A stretch of 46,073 nt of DNA from Nodosilinea sp. LEGE 07298. GTDB lineage: Bacteria; Cyanobacteriota; Cyanobacteriia; Phormidesmidales; Phormidesmidaceae. This document shows positions 1 to 46,073 of this stretch, in pieces. Positions within the stretch are counted from its first letter, which is position 1; every line of letters begins with the position of its first letter. Both the position numbers and the translations under genes were made by a program. A model generated the notes under the pieces. That model was not told where the DNA came from, searched no databases, and saw nothing but the letters and a program-made list of their open reading frames with translations. Location of the stretch: assembly GCF_015207265.1 (NCBI RefSeq), contig NZ_JADEXE010000014.1, forward strand, positions 1 through 46,073. The letters are read 5' to 3'.

Positions 1-14
1 TTATTCTCCGGGGG

Positions 15-56
15 CTAGGGAGCAGGGGGGCTAGGGAGCAGGAGAGCTAGGGAGCC
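15..56. repeat. short tandem repeat, 16-bp unit
   Basis: Two full copies and one partial copy of a 16-bp unit beginning CTAGGGAGCAGG lie at 15-30, 31-46 and 47-56. The copies differ only in the last purines of the unit. The repeat sits at the window edge, beyond the terminator of the M23 peptidase gene, and no function can be assigned. Confidence 0.8.
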
Positions 57-113
57 AAGCGATTCGGAATGGTGGACATATTTCAGCCGTCGAGTACTAG
101 AAAATTTCTCAAT

Positions 114-152
114 CAAAAAGCGAGCCGATAGACCTTATCGGCTCGCTTTTTG
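114..152 (-). terminator. bidirectional-type intrinsic terminator after the LysM/M23 gene
   Basis: Perfect inverted repeat with arms at 114-130 and 136-152 around a 5-base loop. The GC-rich core GCGAGCCGATA is flanked by an A-run on one side and a T-run on the other, so it can terminate transcription on either strand. It begins 17 bases past the stop codon of the minus-strand peptidase gene, which makes that gene its main client. Confidence 0.9.
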
Positions 153-168
153 ATGACAAAAACACCGG

Positions 169-2370
169 CTAGCGATCGGGCAAATAAGCCATCGGGTTAA
201 CGGCTCCACTATTAGGCGGATGAATCTCAAAGTGAAGGTGAGGACCGGTACTATAGCCGGTACTACCCATCTCAGAAATCTGCTGTCCCTGTCTGACCTG
301 CTGACCCTCACGCACCAGTAGACGGCTATTGTGGGCGTAGCGGGTCATACTGCCGTCCGCATGGCGAATATCCACTAGGTTGCCGTAGCCACCGGAATTC
401 CAGCCTGACCGCACCACTACACCCGTAGCAGCCGCCACAATTGGCGTACCCACTGGTCCAGCAATGTCGATGCCCCGGTGCATGCGGCCCCAGCGCCAGC
501 CATAGCCCGAGGTGAACGTACCCTGGGTAGGCCAAACAAAGCCGTTAGACAGACTGGGTGCCTCAGGCAGAAACTGGTCAGCCCCAGGCATCATTGGCAT
601 GTTAGGCGTGACGGTCTGCCCTACTGGCATATTGGGTGCAACCCGATATGCGTCGGCACCTAAAGGTGCGGCAGCTAGCAATTGACTGGGGATAGCGTCA
701 CTCTCAAGCTGAACAGGAGCGGCCTGTGCAGGTTGCTCAGGAGTTTCAACAGTAGGGTCAAGCGACGGGCCAAGAGCTGCAACGGCCTGGGGCTGGTCCT
801 TGGCTACGTCGGTAACCGTCCATTGGGTATCGGTGGTTTGAGCACCTTCTCTAACGGCCAAAGCTGTAGCACTAGCCGATTCAACACCGCCAGTCGCCGC
901 TGGCGCAGCCAGAGCAGCAGGTTGAGAGGTGTGATATTCAAGCGACACTGCTGCTGGACTATCTGCACCAGTGCGGCTACGCTCTAGCTCTTGGCGAGCC
1001 TCACGGATGCGAGCATTCAGCTCGTTGCGATCGACTAAAGCGCTGTTAGATTCACGGATGCGGGCCAGATGATCGCGAATGACCTGCTCTCGGGTTCTGG
1101 GGGCTGCGGCCAGTTCGCTGACTGCCGAGCTAACGAGTTCGTCAGCCTCAGCTACTTCAGCAGGAACTGATGCTACCGGGATACTAATGCTGTCGCCAAC
1201 CAGTAAAGCTTCAGGGCTTTGTACGGTGTGGTTATGGCTGAGTAACTCGTCTAAGGTGACACCATTGCGTGAGGCAATAGACCAGAGCGTATCCCCTGGC
1301 TTCACCTGGTAGGAGTGCAATGCACCGGAGTCGGTAACTGCACTTGTACTTGACATGCTTGACGACCGCAGCGGTAGCGCAGCCATCGCAAGGTCTTTCT
1401 TGCTTTCTACGACCTGAGCACTTGCGGTGACCGGAGTCGGGGTCTGATTGGCTACAGATGCCTCGTTCCCGTCGTGGAGGGGCAAGCTGGCCTGCCATGC
1501 GTCGACCGGGGCTGCTTCAACGATAGGTTGCACAGTAGGGACTACGACGCCGCGTTCCGTGGCCTGCTGACTGTCGGCTAAGGCACCTTGAGCATCAGCG
1601 ACCACCCAGGCTTCATTAGCACTAGAAACGGTTGCCTCAGAAGCGGTGGTCTCATTGCTAGACAGTACCGAGACAGTCTCGATAGGCTCTAGCTCAGTCT
1701 CAGCGCCGATATCCTCTATCGGCAGTTGATTGAGGTCTGAGTCGGCCAAAAGCTCTTCAGAAAGCTCATCTTCTTCGTCCAAAGATAAGGTTTCGTCCAG
1801 CTCCCAAGTTTTTTGAAATTCATCTACGGAAGGGATATCGCTGGTAGGCAGTAAGCCGCTAGCGGCGGTTAAGTCACCCCCAACCCCTCCAGATACGTCA
1901 GCCTTAAGGGCAAAGCGAGAGGCATCAGCAGCGGTAGTCAAGTTATCCATGCCTACGGCAGGCACCCGAATAACCTGTCCAACTCGCAACATGTCGTCGG
2001 CAACAATGCCATTGGCCGCCTTAATGGTCTGAACATCGGCCTCGTGTTGAGCAGCGATTTTCCAAAGGCTCTCACCAGGCTCAACCGTGTGATAAGCCGA
2101 CGAAGTGATCGCCTGGGCCGGGATCAGCTTGGGCGTTTGGCCTTGCTCGCGATGGGCAGCGGGCAATACAGTCAAGTTGGGGCCATCGGCAGCTAGGGCT
2201 AACTCGGGCTCGGTGAGTAGCGGAGCAGAAGCTCCGAAAGATAGGGCTAGGCCCAGCATGGCTGCTGAGGTTTGCACTCGACGATAACCTCCTGAAGTCT
2301 CCGATTGAGCGCCACTCAAACTAGAGGGTAGACAATCAACTTTAGACTCTTTGGGAACTACGCGTTTCAA
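169..2370 (-). CDS. LysM-domain M23 family peptidase (cell-wall endopeptidase)
   Basis: Predicted exported murein hydrolase of 733 aa that would cleave peptidoglycan cross-links during growth or division. A hydrophobic segment at about residues 36-60 looks like a signal or anchor. Two LysM domains follow, near residues 92-137 (YHTVEPGESLWKIA) and 350-400 (YQVKPGDTLWSIA), joined by a long acidic, Ala/Ser-rich linker. The last 115 residues form the M23 LytM fold, with zinc ligands in HRGIDIA and HLHFE. The start is TTG, chosen because a strong GGAGGT lies 6 bases upstream at the right spacing and the frame opens with MKRVV. The gene stands alone with a long upstream region and its own terminator. 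The catalytic motifs are complete, so an active enzyme is expected rather than an EnvC/NlpD-like activator, although the architecture is NlpD-like. Confidence 0.93.
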   Translation of the reverse strand: MKRVVPKESKVDCLPSSLSGAQSETSGGYRRVQTSAAMLGLALSFGASAPLLTEPELALAADGPNLTVLPAAHREQGQTPKLIPAQAITSSAYHTVEPGESLWKIAAQHEADVQTIKAANGIVADDMLRVGQVIRVPAVGMDNLTTAADASRFALKADVSGGVGGDLTAASGLLPTSDIPSVDEFQKTWELDETLSLDEEDELSEELLADSDLNQLPIEDIGAETELEPIETVSVLSSNETTASEATVSSANEAWVVADAQGALADSQQATERGVVVPTVQPIVEAAPVDAWQASLPLHDGNEASVANQTPTPVTASAQVVESKKDLAMAALPLRSSSMSSTSAVTDSGALHSYQVKPGDTLWSIASRNGVTLDELLSHNHTVQSPEALLVGDSISIPVASVPAEVAEADELVSSAVSELAAAPRTREQVIRDHLARIRESNSALVDRNELNARIREARQELERSRTGADSPAAVSLEYHTSQPAALAAPAATGGVESASATALAVREGAQTTDTQWTVTDVAKDQPQAVAALGPSLDPTVETPEQPAQAAPVQLESDAIPSQLLAAAPLGADAYRVAPNMPVGQTVTPNMPMMPGADQFLPEAPSLSNGFVWPTQGTFTSGYGWRWGRMHRGIDIAGPVGTPIVAAATGVVVRSGWNSGGYGNLVDIRHADGSMTRYAHNSRLLVREGQQVRQGQQISEMGSTGYSTGPHLHFEIHPPNSGAVNPMAYLPDR

Positions 2371-3260
2371 GGAACGACCTCCTGTAAACCAGCGCTTAGC
2401 AGCCTGTAAAATGCCTTATCAACCAGCAGACACGGGATTAACCGGTGGGAAAAAGCCCTGTCTTAAGTTAAAAGCTGTAAGGCAAGCTGCTAGCAGAAGA
2501 ACAACAACGGATCGACAGATTTACGCCTTGGCTTGGTCACGATAACCCGCTTTGGCAACCTAGGCAAGTTTACATGAGTTAACACGAAAATCAATACCCA
2601 GACATTCACTGTCATTTCCCTGAACACTAAGCTCGTGACCGGGAACTTCACGTGCACAACATAAACGTTTAACCCTAAAAAAAAGTATTTGGCAAGCGTA
2701 TTGCTTTGACCCTGACCGAGAAAACACGATGGACACCAGATGGGCACCAAAGCAGGGCTGAGCTCGGATGGCGTGCGTTTAGAATGCACGAAAAGCTTGG
2801 CCCACAAGCGCGATCGCGGTCTTGGCGCGGTCTTAGCAAAGGGCCTTTAGAGGGTCTCAAAGCCTAGGGCGCAACCCGAAATAGGGGCGATTGAGCCAGG
2901 CCATATAAATTTCTTATCTGGGGTGCCTCAATTTTGTATCCTCGGCAACCGCTTATTTTTGGAGCCTTTTTTTTAAGTAACTTGTTACTAAATAGAGCCT
3001 GGTTTTAGGGGATAAGCCCTAAAAACGCTGGTTCAAACCGATTTTAGGCCACGTCTGTAATAGGGTTGAGCTACAGTCGTTTCATTACTTTATGGCTATT
3101 GAATATTGCCATTTAGGTGTAAAACCTTCCTTGAAAATTGTTCCTGGGCTTGAGCTCCGCTAGCGTAAGGGGCAGCGAGGCGGCGATCGCTATTGGCAGG
3201 AGTCGCCAAAAACTGAGGCTTGGCTCAAGAGCAGCTTCACGGCAGATCAGAATCGGGTTG
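2371..3260. other. 890-bp intergenic region between trmL and the M23 peptidase gene
   Basis: No convincing protein gene is present; the open frames here are short and unlike anything recognised. It holds the leader of the M23 gene, with a GGAGGT ribosome-binding site just before its TTG start. There is a hairpin with 8-bp arms TTTTAGGG/CCCTAAAA at 3003-3010 and 3017-3024, and a dyad AGTAAC-TT-GTTACT at 2976-2989. A HIP1 octamer lies at 3183-3190. The dyad has 6 rather than 8 bases between GTA and TAC, so it is not a standard NtcA box. The length suggests a long 5' untranslated region or an unrecognised RNA. Confidence 0.5.
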
Positions 3261-3716
3261 TTAGGATGACAGCTGCCGCAGAGCCTCAAATAGGGCAACA
3301 GCGGCACTAACCGACAGGTTGAGACTGCGAACGATGCTGCGATCCATAGGGATAAAGGCCGTTTCATCGCAGTCGGCCAGCACCTGTTTTGGCAGCCCTT
3401 CAGTTTCGCTGCCAAAAAGAAGCCAGTCATTGGGGCGATAGGTCAAATCTGTATAGCTACATCGCCCCGAGGTACTAAAGCCGATGGTTCGTCCTCCCCG
3501 TTGACGCTGCTGGGCGTGAAAAGTTCCCCAATCGGGGTGCAGAGTGAGGTCGACTTGAGGCCAATAGTCTAGGCCAGCTCGCTTGAGGGCGCGATCGCTA
3601 AGGTCAAACCCAAGCGGGCCAACCAGGTGCAGAGGGGTTGCTGTAGCGGCACAGGTGCGAGCTATATTGCCCGTATTGGGGGGGATTTGGGGATTGACCA
3701 GAACAATAACAGGCAT
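3261..3716 (-). CDS. trmL: tRNA (cytidine(34)-2'-O)-methyltransferase, TrmL/YibK family
   Basis: SPOUT-class methyltransferase of 151 aa that uses S-adenosylmethionine to methylate the 2'-O of the wobble nucleotide of tRNA-Leu isoacceptors. The N-terminus MPVIVLVNPQIPPNTGNIARTC carries the family's N-P-x-I-P-x-N-x-G-N-I-x-R motif. The knotted C-terminal part shows GSETEGLP and the IPM..S.VRSLNLSVSAAV stretch that binds cofactor. Length matches bacterial TrmL. The gene is preceded by about 220 bp of hairpin-rich spacer after gshA and followed by a long intergenic region, so it is probably transcribed alone or as the tail of the gshA transcript. Confidence 0.93.
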   Translation of the reverse strand: MPVIVLVNPQIPPNTGNIARTCAATATPLHLVGPLGFDLSDRALKRAGLDYWPQVDLTLHPDWGTFHAQQRQRGGRTIGFSTSGRCSYTDLTYRPNDWLLFGSETEGLPKQVLADCDETAFIPMDRSIVRSLNLSVSAAVALFEALRQLSS

Positions 3717-3791
3717 ATCAACCAGAACTAGAACAGGGAGCTTGACCGGGTGGGTCTAGACTCGTCTATGGCAAAGGAAAAAATGTCTAGA

Positions 3792-3861
3792 GGATATAGT
3801 TTTTATTAATATATCCTTCGGTAGTTTCACCCTTGTCAGAAATTTGTCGGTAAGGGGTGAA
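3792..3861. repeat. two adjacent inverted repeats between gshA and trmL
   Basis: The first has arms GGATATA (3792-3798) and TATATCC (3810-3816). The second has arms TTCACCCTT (3826-3834) and AAGGGGTGAA (3852-3861), with one unpaired base. They lie in the 219-bp spacer downstream of the gshA stop codon on the minus strand and upstream of trmL. They may end or attenuate gshA transcription, but neither has a clean T-tail. Confidence 0.4.
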
Positions 3862-3935
3862 TCGGGCTCTAAAGATAATGCTTTCCTTATTACACCTATA
3901 AGGAATTGTTTACTCTTGGGTAGCCTGTGGTGCCC

Positions 3936-5087
3936 TCAAGCGGCACAGGGTTCGCAGAGATCTTGGGCTAGGATCGCCTCGGTAGTCGCGACCTCTGCGA
4001 TCGCCTCCTGTACCACCTGGGCAACCGACTGTCCAGATCCGTGCTGCCGTAGCCAGCGCTGGGCTTCGTTACCCTCCCGCAAAATTTTCTTCACCGGACT
4101 GAGGAAGCAGCTAATACCGTTGGCTTTAGCGATCGGCCAGACCTCGTCGTAGAGCTGCTGCACCCACTGCCGCGCCAGAATGGGGCGACCATCTTGCCAA
4201 TGACGCAGTTCGGCATCCAGGCTGTGCCTGGCCACGGCGGCTTCGTTGGCGTCGGTAAGGGCAACTAGATCACCATTACGGCTGCTTTCGGGAAACTTGC
4301 TCATTGTTAGCGGATCCAGCCCAGGGTTTTGAATTAGCTGAATCAGCCGCGCTTCAAGCAGCGTGGTAACCGCCAGCAGCGCCACCGGGTCGCTAATCAG
4401 GTCGCAAATGCGCAGCTCCAGCCGGTTGAGGTTGTAGGGGCGGCGATCGCCGTTGGGCCGCACCGCCGACCACAGGTGGCGCACGTTTTGCATAGTGCCT
4501 GCCGCGAGCTGATCCTCCATCCACTGAATGTGGTGGGCGTGGCTAGTAAACAGGGGCACCAACTCCGGGGTTTTCGGAAAAACCTGCCAGCGGCTGGAGT
4601 GGGAGCCGGTAACTTGGCCACCCAAAAACGGTGATGACGCAGTTAGAGCCAGGTACAGGGGGGCTTCGACCCGCACCAGACGACAGGCCCGCATAAGAAT
4701 CTCTGGGTCGGAGAGGCCGATATTGATGTGGACGCTGGCGGTGACAACGGTGGTGCCGTAGGTTTGCTCGATATAGCTGTGGTAAGGGTTATGGGGGTCA
4801 GAGCGATAAAAGCGATCGGTTGGCCCCAGAGCCAGAGTGCTGCCGGGTATCAGCGTGTAGTTACCCAAACCTTTGAGGTAGCGGCGCAGCTCGTGGCGGG
4901 GGCGCACTAGCTCGCACAGCAGTTTTTCGTACTGGCAGAGGGGTGGTGTGGTGTACTCCACATTGCGGCTGTCGGGCTCTCGCACAAAGCCGTTGAGGTC
5001 AGCCACAATCCGATCGGAGAGACCGACAATTTCCCCAGCTGGGGTGCCGGTGTACATCTCAATTTCAAACCCTTTAGACAGCAGCAC
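3936..5087 (-). CDS. gshA: glutamate-cysteine ligase, cyanobacterial type
   Basis: First enzyme of glutathione synthesis, joining glutamate and cysteine with ATP to give gamma-glutamylcysteine in the cytoplasm. The 383-aa product belongs to the cyanobacterial GCS2-like group, recognised from the opening (V/M)LLSKGFEIEMYTGTP, the stretch EPDSRNVEYTTPP and the central GSTLALGP and SVHINIGL segments. The frame is open 26 codons further upstream to an ATG at 5165. GTG at 5087 is preferred because GAGGA stands 7 bases before it and family members begin exactly there. A promoter-like TTAAGA-16-TATATA and the palindrome ACTATATATAGT lie just upstream, within the 98-bp gap after rnhA. Confidence 0.9.
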   Translation of the reverse strand: MLLSKGFEIEMYTGTPAGEIVGLSDRIVADLNGFVREPDSRNVEYTTPPLCQYEKLLCELVRPRHELRRYLKGLGNYTLIPGSTLALGPTDRFYRSDPHNPYHSYIEQTYGTTVVTASVHINIGLSDPEILMRACRLVRVEAPLYLALTASSPFLGGQVTGSHSSRWQVFPKTPELVPLFTSHAHHIQWMEDQLAAGTMQNVRHLWSAVRPNGDRRPYNLNRLELRICDLISDPVALLAVTTLLEARLIQLIQNPGLDPLTMSKFPESSRNGDLVALTDANEAAVARHSLDAELRHWQDGRPILARQWVQQLYDEVWPIAKANGISCFLSPVKKILREGNEAQRWLRQHGSGQSVAQVVQEAIAEVATTEAILAQDLCEPCAA

Positions 5088-5111
5088 GGCATTCCTCGCT
5101 GGAGACAGCAC

Positions 5112-5140
5112 ACTATATATAGTCAGACTCAGTTGGCTCT
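5112..5140 (-). promoter_or_regulatory. candidate promoter of gshA
   Basis: Reading the minus strand, TTAAGA is followed after 16 bases by TATATA, a reasonable -35/-10 pair. The -10 lies inside the perfect 12-bp palindrome ACTATATATAGT (5112-5123), about 25-36 bases before the GTG start of gshA. Prediction from consensus only. Confidence 0.4.
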
Positions 5141-5185
5141 TAATCATCCTATCGACAACCGCCACCCTTGCATGGGGAACGGCGG

Positions 5186-5680
5186 CTAGGGTAGCACTGC
5201 CGTAGCGAGGGCGATCGCACGGTTGGCCGCATAGGCGCGGGCAATGGTATCGCAGCGCTCGTTACCCACATCGCCGGAATGGCCACGCACGTAGATCCAC
5301 TGGAGGGGGCGATCGAGGGTTTGGTTGACCTCAGTGGTGACTACGTCCAGCACTTCCCACAGATCGCGGTTGAGTACGGGCTTTTTGGCTGAGTTCACCC
5401 AGCCTCGCCGCTTCCAGCCCGCAATCCACTGGGTAATGCCCTTCAGCACGTACTCACTATCGGTGTGAATGGTGACGGGCGTCGTTTGCCCGCTGTCGCG
5501 CAGCAGAGTGAGACCTGCGATCGCCGCCTGCATTTCCATGCGGTTGTTGGTGGTTTGGGCGGCACCGCCACCGAGTTCGTGTACACCACCGTCGGTCAAG
5601 TACAGCACGGTGCCCCAGCCGCCTGGGCCAGGATTGCCGGAGCAGGCTCCGTCAGTATAGATTCGCTCAATAATTGCCAT
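5186..5680 (-). CDS. rnhA: ribonuclease HI
   Basis: Endonuclease of 164 aa that cuts the RNA strand of RNA-DNA hybrids, removing primers and R-loops. The four acidic catalytic residues are visible in YTDGACSGNPGPGGW (Asp), TTNNRMEM (Glu), HTDSEYV (Asp) and VRGHSGDVGNERCD (last Asp). The basic handle GWKRRGWVNSAKKPV is present, so this is the RNase HI type with the substrate-binding protrusion. It starts at ATG 5680 and ends 98 bp before gshA on the same strand; the two may share a transcript, although a separate gshA promoter is likely. Confidence 0.95.
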   Translation of the reverse strand: MAIIERIYTDGACSGNPGPGGWGTVLYLTDGGVHELGGGAAQTTNNRMEMQAAIAGLTLLRDSGQTTPVTIHTDSEYVLKGITQWIAGWKRRGWVNSAKKPVLNRDLWEVLDVVTTEVNQTLDRPLQWIYVRGHSGDVGNERCDTIARAYAANRAIALATAVLP

Positions 5681-5850
5681 TTGGATTTACAAAAGTCCTT
5701 AAAAAATGCAGGGTTACCTCTGTAGGCTGCAGGATCGTGAGGGGGCATCCTAACGGTAAGACCTAATTGTCCCTGTGGACGTCAGACATCAGGTCATGGG
5801 CAGGATGCACCTACCTTCGTCACAGCTCTCCTACTGGTGAAGTTACCCCC

Positions 5851-6300
5851 ATGATGCTACGAGAACTGGAAGCCTTTGAGGCCTGCTGGCTAGATCTTAA
5901 GGATGTTTACCCCACCAGTGGCCCCGATACCATGCTGATTACCCACGCCATGGGCCAGCTGGTTGACCTATTCGAGAAACCCGCCCAGGTAGAACAAGGG
6001 CTACCCGACCACCTCAAAATCTTGTTTCGGCGCTTGGCACTGGCCTATTTCCAGGGCTATTTCCCGAGGCAGGCGCAGTCAGATATCCGCTTAGCTGCCA
6101 AGTCCCCTGTCCAATCCAGCGATCGCAGCGATCGGCAGCGACGCCAGGAAATTGCGGCGGCGGTAGACCGGGTGAAAGCGCTAGCCAAAAAGTCTCAGGC
6201 ACGCATGTGTAAAGCACGAGGTCAGGTTACTCAGTGCGCCACCTCTGAACTAGAAACACTGATTATTGATTTTCCAGAGCATTGGCAGCCAGTAGCCTGA
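5851..6300 (+). CDS. hypothetical protein
   Basis: Not recognised. The frame opens at a TTG (5767), but the ATG pair at 5851 is preferred because residues upstream of it look like non-coding translation; that gives 149 aa. The start is uncertain, since GGTGAAG at 5837 is the only Shine-Dalgarno-like site. The protein is soluble, with a mostly helical first half (LRELEAFEACWLDLKDVYP, LFRRLALAYFQGYFP) and a basic middle rich in Arg, Gln and Asp (SSDRSDRQRRQEIAAAVDRVKALAKKSQ). No signal peptide or membrane segment is seen. It lies 64 bp upstream of dnaX on the same strand, so co-transcription with dnaX is plausible. Confidence 0.65.
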   Translation: MMLRELEAFEACWLDLKDVYPTSGPDTMLITHAMGQLVDLFEKPAQVEQGLPDHLKILFRRLALAYFQGYFPRQAQSDIRLAAKSPVQSSDRSDRQRRQEIAAAVDRVKALAKKSQARMCKARGQVTQCATSELETLIIDFPEHWQPVA

Positions 6301-6364
6301 GTTCGGGCAAACCAAGGGCTGCTCCAGCACCCAGATTGGCGAGTAAGCAAGGTATCTTAGTGCT

Positions 6365-8323
6365 ATGGCCTACGAACCCTTGCACCATAAGTATCGCCCC
6401 CAGACCTTTGGCGCTCTGGTGGGGCAAGATGCGATCGCGACCACCCTGGCCAATGCCCTACGCCAGCGGCGCATCGCTCCGGCCTACCTCTTTTGCGGCC
6501 CTCGGGGCACGGGCAAAACCTCCAGCGCCCGCATTTTAGCTAAATCGCTCAACTGCATCGCCCAAGACCACCCCACCCCAGACCCCTGCGGCACTTGCGA
6601 AACCTGCCGCTCGATTACCAATGGCTCGGCCCTCGACTTCATTGAAATTGACGCCGCCAGCAACACGGGAGTCGACAACATCCGTGAACTGATCGAGCGG
6701 GCTCAGTTTGCCCCGGTGCAGTGCCGCTACAAGGTATATGTCATCGACGAGTGCCACATGCTCAGTACGGCGGCGTTCAATGCCCTGCTTAAAACGTTAG
6801 AAGAGCCGCCCAGCAACGTCGTCTTTATTTTGGCCACGACCGACCCGCAGCGGGTGCTGCCAACCATCATCTCTCGCTGCCAAAAGTTTGACTATCGGCG
6901 CATTCCCCTAGAGCCAATGATTGGCCACCTGCGCAAAATTGCCGATCTAGAAGAAATTGCCATCGACAACGACGCCCTGCGCCTGGTGGCCCAGGTGTCT
7001 CAGGGGGGGCTGCGCGATGCCCAAAGCCTGCTCGATCAGCTCAGTCTGTTGGAGCCTCCGGTCAATGCTGATGCCGTTTGGGATCTGGTGGGAGCCGTGC
7101 CCGAGCGCGACTTGCTGGCCCTCGTGCAGGCCATTCTCAGCGACGACGGTACCGCCGTACTCGACAGCGCCCGCAAACTGATGGATCGAGGCCGGGAGCC
7201 GCTGATTGTGCTGCAAAACCTGGCTGGGTTCTATCGAGATTTGCTGATTGCTAAGACGGCAGGCGATCGCCAGGACCTGGTGGCGATTACGCCTCCTACC
7301 TGGGCCGACATGCAAGCCCTGGTACAGAGCCTGGATCCAAAGCTTTTTTTGCTGGGTCAACAGCACCTGCGCGCTGCCGAGGGACAGGTTAAAAACACTA
7401 CCCAACCCCGGCTGTGGCTAGAGGTAACGCTGCTGGGGCTGCTGCCCTCTACTCTGGCGGGGCAGGCAGGGGGCACGACTGCGATCGCGCCGCCGCCATC
7501 CATATCAATTGCTAGGCCAGCGCCGCCCGTCAATTCATCCTCCCCATCCGCATCACCGATCGCGCCTGCACCCGCCGCCTCAGTTTCCCCTTTGTCTTCG
7601 ACTGAGGCGGCCCCTGGAGTCGCCCCTGGGGAACAGATGCCGGCATCAACCAATGGGGCAATGCCTGGTGGACAATCCCTTGATCCTGCCGTCGCATCTA
7701 ACTCACCACCGCCCGATGCTCAAAATGCTCCACCGCCCGACCCTGGCGCGACCCCAGCGCCCAATCTAGACCAGCTCTGGCTCCAGGTGATTGCGGTGCT
7801 AGAGCCTCTAGGCACCCGCGCGCTCATGCTGCAGCAAGGCAGCCTGCTCTTTTTTGATGGCGTTGTCGCTCGGGTGGGTATTAGCTCTAGGCCTCTGTTT
7901 AAGATGGCCCAGGGTCGCGTAGAAAATGTCGAAGCGGCCTTTCAAAAAGTGCTCAATCAAAAGGTGCAGGTTTCCCTGGAGGTGCTGCCCGACCCAAAGC
8001 CTGAGGCTCCAGCCCCCACGATTGCCCCGGCTCTCAGCCAGGGAGTAGAACCGCGCCCCGCCCCTGTTGATCTACCGCCTACCCCATCACCTGTTTTTGA
8101 AGCGCCCGCCCCCGTCGCCCAGCCCGAGGCGAGTCAGGCAGATGCTTCGCCGCTGCCAGCCATTGCCAGCGACTTTGATCGGGCCGTCAAAAACTTTGCC
8201 CACTTCTTTAATGGTCAGGTTGTCGACTTAGACGACGGCCCTAGCCTCGATCAAACACCGCTCAAACCCTCTGAGGCAGCGGCTAAGCAGCCCTCTCACC
8301 CCGACAAAGACGTGCCGTTTTAG
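6365..8323 (+). CDS. dnaX: DNA polymerase III subunits gamma/tau
   Basis: Clamp-loader ATPase subunit of the replicative polymerase, 652 aa. Walker A is GPRGTGKT (45-52), the zinc module uses Cys64, Cys75, Cys78 and Cys81, and Walker B is VYVIDE (124-129). Sensor regions LATTDPQRVLPTIISRCQ and GGLRDAQSLLDQ follow. The region from about residue 370 to 470 is a Pro/Ala/Ser-rich linker, then a conserved tau-like C-terminal domain and a short acidic tail ending KDVPF. No intein interrupts the P-loop, although some cyanobacterial dnaX genes carry one. No obvious slippery heptamer for a short gamma form was seen; the longest homopolymer is a T7 at about 7344. Confidence 0.97.
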   Translation: MAYEPLHHKYRPQTFGALVGQDAIATTLANALRQRRIAPAYLFCGPRGTGKTSSARILAKSLNCIAQDHPTPDPCGTCETCRSITNGSALDFIEIDAASNTGVDNIRELIERAQFAPVQCRYKVYVIDECHMLSTAAFNALLKTLEEPPSNVVFILATTDPQRVLPTIISRCQKFDYRRIPLEPMIGHLRKIADLEEIAIDNDALRLVAQVSQGGLRDAQSLLDQLSLLEPPVNADAVWDLVGAVPERDLLALVQAILSDDGTAVLDSARKLMDRGREPLIVLQNLAGFYRDLLIAKTAGDRQDLVAITPPTWADMQALVQSLDPKLFLLGQQHLRAAEGQVKNTTQPRLWLEVTLLGLLPSTLAGQAGGTTAIAPPPSISIARPAPPVNSSSPSASPIAPAPAASVSPLSSTEAAPGVAPGEQMPASTNGAMPGGQSLDPAVASNSPPPDAQNAPPPDPGATPAPNLDQLWLQVIAVLEPLGTRALMLQQGSLLFFDGVVARVGISSRPLFKMAQGRVENVEAAFQKVLNQKVQVSLEVLPDPKPEAPAPTIAPALSQGVEPRPAPVDLPPTPSPVFEAPAPVAQPEASQADASPLPAIASDFDRAVKNFAHFFNGQVVDLDDGPSLDQTPLKPSEAAAKQPSHPDKDVPF

Positions 8324-8329
8324 GGTTGG

Positions 8330-8683
8330 CTAACCAAAGGTGCTGCCGTTCCAGCCCCACATGGCACCGGGGGCATCGGCAAACTCAATATAAGTGCGGT
8401 TTTTGGGCACGCCCAGAGCCGTTTCTAGCTGGGCACAAAACTCCTGGCTCATGGCGCGGGTTTTAGCGCCACCCATGGTGCCCACACTTTTGATTTCGAC
8501 ATAGCAGACGGGCTCGGTGGTGCCGCCAAAGGTCATTGGCACACCAGCCTCAAAGGCCGTCATCACATAGGATTCGGGCTTGCCCAGGTGGCTGGCCAAA
8601 CTAGCAGAAAGATCCTTCAAGAGCCCTTCGACCTCAGCCTGATCGGGTGATGAGATCGACGTCTGAACTTTGATCAGAGGCAT
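8330..8683 (-). CDS. MIF-like protein (phenylpyruvate/dopachrome tautomerase superfamily)
   Basis: Tautomerase-fold protein of 117 aa, related to macrophage migration inhibitory factor and widespread in cyanobacteria. The start is set at ATG 8683, not the upstream frame opening, because it places proline directly after Met (MPLIKVQTS); Pro1 is the catalytic base once Met is removed. Other family marks are GKPESYVMT, the ....EIKSVGTMGG loop and the end NRTYIEFADAPGAMWGWNGSTFG, where the terminal WNGSTF is characteristic. It converges on dnaX, with 6 bp between stop codons. The physiological substrate in cyanobacteria is not known. Confidence 0.9.
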   Translation of the reverse strand: MPLIKVQTSISSPDQAEVEGLLKDLSASLASHLGKPESYVMTAFEAGVPMTFGGTTEPVCYVEIKSVGTMGGAKTRAMSQEFCAQLETALGVPKNRTYIEFADAPGAMWGWNGSTFG

Positions 8684-8796
8684 AGTGCTGGAAATTAGTA
8701 AAGGAATGTAGAAATGGCGGAAAGCCCCGCAGAGCAGTATTCGTGGAGTGGTAGAAGAGGGGGGCACTGGGTAGAAGTAGCAAGCTCACAACGGTT

Positions 8797-8830
8797 CATC
8801 CACCCATCTACCCATCTACCCATCCACCCC
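8797..8830. repeat. CCCATCTAC-type microsatellite
   Basis: Imperfect tandem copies of an 8-base unit, CCCATCTA or CCCATCCA, run from 8797 to 8830 between the flavin reductase and MIF genes. No coding role. It probably arose by replication slippage. Confidence 0.7.
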
Positions 8831-8831
8831 T

Positions 8832-9314
8832 TTAGCCGCCGTAGTTCCAACCGGTGCTCTCCAGCAGAAGGGGTTCGCCATCGCGGTGGACAGCCGCACC
8901 AACGACCTCGCCCACAAAGACAGTGTGGTCGCCGTGCTCTACAGTCCCAACAACCCGACACTCGACATAGCCTAGGGTGTCTTTGATGATGGGGCAGCCG
9001 GTTTCGGGGCCGGGGTAAAACTCTATGTCCTCAAACTTGTTGCCGACTCGGCGCAGCGGCTTGAAGAAGTTTTGGGCCAAGTCTTTTTGACCCGCCTCTA
9101 AAAAGCTGAGGGCAAACACGCCGCTAGCTTTGACCATAGCGTGGGAAGTGGAGTCGTTTTTGACGCAGTTGACTACCAGGGGCGGTTCGAAGGAAGCCTG
9201 CATCACCCAACTAGCCGTAAAGCCGTTGAGATCTTCCCCATCTTTAACGCCACAGACATAGAGGCCGTGGGGAATTTTGCGCAAAAGCGTCTTTTTAGCC
9301 TGTTCGTCTAGCAC
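8832..9314 (-). CDS. flavin reductase family protein (FMN-binding split barrel)
   Basis: 160-aa flavoprotein of the flavin reductase-like domain family, expected to bind FMN and reduce flavin or a small acceptor with NAD(P)H. Typical marks are the N-terminal KIPHGLYVCGVKDGEDLNG, then TASWVMQASFEPPLVVNCVKNDSTSHAMV (the FMN-phosphate region) and FALSFL. The centre has GCPIIKDTLGYVECRVVGTVEHGDHTVFVGEV. The start is GTG at 9314, the only in-frame start beside the conserved N-terminus; an out-of-frame ATG just upstream is immediately followed by a stop. The domain also occurs fused at the C-terminus of cyanobacterial flavodiiron proteins, but here it is free-standing. A perfect 14-bp palindrome lies about 60 bp upstream. 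Confidence 0.85.
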   Translation of the reverse strand: MLDEQAKKTLLRKIPHGLYVCGVKDGEDLNGFTASWVMQASFEPPLVVNCVKNDSTSHAMVKASGVFALSFLEAGQKDLAQNFFKPLRRVGNKFEDIEFYPGPETGCPIIKDTLGYVECRVVGTVEHGDHTVFVGEVVGAAVHRDGEPLLLESTGWNYGG

Positions 9315-9373
9315 TACATAACCTGCGGAATGCGTCTCTAGGGCGAGTGTAATACAGCATCGCGTTCCTTCTC

Positions 9374-9387
9374 TACCTAATTAGGTA
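9374..9387. promoter_or_regulatory. perfect 14-bp palindrome, candidate operator
   Basis: TACCTAATTAGGTA is perfectly self-complementary. It lies 60-73 bp upstream of the flavin reductase start and just beyond the peroxiredoxin terminator, a position expected for an operator or promoter site. The regulator is unknown. Confidence 0.45.
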
Positions 9388-9388
9388 T

Positions 9389-9414
9389 AAAAAAGGCGCA
9401 CCGCGGTGCGCCTT
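9389..9414 (-). terminator. intrinsic terminator of the peroxiredoxin gene
   Basis: A perfect 22-bp palindrome (9393-9414) with GGCGCACC/GGTGCGCC arms is followed on the minus strand by six T residues. It begins 22 bases after the peroxiredoxin stop codon and separates that gene from the flavin reductase gene. Confidence 0.93.
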
Positions 9415-9436
9415 CATGGTGGTAATCGACTCAACC

Positions 9437-10072
9437 TTACTTGTTAGGCTGGGGAGTCATACGCAGGTAGGGCTTGATTTCGGTAACGCCCTTGGGAAAA
9501 CGTTGCTTAGCTTCTTCGGTGGGAATGGTGGGAGAGACTACAACGTCTTCGCCATCCTTCCAGTCAACGGGGGTCGCTACGCTGTAGTTGTCGGTAAGCT
9601 GTAGCGAGTCAAGCACCCGCAAAATTTCGGCAAAGTTGCGTCCGGTGCTGGGCGGATAAGTGATGGTCAACCGCAATTTCTTGCTGGGGTCAATCACAAA
9701 CACGCTGCGCACGGTTACTTTAGCGTTGGCGTTGGGGTGAATCATGCCGTAGAGGTCAGAGACCTTTTTGTCGTCATCGGCAATGATCGGGTAGTTGACC
9801 GAAACGCCCTGAGTTTCATTGATATCGCCAATCCAGCCTTGGTGCGAGTCGGCGCTGTCTACGCTGAGGGCGATAACTTTAGCGCCACGCTTTTCAAACT
9901 CGGGCTTGAGCTTGGCTACGCTACCCAGCTCGGTGGTGCAGACAGGGGTGTAGTCAGCGGGGTGAGAAAATAGCACCACCCAGCTATCGCCAGCCCAGCT
10001 ATAAAAATCAATTTCACCCTCGCTGGTTTGCTGGGTGAAGTTAGGTACCTGATCGCCAAGTTGAAGCGCCAT
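9437..10072 (-). CDS. 1-Cys peroxiredoxin (Prx6 type)
   Basis: Thiol peroxidase of 211 aa that reduces hydrogen peroxide and alkyl hydroperoxides. The catalytic motif is SHPADYTPVCTTELG with peroxidatic Cys45; no other cysteine occurs in the protein, which defines the 1-Cys class. Arg in the TVRSVFVIDP segment and the C-terminal dimer arm (VVVSPTIP..EAKQRFPKGVTEIKPYLRMTPQP) match Prx6 proteins in length and order. ATG at 10072 has GGAG 8 bases upstream. The gene is monocistronic, with its own strong terminator. The reductant is not evident from the neighbourhood, though trxA lies elsewhere in the window. Confidence 0.95.
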   Translation of the reverse strand: MALQLGDQVPNFTQQTSEGEIDFYSWAGDSWVVLFSHPADYTPVCTTELGSVAKLKPEFEKRGAKVIALSVDSADSHQGWIGDINETQGVSVNYPIIADDDKKVSDLYGMIHPNANAKVTVRSVFVIDPSKKLRLTITYPPSTGRNFAEILRVLDSLQLTDNYSVATPVDWKDGEDVVVSPTIPTEEAKQRFPKGVTEIKPYLRMTPQPNK

Positions 10073-10260
10073 CTCAAATCTCCGTTAGTCTGTGCAAAAA
10101 ACGTTGCCTAGCGTTTACTCTCGCTATTCTCCCATAAACCCCGGTATTCCGGTCGGAGTTTAGAGGATTGTTTTAAGGATTGTAGCGCAAGCCTTCTGCA
10201 ACGTGGCTTTGGGCACTAGCACTCGGTTAGTTTTAGCTAGCGATCGCGCCCCACCCATAA

Positions 10261-10291
10261 ATAAGGCACCCAGAAAATCCAGGTGCCTTAT
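10261..10291 (-). terminator. probable terminator of the DUF6464 gene
   Basis: Inverted repeat with 10-bp arms ATAAGGCACC (10261-10270) and GGTGCCTTAT (10282-10291) and an 11-base loop, followed on the minus strand by TTATG. It lies about 57 bp beyond the stop codon of the DUF6464 gene. The T-tail is short, so efficiency is uncertain. Confidence 0.65.
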
Positions 10292-10347
10292 AACGTTATG
10301 CTCTGCCAGCCCAGGGCTTGCAGCCTGTGCTCATGCCTGGGTTGACT

Positions 10348-10692
10348 CTATACTTGGCGGTCAAAGACTTTGGGGGCATAGGCACTGCACCCATCGCAGG
10401 GACCCATGGGGTTGGTAGCGCAGCGCAGATAGGGCGATCGCGCGTTGAGGTCGCAGGTAATATCGCCCATCATGTAACCCATACCATCAACGTAGTGCAG
10501 GTCAGTATTGTTGTCGAGCAGCTTGAGCATGCTCTGGCCCAAGGCCGTTGGCGCAGGCGACGCACTGCCGTACTTTTCGTCCCGGTCAGCGCGAATACTC
10601 ATCCACGCTGACACGATGGCTGGGGTGAGGCCGACCACAAAAATCAAAACAATGACGAGCATGAAACTGACACAGGTAACTAGCAGAATCAT
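10348..10692 (-). CDS. DUF6464 family protein, membrane-anchored
   Basis: 114-aa protein of unknown function. Residues 3-29 form one hydrophobic segment (LLVTCVSFMLVIVLIFVVGL) that should anchor it in a membrane. The soluble part ends in a conserved block, YVDGMGYMMGDITCDLNARSP then YLRCATNPMGPCDGCSAY, with four cysteines that could bind metal or form disulfides. This block matches my memory of the cyanobacterial DUF6464 family, but the assignment was not checked by search. It stands alone between the peroxiredoxin gene and a long non-coding stretch. Confidence 0.75.
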   Translation of the reverse strand: MILLVTCVSFMLVIVLIFVVGLTPAIVSAWMSIRADRDEKYGSASPAPTALGQSMLKLLDNNTDLHYVDGMGYMMGDITCDLNARSPYLRCATNPMGPCDGCSAYAPKVFDRQV

Positions 10693-11385
10693 CCTACCCT
10701 GACAAATCGGCAGGTCATCTACCAGGGGCGGGGGATTGGTACGTACCGTTGCGTTACTTAGTCTTTCGCAATATTGATAGCTGGTCCAGTTTGCCTTGAT
10801 TACGCTGGTCGATATAGGTATAGAGTCAATGCGATCGAACCGAGGGGCGACGAAACAGCCTTTGAAAAGTTCCCGCCCACAGATATTGTTTTGATGAATT
10901 TGTAGTTAGACTTTGAAAAAGAACGGTTTTCGCTTCAGTTCTCGACCAAAACAGGGCCGTTTGCCCATCACCTGAATAAGGTCCTGAACTTTTCAGAACT
11001 TTCATGTATTGGCGGATTCTGTTCTATGACCGATTATCTAGACATCCTGTAGACTCGCGTGTGCTCCAAAGCTAAGACCGGGTAGGGCCACAGGACATTG
11101 TGGAGGTTCGCTCCTCAGTGATAGCGCCTTACCCGGCTTTTTATTCTTTAAACATCGAAACCACTGGCGGTACCCGTCCGAGACTAGCCCTAATGCGTTG
11201 GGCCGGTAGCTGAAGTACATCAGCCGATCTCAGCTGCAAAGCTCACTGCTGGTACACTACCAGGCAAGCCAGCACTCTTAGTAGAGCTAGAGACCGCGCT
11301 TGCTATAGCCACTCCAGCCCCTGCACTCACCTTGACCTCTAACTAATGCTGCCTTCTGCTGAGCGACGCTTAAGTGAAGTGCTGC
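10693..11385. other. 693-bp gap with a candidate structured RNA
   Basis: No protein gene is supported. The right half contains the three-way-junction RNA described separately. The left half (about 10693-11035) includes a small hairpin CTGAA-CTT-TTCAG near 10983-10996 and is otherwise featureless. No tRNA or known RNA family (SRP RNA, tmRNA, RNase P RNA) was recognised by its core motif. Confidence 0.5.
11036..11150 (+). ncRNA. candidate structured small RNA ending in an intrinsic terminator
   Basis: An 11-bp closing helix joins 11078-11088 (CCGGGTAGGGC) to 11126-11136 (GCCTTACCCGG), with a single G-U pair. Inside it two hairpins abut: CACA/TGTG (11089-11092 with 11099-11102) and GAGG/CCTC (11103-11106 with 11113-11116). 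A 9-base single strand, 11117-11125, closes the three-way junction. CTTTTTATTCTTT follows directly on the plus strand, so the element would end transcription there. No gene begins downstream on that strand for 2.4 kb, which favours a free small RNA over a riboswitch. The 5' end is unknown; 11036 is only a nominal limit. Confidence 0.45.
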
Positions 11386-11919
11386 CTAGGCGGCGACTTC
11401 AGGGTCGTCTTCTAGCGAGTAGACATGCAGCCACTCCTCAACAACGTAGGGCGCTACTACCAGCCGCACGACAGTCCCGGTGGCCAGGGGTACAACCAGG
11501 GTTAGTGGACCGGGACGCTGAATGTGGCTCAAAATCGTATCAACGTCGTACTGAGCTACGTTTTCTGGCAGGTCTTGAGTTTGGGAATCAAGTAAGGGGG
11601 CCGCTGCCCACTGGGTTGCGGTGCCGGTCTGCACCAATAGATCGCTCTGGCGATCGACCAATCCCTGGCCTGGAAACCCCACCAAACGCAAGTAAACACC
11701 CTCTAAGTGCCCTTCTTGATAGCGCTTAAAGACCGTCGCCTGCCACGCCACATCGTTTTGGTCTCGCAAACTCTGGCGCGATCGATGGGTTGTCTGCCCC
11801 GGCTGCTCATGGTACGTGTGCACCGAAGCCATCGCTGGTTCGGCTAGGGCCAGCAACAGCAGACAGCCCAGCAGCAGAGCCAAAATCGTGAGCCGTAGGG
11901 CGCGCCAGAGGTAAGGCAT
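11386..11919 (-). CDS. DUF3122 family secreted protein
   Basis: 177-aa protein of unknown function with a clear signal peptide (LTILALLLGCLLLLALAEPAMA, cleavage likely after AMA near residue 31). It would therefore be periplasmic or thylakoid-lumenal. The mature part opens with VHTYHEQPGQTTHRSRQSLRD and has LRLVGFPG and a final VVAPYVVEEW segment, recognised from the cyanobacterial DUF3122 family. It begins 10 bp after the stop codon of the upstream secreted TPR gene, so the two are very likely one operon and may act together in the same compartment. Confidence 0.83.
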   Translation of the reverse strand: MPYLWRALRLTILALLLGCLLLLALAEPAMASVHTYHEQPGQTTHRSRQSLRDQNDVAWQATVFKRYQEGHLEGVYLRLVGFPGQGLVDRQSDLLVQTGTATQWAAAPLLDSQTQDLPENVAQYDVDTILSHIQRPGPLTLVVPLATGTVVRLVVAPYVVEEWLHVYSLEDDPEVAA

Positions 11920-11929
11920 GGGGAGATAG

Positions 11930-13390
11930 TTACAACTGGCTCATCTGGTTCAGTGTTTGTCGATATCCGGCCGCTTCGCCTTGCTGTAGGTAAAGCTGGG
12001 CGGCTTGCTCAAAGTCGCGGCGGGCACCGGCATCGTCGCCGAGGCGGGCACGCACAATGCCTCGGTTATAAAACAGCTCTGGTTCGGCACGGTTGGGAGC
12101 GCTGGCAATGGCCTGGGTGAGGTCTTGATAGGCATTTTGGGACTGGTTTACTTGCAGGTAGGCCGACCCCCGAGCCGAGAAGGCTTCTAGATAATCGGGC
12201 TGGGCAGCCAGAGCCTGACTGTAGTCATCGATCGCACCAAATACATCACCCGTAGCAAGGCGAGCATCGCCTCGGGCTTTAAAGGCGGTGGCATAGGTGG
12301 GGTCTAGAAACAGAGCCTCGGTGTAGTCTGCGATCGCAGCGGTCGCATCCCCCGCTTGCAGCAGCGCGTCGCCTTTTTGCTTATAAGCCATGGCCGAGTC
12401 GGGGTTGAGCTGTAGCACCCGAGCAAAATCTTGCTGAGCACCGCTCAGATTGTCTTGCGCGGCGCGAACAGTGCCCCGGCTCATGTAGGCCTCGGTCAGG
12501 CTGGGGTTGAGCTCAATGGCGCGATCGAGGTCTTGCAGAGCGCGGGTAGGTCGCCCCTGACGATAGAACACATAGCTGCGGTTGAGATAAGCCCGAGCCA
12601 TACTGGAATCGAGCTGCACCGCCTGATTCAGGTCATCGAGGGCAGCATCGTAGAGCCCTAAGTGGTAGTAGGCCACCCCTCGTCCCATGTAGGCTCTAGG
12701 CAGGTCGCCCTGTAGCTCAATGGCGCGGCTAAAGTCGGCTACAGCGTCGCTGTAGTTGTTGACGCGATCTAGGGCAAAGCCCCGCAGCACGTAGGCCGAA
12801 GGGTTATCGGGATCAAGCTCAATAGCGGTGGAGAAGTCTTCTAGGGCCAAGTCGTTGCGGCCCTGCTGCGAATCGATCAACCCCCGGTAGAGGTAGGCAT
12901 CTACCGCATCGGGGTTGGCCTCTAAGGCCGCATTAAAATCGGCCTGGGCCTCGGTGGAGTTGCCCTGGCGATAGTAAATGCTACCCCGCGCAAAGAGGGC
13001 ATTGGCGTTGCCCGGATCTAAACTCAGGGCCTGGTTCAGGTCGATTAGAGCGCGATCGTAGTTGTTTTGGTCGGCATAAATTAGGCCTCGATACAGATAG
13101 GCAGCAGCCAGGGTTGGATCTTTTTCGAGGGCCATGTCAAAGGCTGTGAGGGCGGCTTCGTAGTCGCCGCTGGTGTAGCGTTCGACCCCTAGGTTGTAGG
13201 CTCCAACCGCCGTTAGACCAGGCTCCTCTGGCTCGGCCTCAGCTTCGGGAGCAGGGGCCTCTGGTTCGATCTCAACTTCGGGTGCGACCATGTCAGGCTC
13301 GGTGGTCGGGGCCTGGGCGTAGGCTCCTAAGGGCGCTACCCCTGCTGCCAACCCCATGCCTAGTAGCACAACTAAATAGCGAAATTTCAT
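11930..13390 (-). CDS. secreted tetratricopeptide repeat protein
   Basis: 486-aa exported protein built almost wholly of TPR units. The start is placed at ATG 13390, inside a longer open frame, because GGAGGGGAAG precedes it and it begins a standard signal peptide (MKFRYLVVLLGMGLAAGVAP, cleaved near AYAQA). An acidic Pro/Glu linker, then about twelve 34-residue TPRs follow from residue 70 on (for example AYLYRGLIYADQNNYDRALI). TPR arrays are protein-binding scaffolds; the partner is unknown. The downstream DUF3122 gene, 10 bp away, is the best candidate for a functional link. Codon use and base composition match the neighbourhood. Confidence 0.9.
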   Translation of the reverse strand: MKFRYLVVLLGMGLAAGVAPLGAYAQAPTTEPDMVAPEVEIEPEAPAPEAEAEPEEPGLTAVGAYNLGVERYTSGDYEAALTAFDMALEKDPTLAAAYLYRGLIYADQNNYDRALIDLNQALSLDPGNANALFARGSIYYRQGNSTEAQADFNAALEANPDAVDAYLYRGLIDSQQGRNDLALEDFSTAIELDPDNPSAYVLRGFALDRVNNYSDAVADFSRAIELQGDLPRAYMGRGVAYYHLGLYDAALDDLNQAVQLDSSMARAYLNRSYVFYRQGRPTRALQDLDRAIELNPSLTEAYMSRGTVRAAQDNLSGAQQDFARVLQLNPDSAMAYKQKGDALLQAGDATAAIADYTEALFLDPTYATAFKARGDARLATGDVFGAIDDYSQALAAQPDYLEAFSARGSAYLQVNQSQNAYQDLTQAIASAPNRAEPELFYNRGIVRARLGDDAGARRDFEQAAQLYLQQGEAAGYRQTLNQMSQL

Positions 13391-13620
13391 GGCTTCCCCT
13401 CCACCGACGGTGTTTGCAGATTGAGTAGATTGGTGCCGCCCCTCAGCGGGGGCCTTTGTCAGAATACCCACCTACGTTGCGATCGATAATGCTAATGGAG
13501 CTAATGATAGGTCAGCTTATTTAGGTTGAGAGACAGGGTTAGAGAGTTTTTTTTAGAATTGGGGTACCCGGTCTCAACCAGTCCAGTTGCGGCAGAGGGG
13601 ATCGGCGTCAAGGAGATGAT

Positions 13621-13968
13621 ATGGCGATCGCACGTTGGTCAATTGGTATTTTGCTTGGGGTCTTGCTTTGGCTAGGGCTAGGGCACTACGCCAACGCCCA
13701 GAGCGAGGCCCGCATAGACTCACGGTTAAACCGCCTAGAGTCTGAACTCGGTCGGCTCAGGTCGCAGGTCAGACAGATAGAATCTCAGCTGGCCATTCCC
13801 AATCGTCCGGCCCCTAACCTGCCCACGATTACCTCACCAACCCCAGCCCTGGCAGAGCCTTCCTTAGAAGAGCAGTTCGACAATCTGGCCACGCTGGCGA
13901 TCGAACTCAAACAGCAGGTCAGACAGCTCGAAACCCGTGTCACACAGCTCGAAAGAGCGACATCCTAA
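13621..13968 (+). CDS. small secreted coiled-coil protein
   Basis: 115-aa hypothetical protein. Residues 1-26 form a signal peptide or N-terminal anchor (WSIGILLGVLLWLGLGHYANA). Two heptad-rich helices follow, RLNRLESELGRLRSQVRQIE and LATLAIELKQQVRQLETRV, separated by a Pro/Thr-rich linker. It would sit outside the cytoplasmic membrane or be anchored to it and could self-associate. ATG at 13621 is preceded by AAGGAGATGAT, a good ribosome-binding site. No family was recognised. Confidence 0.75.
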   Translation: MAIARWSIGILLGVLLWLGLGHYANAQSEARIDSRLNRLESELGRLRSQVRQIESQLAIPNRPAPNLPTITSPTPALAEPSLEEQFDNLATLAIELKQQVRQLETRVTQLERATS

Positions 13969-14067
13969 CGCTAACCGGCCTGTTCTTGACGAAGTAGGCC
14001 TACAGTTAGCTCCAAACTAAATTGAATCCACTGCCGCTACAGCCAAGGGTTTTACGTCTACAAACCC

Positions 14068-14175
14068 ATGCCAGCTCACCAGATCGAGGCGCTGCTGGCC
14101 GAGACTCCCCGTGCCCATCCTGCCCAAAGTAGCGGTCTAGTCAAATCAGTATGGCAAGATAGCATCGGTGTTTGA
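14068..14175 (+). CDS. possible 35-codon open frame before the symporter gene
   Basis: ATG at 14068 opens MPAHQIEALLAETPRAHPAQ and stops at TGA 14173-14175, 13 bases before the GTG start of the symporter gene. It looks like the beginning of a real protein (amphipathic, no rare codons). It could be a leader peptide coupled to the symporter, a gene remnant, or chance. No ribosome-binding site is visible. Confidence 0.25.
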   Translation: MPAHQIEALLAETPRAHPAQSSGLVKSVWQDSIGV

Positions 14176-14188
14176 CGGGTAACCCGCT

Positions 14189-15982
14189 GTGATTTGGATT
14201 GACTGGGCCATTGTGGTCGCTTATATGGCCTTTAGCCTGGGTTTGGGCCTGTACCTTTCCCGCAAGGCATCGGGCGGACTGGTGGACTTTTTTGTGTCGG
14301 GGCGATCGCTGCCCTGGTGGCTGGCGGGCACCAGTATGGCGGCCACCACCTTCTCTATCGACACGCCGCTTTATATCGCTGGCGTGGTTGGCACCCGAGG
14401 CATTGCCGGTAACTGGGAATGGTGGAGCTTTGGTATTGCCCACGTGGTAATGATCTACGTCTTTGCCCGACTGTGGCGACGCTCTGAAATCATCACCGAT
14501 GCCGAGCTGACGGAGCTGCGCTACGGCGGTTCTACAGCAGCCTGGCTGCGGGGCATCAAAGCCTTTTTGTTTGCGGTGCCGATCAACTGCATTGGTATTG
14601 GCTACGCCATGCTGGCCATGGTCAAAGTGATCGACGCCCTGCAAATCTGGCAGTCGGTTGGCATTGAGCCCGGCGAAAGCCTAAAGCTGCTAAGCGTGAT
14701 TGGGGTCAGCCTGTTGGTGCTGGTCTATGCCGGGTTTTCAGGGCTGTGGGGGGTGGTCGCGACCGACTTTTTCCAGTTCTTTTTAGCGCTGCTGGGAGCC
14801 GTGATTGTGGCGGTGGCAGCCGTGGCCAACCTGGGCGGTATGGGCAGTCTAATCGACCAGGTAAGGGCCACTGGAGGCACCGATCTACTCGCCTTTGTGC
14901 CCCTGGAGCGGGGAGCGGGCGGCTGGTACCAGTGGAGCGAGACCGCCGGTATTTCGGTCAGCACCTTTTTGGCCTATGTAACCCTACAGTGGTGGGCCTT
15001 TCGCCGCAGCGACGGCGGTGGCGAGTTTATTCAACGATTGGCTGCATCTAAAGATGAGGCTGAAGCCGAAAAAGCGGCCTGGTTTTTCAACATTCTGCAC
15101 TACGTCATTCGCACCTGGCCCTGGGTGGTGGTGGCCCTGGCGGCGGTCGTCATCTACCCCAATTTAGAAGACCGAGAGCTGGGCTACCCCATGCTAATGC
15201 TCGACTTTTTGCCGCCTGTGCTGCTGGGGCTGGTGGTGGCTTCGCTGATTGCCGCTTTTATGAGCACGGTCTCGACCCTGATTAACTGGGGCGCGTCATA
15301 TCTCACCAATGACCTGTACGGACGATTTATGCGGCCTACGGCCACCGATGCCGAACTGGTGCTGGCTGGGCGAATTGCCTCGGTGGTGGTGACGGGGCTA
15401 GGGGCGATCGCCGCCTTTTACTCCCAGGATGTAGCCACGGTGTTTCGGCTGGTGATTGCGATCGGCACTGGGCCGGGGCTGGTGCTCATTTTGCGCTGGT
15501 TCTGGTGGCGCATTAATGCTGCCGCCGAGCTAGCCTCCATGCTAGCCGGTTTTGTTGTGGGGTTGGTCACCAGCGTCGTGCCCATCCTGACCATTACCGA
15601 TTTTGGCCTGCGGTTGCTGGTCACCACCGCCATTACCACGGTGATTTGGGTCGCTACCATGCTGCTCACCGCCCCCGAGAGTGACGCCACGCTAGATACC
15701 TTCTACAGCAAAGTACGCCCCGGTGGCCCCGGCTGGGCACGCCAGCGCCAGCGTACCGGCCTTTGGCCCGCTCAAGCACTGGGCCGCGATTTACTTAGGG
15801 CAGGCGCGGCCCTACTGCTGTTGCTAGGGTCCATGCTCGGCGTCGGTGGTTTTCTACTCTACCAACCCCTTACCGGTTGGTTTTGGCTGCTAGTAGCGGT
15901 AGCTGGCTGGGTTTGTCTACGACGCATGGGTAAGACCGTGTTGCCCATGCCAAGGCCGGAGGTGGATGAGCCGCCGGGATGA
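14189..15982 (+). CDS. sodium:solute symporter family protein
   Basis: Integral membrane transporter of 597 aa in the SSS (LeuT-fold) family, driving uptake of an organic solute with Na+. About 13-14 hydrophobic segments can be counted. Family marks are DFFVSGRSLPWWLAGTSMAATTFSID near the start, GIAGNWEWWSF, and the Na+-site region STVSTLINWGASYLTNDLYGRF. The start is GTG 14189, beginning directly with the first helix (IWIDWAIVVAYM). The substrate cannot be read from sequence; database names for relatives vary (proline, galactoside). A charged segment before the last two helices carries the RQRQRTG stretch. Confidence 0.9.
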   Translation: MIWIDWAIVVAYMAFSLGLGLYLSRKASGGLVDFFVSGRSLPWWLAGTSMAATTFSIDTPLYIAGVVGTRGIAGNWEWWSFGIAHVVMIYVFARLWRRSEIITDAELTELRYGGSTAAWLRGIKAFLFAVPINCIGIGYAMLAMVKVIDALQIWQSVGIEPGESLKLLSVIGVSLLVLVYAGFSGLWGVVATDFFQFFLALLGAVIVAVAAVANLGGMGSLIDQVRATGGTDLLAFVPLERGAGGWYQWSETAGISVSTFLAYVTLQWWAFRRSDGGGEFIQRLAASKDEAEAEKAAWFFNILHYVIRTWPWVVVALAAVVIYPNLEDRELGYPMLMLDFLPPVLLGLVVASLIAAFMSTVSTLINWGASYLTNDLYGRFMRPTATDAELVLAGRIASVVVTGLGAIAAFYSQDVATVFRLVIAIGTGPGLVLILRWFWWRINAAAELASMLAGFVVGLVTSVVPILTITDFGLRLLVTTAITTVIWVATMLLTAPESDATLDTFYSKVRPGGPGWARQRQRTGLWPAQALGRDLLRAGAALLLLLGSMLGVGGFLLYQPLTGWFWLLVAVAGWVCLRRMGKTVLPMPRPEVDEPPG

Positions 15983-16049
15983 GGAGGAGATGGGGAGATA
16001 AGCGGTAAGATGAGAACATCGGTTACATCCCTTCACACGCGATCGCCCT

Positions 16050-16280
16050 ATGTCGTTTTTTCGGTCTTACATTGCCCCCCTGCTGATTGTGCTGATTTTT
16101 GCGGTGGCCATGCTGGCGGTGAGCGCCCGCATCTTTTTGCCCAGCGACATGATGGCCCCCGCGCCGATTGAAGAACCCATATCAACGGTGAATTCTGCCC
16201 CGATCGCTCACACTGATGGGGTAATGCCTGAGCTGTCAGAGCTTATTCACGGCCCCGAGAGCGATCGCGTTGCCGGTTAA
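16050..16280 (+). CDS. small single-span membrane protein, hypothetical
   Basis: 76-aa protein with one hydrophobic helix at residues 8-28 (APLLIVLIFAVAMLAVSARIF), followed by a Pro/Glu-rich tail with no recognised motif. It starts 67 bp after the symporter stop on the same strand and may be co-transcribed. It could be a small transporter-associated peptide, but nothing in the sequence proves that. Confidence 0.55.
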   Translation: MSFFRSYIAPLLIVLIFAVAMLAVSARIFLPSDMMAPAPIEEPISTVNSAPIAHTDGVMPELSELIHGPESDRVAG

Positions 16281-17106
16281 TTGGGCAAAGTAGACCCACT
16301 GCGGATTATTGGATCAACGTAAGTTGGCCCATTTACCTGTGTGCGCTTCCCTAAGCGGGAGTTTTTCCCGATCGAATTTGCTTGCTAAGGCTAATTTAAT
16401 TTAATCAAAAGGGAACCCCTTGGCAAACATATCTGCCAAGGGGTTCTCAACGTAGACTTGATGTAGCTTTTGCCTGTTACTCAACAAATTGCCGGAAGTA
16501 AAATGCCAACAATAAATGGCATAGGCAAGATGTTTTTGAAATGTTTCGGAGACAGCAGCACTTTGACTGGTCGACTTGAGAGTTTTCCTCAAGAAAGTTC
16601 CGATTAATTAGAGATGTTTAAATGCCGTCGTAAAGAAACCATCGCGTGGGGTTTATAGCGTCTCTGGGCATTTCTTACAGAGCTCTCGATCAGCTACAGA
16701 GAGGAAATATCAACAACCGAGTAAAGTGCTGCTGGTATTTGACGAAATAGATTCAGACGTTAACTCGATAACGTACCTCCTATTTAACAGGACTGAACTA
16801 TTTGAACTGTCAGAGGAAGAAATCACGTTTTGGTGTCAGGTGATTCACTTCCTTATTTACTAAGATACTCCCCTGATTCAGGCATGGCTAGTGATGATAC
16901 CAAAGTTTATGATTTGGTTAATGGCTACTCTCATAGCGTTGGAAAACCTAGGATTTTCGCCCTACCTAGAATATCTAGAATGCCTGTAGGCAGGGCAGCA
17001 GGAGGAATGTTGCGGGTACGTTCAGACGCTACTATTGATAGGCGGCTATCTCGGTAGAGGTGGTCACTGGTTTAAGGCAGCGGACTAAGGGTAAGGAGCG
17101 ATCGCA
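16281..17106. other. 826-bp gene-poor, AT-richer stretch before leuD
   Basis: No supported protein gene. The plus strand has an ATG-less open frame (about 16612-16860), and the minus strand has a 63-codon frame (16401-16592, TTG start). Neither resembles a known protein. The one clear element is the 13-bp-arm hairpin at 16413-16446. The local A+T content is visibly higher than in the flanking genes, and leuC, the usual partner of leuD, is absent. The region could be a decayed gene or insertion site. Confidence 0.5.
16405..16446 (-). terminator. strong hairpin, probable minus-strand terminator
   Basis: Perfect 13-bp arms GAACCCCTTGGCA (16413-16425) and TGCCAAGGGGTTC (16434-16446) enclose an 8-base loop. 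On the minus strand the hairpin is followed by CCCTTTTGATT, an acceptable U-tract; the plus strand has none. It implies a minus-strand transcript from the gene-poor region to its right, either a small RNA or a short coding RNA. Confidence 0.55.
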
Positions 17107-17694
17107 GTGACGCAGATAGAAAAAATCACGGGAACCGGCATTCCGCTACGGGGGAACGACATCGATACCGATCGCATTATCCCGGCTCGGTTTCTCAAGT
17201 GCGTGACCTTTGACGGACTGGGCGAGCAGGTCTTTGCCGACGATCGCACCGCTTTGGCGGGTAGCCACCCCTTTGACCAACCCCAGTATCAGGGCGCGAC
17301 GATTTTGGTGGTGAACCGCAACTTTGGCTGCGGCTCGTCGCGGGAACATGCCCCTCAGGCGATCGCCCGCTGGGGCATCCAGGCCGTGTTGGGAGAAAGC
17401 TTTGCCGAAATTTTCTTTGGCAACTGTGTCGCGATCGGCATTCCCTGTTTGACCGCGACCACTGAGGTTGTAGGACAGGTCCAAGCCGCTCTGGAGAGCG
17501 ATCCGTCTACGTCAGTAACGCTCGATCTGGCCACCCAGACCGTATGCTTTGGCGGTAAAACCGAGGCGGTATCGATGCCTGAAGGGGTGCGCCAGACATT
17601 TTTGGCTGGCACCTGGGATGCCTGCGGTCAGCTTGTCGCCAATGGCGAGGCCATTCGCGCTACGGCGGCCCAACTGCCCTACGTGACCTGGTAG
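17107..17694 (+). CDS. leuD: 3-isopropylmalate dehydratase small subunit
   Basis: Small subunit of isopropylmalate isomerase (195 aa), which pairs with LeuC to interconvert 2- and 3-isopropylmalate in leucine synthesis. Family marks are [16 protein letters not shown], the swivel-domain signature [15 protein letters not shown], and [19 protein letters not shown]. The start is GTG 17107, with AAGGAG 8 bases upstream; a HIP1-like CGATCGC fills the space between the two. The large subunit is not in this window, though leuC and leuD usually adjoin. The stop codon falls inside a 28-bp perfect palindrome. Confidence 0.96.
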
Positions 17695-17718
17695 GGGCAC
17701 AGCATGCTGTGCCCCTAC
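17691..17718. repeat. palindromic interspersed repeat, copy 1
   Basis: A perfect 28-bp palindrome with half-site GTAGGGGCACAGCA that includes the leuD stop codon. Two related, less perfect copies occur at 37519-37546 and 43160-43188. All share the pattern GTAGGGGC...GCCCxTAC with a variable centre. Very similar palindromes are common between genes in many cyanobacteria (from memory). It can also fold as a terminator-like hairpin but has no T-tail. Confidence 0.8.
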
Positions 17719-17804
17719 CCATAAATTTGCAACGATCTGTGGATTTTGCCGTAGAAACAGGCACTCTCTAGGGAGATCCCTCACTCCCAGCGCGGGCTGC
17801 TGCT

Positions 17805-19439
17805 ATGGTTTCATCCGTTGTGCGATCGCTTACTCCCTGGTTGCCGTCCGAACCTACGGCGCTACCGGGAGCAACGGCCCCGCTTCTAAGCAATACGGTA
17901 TGTCGCATGGCTCCCCTGGCCATAGAGCGGCCTACGCTAGAACGGGTGCCGGAGGTGGCGGCAGCGCTAGAGCAGCTCGTGAGACAGAGCATGACGCTGC
18001 GATCGCCCATTGGCGGCTGGCCCACCGATCTACCTCAAACACCAGAAAACCTGGCCCTTTACCTCAGCGAAGAAACCTGGGAACTGTTAGACGCCTTGGA
18101 GACTGCGGCCGCTTCCCCGTCCGTGCGCGCGCCTGGTCTGCTTCCTGTCACCGTTTTGGTGCCTCAGCTACTGTGGATGCTGGCCAGCGGCGGCTACGAG
18201 ATTATGCGGCTTATTGAAGGGGTACAGGCCCGTGTCTCTGGTCTCGCTGCCTCAGGATCAGGGCACATTGTGCGTCTGGTGCCGGTACTTGTGCTTACCC
18301 TAGAGGAGACTAGCTATGCCCTCGACCTGGTCACCCAAACGGATCCAACACCGGCCCTCTATCTCTCTGAAACCGCTGAAATTTCTCTGCTAGACAATGA
18401 TCTAGACAGCCAGCCCTGGCTCTGCAAAGACCTGCTGGGACAAGTGGCCGAACTGCTGGGCTACGCTCAACCAGGGCTCGTTTCCCTGCTGGGCAAGGGC
18501 GACCCCGTTGAAGCCCTTCGCCCCTTCCAACCCTGGCAGCCCGCCCGCCTGCACCTGCACCTACATTTGGCTCAAATGGAGACCCGGATACCATCTCAGC
18601 CCTCCGGCAGCGAAGCGTCTCCTGGCCAGAATGCGCTGTACCTGCTGCCAGGAGAGCCGCAAAACACTGGGACAGCCGCCTCAGGCTTTACCCTTGACGA
18701 CTTTGCCAGCACCCTAATCGAAGACCCCAGTGACGCTACTGCTGGGGTGCTGGGCGACTGGCTCACCTTTACCGACGAAAGCTGGATTCAAACCTTTTTG
18801 AGTACCTGCACCCAGCGAATCATCGCTCAGAATTTACCCCAGATGGCGCTAGGCGAGGTTGGAGAGAATGCCGCCGCCGAGCAGTTACGCCAGCGCGAAG
18901 CCTTCTGCAACCTCGTGACCCATACCGCCACTGATCTGGTGCAGGGAACCAACGGCCTGTTTAAACACACCTTTGTGCACGAACCGGTTCTGGTTGCTGA
19001 CGTGTGGCCCCGGCTACGCTGGTACTTGGCCCAAAGCTCAGAACAGGTGATGCAGCTCATGGGTGGGGTCTCGGCTCAGGTGCTGCCCCCTGGCCTCAGC
19101 TGGCAGCAGGGCAGCCTCTATCTGCGCCCGCTGATGCAGCTTACGACCTCTAGCCGCAGCTGGATTATTGACCTCAGCCGAGGGCGACTGCTGCCCACCA
19201 GCCCTCTAGCCCTACCCGCCGATGCTGCCGTAGACATTGCCGATGCCCCCTGGCGCACCCCGCTTACGGTAGCTGATCTAACCGCCCGCATCGATCGCGA
19301 TTTGGGTACCTATACCCCGGCCATTGCCACGCTGCGCCACGGCACCCCTATTCACCTGCACAGGCTCGACGCCGAAGCGGGCTGCCAGCCGGGCCAGCTC
19401 ACTCTAGACTGGTGTTTTACGCTACAAACTACCCTGTAA
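17805..19439 (+). CDS. hypothetical protein with an N-terminal MazG-like motif
   Basis: 544-aa soluble protein, not assigned to a family. Near residues 62-96 it reads LRSPIGGWPTDLPQTPENL followed by YLSEETWELLDAL. This closely follows the MazG pyrophosphohydrolase pattern (R-x-P-x-G-x-P-x-D-x-Q-T-x-x-S-L-x-x-Y-x-x-E-E-x-x-E). The second MazG metal motif, E-x-x-D about 20 residues later, is not seen; PQLLWMLASGGYEIMRLIEG stands where it would be. A second half with repeated Trp- and Leu-rich segments follows. ATG 17907 is an alternative start. It precedes gvpL/F by 158 bp on the same strand. Confidence 0.7.
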   Translation: MVSSVVRSLTPWLPSEPTALPGATAPLLSNTVCRMAPLAIERPTLERVPEVAAALEQLVRQSMTLRSPIGGWPTDLPQTPENLALYLSEETWELLDALETAAASPSVRAPGLLPVTVLVPQLLWMLASGGYEIMRLIEGVQARVSGLAASGSGHIVRLVPVLVLTLEETSYALDLVTQTDPTPALYLSETAEISLLDNDLDSQPWLCKDLLGQVAELLGYAQPGLVSLLGKGDPVEALRPFQPWQPARLHLHLHLAQMETRIPSQPSGSEASPGQNALYLLPGEPQNTGTAASGFTLDDFASTLIEDPSDATAGVLGDWLTFTDESWIQTFLSTCTQRIIAQNLPQMALGEVGENAAAEQLRQREAFCNLVTHTATDLVQGTNGLFKHTFVHEPVLVADVWPRLRWYLAQSSEQVMQLMGGVSAQVLPPGLSWQQGSLYLRPLMQLTTSSRSWIIDLSRGRLLPTSPLALPADAAVDIADAPWRTPLTVADLTARIDRDLGTYTPAIATLRHGTPIHLHRLDAEAGCQPGQLTLDWCFTLQTTL

Positions 19440-19597
19440 ATTTTGCCAGTATGGGTACTTAAAATCAGGTGCTCCACCACGGCCTGTCCCTACTTTTATC
19501 CCTACGGTTTGGGTAACTATTGGGCTGTCTTAAGGGCCGTAAGTTTTATGGCGTTTTTATAGAATGACACCCCTCGACAGAGGTTAGATCACCTAGA

Positions 19598-20329
19598 GTG
19601 AGATCGAACCTAGCGCAGCCAAAGGCGTTTGATACTGTGTCTCCAGAGTTGACTTCAGGGCCTATCTACCTGTACAGCATTTGCCCCCGACCGCAGCAGC
19701 CGCTAACGCTACCCCTGGGGCTGGCCGAACCTACTCAGCTGATTGCCGTAGACGATATTGCCGCCGTGGTCGAAACGGGTGTTGACCTGGAGACCTTACA
19801 AACCGACGAACCTCGCCTGTTGAATGCGGTGCTCAGCCACGATCGCGTCATCTGCGAGTTGTTTCAAGCCACGCCGTTGCTCCCCCTGCGGTTTGGCACT
19901 CAGATTGCCTCCCTTGAAAACCTCAAGGATCACCTGGCCCATCAGGGGGCAGACTACGCCGCTAAGCTTGAGGCCCTAGCTCAAAAAGCTGAGTACCAGC
20001 TCAAGCTAATTGCCCAGGAGGTCGAGCTACCGCCCCTGGCTGAGGGCCTCACCGGGCGTAACTACTTCTTGGCCAAAAAGCAGCGCCTCCAAGACCAAAC
20101 CACAGCCCAAGCCCAGCAGCAGGCAGAACTCGCTCAGGTGCTTGACTATATCTACAGCGCCTACAGCGATTGCCTTGAGGCCGAAAGCCCCGCCGGGGAA
20201 GCACGGGTCTATATTCTGATCGATCGAGATGATCAGAGCCTGCCTGAGAAAGTAGACGAGTGGCGATCGCAGGCCACCCACTGGAGCCTTATGCTCAGCG
20301 ATCCACTCCCCCCCTATCACTTTGTCTAG
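19598..20329 (+). CDS. GvpL/GvpF family gas vesicle protein
   Basis: 243-aa protein of the GvpL/F family, accessory proteins needed for assembly of gas vesicles. Family marks are the opening IYLYSICP, then IAAVVETGVDL, AVLSHDRVICELFQATPLLPLRFGT, and the second-half GRNYFLAKKQRLQ and EARVYILI segments. The start is GTG 19598. No structural gas vesicle gene (gvpA, gvpC) or other assembly gene (gvpN, gvpJ, gvpK) lies in the window, so this is either an orphan copy or part of a dispersed set. In strains without vesicles it may serve another role. Confidence 0.87.
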   Translation: MRSNLAQPKAFDTVSPELTSGPIYLYSICPRPQQPLTLPLGLAEPTQLIAVDDIAAVVETGVDLETLQTDEPRLLNAVLSHDRVICELFQATPLLPLRFGTQIASLENLKDHLAHQGADYAAKLEALAQKAEYQLKLIAQEVELPPLAEGLTGRNYFLAKKQRLQDQTTAQAQQQAELAQVLDYIYSAYSDCLEAESPAGEARVYILIDRDDQSLPEKVDEWRSQATHWSLMLSDPLPPYHFV

Positions 20330-20331
20330 CA

Positions 20332-20394
20332 ATTTTAGATTTGGATTTTTCCAGGCCCATCCCAATCCAAAATTACAAATCCTCAATCTAAAAT
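20332..20394. terminator. nested inverted repeat between convergent gvpL/F and amt
   Basis: Outer arms ATTTTAGATT (20332-20341) and AATCTAAAAT (20385-20394), plus inner arms TTGGATT (20341-20347) and AATCCAA (20364-20370), occupy nearly all of the 67-bp space between the two convergent stop codons. The AT-rich arms with T-runs on both strands suit a bidirectional terminator. The wording also resembles short AT-rich repeats scattered in cyanobacterial genomes. Confidence 0.55.
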
Positions 20395-20396
20395 CA

Positions 20397-21893
20397 TTAC
20401 GGTCCGACTTGAAACTCTGGATACGCCTCCATTGCGTGCTCGCCCAGGTCGAGGCCCTGAATTTCTTCGGCTTCAGAGACCCGAATGCCCACGGTGGCCC
20501 GCAGCACCAGCCAGCACAATAGGCTAAAGGTCACCGTAAACGCCCCCACGACGACGATACCCAACAACTGCACCAACAATTGTTGAATGCCACCTCCCAT
20601 GAACAGCCCGGCCAGGGGACCATTCCCTTCGCCATACCACGGGTAAATACCGGGGGTGGTGCTAAACAGCCCCAGGGCAATGGTGCCCCATACGCCGCAT
20701 ACCAGGTGTACCGAAACGGCCCCCACCGGATCATCAATCTTTAGCCCATCCAGCAGCGTGACCGAAAACACCACAATGATGCCTGCTACTAGGCCAATCA
20801 GCGCCGCGCTACCCAGAGAAACGTAGGCACAGGACGCCGTTACGGCGACTAGCCCCGCCAGCACGCCGTTAATAATCATCGACAGATCGGGCTTGCTCAG
20901 ATAAACCCAGGAGGTGACGGTGGCCGCCAGGCCACCCAGAGCAGCGGCTATGTTGGTCGTAACCACAATGTGGCTAATGGCATAGGGGTCGGCAGCCATG
21001 GTAGATCCGGGGTTAAAGCCAAACCAGCCCAGCCACAAAATGAGACAGCCTAGAGCCGAAATACTCAGGTTGTGCCCCGGCATAGCCACCGGGCGAGAGT
21101 GGAAGCGACCCCGGCGCGGCCCCAGTAAAATGGCCCCAATCAGCGCTGCCCACCCTCCGACAGAGTGCACCACCGTCGATCCGGCAAAGTCGTAAAAGCC
21201 CAAGCCAGCAAGCATGCCATTGCCCCACACCCAATGGCCGGTAATAGGGTACGACAGCCCCACCAGCAGCAGGCTAAAGATAAAGAAGGCCAGAAACTTA
21301 ATCCGCTCGGCTACGGCCCCAGACACAATGGTGGCCGCCGTACCCGCAAAAGCTAGCTGAAAGAAAAATTTGGCATTGAGCGGCACTCCGGCCCAGCTGA
21401 GGGCGCTGAAGGTGCCCCGATAGTCTTCACCGATCGCAGGGCTATTGTCGGCTCCCTGCAGCAAAAAACCTGAGAAGCCAAACAGGGGGTTGCCATCACC
21501 AAACATGAGGCCAAAGCCCACTACCCAAAACGCTAGCGTCGAGAGGCCAAACACAATCAGGTTTTTGGCCAACAGGTTAACGGCGTTTTTGCTGCGGCAA
21601 AAGCCAGTTTCGAGCATGCAGAACCCAGCGTTCATAAAGAACACTAAAAACCCGGCTACCAGTACCCATACGGTATCTAGGGCTACCTGAAGGTCAGCCG
21701 TGCTAGCCGCCTGGGCCAAAGCAGCAGGGCAAAGTATCAGCAAGCTACCTAATGTCAACCAGGGCAAGTAGCGCCATCGCCCTCCAGACTTTCCCAGCGG
21801 GTGCAGGGGTTGTTTTAAAGCCATTTCCTGCTGCTGCAACATACTCAACGTGTCTCCCAATTGGCTTTCTCTAATAAGCCCATAGGTTGCCAT
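20397..21893 (-). CDS. amt: ammonium transporter
   Basis: Trimeric Amt/MEP/Rh channel of 498 aa for ammonium uptake across the cytoplasmic membrane. It has an N-terminal signal-like segment ([17 protein letters not shown]), then eleven membrane helices beginning [23 protein letters not shown]. Further marks are the pore-region stretch [10 protein letters not shown] and the signature [19 protein letters not shown]. The C-terminal tail [21 protein letters not shown] is the conserved region contacted by PII (GlnK/GlnB) proteins. The ATG at 21893 lacks a good ribosome-binding site; ATG codons 18 and 24 are alternatives. No GTA-N8-TAC NtcA box was found just upstream, although TATAAA stands about 30 bp before the start. 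Confidence 0.95.
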
Positions 21894-22015
21894 GAATTAC
21901 TGTTAGTGGCGCAAGTTTTTATACCACCGCAAGATGAGCGGCGGTGAGCGTGCAGGGTACGCCAAGGTTCTCCCCACAAAATGAGGAGGGCCGGCCTATC
22001 TAGTTACTCACTCAC

Positions 22016-23806
22016 CTATTCTTCTTCGGGTTCGTAGGTGGAGGCGATGCTCAGATCCTTGAGCTGCGATTCATCTACAGCAGAAGGGGCCTGGGTGAGC
22101 AGACAGCGGGCCTGCTGGGTTTTGGGAAAGGCGATCGCATCTCTAATCGACTCCTCGCCCGCCATCAGCATGACGATGCGGTCGAGCCCGTAGGCAATGC
22201 CGCCGTGGGGCGGGGTGCCGTACTCAAAGGCTTCGAGCAAAAAGCCAAACTTGTTGCGGGCTTCTTGCTCAGATAGGCCAATTATTTCGAACACTTGACT
22301 CTGTACTTCAGGTTGGTAGATACGGAGGCTGCCACCGCCGATTTCGTAGCCGTTGAGCACGATGTCGTAGGCGATCGCGCGGGCGGTCTTCAGGTCGTCA
22401 ATGTCCTCAGGATTGGGCGCAGTGAAGGGATGGTGCAGGGCCTCTAGCCGCTGCTCGTCGGCGTTCCACTCAAACATGGGGAAGTCGGTCACCCAAAGCA
22501 AATTCAGGCTGTCTGTGGGGATCAGGTCCATTTCTCGGGCGATCGCCTGACGCAGCCGGTCGAGGGTGGCATTGACGGTATCGGTTGGCCCCGCCCCAAA
22601 CAGCAGCAGGGTGCCTTCGGTCGCCCCGGTGCGGCGCAGCAGTTCCGCCATCTGCTCCGGACCCAGGTTGTCTTTAATCGCTCCGATGGTGTCGACTGCG
22701 CTATCGGCCCGCACCCGCACGTAGGCCAAGCCTCTGGCTCCGGCATCCGCCGCAATTTTGAACAGATCGCCGCCGGGCTTGATCCGCACGTTGGAGATCT
22801 GGTCGTTGCCATTGGGGATGGGCAGCACTTTAACGATGCCGCCATCGGCTACTGCGCCAGAAAATACCTTAAAGCCGCAGTCTTTCACTAGGTCAGACAC
22901 ATCCACCAGCTCTAGGCCGTAGCGGGTGTCGGGCTTGTCGCTGCCGTAGCGATCCATCGCCTCAGCATAGGTCAGCCGGGGAAAGGGGCGAGGAACGTCA
23001 ACGCCCTTTACGGCTTTAAAAATGTGGGCCATCAGCGCCTCGTTGAGATCCAGAATCTCGTCCTGGGTCATGAAGCTCATTTCCATGTCGAGCTGGGTGA
23101 ACTCGGGCTGGCGATCGGCGCGCAGGTCTTCGTCGCGGAAGCAGCGGGCGATCTGGTAGTAGCGATCGATCCCCGAGACCATCAGTAATTGTTTAAACAG
23201 CTGGGGCGACTGGGGCAGAGCGTAAAACTCGCCGGGGTTGACCCGTGAGGGCACCAGATAATCGCGCGCGCCCTCGGGGGTCGAGCGAGTGAGAATGGGG
23301 GTTTCGACTTCGTAGAAGCCCTCTTGATCTTCTAAAAAGCGGCGAATGGCTTTGGTGACCTCGTGGCGAATGCGCATGTTCTGGGCCATGCGATCGCGCC
23401 GCAGATCTAAATACCGATAGCGCAACCGCAGGTCTTCCCGCACCATCTCGGAGTCGGCGGTGGATACCTGAAAGGGCAGAGGCTTTCGCACCGCGTTGAG
23501 CAGTTCAATGGTATCGGCGTAGATTTCTACTTCCCCAGTCGGCAGCTTAGGATTGACGGAGCCCTCCTGGCGTTGGCTGACTCGGCCCTCAATTTTGACG
23601 ACGTACTCGTTGCGCAGCTGTTCGGCCTGAGGATAGGATGCCGGGGTGCGCTCGGGGTCGCTGACAATTTGGACAACACCAGTGCGATCGCGCAGATCAA
23701 TGAAAATAACGCCCCCATGGTCGCGGCGGCGATCGACCCAGCCGAACAGGGTAACGGTGCTGCCAATGTCGCTGGCCTGCAAGGTGCCGCAGTAGTGGGT
23801 GCGCAT
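22016..23806 (-). CDS. aspS: aspartyl-tRNA synthetase
   Basis: Class II synthetase of 596 aa that charges tRNA-Asp (and perhaps tRNA-Asn). The N-terminal OB fold reads [32 protein letters not shown]. Motif 2 is [23 protein letters not shown], and motif 3 is in [15 protein letters not shown]. The bacterial insertion (GAD) domain lies between about residues 290 and 430. Length is standard. The gene is divergent from the HAD phosphatase gene, and the 236-bp space between them should hold both promoters. It lies about 120 bp upstream of amt on the same strand. Confidence 0.97.
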
Positions 23807-24042
23807 AGTGAACTTAGCTTATTTTTCAAAACCTTCCCATTATCTAGGATAGTGGCTGAGCTTGAAAGCAAATTTTTTGAGCAACTTGCACTGGCCTTTA
23901 AGTCAGCGTTCCCTGAATAAAATTGGAGGTCTTACCGCTAGGGGATGCCAATATGCAGGGTCCCCAAGCGGGAAAGGGAATGCTGGCCTACAGTCAAATA
24001 GAGGCTTTGAAATTCGACAACGGCAGGTTTGAGGATATAGCT

Positions 24043-24834
24043 ATGGTTTGGGTGCGGTGCGGGCAACAGTGGATGGCTGATATAGACGCGATCGTCTTTG
24101 ATAAAGATGGCACCCTGGCCAACTCCCATCAACTGCTGCACCGCACAGCTCTGGCGCGGGCAGAAGCCTGTGCAACAGCGGTAGGGGCCGGAGATGAGAT
24201 AGTGCAGGCCCTGCTGACTTGCTTTGGGGTTTCCCCCCAGGGCATCGACCCCGATGGACTGATGGCAGCGGGCACGCGCGAGGCCAATCGACAGGGGGCC
24301 ATAACGGTGCTGGTGCAAGCCGGTTATCCCCAAGAAAAAGTGACAGCGCTGGTAGCCGACTGCTTTGCGGCAGTGAATGCAGCTCGCAACGGCAAAGCGG
24401 CCTACACGCCACCCTTTGAGGGCACGGCAGCCATGCTGGAGCGGCTGCACCAGAGCCCTTTGAAATTAGGAGTGCTGTCGTCCGATAGTCCGGCTTATGT
24501 AGAAGAATTCTTGCGCTACTACGACCTCATGCCCTGGGTAGATGAGTGGCAGGGGACAAGGCCACAGGATCCGCCTAAGCCCGATCCCACGCTGCTGCTA
24601 GAGGTTTGCGATCGCCTCCAGGTCTCAGTAGCGCACACCTTAGTTATCGGCGACAGCTGGGCCGATTTAGCTCTGGCAGAACAGGCCAACGCGGCAGGAT
24701 TTATTTCGGTATCAGAACCCTGGGGGCGATCGCCCGTCCCCGGCGCTACCCGAATTTTGAGTCAGTGGGATGATTTAGTCGTGGTGGATTCCGCTCAGCC
24801 TGGATTATCAAGCCCGTGCGATACCCTGAAATAG
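24043..24834 (+). CDS. HAD family hydrolase (phosphatase-like)
   Basis: 263-aa haloacid-dehalogenase superfamily protein, expected to be a small-molecule phosphatase. Motif I is IVFDKDGTLANS (nucleophile Asp), motif II VLSSDS, motif III the Lys of PPKPDP, and motif IV VIGDSWADLALA. A helical cap lies between motifs I and II, so it is a class C1 (phosphoglycolate phosphatase/beta-phosphoglucomutase-like) enzyme. The open frame extends up to TTG 23923. ATG 24043 is preferred because GAGG stands 8 bases before it and cyanobacterial relatives begin with a similar M-V-x-x-R-C stretch. Substrate unknown. The DUF1802 gene follows after 29 bp, suggesting an operon. Confidence 0.85.
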   Translation: MVWVRCGQQWMADIDAIVFDKDGTLANSHQLLHRTALARAEACATAVGAGDEIVQALLTCFGVSPQGIDPDGLMAAGTREANRQGAITVLVQAGYPQEKVTALVADCFAAVNAARNGKAAYTPPFEGTAAMLERLHQSPLKLGVLSSDSPAYVEEFLRYYDLMPWVDEWQGTRPQDPPKPDPTLLLEVCDRLQVSVAHTLVIGDSWADLALAEQANAAGFISVSEPWGRSPVPGATRILSQWDDLVVVDSAQPGLSSPCDTLK

Positions 24835-24863
24835 TGCAGTGGTAGTGCAGCGGGGGCCAACCA

Positions 24864-25430
24864 ATGGTGTCATGGGTACTTAAAGAATGGCAGGTGGCCG
24901 TTACCGCCCTGCTGCAAGGCGAAACCATTTTGCTGCTGCGCAAGGGCGGCATTCGAGAGGCCAAGGGGCAGTTTTCGCTGGCGGCGCGGCAGGTGCTGCT
25001 GCTGCCCACCGTAGAACATCAAAAAGCCGCTCTGCTGAAGGATGAGTTTCAAGAGTTGGCCCAGGAAGACGGCATACCCGACGCGGATCCGGTGCGATTT
25101 GACGGCTGGGCTACTATTACCCACGCTCTACCCCTTACCGCAGAGACAGATTTAGCGCCGCTGCTGCCCTACCTGGTGTGGAATCAGCAGTTTGTGGCCG
25201 AACGGTTGAGTTGGCAGCCCGATCGCCCCCTGTACGCTCTGCTGCTGCGGGCCTATCGATTTCAGAATGCTCTGATGCTGCCTCGCCATAGGGGCTACAG
25301 CGGCTGTCGATCGTGGGTGGAAATTGGCGAATCGGTGCCGGTGGAGAATAGCACCACTGCCCTTGCTGAAGCCGATTACACCGACCAAGTCAACGCCATT
25401 TTGGCCGCGCTTCCCTCTGTTATCCGCTAA
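24864..25430 (+). CDS. DUF1802 family protein
   Basis: 188-aa protein of unknown function. It is recognised from the opening LKEWQVAVTALLQGETILLLRKGGIRE, then QVLLLPTVEHQ and the C-terminal NALMLPRHRGYSGCRSWVEI, all typical of DUF1802. No signal or membrane segment is present. It follows the HAD hydrolase gene by 29 bp on the same strand, so the two are probably co-expressed. Reaction and partner cannot be inferred. Confidence 0.88.
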   Translation: MVSWVLKEWQVAVTALLQGETILLLRKGGIREAKGQFSLAARQVLLLPTVEHQKAALLKDEFQELAQEDGIPDADPVRFDGWATITHALPLTAETDLAPLLPYLVWNQQFVAERLSWQPDRPLYALLLRAYRFQNALMLPRHRGYSGCRSWVEIGESVPVENSTTALAEADYTDQVNAILAALPSVIR

Positions 25431-25536
25431 CTACAAGAGCCTAAAGACTTGAGCTCATCGCTTGCGCTCGATCGCCAGGCAAAGGCTTCCTTGCTTCGCT
25501 AATCTTTGGGGCTTTCTTTGGTTCTACTACTACCAT

Positions 25537-27174
25537 CTAACCAAGGTCATAGATGGCTTTATCGCAATCTGCAACGTCTTGTTGTGAGCCCATATCTTGG
25601 TACAGCGCCTTTGCGGCTTCATAAGATTGGCGGGCGTCCCATTTCTTATCAACTCTGTCCAGGGTACTGCCAAGATTAAAAAGAGAATTGGCTTCACCGT
25701 GACGATCGCTGATTTCCCGCGCAATCGCTAACTGCTGCTGGTGATAATCAATAGCCTGCTGGTATTGACCCAGCGAATCGTACGCACAGCCTAAATTGCC
25801 CAGGGAATTGGCCTCGCCAAGGCGATCGCCGATCTCCCGCGCGATCGCTAAGGTCTGCTGGTGGTACTCAACGGCCTGGGGGTATTGCCCCAGAAAATAG
25901 TACGCAATGCCCAAGCCACCCAGGGAATTAGCCTCGCATTGGCGATCGCTGATCTCCCGCGCGATCGCTAAGGTCTGCTGAAGGTACTCAATAGCCTGGG
26001 GGTACTGGCCCAGCGAATAGTACGCAATGCCCAAGCCACCCAGGGAATTAGCCTTGCCTTGGCGATCGCCGATCTCCCGCGCGATCGCTAACTGCTGCTG
26101 ATAGTATTCAATGGCCTGGGGGTATTGGCCCAGCAAACGGTACGCATTGCCCAAATTGCCCAGGGAAGCGGCCTCGCCTTGGCGATCGCCGATCCCCCGC
26201 GCGATCGCTAAGGTCTGCTGGTGGTACTCAATGGCTTGGGGGTACTGCCCTAAAGCCTGGCAGGCAAGGCCCAGTCGGTTCAGTGCTTCTTCTTCACCTT
26301 GTCGATCGCCCAATTCCCGATACTTGCCCAAGGCCTGCTGATAATAGTCCACTGCCTGAAACGGTCGCCCGCACTCCCTGAGCGCATCTCCTAAATTGCG
26401 AAGCGATCGCGCCTCCCCGGCGGGGTCACTTTTGGCTTTAGCTAGGGTCAGCGCTTTTTCGTAGAGTTCTAGCGCTTGTTTGTAGTCGTACTGGCTTGCA
26501 TAGGCTTCACCCAGGTTGTTGTAGAGCGTGATCAGCAGCGGCGACTCTGGTGACGTCTGCTCTAGCTGGGTGATTTGCTGTTGCAGGTCGTCTGTCGCTA
26601 CCGGGCTTTGTTCCCGTTCTTCCGTCATTTCGCGGCTGGGCATTAGCACCATTTCACCCCGCTCCGGCATCCGCGCCTCGGCCACAAACTCAAACACGCC
26701 GCCGCGCCAGCTCCAAAAATCGGGGGCTTGCTGGGCCATGCGAGTCGCTACCGCATCCGGCAGCCACAGCACAATCGGAAAGGCAAAATTTCGCAGCGCC
26801 TCCCGCGTCCACTGCAACGAAAAGAAAAACTTCTCCTGCTCAGATTTTTCGTCGCTCAGGCGCACCCCCAGCAGCTCGCCCGCGTTCAGCACCGTTACCA
26901 CGGCTGGTTCCCTGTTTTGTAGGGCGGGGGTTTGGGCCACCAAGACTTCTAGGGTGGCGCGCAGGCTGGGGCGCTTGGGGTCGAGGCGGGCGCGCAGGGG
27001 GGCAATGCCCTGGGCTTTTAGGTAGGCTTCATAGGCGGTGATTAGCTGGTCTTGCAGGTTGCGATCATCCGTAATGGCCACCAGCAAATCGAGCTGCTGG
27101 CTGTTGAGGGTCAGCGTCAGCAGCAGCTTGCGGTACTCGCGATCGTTTAGAGGTGATAGGTCGGCGGGGGGCAT
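25537..27174 (-). CDS. TPR protein with an unassigned N-terminal domain, partner of the AAA ATPase
   Basis: 545-aa cytoplasmic protein. Residues 1-195 form a domain that I know only as a recurrent N-terminal module of bacterial TPR proteins (LLLTLTLNSQQLDLLVAITDD, VVTVLNAGELLGV, REALRNFAFPIVLWLPDAV, APDFWSWRGGVFEF). It has no Walker A motif. From about residue 205 a TPR array begins, with five near-identical 40-residue units of the type LAIAREIGDRQGEANSLGNL, encoded by 120-bp DNA repeats. It lies 68 bp downstream of the ATPase gene on the same strand, and the gap holds a 33-bp palindrome. The pair suggests ATPase-regulated sensing through the TPRs, possibly a conflict system; this is inference. 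Confidence 0.82.
   Translation of the reverse strand: MPPADLSPLNDREYRKLLLTLTLNSQQLDLLVAITDDRNLQDQLITAYEAYLKAQGIAPLRARLDPKRPSLRATLEVLVAQTPALQNREPAVVTVLNAGELLGVRLSDEKSEQEKFFFSLQWTREALRNFAFPIVLWLPDAVATRMAQQAPDFWSWRGGVFEFVAEARMPERGEMVLMPSREMTEEREQSPVATDDLQQQITQLEQTSPESPLLITLYNNLGEAYASQYDYKQALELYEKALTLAKAKSDPAGEARSLRNLGDALRECGRPFQAVDYYQQALGKYRELGDRQGEEEALNRLGLACQALGQYPQAIEYHQQTLAIARGIGDRQGEAASLGNLGNAYRLLGQYPQAIEYYQQQLAIAREIGDRQGKANSLGGLGIAYYSLGQYPQAIEYLQQTLAIAREISDRQCEANSLGGLGIAYYFLGQYPQAVEYHQQTLAIAREIGDRLGEANSLGNLGCAYDSLGQYQQAIDYHQQQLAIAREISDRHGEANSLFNLGSTLDRVDKKWDARQSYEAAKALYQDMGSQQDVADCDKAIYDLG
25681..26280. repeat. five 120-bp direct repeats within the TPR gene
   Basis: Units at 25681, 25801, 25921, 26041 and 26161 have an exact 120-bp period; the middle three or four are close to identical and the outer ones diverged. 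Most units carry two HIP1 octamers (for example at 25822-25829 and 25841-25848, then 25942-25949 and 25961-25968). The near identity points to recent amplification or gene conversion, and copy number may vary between strains. Confidence 0.9.
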
Positions 27175-27196
27175 GAAGGTCTGCCGGTGGGAGAGC

Positions 27197-27229
27197 AGAT
27201 CCCAGGGTTCTTAAAGAACCTTGGGATCT
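27197..27229. promoter_or_regulatory. intercistronic palindrome between ATPase and TPR genes
   Basis: Arms of 16 bases, AGATCCCAGGGTTCTT (27197-27212) and its complement at 27214-27229, match at all but one position. They fill half of the 68-bp gap. No T-run follows on the minus strand, so it is not an ordinary terminator. It could stabilise or separate the two messages or bind a dimeric regulator. Confidence 0.55.
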
Positions 27230-27242
27230 TAGTCTGAGGGAA

Positions 27243-28523
27243 TCAGATCAAGTTCTTGCGTTTCAATAAGTCGATCACCAGGGGGTGCAAGTCGTACCAG
27301 AGATCATCGTTCTCATATTCCAGCACATATAACCCATGAAGGAGTTCTAAAAACTTAGGATCGCCCGCATCGGGTGGCGTAAACGACTGATAGGTTTGCC
27401 GCAGCAGGTCGTAGAGGTTGTTGCCTAGAGGGCGAGCATACTGCTTGCGGAGTTCTCTCACGGCTGCCGCCAAAATCTCACCGTTAATTTTGACGTTGAG
27501 ATTTTCGGGTTCTAGCTCAAATCGCAACATACATTCGCGGCAGCATTCTTGTCCTAGGCGTACCAATTCTCTTAACACGCCGCCACTGAGCAGTACCATT
27601 TGCCGCAGCACATCAGGTTCGATCAAATCAGGATCAATGCGCCTTTTGAGAATGCTTTCTAGCCGAGCCACATTAGCTTCTATGGGTTGGGCGTCGGGCT
27701 GGTGAGAAGCCTCGCGAGTAAAAAACTTGGTTACCGAGAGCAGCAAAATGGAGCTTTGGGTTTCTAGAATTTCGACTAATTCTGGCTCTCGCACTACCGC
27801 AATGGGAATGGTAAACAGAATACGAATTCGGGGAGAAAAAAGCGCGTTGATGTTGTCGCGAAAGATAGGTTCTACGACACCTAGATCAAGCTTGTCTAGG
27901 TCGTCGATGATAACCAGCACTTCTTTGCCCGTGGCGATCTGAATGGCAGTGGCAATTTGGTCAATATGCTCGGCTAAGTCAGATACCCGGCGCTCGTAGG
28001 TTTCTTTGATCTCTTCGCGAAACGAGTCTTCTTTTTGCAGCTTGGCCGTAAACAGCTTGAAGAAATCGCCTCCTAGCCCCATTTCTTGCTTAAGCTGGTC
28101 GGTGTAGGTGACCGACTTGGTCTGAGTAAACCAGCTCTTGAGATTTTCCTGAATGTTGGCGGGAATGGGTACTTCGTTTTTAATCGCCCGTCGCAACAGC
28201 CGCAGCGCGATCGCATAGAGAATGTTGATGTGGTTCACGTCCGACATCTCAACCATATTGGCGATGGAGAAAAATTCCACAAACAGTCCCCGCTTGCGCA
28301 CCTCCAGGGCCAGTTCGTTGAGCAGGGTGGTTTTGCCGCAGCCCCGGTGGCCGGTAAAGATCAGCTTGCCGTTGGCTTCGCTGGCGACGATGGCGCTGCG
28401 CAGTCGGGCCAGGGTTTCTGGGCTGTGGGTAATGCGAAACCGCTCGATATCCTCGGACTTCAGCAGTGGAAACAGATTCAGTTTGCGGTAGGTGTCGATA
28501 TACCGCTGATAGAGGTCGTTCAC
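27243..28523 (-). CDS. AAA/STAND-like P-loop ATPase
   Basis: 426-aa ATPase with Walker A GHRGCGKTT (58-66) and Walker B VLVIIDDLDKL (202-212). A sensor-like segment FSPRIRILFTIPIAVV follows, then a helical region with SGGVLRELVRLGQECCREC. The C-terminus looks like a winged-helix lid (KFLELLHGLYVLEYENDDLWYDLHPLVIDLLKR). The overall plan is like ORC/Cdc6-type or KAP-like regulatory ATPases. The start is GTG 28523. It sits between an acyltransferase gene (29 bp upstream) and the TPR gene (68 bp downstream), all on one strand. Partnership with the TPR protein is inferred from position. Target and trigger are unknown. Confidence 0.82.
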   Translation of the reverse strand: MNDLYQRYIDTYRKLNLFPLLKSEDIERFRITHSPETLARLRSAIVASEANGKLIFTGHRGCGKTTLLNELALEVRKRGLFVEFFSIANMVEMSDVNHINILYAIALRLLRRAIKNEVPIPANIQENLKSWFTQTKSVTYTDQLKQEMGLGGDFFKLFTAKLQKEDSFREEIKETYERRVSDLAEHIDQIATAIQIATGKEVLVIIDDLDKLDLGVVEPIFRDNINALFSPRIRILFTIPIAVVREPELVEILETQSSILLLSVTKFFTREASHQPDAQPIEANVARLESILKRRIDPDLIEPDVLRQMVLLSGGVLRELVRLGQECCRECMLRFELEPENLNVKINGEILAAAVRELRKQYARPLGNNLYDLLRQTYQSFTPPDAGDPKFLELLHGLYVLEYENDDLWYDLHPLVIDLLKRKNLI

Positions 28524-28552
28524 CGCGCCAGCCTCGTAGAGAACCTAGCTCA

Positions 28553-29962
28553 TCATACCGAAGACGCAGGCGGAATCATGGCCTCTAGCGCGGTTTGTAG
28601 GTCGGCCGTGAGCTGGGCGACAGCCTGCTTGCGGTTGGCTTTGTAGGCGGGCCAGCGATCGCTGACCGAGATCGGCTCCCCGACCGTTAGCACCGCTCGC
28701 TGGGGTCCTAACTTGGGCCTGGGGAAGGGGTTTTTGCCCTGAATTAAGCACACCGTATCGCGCAAAATCATGACCGTTTCGGCAAAGCGCTCGGCGGAGG
28801 GGCGCTGCTTAACGTACTGCCCGGTGACGGCGACAAAGCTTTCCACCAGGCGCATGTGCCACATCCGTAGGCAGGCTTCCTCGGCCTCGCGATCGGCCAG
28901 ACCTCGCTCTACCGGCGACAGTGACCGATCGCCCCCAACATCCTGGCGGAAGATGCGCTCCCACCCCGCCTGTTCGATGCGGCGACAGCGATCGATGGTG
29001 CTGCCCTTGGCGGGGAGCTTAAAGTACGTTTCGGCGACCTGTAGAGCGGCATTCATTAGGGCTTCGAGGCGATCGCCTAGGGCATTGGTCGGCAACACCA
29101 CATCGGGACTGGGGTTAGGCTGAGCCAGGGCAGTACCGTAGATACGGTTGTAGTAGCCCTCCATTAGCGTCAGCAGGTGTTCGCCCAGGGTATAAAGCCG
29201 CTGGTAGCGGTGCTTCATTGCGTCGTCGCCAGTGTCCCCCAGCGCATAGGCGGTGGTAGGTGTAGCTAACCCGTTTTCCTGCTCCAGGCGATCGAGCCAG
29301 CGATCGAGTTCTTTCCAGGGCGGGGTGATATAGCAGTAGGCAATACCCAGAGGCGCGATCGCTACCCGTTCGGTCCTGTCCTGGTTGTGCATATCTTCTA
29401 CACACCAAAACCCCATCTGGGCCACCCCTGGCTCCAGGGGGCTAACAATTTCGGTGTGCCCATTATTACCGCCCTCAGGTGCGGCAGCGAGGGGAAATTG
29501 ACCGTTGGCCAACAGGTTGCGGGCCGACCTCAGCCCCTGGCGATCGACCTTACCCCGCTGAATGGGTGTGCCTCCCAGACGGCTGTAGATCCATCCGACC
29601 CAGTCGCCTGCCCAGAGGGGAATGCCGCGATCGTAGATGAAGTGGCTGTGAACCGGGCGCTTTAAATCAATCCCTAGCTGGCTGGCTCGCTGGGGCACTG
29701 CATACCACAGCAAATGGGCCAAACAATAGGAATCGAGCGGGCTGGGATGGCGGAAGGCCAGTAAAAACCGAGTTTCCTGGGCATTGAATGCTTGCAGCAG
29801 ATGCACTAGCCCATCGGCATTGACGACATCGACCTGCTGAATCTGCTCGCGCCAGCGTCTCCAGTAGGGCAGCCCCAGACGTACCAGAGCCAACACTCGC
29901 AAATTTAGCGCGGGGGGAATGAAGTCCAGGGGTGGCTGGGCTTGGGTGGAGGGGTTGACCAC
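28553..29962 (-). CDS. 1-acyl-sn-glycerol-3-phosphate acyltransferase (PlsC-like)
   Basis: 469-aa glycerolipid acyltransferase, expected to esterify a lysophospholipid at the membrane. The catalytic H-x4-D motif is FRHPSPLDSY (His72, Asp77). The substrate-binding motif is AAAPEGGNNGHTE, and a third block GGTPIQRGKVDRQGL lies between them. At 469 aa it is roughly twice the size of a minimal PlsC; the second half is a helical extension of unknown role. The start is GTG 29962, overlapped by an out-of-frame ATG. The ATPase gene begins 29 bp after its stop, so one transcript could cover acyltransferase, ATPase and TPR genes. Confidence 0.85.
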   Translation of the reverse strand: MVNPSTQAQPPLDFIPPALNLRVLALVRLGLPYWRRWREQIQQVDVVNADGLVHLLQAFNAQETRFLLAFRHPSPLDSYCLAHLLWYAVPQRASQLGIDLKRPVHSHFIYDRGIPLWAGDWVGWIYSRLGGTPIQRGKVDRQGLRSARNLLANGQFPLAAAPEGGNNGHTEIVSPLEPGVAQMGFWCVEDMHNQDRTERVAIAPLGIAYCYITPPWKELDRWLDRLEQENGLATPTTAYALGDTGDDAMKHRYQRLYTLGEHLLTLMEGYYNRIYGTALAQPNPSPDVVLPTNALGDRLEALMNAALQVAETYFKLPAKGSTIDRCRRIEQAGWERIFRQDVGGDRSLSPVERGLADREAEEACLRMWHMRLVESFVAVTGQYVKQRPSAERFAETVMILRDTVCLIQGKNPFPRPKLGPQRAVLTVGEPISVSDRWPAYKANRKQAVAQLTADLQTALEAMIPPASSV

Positions 29963-29966
29963 GGGT

Positions 29967-30191
29967 TCATTCCAGGGGCAAGAACACCCCGATGATATAG
30001 CAGAGTAGCCCTAAACTCCTTAGCTTCTGGCGGGTGATTAAAGCTCCTCCGTAAATTTGCGGATAAATCATAAAGCTTTTATAAGCAACCTTACCCCCAG
30101 GATTGTGCAACCTGGGCAAACCCAGTTTAATGGCAGGAGCCAAACCCGACCGGGCCAGGCGCTTGAGAAAATCGTCGCGTGTTACGTACAC
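29967..30191 (-). CDS. possible small protein, 74 aa
   Basis: An open frame starting at GTG 30191, with TTAGGGA just upstream, encodes MYVTRDDFLKRLARSGLAPA and ends in a hydrophobic stretch (LGLLCYIIGVFLP). The first half is plausible protein sequence; the second is lower in quality and could be an accidental read-through. It ends 4 bases before the acyltransferase start on the same strand. It may be a decayed gene start or a leader. Not recognised. Confidence 0.3.
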   Translation of the reverse strand: MYVTRDDFLKRLARSGLAPAIKLGLPRLHNPGGKVAYKSFMIYPQIYGGALITRQKLRSLGLLCYIIGVFLPLE

Positions 30192-30361
30192 ATTCCCTAA
30201 GGAGTTTCTATAACGCCCTGGGCCAAGTGCCTAGAGCGCAGGTGCATAGACCAGGTACAGCATCCATTACGACCACCACAGAGAATGGGCTAAGGCCCAA
30301 GCTGCTGGGCTGGGTGAGTACCTTTTCTAGAGACGTAGTTAGTGGTAGATGACGGTTCGCT

Positions 30362-30925
30362 ATGGTTTCCTCACAGTTTTTTTCTGCTAACGCAGGGCAG
30401 CAGTCCCCTGGTATCGCCCCTATCAACCCTGGTAGTAGCAACCCAGCGGCTTCTCCTCCCTGGATTTTAGACACCCTCTTTCGCAACCTGAGCTATGACT
30501 TAGAGCAGGTTGCCGATGTCATCGACCCCATTCTGACGGCCCAAAACCACTGCTACCGCACTGACTGGTACGTTCAGGGTATTGTGGCCGAAGAACGCGC
30601 CTTTCTAAGCACCAATATCAATTCCGATCGCGCTATTCAGGTCACCCTCTGTGGTACCCGCTGGCTATTGGGCCAGGGCAGTCGCTGCACGGTGGCCATG
30701 CCCCAGCCTGGTATTGCCGACTGCCATGCGGCTCTCAATTTTGACCCGCTGCAGGGCTTCTTTATTACCGATCTGGGTACCAGCGGCGGCACCTGGGTGA
30801 ATGGTCGTCGACTGACTCCGACCCAGCGCCATTACCTGCAAGATGGCGATCTGGTTAAGCTAGGTAGCCTGCGGTTTGAGTTTTTGCAGCAGTGCTGCGA
30901 CCAGCCTGTATGGCATGACGACTAG
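30362..30925 (+). CDS. FHA domain protein
   Basis: 187-aa protein whose second half (about residues 95-175) is a forkhead-associated domain that binds phosphothreonine peptides. The core pattern is present as RWLLGQGSRCTV, IADCHAALNF (Ser replaced by Asp-Cys-His), then FFITDLGTSGGTWVNGRRL and LQDGDLVKLGSLRFEF. The N-terminal 90 residues are Pro/Ser-rich, then helical (LFRNLSYDLEQVADVIDPIL). It should act as a reader of Ser/Thr kinase signals; no kinase lies beside it. It converges on dprA, with overlapping stop codons (30922-30925). Confidence 0.88.
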   Translation: MVSSQFFSANAGQQSPGIAPINPGSSNPAASPPWILDTLFRNLSYDLEQVADVIDPILTAQNHCYRTDWYVQGIVAEERAFLSTNINSDRAIQVTLCGTRWLLGQGSRCTVAMPQPGIADCHAALNFDPLQGFFITDLGTSGGTWVNGRRLTPTQRHYLQDGDLVKLGSLRFEFLQQCCDQPVWHDD

Positions 30926-32061
30926 CCGCGCTGGTAGCGCATTCCCGGCAGCTGCGTTACCAGACCCAGGAGTTCTAGCTGTACCAGGGTAGCCAGTACC
31001 TCGCCCGTAGGCTGAGCGACTTTTTGTACCAACTGATCGAGAGTCGTGGGTTCGGCGGTGATGGCTGCCAGCACCTGAGCCATCGCTGGTGACAACGATG
31101 GCTCAGGTGTGCTACGGGTTGTGCGATCGCGCCCGTCGTCTGCATCATTTGGGCTGAGCGCGGCTGGGTTAAGCTGCGGCAGGTCACCCAGGGCTGTAAT
31201 TAGCGTCGTATCGCTCAAGATCATCTGGGCACCCTGGTTAATCAGCTCCAGGCAGCCGTAGCTGTTGAGGTTGTCGAGCGACCCAGGCAGCGCAAATACG
31301 TCGCGGCCATAGTCATTCGCGAGCTGCGCCGTAATCAACGCCCCCGACCGGGCTGGCGCTTCGGTGACGACCACCGCTCGGCTAAGCCCGGCAATAATGC
31401 GGTTGCGGCGAGGAAAATGCGATCGCTCAGGGGGGGTGCCGTTGGGGTGCTCACTGAGCAACAGTCCGTGGCGGGCAATGCGATCGTGCAGATCATGATT
31501 AATCGAGGGATATACCTGGTCAACCCCCGTCCCCAACACTGCGATAGTGAGCCCATTGCCGTCTAGAGTCTGCTGGTGAGCATAGCGATCGACCCCCTTC
31601 GCCAACCCCGAGACCACAATGACATTGTGGGTCACCAGCTGCTGGATCAGGCGACGAGTCCACCGCTGACCGTAGTCGGATGGGTTGCGCGTGCCCACGA
31701 CTCCTACCGAGGGCATGAGTTGCAGGGCACTGGCTAACTCCAGCCGACCTCGATAGAAGAGGATTGGCGGCGGGTCGACAATTTCGTAGAGCAGCGTTGG
31801 GTACTCAGCATCAGCGGGGGTCCAAAAATTAGCGTGCTGCTGCTCATAGCTCGCCAGCAACTCTACAGGCGAGACTGTCTGGCGGTACTCCAGCAGGCTG
31901 GTTCCTAGCCCCAGGCCAATACCTTCGACTTCCAGCAGCTCGGCCCCGCTGGCGCGCCAGGCAGTGGCCATGGTGCCAAAATGGCTGCATAGACGTTTCA
32001 ACAAAATCGGACCCAGGCCCTTAGCCTGGGCCCAGGCCAGCCAATACGCTCGTTCTGCCAT
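30922..32061 (-). CDS. dprA: DNA processing protein DprA
   Basis: 379-aa protein that loads RecA onto single-stranded DNA taken up during natural transformation. An N-terminal helix-hairpin-helix/SAM-like part (ERAYWLAWAQAKGLGPILLKRL) precedes the Rossmann-like DprA core with VGVVGTRNPSDYG, VSGLAKGVDRYAHQ and AVLGTGVDQVYP. The core continues with HFPRRNRIIAGLS and APARSGALITAQLANDYGRDVFALPG, and a C-terminal winged-helix domain follows (TLDQLVQKVAQPTGEVLATLVQLELLGLV). All expected blocks are intact, which is consistent with competence for transformation. No other com or pil gene is in the window. Confidence 0.96.
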   Translation of the reverse strand: MAERAYWLAWAQAKGLGPILLKRLCSHFGTMATAWRASGAELLEVEGIGLGLGTSLLEYRQTVSPVELLASYEQQHANFWTPADAEYPTLLYEIVDPPPILFYRGRLELASALQLMPSVGVVGTRNPSDYGQRWTRRLIQQLVTHNVIVVSGLAKGVDRYAHQQTLDGNGLTIAVLGTGVDQVYPSINHDLHDRIARHGLLLSEHPNGTPPERSHFPRRNRIIAGLSRAVVVTEAPARSGALITAQLANDYGRDVFALPGSLDNLNSYGCLELINQGAQMILSDTTLITALGDLPQLNPAALSPNDADDGRDRTTRSTPEPSLSPAMAQVLAAITAEPTTLDQLVQKVAQPTGEVLATLVQLELLGLVTQLPGMRYQRG

Positions 32062-32117
32062 GCCGGGCGGTGAAGAATTGCTACGGCTCAGTATGCCCGT
32101 CCACCGCCTGAGTGCTG

Positions 32118-32396
32118 CTATCGACGCGCCCGAGGTACACGCTGGCTGCGGCCGCGCCTAAAAAAGTTGCCCAGGGGTAACCGCTTGGGGTTGAGCTGGC
32201 GCAAAGAAACCGGCAATTCTAGGGTGGTGGTGGGTTCGCCGCCTGGGGTGATCCACCAAGCCTGAATGGTACCCCCCGCAAACCCAGCGATGGCTCCAAG
32301 TAAAATACTCGGCACCACCTCGTAACCTAGCAGCAAAAACAAAAATAAAAAGGCCAGCCAAATTTTCAACGCTGGTGGAATGATCTTATCGGCCAC
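32118..32396 (-). CDS. small membrane protein, hypothetical
   Basis: 92-aa protein with two hydrophobic segments (IWLAFLFLFLLLGYEVVPSI and LLGAIAGFAGGTIQAWWI) followed by a basic tail (RLPLGNFFRRGRSQRVPRARR). The start is GTG 32396, with GAGGA 7 bases upstream. It lies 63 bp downstream of the kinase-fusion gene and 56 bp upstream of dprA on the same strand, so all three may be one transcript. Family not recognised. Confidence 0.7.
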   Translation of the reverse strand: MADKIIPPALKIWLAFLFLFLLLGYEVVPSILLGAIAGFAGGTIQAWWITPGGEPTTTLELPVSLRQLNPKRLPLGNFFRRGRSQRVPRARR

Positions 32397-32459
32397 CGAT
32401 TTGTCCTCTCTGAAGCGCTAGTGAGGCAAGGCAGATCGCCTATGCCCCTACTATAGCGA

Positions 32460-33989
32460 CTAAATTATAGTGGCTAACTGCTGAGGCACAGCCTGGGTAG
32501 TGTCGATCGCCTGCACCAGCGGCTGCTCGCTCTCAGTAAAGGGCTCCATGTGCTGGCGCTGAAGCACGGCCACGGTGGCATCGGCAATGTCGCCTGCGCG
32601 ATCGCGTACCCGCTGTTCCAGCACCGCTGCCGGAGCCGTGCAGTGCAGAATGGCCAAGGGTAATGCTGCTGCTTGGACCCGCTCGATTGCGTCCTGTCGC
32701 AGGCTAGCGCGATCGTACTTAGCATCGAGAATCACCGGATACCCCGCTTGGGCCAGGGCAATACCCAAAATAAGGAGGCGATCGTAGGTTTTCTCGCTCA
32801 TGGCGGGCGTGTAGAGGCTATCGTCGCCCCGCTGGTCTAAGGGCACGCCCGCCATGTGTTTACGCACCGCATCGCTGCGCAGGTGAAGGGCATTGATTTG
32901 ACTGGCCAACAGCTGGGCGGTAGTTGACTTACCCGATCCTGATAGACCCGCCATGAGATATATCCGGCCGTTCCGGGGCTGACACACTGACCAGGCCAGG
33001 CGGTAGTAGCCTGCCGCCGTCTCAGAGGCCTGACGTTTGGTATCCTCATCCACCGATGGATCGCCCAGCAAAAACGAGGTTACCTTGGCCCGCACGTAGG
33101 CCTGGCGGCTAATGTACAGGGGCAAAAGCTGCACCCCTTCCCAGTCGCCCGTGCGCTCCACGTAGTGATTTAGAAACACGGTGGCCAAACCAGCGCAGTC
33201 CTTAGAGAGCAAATCCATCACCACAAAGCCCACGTCGTACATTACATCGACGTAGCGAAAGGGCTCATTGAACTCAATGCAGTCGAACAAGTAGATCTGA
33301 TCGCGCCAGCGGCACAGATTATTGAGGTGTAGATCGCCGTGGCAGGCGCGAATCCAGTTTTGGGCTACCCGTCGCTCAAACAAATCCTGGTGGGCCGCAA
33401 AGAAACTATCCGTGTAGGCTTTAGTTTCATCGAACTGGATCTGGGTCTGGGGACCACCGATAAAGCCTTCGGTTTGAGCATAGTTTTCGTCAAAGGCCTG
33501 GCGAATTTGCTCTACCGCGCCAAAGCTACGAATGTGGTCGCTGGTTTCGGCCCCCAGGTGAAAGTCGGCCACCGCCACCGCTAGCTCCTTGATCAGGGCT
33601 TCGGTGAGCTCGCCGCGATCGTACAAGGCACTGAGCAGCGTGTCTTGGGGAAACTGCACCATCTTGACGGCGTACTCCACAATCGTGCCGCTGCCAATCT
33701 GATAAGTATCGTCAGTCTGCCCCAGGGGTACTACCTCCAGGTACAGCGCTCCGGCCCCTCGCTGGTTCAGCCGCAGTTCTTCGTGGCAAAAGTGGTGCCG
33801 CTTTTCCAGGGTAGAGTAGTCTAAAAAGCCAAAGTTCATCGGCTTTTTCACCTTGTAGGCGTAGTCGCCGGTCAGCAGCACGTAAGATACGTGGGTTTGC
33901 AGCAGGCGAATTGGCTCAGCTACCGGGTGGGGATAAAACTCCGGTTGACACATCTGCTGAATGAGACCAGGAAGCGCGGAAGCGGCCAT
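32460..33989 (-). CDS. bifunctional APH-like kinase / P-loop ATPase fusion
   Basis: 509-aa two-domain protein. Residues 1-330 are an aminoglycoside-phosphotransferase-like kinase fold, with YAYKVKKPMNFGFLDYSTLEKR as the nucleotide loop/lysine region, the Brenner-type motif CHGDLHLNNL and the metal site FDCIEFN. Residues 335-509 are a small P-loop kinase domain (AAA_33/zeta-toxin-like) with Walker A GLSGSGKST and a second Arg/Asp-rich half (ILDAKYDRASLRQDAIERV). Such fusions occur across bacteria with unknown substrates; the APH label does not imply drug resistance. Start is ATG 33989. Confidence 0.85.
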   Translation of the reverse strand: MAASALPGLIQQMCQPEFYPHPVAEPIRLLQTHVSYVLLTGDYAYKVKKPMNFGFLDYSTLEKRHHFCHEELRLNQRGAGALYLEVVPLGQTDDTYQIGSGTIVEYAVKMVQFPQDTLLSALYDRGELTEALIKELAVAVADFHLGAETSDHIRSFGAVEQIRQAFDENYAQTEGFIGGPQTQIQFDETKAYTDSFFAAHQDLFERRVAQNWIRACHGDLHLNNLCRWRDQIYLFDCIEFNEPFRYVDVMYDVGFVVMDLLSKDCAGLATVFLNHYVERTGDWEGVQLLPLYISRQAYVRAKVTSFLLGDPSVDEDTKRQASETAAGYYRLAWSVCQPRNGRIYLMAGLSGSGKSTTAQLLASQINALHLRSDAVRKHMAGVPLDQRGDDSLYTPAMSEKTYDRLLILGIALAQAGYPVILDAKYDRASLRQDAIERVQAAALPLAILHCTAPAAVLEQRVRDRAGDIADATVAVLQRQHMEPFTESEQPLVQAIDTTQAVPQQLATII

Positions 33990-34118
33990 TATCTACCTGC
34001 CAAAAACTGCTTAACACTATAAAGGGCCAGGAATACCATTCCCAGCCCCTACGCTTATACCTGTACCGTTACCAATACAACCTTACTCCCTTCAGGATGA
34101 CGCGTCCTGAAGCGATGA

Positions 34119-34739
34119 CTATTCTGCCGCTAGGGTCTGGGTTGCAATGGGCACAGATTCTTCACCACCCTCGCTCTCAGCCTTGCGGCCCTGGAGCACG
34201 GTAGCAACGGTTTGAGTCTGGTCGCCAGCCACCATAGCGCCTTCGGGCAGCACCAGATCGGCTACGGTTAGCGAATCGCCCACACCCAGGCCAGACACAT
34301 CAACATTAATCACTTCAGGAATGTCGATCGCCTTGCACTTGACGGTGACTTCGTTGACTTCAGTGTTGAGCACACCGCCGTCGTTTTGAACGCCAGTAGG
34401 CTCACCCACGAAGTTGAGGGCAACACCCACTTCCACCATATCCTGAGCTTTAACTGCAAAGAAGCTGAGGTGGTACAGCGAATTTTTCCAGGGGTGAGCC
34501 TGCACTTCCCGCAGCAGCGCCTTGCCATTCCAGGGCATATCAGGAATTTTCAGGTCAATCATGGTGTTGTTGACCGCAGCTTTGCGCAGCAGCATATCAG
34601 CTGCGTGTCCATCGACAGTTAGCGACACCGACTCAGTGCCCTCGTGACCGTAGAGTACGGCGGGCAGCAGCCCCTGACGACGCAAGGCATTGGGTTTGGC
34701 CTTAGGGTCGCGTGGTTTACACTCAATAGCTAGTTCCAT
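34119..34739 (-). CDS. rplY: 50S ribosomal protein L25/general stress protein Ctc
   Basis: 206-aa long form of L25 that binds 5S rRNA in the large subunit. The L25 domain (about 1-92) opens MELAIECKPRDPKAKPNALRRQGLLPAVLYG. A CTC-type beta-barrel domain follows (VEVGVALNFVGEPTGVQNDGGVL). The acidic tail ESEGGEESVPIATQTLAAE is variable in the family. It is preceded by GGGGGAT at the right distance and follows purA by 49 bp on the same strand, so the two probably form an operon. Confidence 0.95.
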   Translation of the reverse strand: MELAIECKPRDPKAKPNALRRQGLLPAVLYGHEGTESVSLTVDGHAADMLLRKAAVNNTMIDLKIPDMPWNGKALLREVQAHPWKNSLYHLSFFAVKAQDMVEVGVALNFVGEPTGVQNDGGVLNTEVNEVTVKCKAIDIPEVINVDVSGLGVGDSLTVADLVLPEGAMVAGDQTQTVATVLQGRKAESEGGEESVPIATQTLAAE

Positions 34740-34788
34740 GGAAAATCCCCCCGTTGATAACAGATAAAAAACAAACGTTGCCCAACCT

Positions 34789-36442
<1,654 letters not shown>

Positions 36443-37504
36443 GTGAGCCTATATGCTGAACTACACCGCCACCTGGGCGGTTCAGTGGTGCCGAGAGTGC
36501 TGTGGCGTTATTTTGAGCGCAACCGCCCCGATCTCTCGGGCCAGTTTGTCGATTACCCTGCGTTTGAGCAATTTTATACCCGCCCCCGCAACACCCTGGC
36601 GGAGTACCTAGAGCTTCATACCTTGGTAGAGAGTGTGCAAACCCATGAAGCACTGCCCTACTTTATCTATCGCCTGATTCGCGGGGCGTATATCTTTGAA
36701 AACCTGGCTTACTTGGAGCTGCGCTATACCCCTTACCTGCGCACGCCCGAACATCTGGCTCAGAACCAGCGGATTGAAGCGATGGCTAACATTGTAGAGA
36801 TTGTGGGTCAGGCTAGTCACCAGCCCGAGTACCCGATTGTGACCAAGCAAATTCTCTGTATGCACTCGCGGCTGCCCTACGAGGTGAATCGGGCCATTGT
36901 CGAGCTGGCGGGCCAGTATCCCGAGTACGTGTGCGCCGTGGATGTGGCTGGTGGTGATGCTAACTACGGCGATCGCATTGATGAATTTACTCAGCTCTAC
37001 CAGCGTGCTCAAGACCTGGGCCTCAAGACTACTGGCCACCTCTACGAAACCGTAGATGGCAATCACCCGCAGCTGTTGCCTTACCTGATGCGTATTGGTC
37101 ACGGCATTCAAATTCCTCTGCGGCACCCTGAGCTGCTCAGTGAGGTAGCGGCGCGCGGCCAGTGCCTGGAGGTGTGCCCTACCACTTATCTCAAAACCGG
37201 CACCCTAGACGAAATTCACCAGCTCAAGGTCGTCTTCGATCGCTGCTTTGAGGCCGGGGTCGACATCGCCATTTGCACCGACAACGCCGGGCTGCACAAT
37301 GTGCGGCTGCCCTTCGAGTACGAAAGCCTGCTTACCCACGATGTCATTGGCTTTGAGGAACTACAGGCCTGCCAGGAAGCCGCTTTTCGCCATGCCTTTG
37401 CCTGGCCGCACAGTCTGCCCCCCGCCACCTTGCTGACGGATATACTGCAACTGCCAAGTCAGGCCCATCCTGTAGATAGCGAAGGGATGTTAGCGCTGTC
37501 TTAG
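36443..37504 (+). CDS. adenosine deaminase family protein
   Basis: 353-aa amidohydrolase-fold protein of the ADA/AMP deaminase family. Metal ligands appear as LHRHLGG (His8, His10), GHGI and CTDNAG (Asp280). The catalytic Glu is in GHLYET (His199, Glu202), the same spacing as H-A-G-E of classical ADA. The usual T-D-D is T-D-N here, and surrounding blocks differ from textbook ADA, so the substrate may not be adenosine; related subgroups act on adenine or other aminopurines. The start is GTG 36443 after GGCGGAGG. Its position opposite purA supports a role in purine balance. Confidence 0.8.
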   Translation: MSLYAELHRHLGGSVVPRVLWRYFERNRPDLSGQFVDYPAFEQFYTRPRNTLAEYLELHTLVESVQTHEALPYFIYRLIRGAYIFENLAYLELRYTPYLRTPEHLAQNQRIEAMANIVEIVGQASHQPEYPIVTKQILCMHSRLPYEVNRAIVELAGQYPEYVCAVDVAGGDANYGDRIDEFTQLYQRAQDLGLKTTGHLYETVDGNHPQLLPYLMRIGHGIQIPLRHPELLSEVAARGQCLEVCPTTYLKTGTLDEIHQLKVVFDRCFEAGVDIAICTDNAGLHNVRLPFEYESLLTHDVIGFEELQACQEAAFRHAFAWPHSLPPATLLTDILQLPSQAHPVDSEGMLALS

Positions 37505-37518
37505 GCCAAAAGGTGACT

Positions 37519-37546
37519 GGGGCCAGACCGTAAAGTCTGCCCTTAC
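37519..37546. repeat. palindromic interspersed repeat, copy 2 (degenerate)
   Basis: GGGGCCAGAC (37519-37528) is followed by CGTAA and then AGTCTGCCCTTAC. Apart from one bulged base the two sides pair. The GGGGC...GCCC-TTAC frame matches the copies at 17691 and 43160. It lies 15 bp after the ADA-like gene and could also act as that gene's 3' hairpin. Confidence 0.5.
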
Positions 37547-37701
37547 ACCGTAGACCCTGGGTTTTGGATAGAAACACCGTCTGTCATCATGCTGTGAACT
37601 GGCTGTTATCTGAGGGATGGCTAGGTTGTCTTAAACTAAAGGTATCCAGAGCGTTTACTGGAACGTTAATGGCGGAATCGTTGAGATAGGGCAACTTGGG
37701 T

Positions 37702-38595
37702 ATGCCACCTCGACTTCTATCTACGGCTAGCCAGGTGGAGGCTGTATTTACGGCCCCGCCGCTGTTGTCTACCCGCGACTTTTGCTGGCACGGCACCTAC
37801 GTAGACTGCCGTTGGGAACCACCTGGGGAAATCCAGGAGGAAGTATCTACGCCCTGGCACAGCATCGTGCTGTTTACTCAGTTTCCCGAGCCCGAGTCCG
37901 TTGTGGCAGAGCGTGCGATCGATGGACACCTTAAGGTGGAGCGGGTGCATCCGGGGGATATTTTGGTGCTGCCCGCTGGGGTGGGGCAGCGATCGCGCTG
38001 GAATGCCCCCGGCGAGTTTATGAGCCTGGTCTTTGAGCCTGACGCCCTGGGGCGCTCGCTCGACGAAGCTGCCGATAGCACTACCTTTGAGCTAATTCCT
38101 CACTTTGCCACCCAAGATCTGTTGGTTTTGCAGCTGGGTCTGGCCCTCAGACGGGTGCTTCAGAACGGGGGCGATCGCATCTATGCTGAATCGCTCACCA
38201 CCACCCTGGCCGTGCATTTGCTACAAACCTACGCTACTCGCAAACCCGCCCTCAAAACCTACACTAATGGGCTCGCTCGCCCTCAGCTACAGCAGGTGGT
38301 GGACTATATTCACAGTCACCTAGATGCCGATTTGAGCCTGGCGACCCTGGCGAAGCTGGGGGGCATGAGCGCTCACTACTTTGCACAACTCTTCAAGCAG
38401 GCCACTGGAGTTGCCCCTCACCAATACGTGATTCGCTGCCGGGTCGAACAGGCCAAGATGCTGCTGGGGCAGCCTGATCTCGCCATTGCCGACATTGCCT
38501 ATAGGGTAGGCTTTGCCCATCAGAGCCACCTGAATCGTCACTTTAAGCGGCTGTTGGGTACTACGCCAGGTCAATGGCGGCAGGACAGAGGCTAG
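37702..38595 (+). CDS. AraC family transcriptional regulator
   Basis: 297-aa DNA-binding regulator. The N-terminal ~170 residues form a cupin-like sensing domain (HPGDILVLPAGVGQRSRW). The last 100 residues hold the two helix-turn-helix units, first LSLATLAKLGGMSAHYFAQLFKQATG and then LAIADIAYRVGFAHQSHLNRHFKRLLGTTP, the standard AraC signature. ATG 37702 is preferred over the TTG two codons upstream. Ligand and targets are unknown. It is flanked by unrelated core genes. Confidence 0.9.
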   Translation: MPPRLLSTASQVEAVFTAPPLLSTRDFCWHGTYVDCRWEPPGEIQEEVSTPWHSIVLFTQFPEPESVVAERAIDGHLKVERVHPGDILVLPAGVGQRSRWNAPGEFMSLVFEPDALGRSLDEAADSTTFELIPHFATQDLLVLQLGLALRRVLQNGGDRIYAESLTTTLAVHLLQTYATRKPALKTYTNGLARPQLQQVVDYIHSHLDADLSLATLAKLGGMSAHYFAQLFKQATGVAPHQYVIRCRVEQAKMLLGQPDLAIADIAYRVGFAHQSHLNRHFKRLLGTTPGQWRQDRG

Positions 38596-38760
38596 TCTGC
38601 TTTAGTTCTATATGCAACCGGCACCGCTGTCTCACCACGAAGTTGTCCCTGCGCTGGATCGGCGATCGGAGGTTTGTGCAAACGAGCAGAAGAACTTGCA
38701 AGACAGAGCGCGATCGTCTTCGCGATACTAAAACCATGCGCTCTGACTGGAGAAACGCCC

Positions 38761-39945
38761 ATGGTGCAGCTTGAAACTCGAACCGAGCCGATGGTGATTA
38801 ACTTTGGCCCTCACCATCCCTCCATGCACGGCTGTTTTCGGATTATGGTCACCCTTGACGGCGAAGATGTGATCGACTGTGAACCCGTAATCGGCTACCT
38901 GCACCGAGGCATGGAGAAAATTGCCGAAAGCCGCACTTCCACCATGTTCATTCCCTACACCAGTCGGTGGGACTACTACGGTGGCTTGTTCAACGAGGCC
39001 GTCACCGTCAACGCGGTAGAAAAATTGGCGGATATTGAGGTGCCTAAGCGGGCCAGCTATATTCGCGTGATTTTGCTGGAGCTGACCCGCCTGGTCAACC
39101 ACCTGCTGTGGGTTGGCCCCTTTGTAATGGATATGGGGGCGCAGACGCTGTTTTTCTATTCGCTGCGCGATCGCGAACCCATTCTCGATCTATTTGAGGC
39201 GGTGAGCGGCTACCGTATGGTCAACCACAACTACTTTCGCGTGGGCGGAGTGGCTGCCGATTTGCCCTACGGTTGGACCGAGAAATGCCAGGATTTTGTC
39301 GATTACCTAGCCCCTAAGCTCGATGAGTACGAGCGCCTAGTCACCGACAACCCGGTGTTTCGCCGCCGCTGTGAGGGCCTAGGCGTTGTTACCCGCGATC
39401 AGGCAATTAGCTGGGGCTGCTCTGGCCCCATGCTGCGGGCATCTGGTGTGCAGTGGGATCTGCGCAAGGTTGACCACTACGAATGCTACGACGATTTTGA
39501 CTGGCAGGTGGCTTGGCGACCCGAGGGTGACTGCCTGGCCCGCTATCGAGTCCGCCTAGACGAAATGCGCCAGTCGCTCAAGGTTATTCAGCAGGCTCTC
39601 GATGGGCTGCCGGGTGGCTCCTGGGAAACTCTCGAAGCCAAGCGTCTGGCCGAAGGGCCAAAGTCGCCCTGGGACGGGTTTGATTACCAGTTCATCGCCA
39701 AAAAAATTGCCCCCACCTTCAAGATTCCTGCCGGGGAGCACTACGTGCGGGTCGAGTCGGGGCGGGGCGAACTGGGCATTTTTCTGATCGGCAACGAGAG
39801 CCCAATGCCGTGGCGGTGGAAGATTCGCCCTGCTGACTTCAACAACTTGCAGGTGCTGCCCTACCTGCTCAAGGGCCAAAAGGTGGCAGATATTTTCGTT
39901 ATTCTCGGCAGCATTGACGTGGTCATGGGGTCGGTGGATCGATAA
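38761..39945 (+). CDS. ndhH: NAD(P)H-quinone oxidoreductase subunit H
   Basis: 394-aa hydrophilic-arm subunit of the photosynthetic NDH-1 complex on the thylakoid membrane, which takes electrons from ferredoxin to plastoquinone in cyclic flow and respiration. The start is set at ATG 38761, inside a longer frame, because family members begin M[11 protein letters not shown] exactly there. Clear marks are [28 protein letters not shown], the central [17 protein letters not shown]-type stretch (SWGCSG) and the invariant end [14 protein letters not shown]. Length equals other cyanobacterial NdhH proteins. It stands alone and is followed by a strong hairpin shared with the convergent RRM gene. Confidence 0.97.
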
Positions 39946-40065
39946 AGCGCTAGTGCCATGGTCAGCCCTCGGGCTAGCGCACAACACTGCTGCTAGCGTA
40001 GGAATGCGCCATAACCCTATCAATTTGGCTTAGCGCCATCCCCGAACGGTCGATGGCTGGGCATA

Positions 40066-40109
40066 CAGCAAACAGGGTTCAGACATCTCTGCCTAAACCC
40101 TGTTTGCTG
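40066..40109. terminator. hairpin between convergent ndhH and the RRM gene
   Basis: Perfect 14-bp arms CAGCAAACAGGGTT (40066-40079) and AACCCTGTTTGCTG (40096-40109) surround a 16-base loop. It lies about midway between the two convergent stop codons, so it probably ends both transcripts. The following T-tracts are short. Confidence 0.7.
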
Positions 40110-40154
40110 TTTAGCTAGACTTAATCGCTAGGATCAAGTCTAGGATTTAGAGGT

Positions 40155-40481
40155 TTAGTAGCCACCGCGAGAGAAGCTGTCGCCGCCGCCTCTGCGACCG
40201 CCGCCACCGCCAAAGTTACCACCGCCGCCACCGCGATCTTCGCGGGGCTTGGCTTTATTGACTTTGAGGTCGCGGCCCATCCACTCTGCACCGTCTAGGG
40301 CTTCAATGGCAGCGGCTTCTTCAGAATCAGCAGCCATTTCCACAAAAGCAAACCCGCGCATGCGCCCGGTTTCGCGATCGGTGGGAAGCTGAACCCGCTT
40401 AACAGACCCATACTCTGCGAATACAGAGGTTAGATCTTCAGCGGTAGCGTCATAGGACAGGTTGCCTACGTAAATTGACAT
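40155..40481 (-). CDS. RNA-binding protein, single RRM with Gly-rich tail
   Basis: 108-aa RNA-binding protein of the cyanobacterial Rbp group. The start is ATG 40481, internal to a longer frame, with GGAG upstream. RNP2 is IYVGNL and RNP1 is RGFAFVEM. The tail is Gly/Arg-rich ([20 protein letters not shown]), as in the cold-inducible RbpA-type proteins. Such proteins bind single-stranded RNA; several are cold-induced through long 5' leaders. The 140 bases upstream of the start here are AT-rich and could be such a leader, but that is inference. Confidence 0.93.
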
Positions 40482-40813
40482 GGTTGGTCTCCAAAAGTTA
40501 AAGGACGTGTAGAGCAAAATTTTGGAGAGAAGTCTGTCAATGGAAAAACGGAAAAACGCGTTAGTACTAAAAACAAATACTGCTAACCAATCTCTATATC
40601 TCTTGAGACACCGTAGCATGTTTGAAATGAGGATGGTGCGTTGGGGTGTGAAGTCACTAAAAAAACGGGTTCAAAATTATCCAACTCGCCCAAAACCATC
40701 TCCTGTAGGCAACTGTATAGCTAGAGCCGCTGTGTAAAGATTTGTGTCTGGAGCGTGGTGCTGGTGCTGGGGCATCGCCGTGGGAGAATGAACCTTTAAT
40801 TGAGACTTAATGT

Positions 40814-41137
40814 ATGCCTGCTGCCTATATTGAAAACGAAACCGAGTTTGACGCGCTGCTAAGTGCAGAATCCTTGTTTGTGGTCGACTGTACGGCGGCC
40901 TGGTGTGGCCCCTGTAAATTGGTTGCGCCTTTAATTGATCGGCTTGCCGATGAGTACGGCGATCGCGTCAAAGTTCTCAAGCTAGATCTAGACGCTAATC
41001 AAGCCGTAGCCAAGCGGTACGGCATTCGCAGTATTCCCGCCGTGATGTTCTTTCAGCAGGGCGACGTGGCAGAAACCCTGGTTGGTGCCAAGAAGTATGA
41101 CGAGTACAGCGAAACCCTGAGTAAGTATTTGGGCTAG
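40814..41137 (+). CDS. trxA: thioredoxin
   Basis: 107-aa thiol-disulfide reductase with the active site WCGPCK (Cys31, Cys34). The buried Asp region is VDCTAAW, followed by LDLDANQAVAKRYGIRSIPAVMFFQQG with the cis-Pro of SIPA. Size and order match cytosolic m-type-like thioredoxins. Start is ATG 40814. It is one of several thioredoxins expected in a cyanobacterium; the subtype cannot be fixed here. It is followed by a 323-bp non-coding stretch with a structured element. Confidence 0.94.
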   Translation: MPAAYIENETEFDALLSAESLFVVDCTAAWCGPCKLVAPLIDRLADEYGDRVKVLKLDLDANQAVAKRYGIRSIPAVMFFQQGDVAETLVGAKKYDEYSETLSKYLG

Positions 41138-41460
41138 CCCCACTTATTCATCCACAGGTCTTGAGATATAGGTCGGAGTGAGCGGCTGTTTACCCCGACC
41201 GAAAGCTCCTGCCAGAGACCTTTGATCGCTGGGCGATCGCTACGAGCAGTCGAGCAACGACAAGTAGCCCTGGCAGCGGTGTTCAAACAGCTGGTGGGTA
41301 AGGGTAATAACTGGGCTAATGTCGAGCGTGAGGGCCGTCGTGGGTAGGGCTAAACGCCTACTCATGATGGGGCTATCTCAACGGCCCAAAGATCTAGGCA
41401 GAACGCCCACACCCCCGTAGACTGAGGACAACCGATTGATCCAACAGCAGAGCGGGCGAT
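41138..41460. other. 323-bp gap between trxA and glgA with a structured element
   Basis: Paired segments lie soon after the trxA stop. AGGTCT (41156-41161) pairs with AGACCT (41216-41221), and inside it GGTCGG (41171-41176) pairs with CCGACC (41205-41210). No T-tail follows, so this is not a standard terminator. The rest should hold the glgA promoter; nothing else was recognised. Confidence 0.4.
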
Positions 41461-42993
41461 ATGGAAATTCTTTTTGTGGCAGCGGAGGCAGCGCCCCTGG
41501 CCAAGGTCGGCGGCATGGGCGATGTAGTAGGTTCACTGCCTAAGGTGCTGCGCAAGATGGGGCATGATGTGCGCATCTTTATGCCCTACTACGGCTTTTT
41601 GCCCGACAAGGTCGATACCCCGATCCCAGCAGAGCCCGTGTGGCAGGGGACCGCCATGTTCAACGACTTTGCGGTGTACGAGACCACCCTGCCCGACTCT
41701 GACGTACCGGTGTACCTATTTGGCCACCCCGCCTTTGACCCCCGCAAGGTCTACGGCGGCGACGACGAGGCCTGGCGGTTTACCTTTTTTGCCAACGGCG
41801 CGGCGGAGTTTGCCTGGAACTACTGGAAGCCCCAGATCATGCACTGTCACGACTGGCACACCGGCATGATCCCGGTGTGGATGAATCAGTCGCCTGACAT
41901 TAAAACAGTATTTACCATTCACAACCTGGCCTACCAGGGGCCGTGGCGGTGGGAGCTAGAGCGCATTACCTGGTGCCCGTGGTACATGCAGGGGCACAAC
42001 ACGATGGCGGCGGCGGTGCAGTTTGCCGATCGCGTCAATACGGTGTCGCCCACCTACGCTGAGCAGATCAAGACCCCTGACTACGGCGAAGAGCTGGAGG
42101 GGCTGCTGTCGTTTATTAGTGGCAAGCTGGGCGGCATTCTCAACGGCATTGATGTCGAGTCTTACGACCCGGCCACCGATCGGTACATCAGCAAAACGTT
42201 TACTCCCGACAGCTTAGAAAATCGACGCATCAACAAGGTAGCGATTCAGGAAGAACTCGGGCTAGAGGTGAATTCAAAGGCCTTTTTGGTCGGGCTGGTA
42301 GGCCGTCTGGTCGAGCAGAAGGGGCTAGATCTGATTCTGCAAATTTTGGATCGGTTTCTCTCGTACACCGACGCGCAGTTTATTTTGCTGGGTACGGGCG
42401 ATCGCTACTACGAAACCCAGCTTTGGCAGATGGCGAGCCGCTACCGGGGCCGAATGGCCACCTACCTGCTCTATAGCGAGGGGCTGGGTCGCCGCATCTA
42501 CGCCGGGGCCGACGCATTTTTGATGCCGTCGCGGTTTGAACCCTGCGGTATCAGCCAGATGATCGCCATGCGCTACGGCTGTATTCCGGTGGTGCGGCGC
42601 ACAGGTGGCCTAGTAGATACGGTGCAGCACCATGACCCCGAGCACCACGCTGGCACGGGCTACTGCTTTGACCGCTACGAGCCGCTCGATCTGTTCACCT
42701 GCCTAATTCGCGCCTGGGAGGGCTATCGCTTTAAGGATGCCTGGCGGGCACTGCAGCAGCGGGCCATGGAGCAAGATTTTAGCTGGGACAAATCGGCGGT
42801 TGATTACGTCAAGCTCTATAGCGAAATGCTGGGGCTCGACTACCAAGAGCAGCTGGCTACAGCCAAGCCCACTCTAGCGACAGAATCCTCCACCCCAGGT
42901 GCCGCTGCGACAGAATCCTCAGTAGCCGGGCCAGTGGCTCAAGCTACCGCCACGCTTGACTCGTCCCTGCCTCAGTCCTCAACGCCCAAATAG
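41461..42993 (+). CDS. glgA: glycogen synthase (ADP-glucose)
   Basis: 510-aa GT5-family glycosyltransferase that extends alpha-1,4-glucan from ADP-glucose, the carbon-storage route of cyanobacteria. The ADP-glucose binding KVGG is at residues 15-18 in [15 protein letters not shown]. Other marks are [48 protein letters not shown] and the acceptor-site [13 protein letters not shown]-x-x-M-RYG. The sequence resembles the second cyanobacterial isoform (GlgA2) in its [15 protein letters not shown] region; that subtype call is tentative. The last ~45 residues are a Ser/Thr/Ala-rich tail with no fold. Start is ATG 41461. Confidence 0.96.
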
Positions 42994-43400
42994 TTTGAAG
43001 ATTAAGGTCATTGCTTGAAAAGAACGTTTCCGCACTGGGCAAACGAGTGTGTAGCCTCTAGCCTTGCTGCGCTAACACCCTGTGATACTGAACCCGCCTT
43101 GGCTAGCCCTGGTTATACCAAATCCGAGTTCAAAACCCTCGGATCAAAGCAGGTATGCCGTAGGGGCAAACGGTTGTTTGCCCTTAACCAATCGAGGGTA
43201 GACAACTAGGATTTGCCCTGACAACAAGCTGATTCAGCTGGGATACGCTTGGGTAAAAACTACTTCAGAAAATTACCTCAGAGATAGGAGGAAGACGAGA
43301 GAGATAAGACAGTGCTGTCAGTTACTGTTGTCTGTCATTTATGAGCTATTCGTGGTGAGGGAATGTGGCACATTAGTAGTTCCTGTTACGCGAGGCAGCT
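42994..43400. other. 407-bp gap between glgA and the URC1-like gene
   Basis: No supported protein gene; a 64-codon frame at 43015-43209 looks random. It contains the third copy of the palindromic repeat (43160-43188) and the dyad GACAGTGCTGTC (43308-43319), 82-93 bp before the URC1-like start. GAGG stands 6 bases before the ATG at 43401. Confidence 0.5.
43160..43188. repeat. palindromic interspersed repeat, copy 3
   Basis: GTAGGGGCAAAC (43160-43171), loop GGTT, then GTTTGCCCTTAAC (43176-43188). The arms pair over 8 perfect and 3 further bases. The GTAGGGGC...GCCC-TTA frame is shared with the copies at 17691 and 37519, with a different central sequence. It is intergenic, 167 bp after glgA. 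Confidence 0.7.
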
Positions 43401-44714
43401 ATGAGCGAGGGTAACGGTTCGGCAGCGGGACATGTGGCTCCTTTGGGGAAGCCCTTTGACAAGACAGACGCCCCTAAGCGTCGCCACATTGTGCTCACAT
43501 CTCACCCCAGTCGGTCGGGCCTGAAGGGTGCTCCAGTGTTATGGGGAAATGGCGATCCCCTCCAGCGGGGGGCGATCGTGGCCACGGTAACTGATCCCAG
43601 CCACCGCAACGCCATTGGCACCCACTCGGGTTCCTACGCGGTGTATCGTGCCCTGGCAGTGGCCAGCGGCGTGCTCCAGGCCGACCATCGGCCTGACTTT
43701 ACCAATACCTCGCCAACGATCGCGATCGGCCCCCACCCCAGCTGGGCTGATCCTGAGAAAATTGTCTCTTTGGATCCGTTTGGGGCATTAGTAGGAGATG
43801 TGTATGAGTCTCTGCTGGCTGAAGGCATTGATATTCGCCCCACGATCGCCGTTACCCGCGCCCACATTCAAATGCCAGAGCTGCTAGAGGCCGTGCGCCA
43901 GGGTCGGATTAAAGAAGATGGTGCGATCGTCAAACCCGGCGGCGACCTGGTAGTTACGAAGGCTGCTGTAGAGCCAGTGTGGTATTTGCCGGGGGTGGCT
44001 CAGCGCCTGGGGGTGAGCGAAGACGACCTGCGCTATGCCCTGTTTGAGCAGACCGGCGGCATGTTCCCTGAGCTGGTGACTCGGTTTGATGTGAAGGTGT
44101 TTTTGCCCCCGATTGGTGGCATTACGGTGTACATCGTGGGGGATCTGGCCGCCGTTACCGACCCCGATCGCCCGCTAGCGGTGCGCGTCCACGACGAGTG
44201 CAACGGCTCTGACGTTTTTGGATCCGATATTTGCACCTGTCGCCCCTACCTGGTGCAAGGTTTGGAAGAATGTATCGCCACGGCTCAGCAGGGTGGGGCT
44301 GGCGTTATTGTCTACTTCCGCAAGGAGGGTCGGGCGCTGGGAGAAGTGACCAAGTTTTTGGTATACAACGCCCGCAAGCGCCAGGAGGGGGGCGATCGCG
44401 CCGACGCCTACTTTGCCCGCACTGAGTGTGTCGCTGGCGTGCAGGACGTGCGCTTTCAGGAGCTGATGCCCGATGTGCTGCACTGGCTGGGCATTACCCG
44501 CATCGATCGGTTTGTGTCGATGAGCGATATGAAGTACAACGCCATTGTGCGATCGGGAATTGAGATTGTGGAGCGGGTGCCGATCCCCGACGACTTGGTG
44601 CCGCCCGATGCGCGGGTGGAGATCGAGGCGAAGAAGGCGGCGGGCTACTACACCGATACAGTAGCTCCTAGCCAGGAGGATTTGGCCCAAGTGCAGGGGC
44701 GGGGTTTGGAGTAG
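43401..44714 (+). CDS. GTP cyclohydrolase II-like protein of the URC1/Urg1 type (uracil catabolism)
   Basis: 437-aa homolog of RibA that matches the fungal URC1/urg1 group, proteins required for an alternative pyrimidine degradation route. Zinc ligands follow the C-x10-C-x-C rule of GTP cyclohydrolase II (Cys267, Cys278, Cys280, in HDECNGSDVFG..). The RibA sequence EGRGIGL is replaced by EGRALGEVTK, and the RibA N-N-P-K-K region by MSDMKYNAIVRSGIEIVERV, as in URC1 proteins. The N-terminal ~200 residues are an extra domain (HPSRSGLKGAPVLWGNGDP). A DUF1688 gene starts 2 bp after the stop, which makes the URC assignment much stronger. It is unlikely to serve riboflavin synthesis. Confidence 0.88.
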   Translation: MSEGNGSAAGHVAPLGKPFDKTDAPKRRHIVLTSHPSRSGLKGAPVLWGNGDPLQRGAIVATVTDPSHRNAIGTHSGSYAVYRALAVASGVLQADHRPDFTNTSPTIAIGPHPSWADPEKIVSLDPFGALVGDVYESLLAEGIDIRPTIAVTRAHIQMPELLEAVRQGRIKEDGAIVKPGGDLVVTKAAVEPVWYLPGVAQRLGVSEDDLRYALFEQTGGMFPELVTRFDVKVFLPPIGGITVYIVGDLAAVTDPDRPLAVRVHDECNGSDVFGSDICTCRPYLVQGLEECIATAQQGGAGVIVYFRKEGRALGEVTKFLVYNARKRQEGGDRADAYFARTECVAGVQDVRFQELMPDVLHWLGITRIDRFVSMSDMKYNAIVRSGIEIVERVPIPDDLVPPDARVEIEAKKAAGYYTDTVAPSQEDLAQVQGRGLE

Positions 44715-44716
44715 GG

Positions 44717-45982
44717 ATGGTGTCTTTAGGCGGAGATGGGGTGGTGGGCGGTGCCCGCCCTACGGAGTTTGTGGCTTACCTGCAAAGTCCGCAGGCGATT
44801 CGCGATCGCAGCCGCGCCCTTTTTGCTTTGGCCGAGCAGGATCAGCTCCAGCACTTTCGCTACTATCCCGAAGCTTTGCCTGCCGCTGCCGATTATGTCC
44901 TGGCGGTGATGCGGCAGCAGTACCCCAATGGCGATGTGCCGTTTCACTCCCGCTGGCGGCACTTTGAGGTGGGGGGGCGATCGCGCTTAGACTTGATGGA
45001 GCCAGCGCTGTCAACCTTGGATCCGCTGGAGCAGGCGCGGCTGAAGGTAGATTTGGCCATTACCAGCGTGCTGCTAGATGCGGGGGCGGGGAGTCAGTGG
45101 CGGTACGTGGAACCGGAAACGGAGCTGGAGTTTGCCAGATCGGAAGGGTTGGCGATCGCCAGCTTCCACGCCTTTACGTCCGGCCTATTTTCCAGTCAAC
45201 CCAATCAGCCCTGGCAGGCGGATGCGATCGGTCTCACCCGGCTCACCCCAGAACAGCTCGGGCACGCTTTTCAGATCAGTAACGACAATCCTCTATTGGG
45301 CCTTGAAGGACGGGTGGCGCTGCTGCAAAAGCTGGGCCAAGCCCTACAACAGAAGCCTTTATTGTTTGGGACAAATTATCCTAGACCAGGGAATTTAGTG
45401 AATTACTGGTTACAACAGGCTCCTGATCGTCAGCTGTCAGCAGTGACAATTTTGCAAACTATCCTCCAGGGCCTCGGCCCCATCTGGCCAGGGCGAGTGG
45501 AGCTGGCAGGCACCAACCTGGGCGATGTGTGGCCTCATACCCAACTGCCTGAAACCAGCCCCGGCAGCAGCCTAATCCCCTTCCACAAGCTCTCCCAGTG
45601 GCTGACCTACTCGCTGTTGGAACCCCTACAAGACCTGGGCCTCACTATTACCGATCTCGACCAGCTCACTGGTTTGGCCGAATACCGCAACGGCGGCCTG
45701 TTCATAGACTGCGGCGTGCTGAGACTGAAGGATCCGGCGGCCGTTGCGATCGCCCATCCCCCTAGCTCCCCTTTGATTGTTGAATGGCGTGCCCTCACCC
45801 TGTGTTTGTTGGATGACCTCGCGGCAGAGATTCGCCAAAGCTTGGGCATGAATGCCGAAACCCTGCCTCTCGTGAAGATTCTCCAGGGCGGCACCTGGAC
45901 GGCGGGCCGTCAGATCGCCGCCGAGAAACGAGCAGGTGGCGGCCCACCGATTCAGCTGGCTAGCGATGGCACCGTGTTTTAG
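44717..45982 (+). CDS. DUF1688 family protein (URC4/Urg3 type)
   Basis: 421-aa homolog of fungal URC4/urg3, required with URC1 for growth on uracil as nitrogen source; its chemistry is unsettled. Family blocks are FHSRWRHFEVGGRSRLD, LDAGAGSQWRYVEPE, FARSEGLAIASFHAFTSGLFSS, the central RPGNLVNYW and YRNGGLFIDCGVL. ATG 44717 lies 2 bp after the URC1-like stop, so the two are translated from one message and probably coupled. The window ends 91 bp later; the expected third partner, a uracil phosphoribosyltransferase, cannot be seen here. Confidence 0.88.
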   Translation: MVSLGGDGVVGGARPTEFVAYLQSPQAIRDRSRALFALAEQDQLQHFRYYPEALPAAADYVLAVMRQQYPNGDVPFHSRWRHFEVGGRSRLDLMEPALSTLDPLEQARLKVDLAITSVLLDAGAGSQWRYVEPETELEFARSEGLAIASFHAFTSGLFSSQPNQPWQADAIGLTRLTPEQLGHAFQISNDNPLLGLEGRVALLQKLGQALQQKPLLFGTNYPRPGNLVNYWLQQAPDRQLSAVTILQTILQGLGPIWPGRVELAGTNLGDVWPHTQLPETSPGSSLIPFHKLSQWLTYSLLEPLQDLGLTITDLDQLTGLAEYRNGGLFIDCGVLRLKDPAAVAIAHPPSSPLIVEWRALTLCLLDDLAAEIRQSLGMNAETLPLVKILQGGTWTAGRQIAAEKRAGGGPPIQLASDGTVF

Positions 45983-46073
45983 ACCGGTGAGGAGATCAGA
46001 AACTCTGGCAGCATCCAGGAACCTTTGAATACCTAAAAACCGTTGGATTTCCCCTTCCCATTCATCTTTACTC

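Follow-up and report, generated by a model that had tools for sequence, protein, structure and literature searches.

The window, by which we mean the whole stretch of DNA that was analysed, is 46,073 bases long and represents an entire contig (C107) of the genome. Two adjoining open reading frames, both on the plus strand and separated by 2 bp from stop to start, are located near its right-hand end at 43401-44714 and 44717-45982, exactly as the original prediction had placed them, and the EGRALGEV and MSDMKYNAI signatures ascribed to the first protein were both found in it. The first gene, designated urc1 (urcA), encodes 437 amino acids and is predicted to specify a UTP cyclohydrolase that opens the uracil ring of UTP; the second, designated urc4, encodes a DUF1688 protein of 421 amino acids, which is predicted to be a Qng1-like N-glycosylase acting on ribosylurea (phosphate). 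When the window was compared with the corresponding locus of a genome of the same genus (G269, locus L045), substitutions at codon positions 1, 2, and 3 numbered 18, 11, and 132 in urc1 and 72, 39, and 167 in urc4, a pattern typical of coding sequences under purifying selection. The gene upstream of the pair (41461-42993) is one that we take, from reading the sequence, to be the glycogen synthase gene glgA. The final 91 bases on the plus strand (45983-46073) are intergenic, and comparison of contigs indicated that the contig end severs the operon here, ahead of upp. Farther upstream, the window encodes an adenosine-deaminase-like protein (36443-37504; 119.8 bits against TIGR01430, below the cut-off of 216.55), a near-identical copy of which is present at the matching place in L045.

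The first protein was compared with protein family models, with the Protein Data Bank (PDB), and with its relatives in a phylogenetic tree. Pfam matches were obtained to GTP_CH_N (277.1 bits) and GTP_cyclohydro2 (63.4 bits); the score against NCBIfam NF005536 was 736.7 bits (cut-off 403), and that against the RibA model TIGR00505 was 57.8 bits, below the cut-off of 205.85. A phmmer search of the PDB returned 7eev and 7ej3 at E 1.1e-178, the top RibBA match being at 5.8e-11, and the protein was 64% identical over almost its whole length to these two entries, which are titled 'Structure of UTP cyclohydrolase' and 'UTP cyclohydrolase'. The same entries were retrieved by Foldseek (7ej3/7eev, E 6.4e-50) with a weak model of URC1 (mean pLDDT 66.1), which was used solely for reading the titles of the matched PDB entries, the sequence match being independent of the model. 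The UTP cyclohydrolase of 7EEV and 7EJ3 is reportedly the work of Zhang and colleagues in 2021, a study cited in PMC12507026. One further relative is encoded in the genome, a RibBA on contig C240 that scored 255.7 bits against TIGR00505 and thus exceeded its cut-off. In a maximum-likelihood tree, 20 URC1 and 17 RibBA sequences were placed on the two sides of one branch with support of 100/100, and the same 100/100 split was obtained with 8 of the 17 RibBA sequences. Residues C267, C278, and C280 were invariant among 39 cyanobacterial URC1 sequences, and the region in which they lie is presumably that of the RibA zinc site. By family, the protein is URC1, a UTP cyclohydrolase with predicted activity, and not RibA; it shares the GTP_cyclohydro2 domain with the GTP cyclohydrolase II of RibA/RibBA as a distant relative, but lies on the other side of the tree and scores under the RibA cut-off. 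The earlier description of this protein as RibA-like but not a true RibA was thereby upheld, and the phylogeny, named in advance as the check that could place it inside true RibA, came out against such a placement. The accompanying warning that such a paralog is easily mis-annotated was also justified: NCBIfam itself names family NF005536 'GTP cyclohydrolase II', and the PDB molecule names read likewise.

The second protein matched the Pfam DUF1688 profile (PF07958) over its full length (positions 1-420 of 420) with 517.6 bits against a cut-off of 25, which agrees with the identity first proposed for it. An AlphaFold2 model built from 49 DUF1688 sequences had a mean pLDDT of 91.9, and when this model was compared with the PDB using Foldseek, 11 chains were matched at E <=0.001, all of them the queuine salvage enzyme DUF2419 (best E 2.4e-9), and the first match after the DUF2419 chains was at E 0.23. 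VIA-align superposed the model on seven DUF2419 entries with Z scores of 26.4-27.2 over 308-323 residues, followed by helix-hairpin-helix (HhH) DNA glycosylases, with Pa-AGOG leading at Z 10.9. Identity to the DUF2419 structures was 15-20% across the two comparisons, and 16-20% for the seven VIA-align entries. At the level of sequence profiles, the window protein scored 15.9 bits against Q_salvage (PF10343), below the cut-off of 25; weak Q_salvage matches with E up to 1 were obtained for 31 of 49 DUF1688 members (best 3.6e-4), and hmmsearch of the PDB with the profile of the 49 sequences gave no chain at E 10. A Q_salvage search of 388 genomes of the class gave no match, the controls being equally silent, so that this is no proof of absence. 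On the evidence of the model, URC4 is a distant fold relative of the queuosine-5'-phosphate N-glycosylase Qng1 (DUF2419) and not a member of that family: it has the fold in common over 308-323 residues but is about 100 residues longer and is expected to have a different substrate.

DUF2419 proteins free queuine from queuosine and have a fold related to that of DNA glycosylases, according to excerpts of PMC9406330 and PMC4425180, and an excerpt of PMC7530994 states that URC4 of Lachancea kluyveri turns ribosylurea into urea. Two lines of evidence meet here, in that the Qng1 fold breaks N-ribosyl bonds and that the reaction stated for URC4 releases urea from ribosylurea; URC4 is therefore predicted from its model to cleave ribosylurea (phosphate) to urea by glycosylase chemistry. 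Residues K199 and D231 of Qng1 are mutated in PDB entries according to their titles. An excerpt of PMC11592518 gives D298 and W302 as active-site residues of Qng1 and names 7U91 as the Sphaerobacter enzyme, from which the entries bearing the K199 and D231 mutations would likewise be Sphaerobacter Qng1. Successive spacings of K199, D231, D298, and W302 in Qng1 are 32, 67, and 4, and those of K291, E322, Q390, and W394 in URC4 are 31, 68, and 4, and the two sets may thus correspond to each other, by spacing and not by alignment. K291, E322, and W394 were invariant in 49 cyanobacterial and 27 mixed sequences, and position 390 was Q or E in the sequences shown. Among the matches listed in one open-licence literature collection, no paper joining DUF1688 to Qng1 was found.

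Continuation of the operon beyond the contig end was assessed by contig synteny. When contig C43 of the same genome is reversed, its first 25 bases lead up to the ATG of upp, and from there on it is collinear with locus L045 of the same genus, in which the gene order is urc4, upp, and then a gene that we take, again from reading the sequence, to be glgP. The upp protein of L045 exceeded the TIGR01091 cut-off for uracil phosphoribosyltransferase. By the synteny of C107 and C43, upp is the next gene after urc4 in this genome, and the suggestion that upp would lie just downstream was thus borne out, in relatives as well. Because the nearest solved relative of URC1 acts on UTP and not on uracil, upp would be the entry enzyme of the route and not an optional partner. 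DUF1688 was matched in 134 other genomes of the class, and sixty stretches around such genes were fetched; URC1 was on the same stretch as URC4 in 50 of the 60 and was missing from the stretch in 10, and upp was present in 40. In 19 of 20 same-genus stretches, URC1 lay ahead of URC4 in the same orientation with no more than 152 bp between them, and in the remaining one the gap was 749 bp. In 13 of these 20, upp followed; of the other seven, four stop no more than 135 bp past URC4, and upp was absent downstream in the three that have more than 9 kb there.

Distribution of the two genes was surveyed in the 388 genomes of the class, 132 of which had both genes, 14 URC1 alone, and 3 DUF1688 alone (DUF1688 in 135 genomes; NF005536 over cut-off in 146). 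The three genomes with DUF1688 alone are G123, whose locus (L108) has stops in both urc1 and urc4, and G220 and G267, where DUF1688 was partly matched. For the 14 with URC1 alone, URC1 is at a contig edge in three (G335, G350, G122) and others are incomplete genomes; in G043, URC1 without URC4 looks genuine. Five of the 14, all of one family (G062, G177, G230, G244, G330), had a lower-scoring URC1, with stops in G062 and G330, and at the three corresponding loci L105, L106, and L107 (G177, G244, and G062) the diverged URC1 was 59-61% identical, with no URC4 on the stretch or in the genome; in these five genomes, URC1 seems to have decayed once URC4 had been lost. The best 80 loci by URC1 were taken from a survey of named genomes; 65 had URC4 together with URC1, and 51 of these also had upp. 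The closest URC1 loci among the matches listed were from Tildeniella, Phormidium, and Leptolyngbya. Both genes were present in 15 of the 16 loci without a cyanobacterial title (Myxococcus, Corallococcus, Azospirillum, Planctomycetota, and others), and in the sixteenth the contig ends beside URC1. In Microcoleus and Tychonema, a protein of about 360 amino acids is encoded directly after urc1 and, on stretches that include urc4, ahead of that gene (L161, 2054-3136); its cluster occurs in 7 loci, including L164, L165, L166, L169, and L184, and an adenylate/guanylate cyclase domain was identified in the copy at L161.

Regions upstream of urc1 were searched for GTAN8TAC, which we take to be the NtcA consensus. 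It was found in 18 of 85 cyanobacterial 300-bp upstream regions (95 before near copies were collapsed, from the part of the fetched loci that entered the count), against a mean of 3.3 after shuffling, and was followed 20-24 bases on by a -10 box in 8 of the 85, against a mean of 0.38; none of 200 dinucleotide shuffles of the same regions reached 18 or 8. These shuffles superseded an earlier control against random locus stretches (6/49 versus 292/9800). An NtcA-type site was located within 400 bases of urc1 in 21 of 24 loci chosen as Nostocales-like by title, these being related genomes whose sites are not independent and of which at least one, Stenomitos L140, is probably not Nostocales. Such sites fit a role in nitrogen scavenging, and as putative NtcA sites they hint at nitrogen control of urc1 in Nostocales. 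In the window itself, the NtcA-consensus-like GTAGTTCCTGTTAC (43376-43389, plus strand) is probably a chance match and was rejected as evidence: 5 matches of this type were seen in the window and 4.45 expected, it was exact in 3 of 14 genus sequences, and it is without a spaced -10 box. Alignment of 14 upstream regions of the genus showed a block, TGTCTGTCAC..GTGAGC, about 70 bases before the urc1 start, which forms an imperfect inverted repeat and is kept with variation in all 14 although the preceding stretch diverges. In the window, TGTCTGTCATTTATGAGC (43329-43346, plus strand) is part of this block; it is unique in the window and is a possible regulatory site. No sigma-70 promoter or terminator was found in a scan of 42980-43420.

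Genes for the flanking steps were sought in the genome and at other loci. Urease alpha was found on contig C7 (192.7 bits), in answer to the suggestion that urea hydrolases be looked for elsewhere in the genome; it is present in 327 of the 388 genomes of the class and in 126 of the 135 with DUF1688, and since urease is common anyway, its co-occurrence is weakly informative. RutA (TIGR03612), of the Rut pathway, gave no match in this genome; 7 of 14 control genomes were matched, 2 of them over cut-off. In 10 of the 16 non-cyanobacterial loci, urc1 is directly preceded, in the same orientation, by a gene for a protein of about 500 amino acids; a Pfam scan of one of these proteins identified an aldehyde dehydrogenase, and three of three tested passed the cut-off of TIGR01722, the CoA-acylating methylmalonate-semialdehyde dehydrogenase. 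This neighbour fits malonic semialdehyde as the three-carbon product of URC1. Five distant matches to methylmalonate-semialdehyde dehydrogenase, none over cut-off, were obtained in the present genome, where the three-carbon unit may be reduced to 3-hydroxypropionate or go elsewhere; an excerpt of PMC7530994 gives 3-hydroxypropionate and ribosylurea as the products of URC1/URC6 in L. kluyveri. In Nostocales-type loci, three further gene clusters recur in the vicinity of urc1, upstream and on the opposite strand in the loci shown: one for a TPR protein was seen in 23 loci, one for an NMT1/THI5-like binding protein in 16, and one for a binding-protein-dependent permease in 6. A PnrA-like binding protein is encoded near urc1 in other loci. 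Genes of this set lie at L139 6113-7177, L137 4368-5198, L143 7239-7796, and L141 4961-6100, and the set is a source of candidate pyrimidine uptake systems.

Taken together, urc1-urc4-upp is best read as a URC-type pyrimidine catabolic operon of a filamentous cyanobacterium, a predicted function to which we assign a probability of roughly 0.8. Uracil, taken up or derived from RNA turnover, would be converted to UMP by Upp and then to UTP by ordinary kinases. URC1 would hydrolyse the uracil ring of UTP. The fragment made up of C4, C5, and C6 would be released, with malonic semialdehyde as its most likely form, and the urea portion would stay attached to the ribose as a ribosylurea that is presumably still phosphorylated. 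URC4, with its Qng1/HhH-glycosylase fold, would then cut the N-glycosidic bond to give free urea, which urease would convert to ammonia, and the purpose of the route would be nitrogen scavenging.

Alternative readings were weighed against this scheme. The database names of the first protein, and its three invariant cysteines in the region of the RibA zinc site, would suit a genuine GTP cyclohydrolase II of riboflavin synthesis, but we consider this extremely improbable, given the separation of URC1 from RibBA in both trees, a RibA score under the cut-off in a genome with a separate RibBA, and the close identity to structures titled UTP cyclohydrolase. URC4 might instead have retained the Qng1 fold for another role, such as finishing the hydrolysis of the ring or working alongside URC1 as its partner. 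The low identity to Qng1 and the invariant Glu322, onto which Asp231 of Qng1 would map by spacing, are in favour of such a role; against it, the conversion of ribosylurea to urea (PMC7530994, in excerpt) is an N-glycosidic cleavage, the very reaction of the matched fold, and a URC4 that is not a glycosylase is therefore judged unlikely.

A somewhat less improbable alternative, which is still doubtful, keeps the same chemistry and assigns it to control of the UTP pool or to recycling of endogenous pyrimidine nucleotides, and not to the use of external uracil as a nitrogen source. The substrate would then be the cell's own UTP, no transporter-like open reading frame was present among those read by eye between 41461 and 45982, and NtcA-type sites were found in just 18 of the 85 upstream regions. 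Such a role is opposed by the coupling to upp, which encodes a uracil-salvage enzyme, by the presence, close to urc1 in several loci of Nostocales, of transporter genes of the NMT1/THI5 or PnrA type, and by the very occurrence of NtcA-type sites upstream of urc1.

The catabolic operon that we favour resembles the URC pathway of L. kluyveri (URC1, URC4, URC6), in which the same RibA-like URC1, the DUF1688 protein URC4, and a uracil phosphoribosyltransferase occur together, and in which urea is, according to the excerpt of PMC7530994, the nitrogen-bearing product, as is proposed here; by comparison with the yeast, the genes here form a compact bacterial operon, and urease was found. The URC-type pair that had been claimed for this locus stands, as both protein identities hold and both the upp partner and urease alpha were located. 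In fission yeast, the counterpart of the URC1/URC4 pair is presumably urg1/urg3. No paper joining the URC route to cyanobacteria was found among the matches listed in one open-licence literature collection. The pathway and the UTP cyclohydrolase structure are already known and the membership of these proteins is not new; the reaction of URC4 is a testable prediction. It is probable that DUF1688/URC4 constitutes a catalytic branch of the HhH-glycosylase-like Qng1 superfamily that acts on a ring-opened pyrimidine nucleotide, ribosylurea 5'-phosphate, in a route that would be under the nitrogen regulator NtcA in heterocystous cyanobacteria. If this is true, the salvage of a tRNA micronutrient and the salvage of uracil nitrogen would go back to a single ancestral nucleotide glycosylase. 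DUF1688 gains a fold and a predicted reaction that can be checked by one enzyme assay. The alternative route of uracil degradation known from yeasts would be widespread in cyanobacteria, with both core genes in 132 of 388 genomes of the class, masked by the name GTP cyclohydrolase II, and the URC operon suggests that filamentous cyanobacteria have access to the nitrogen of uracil.
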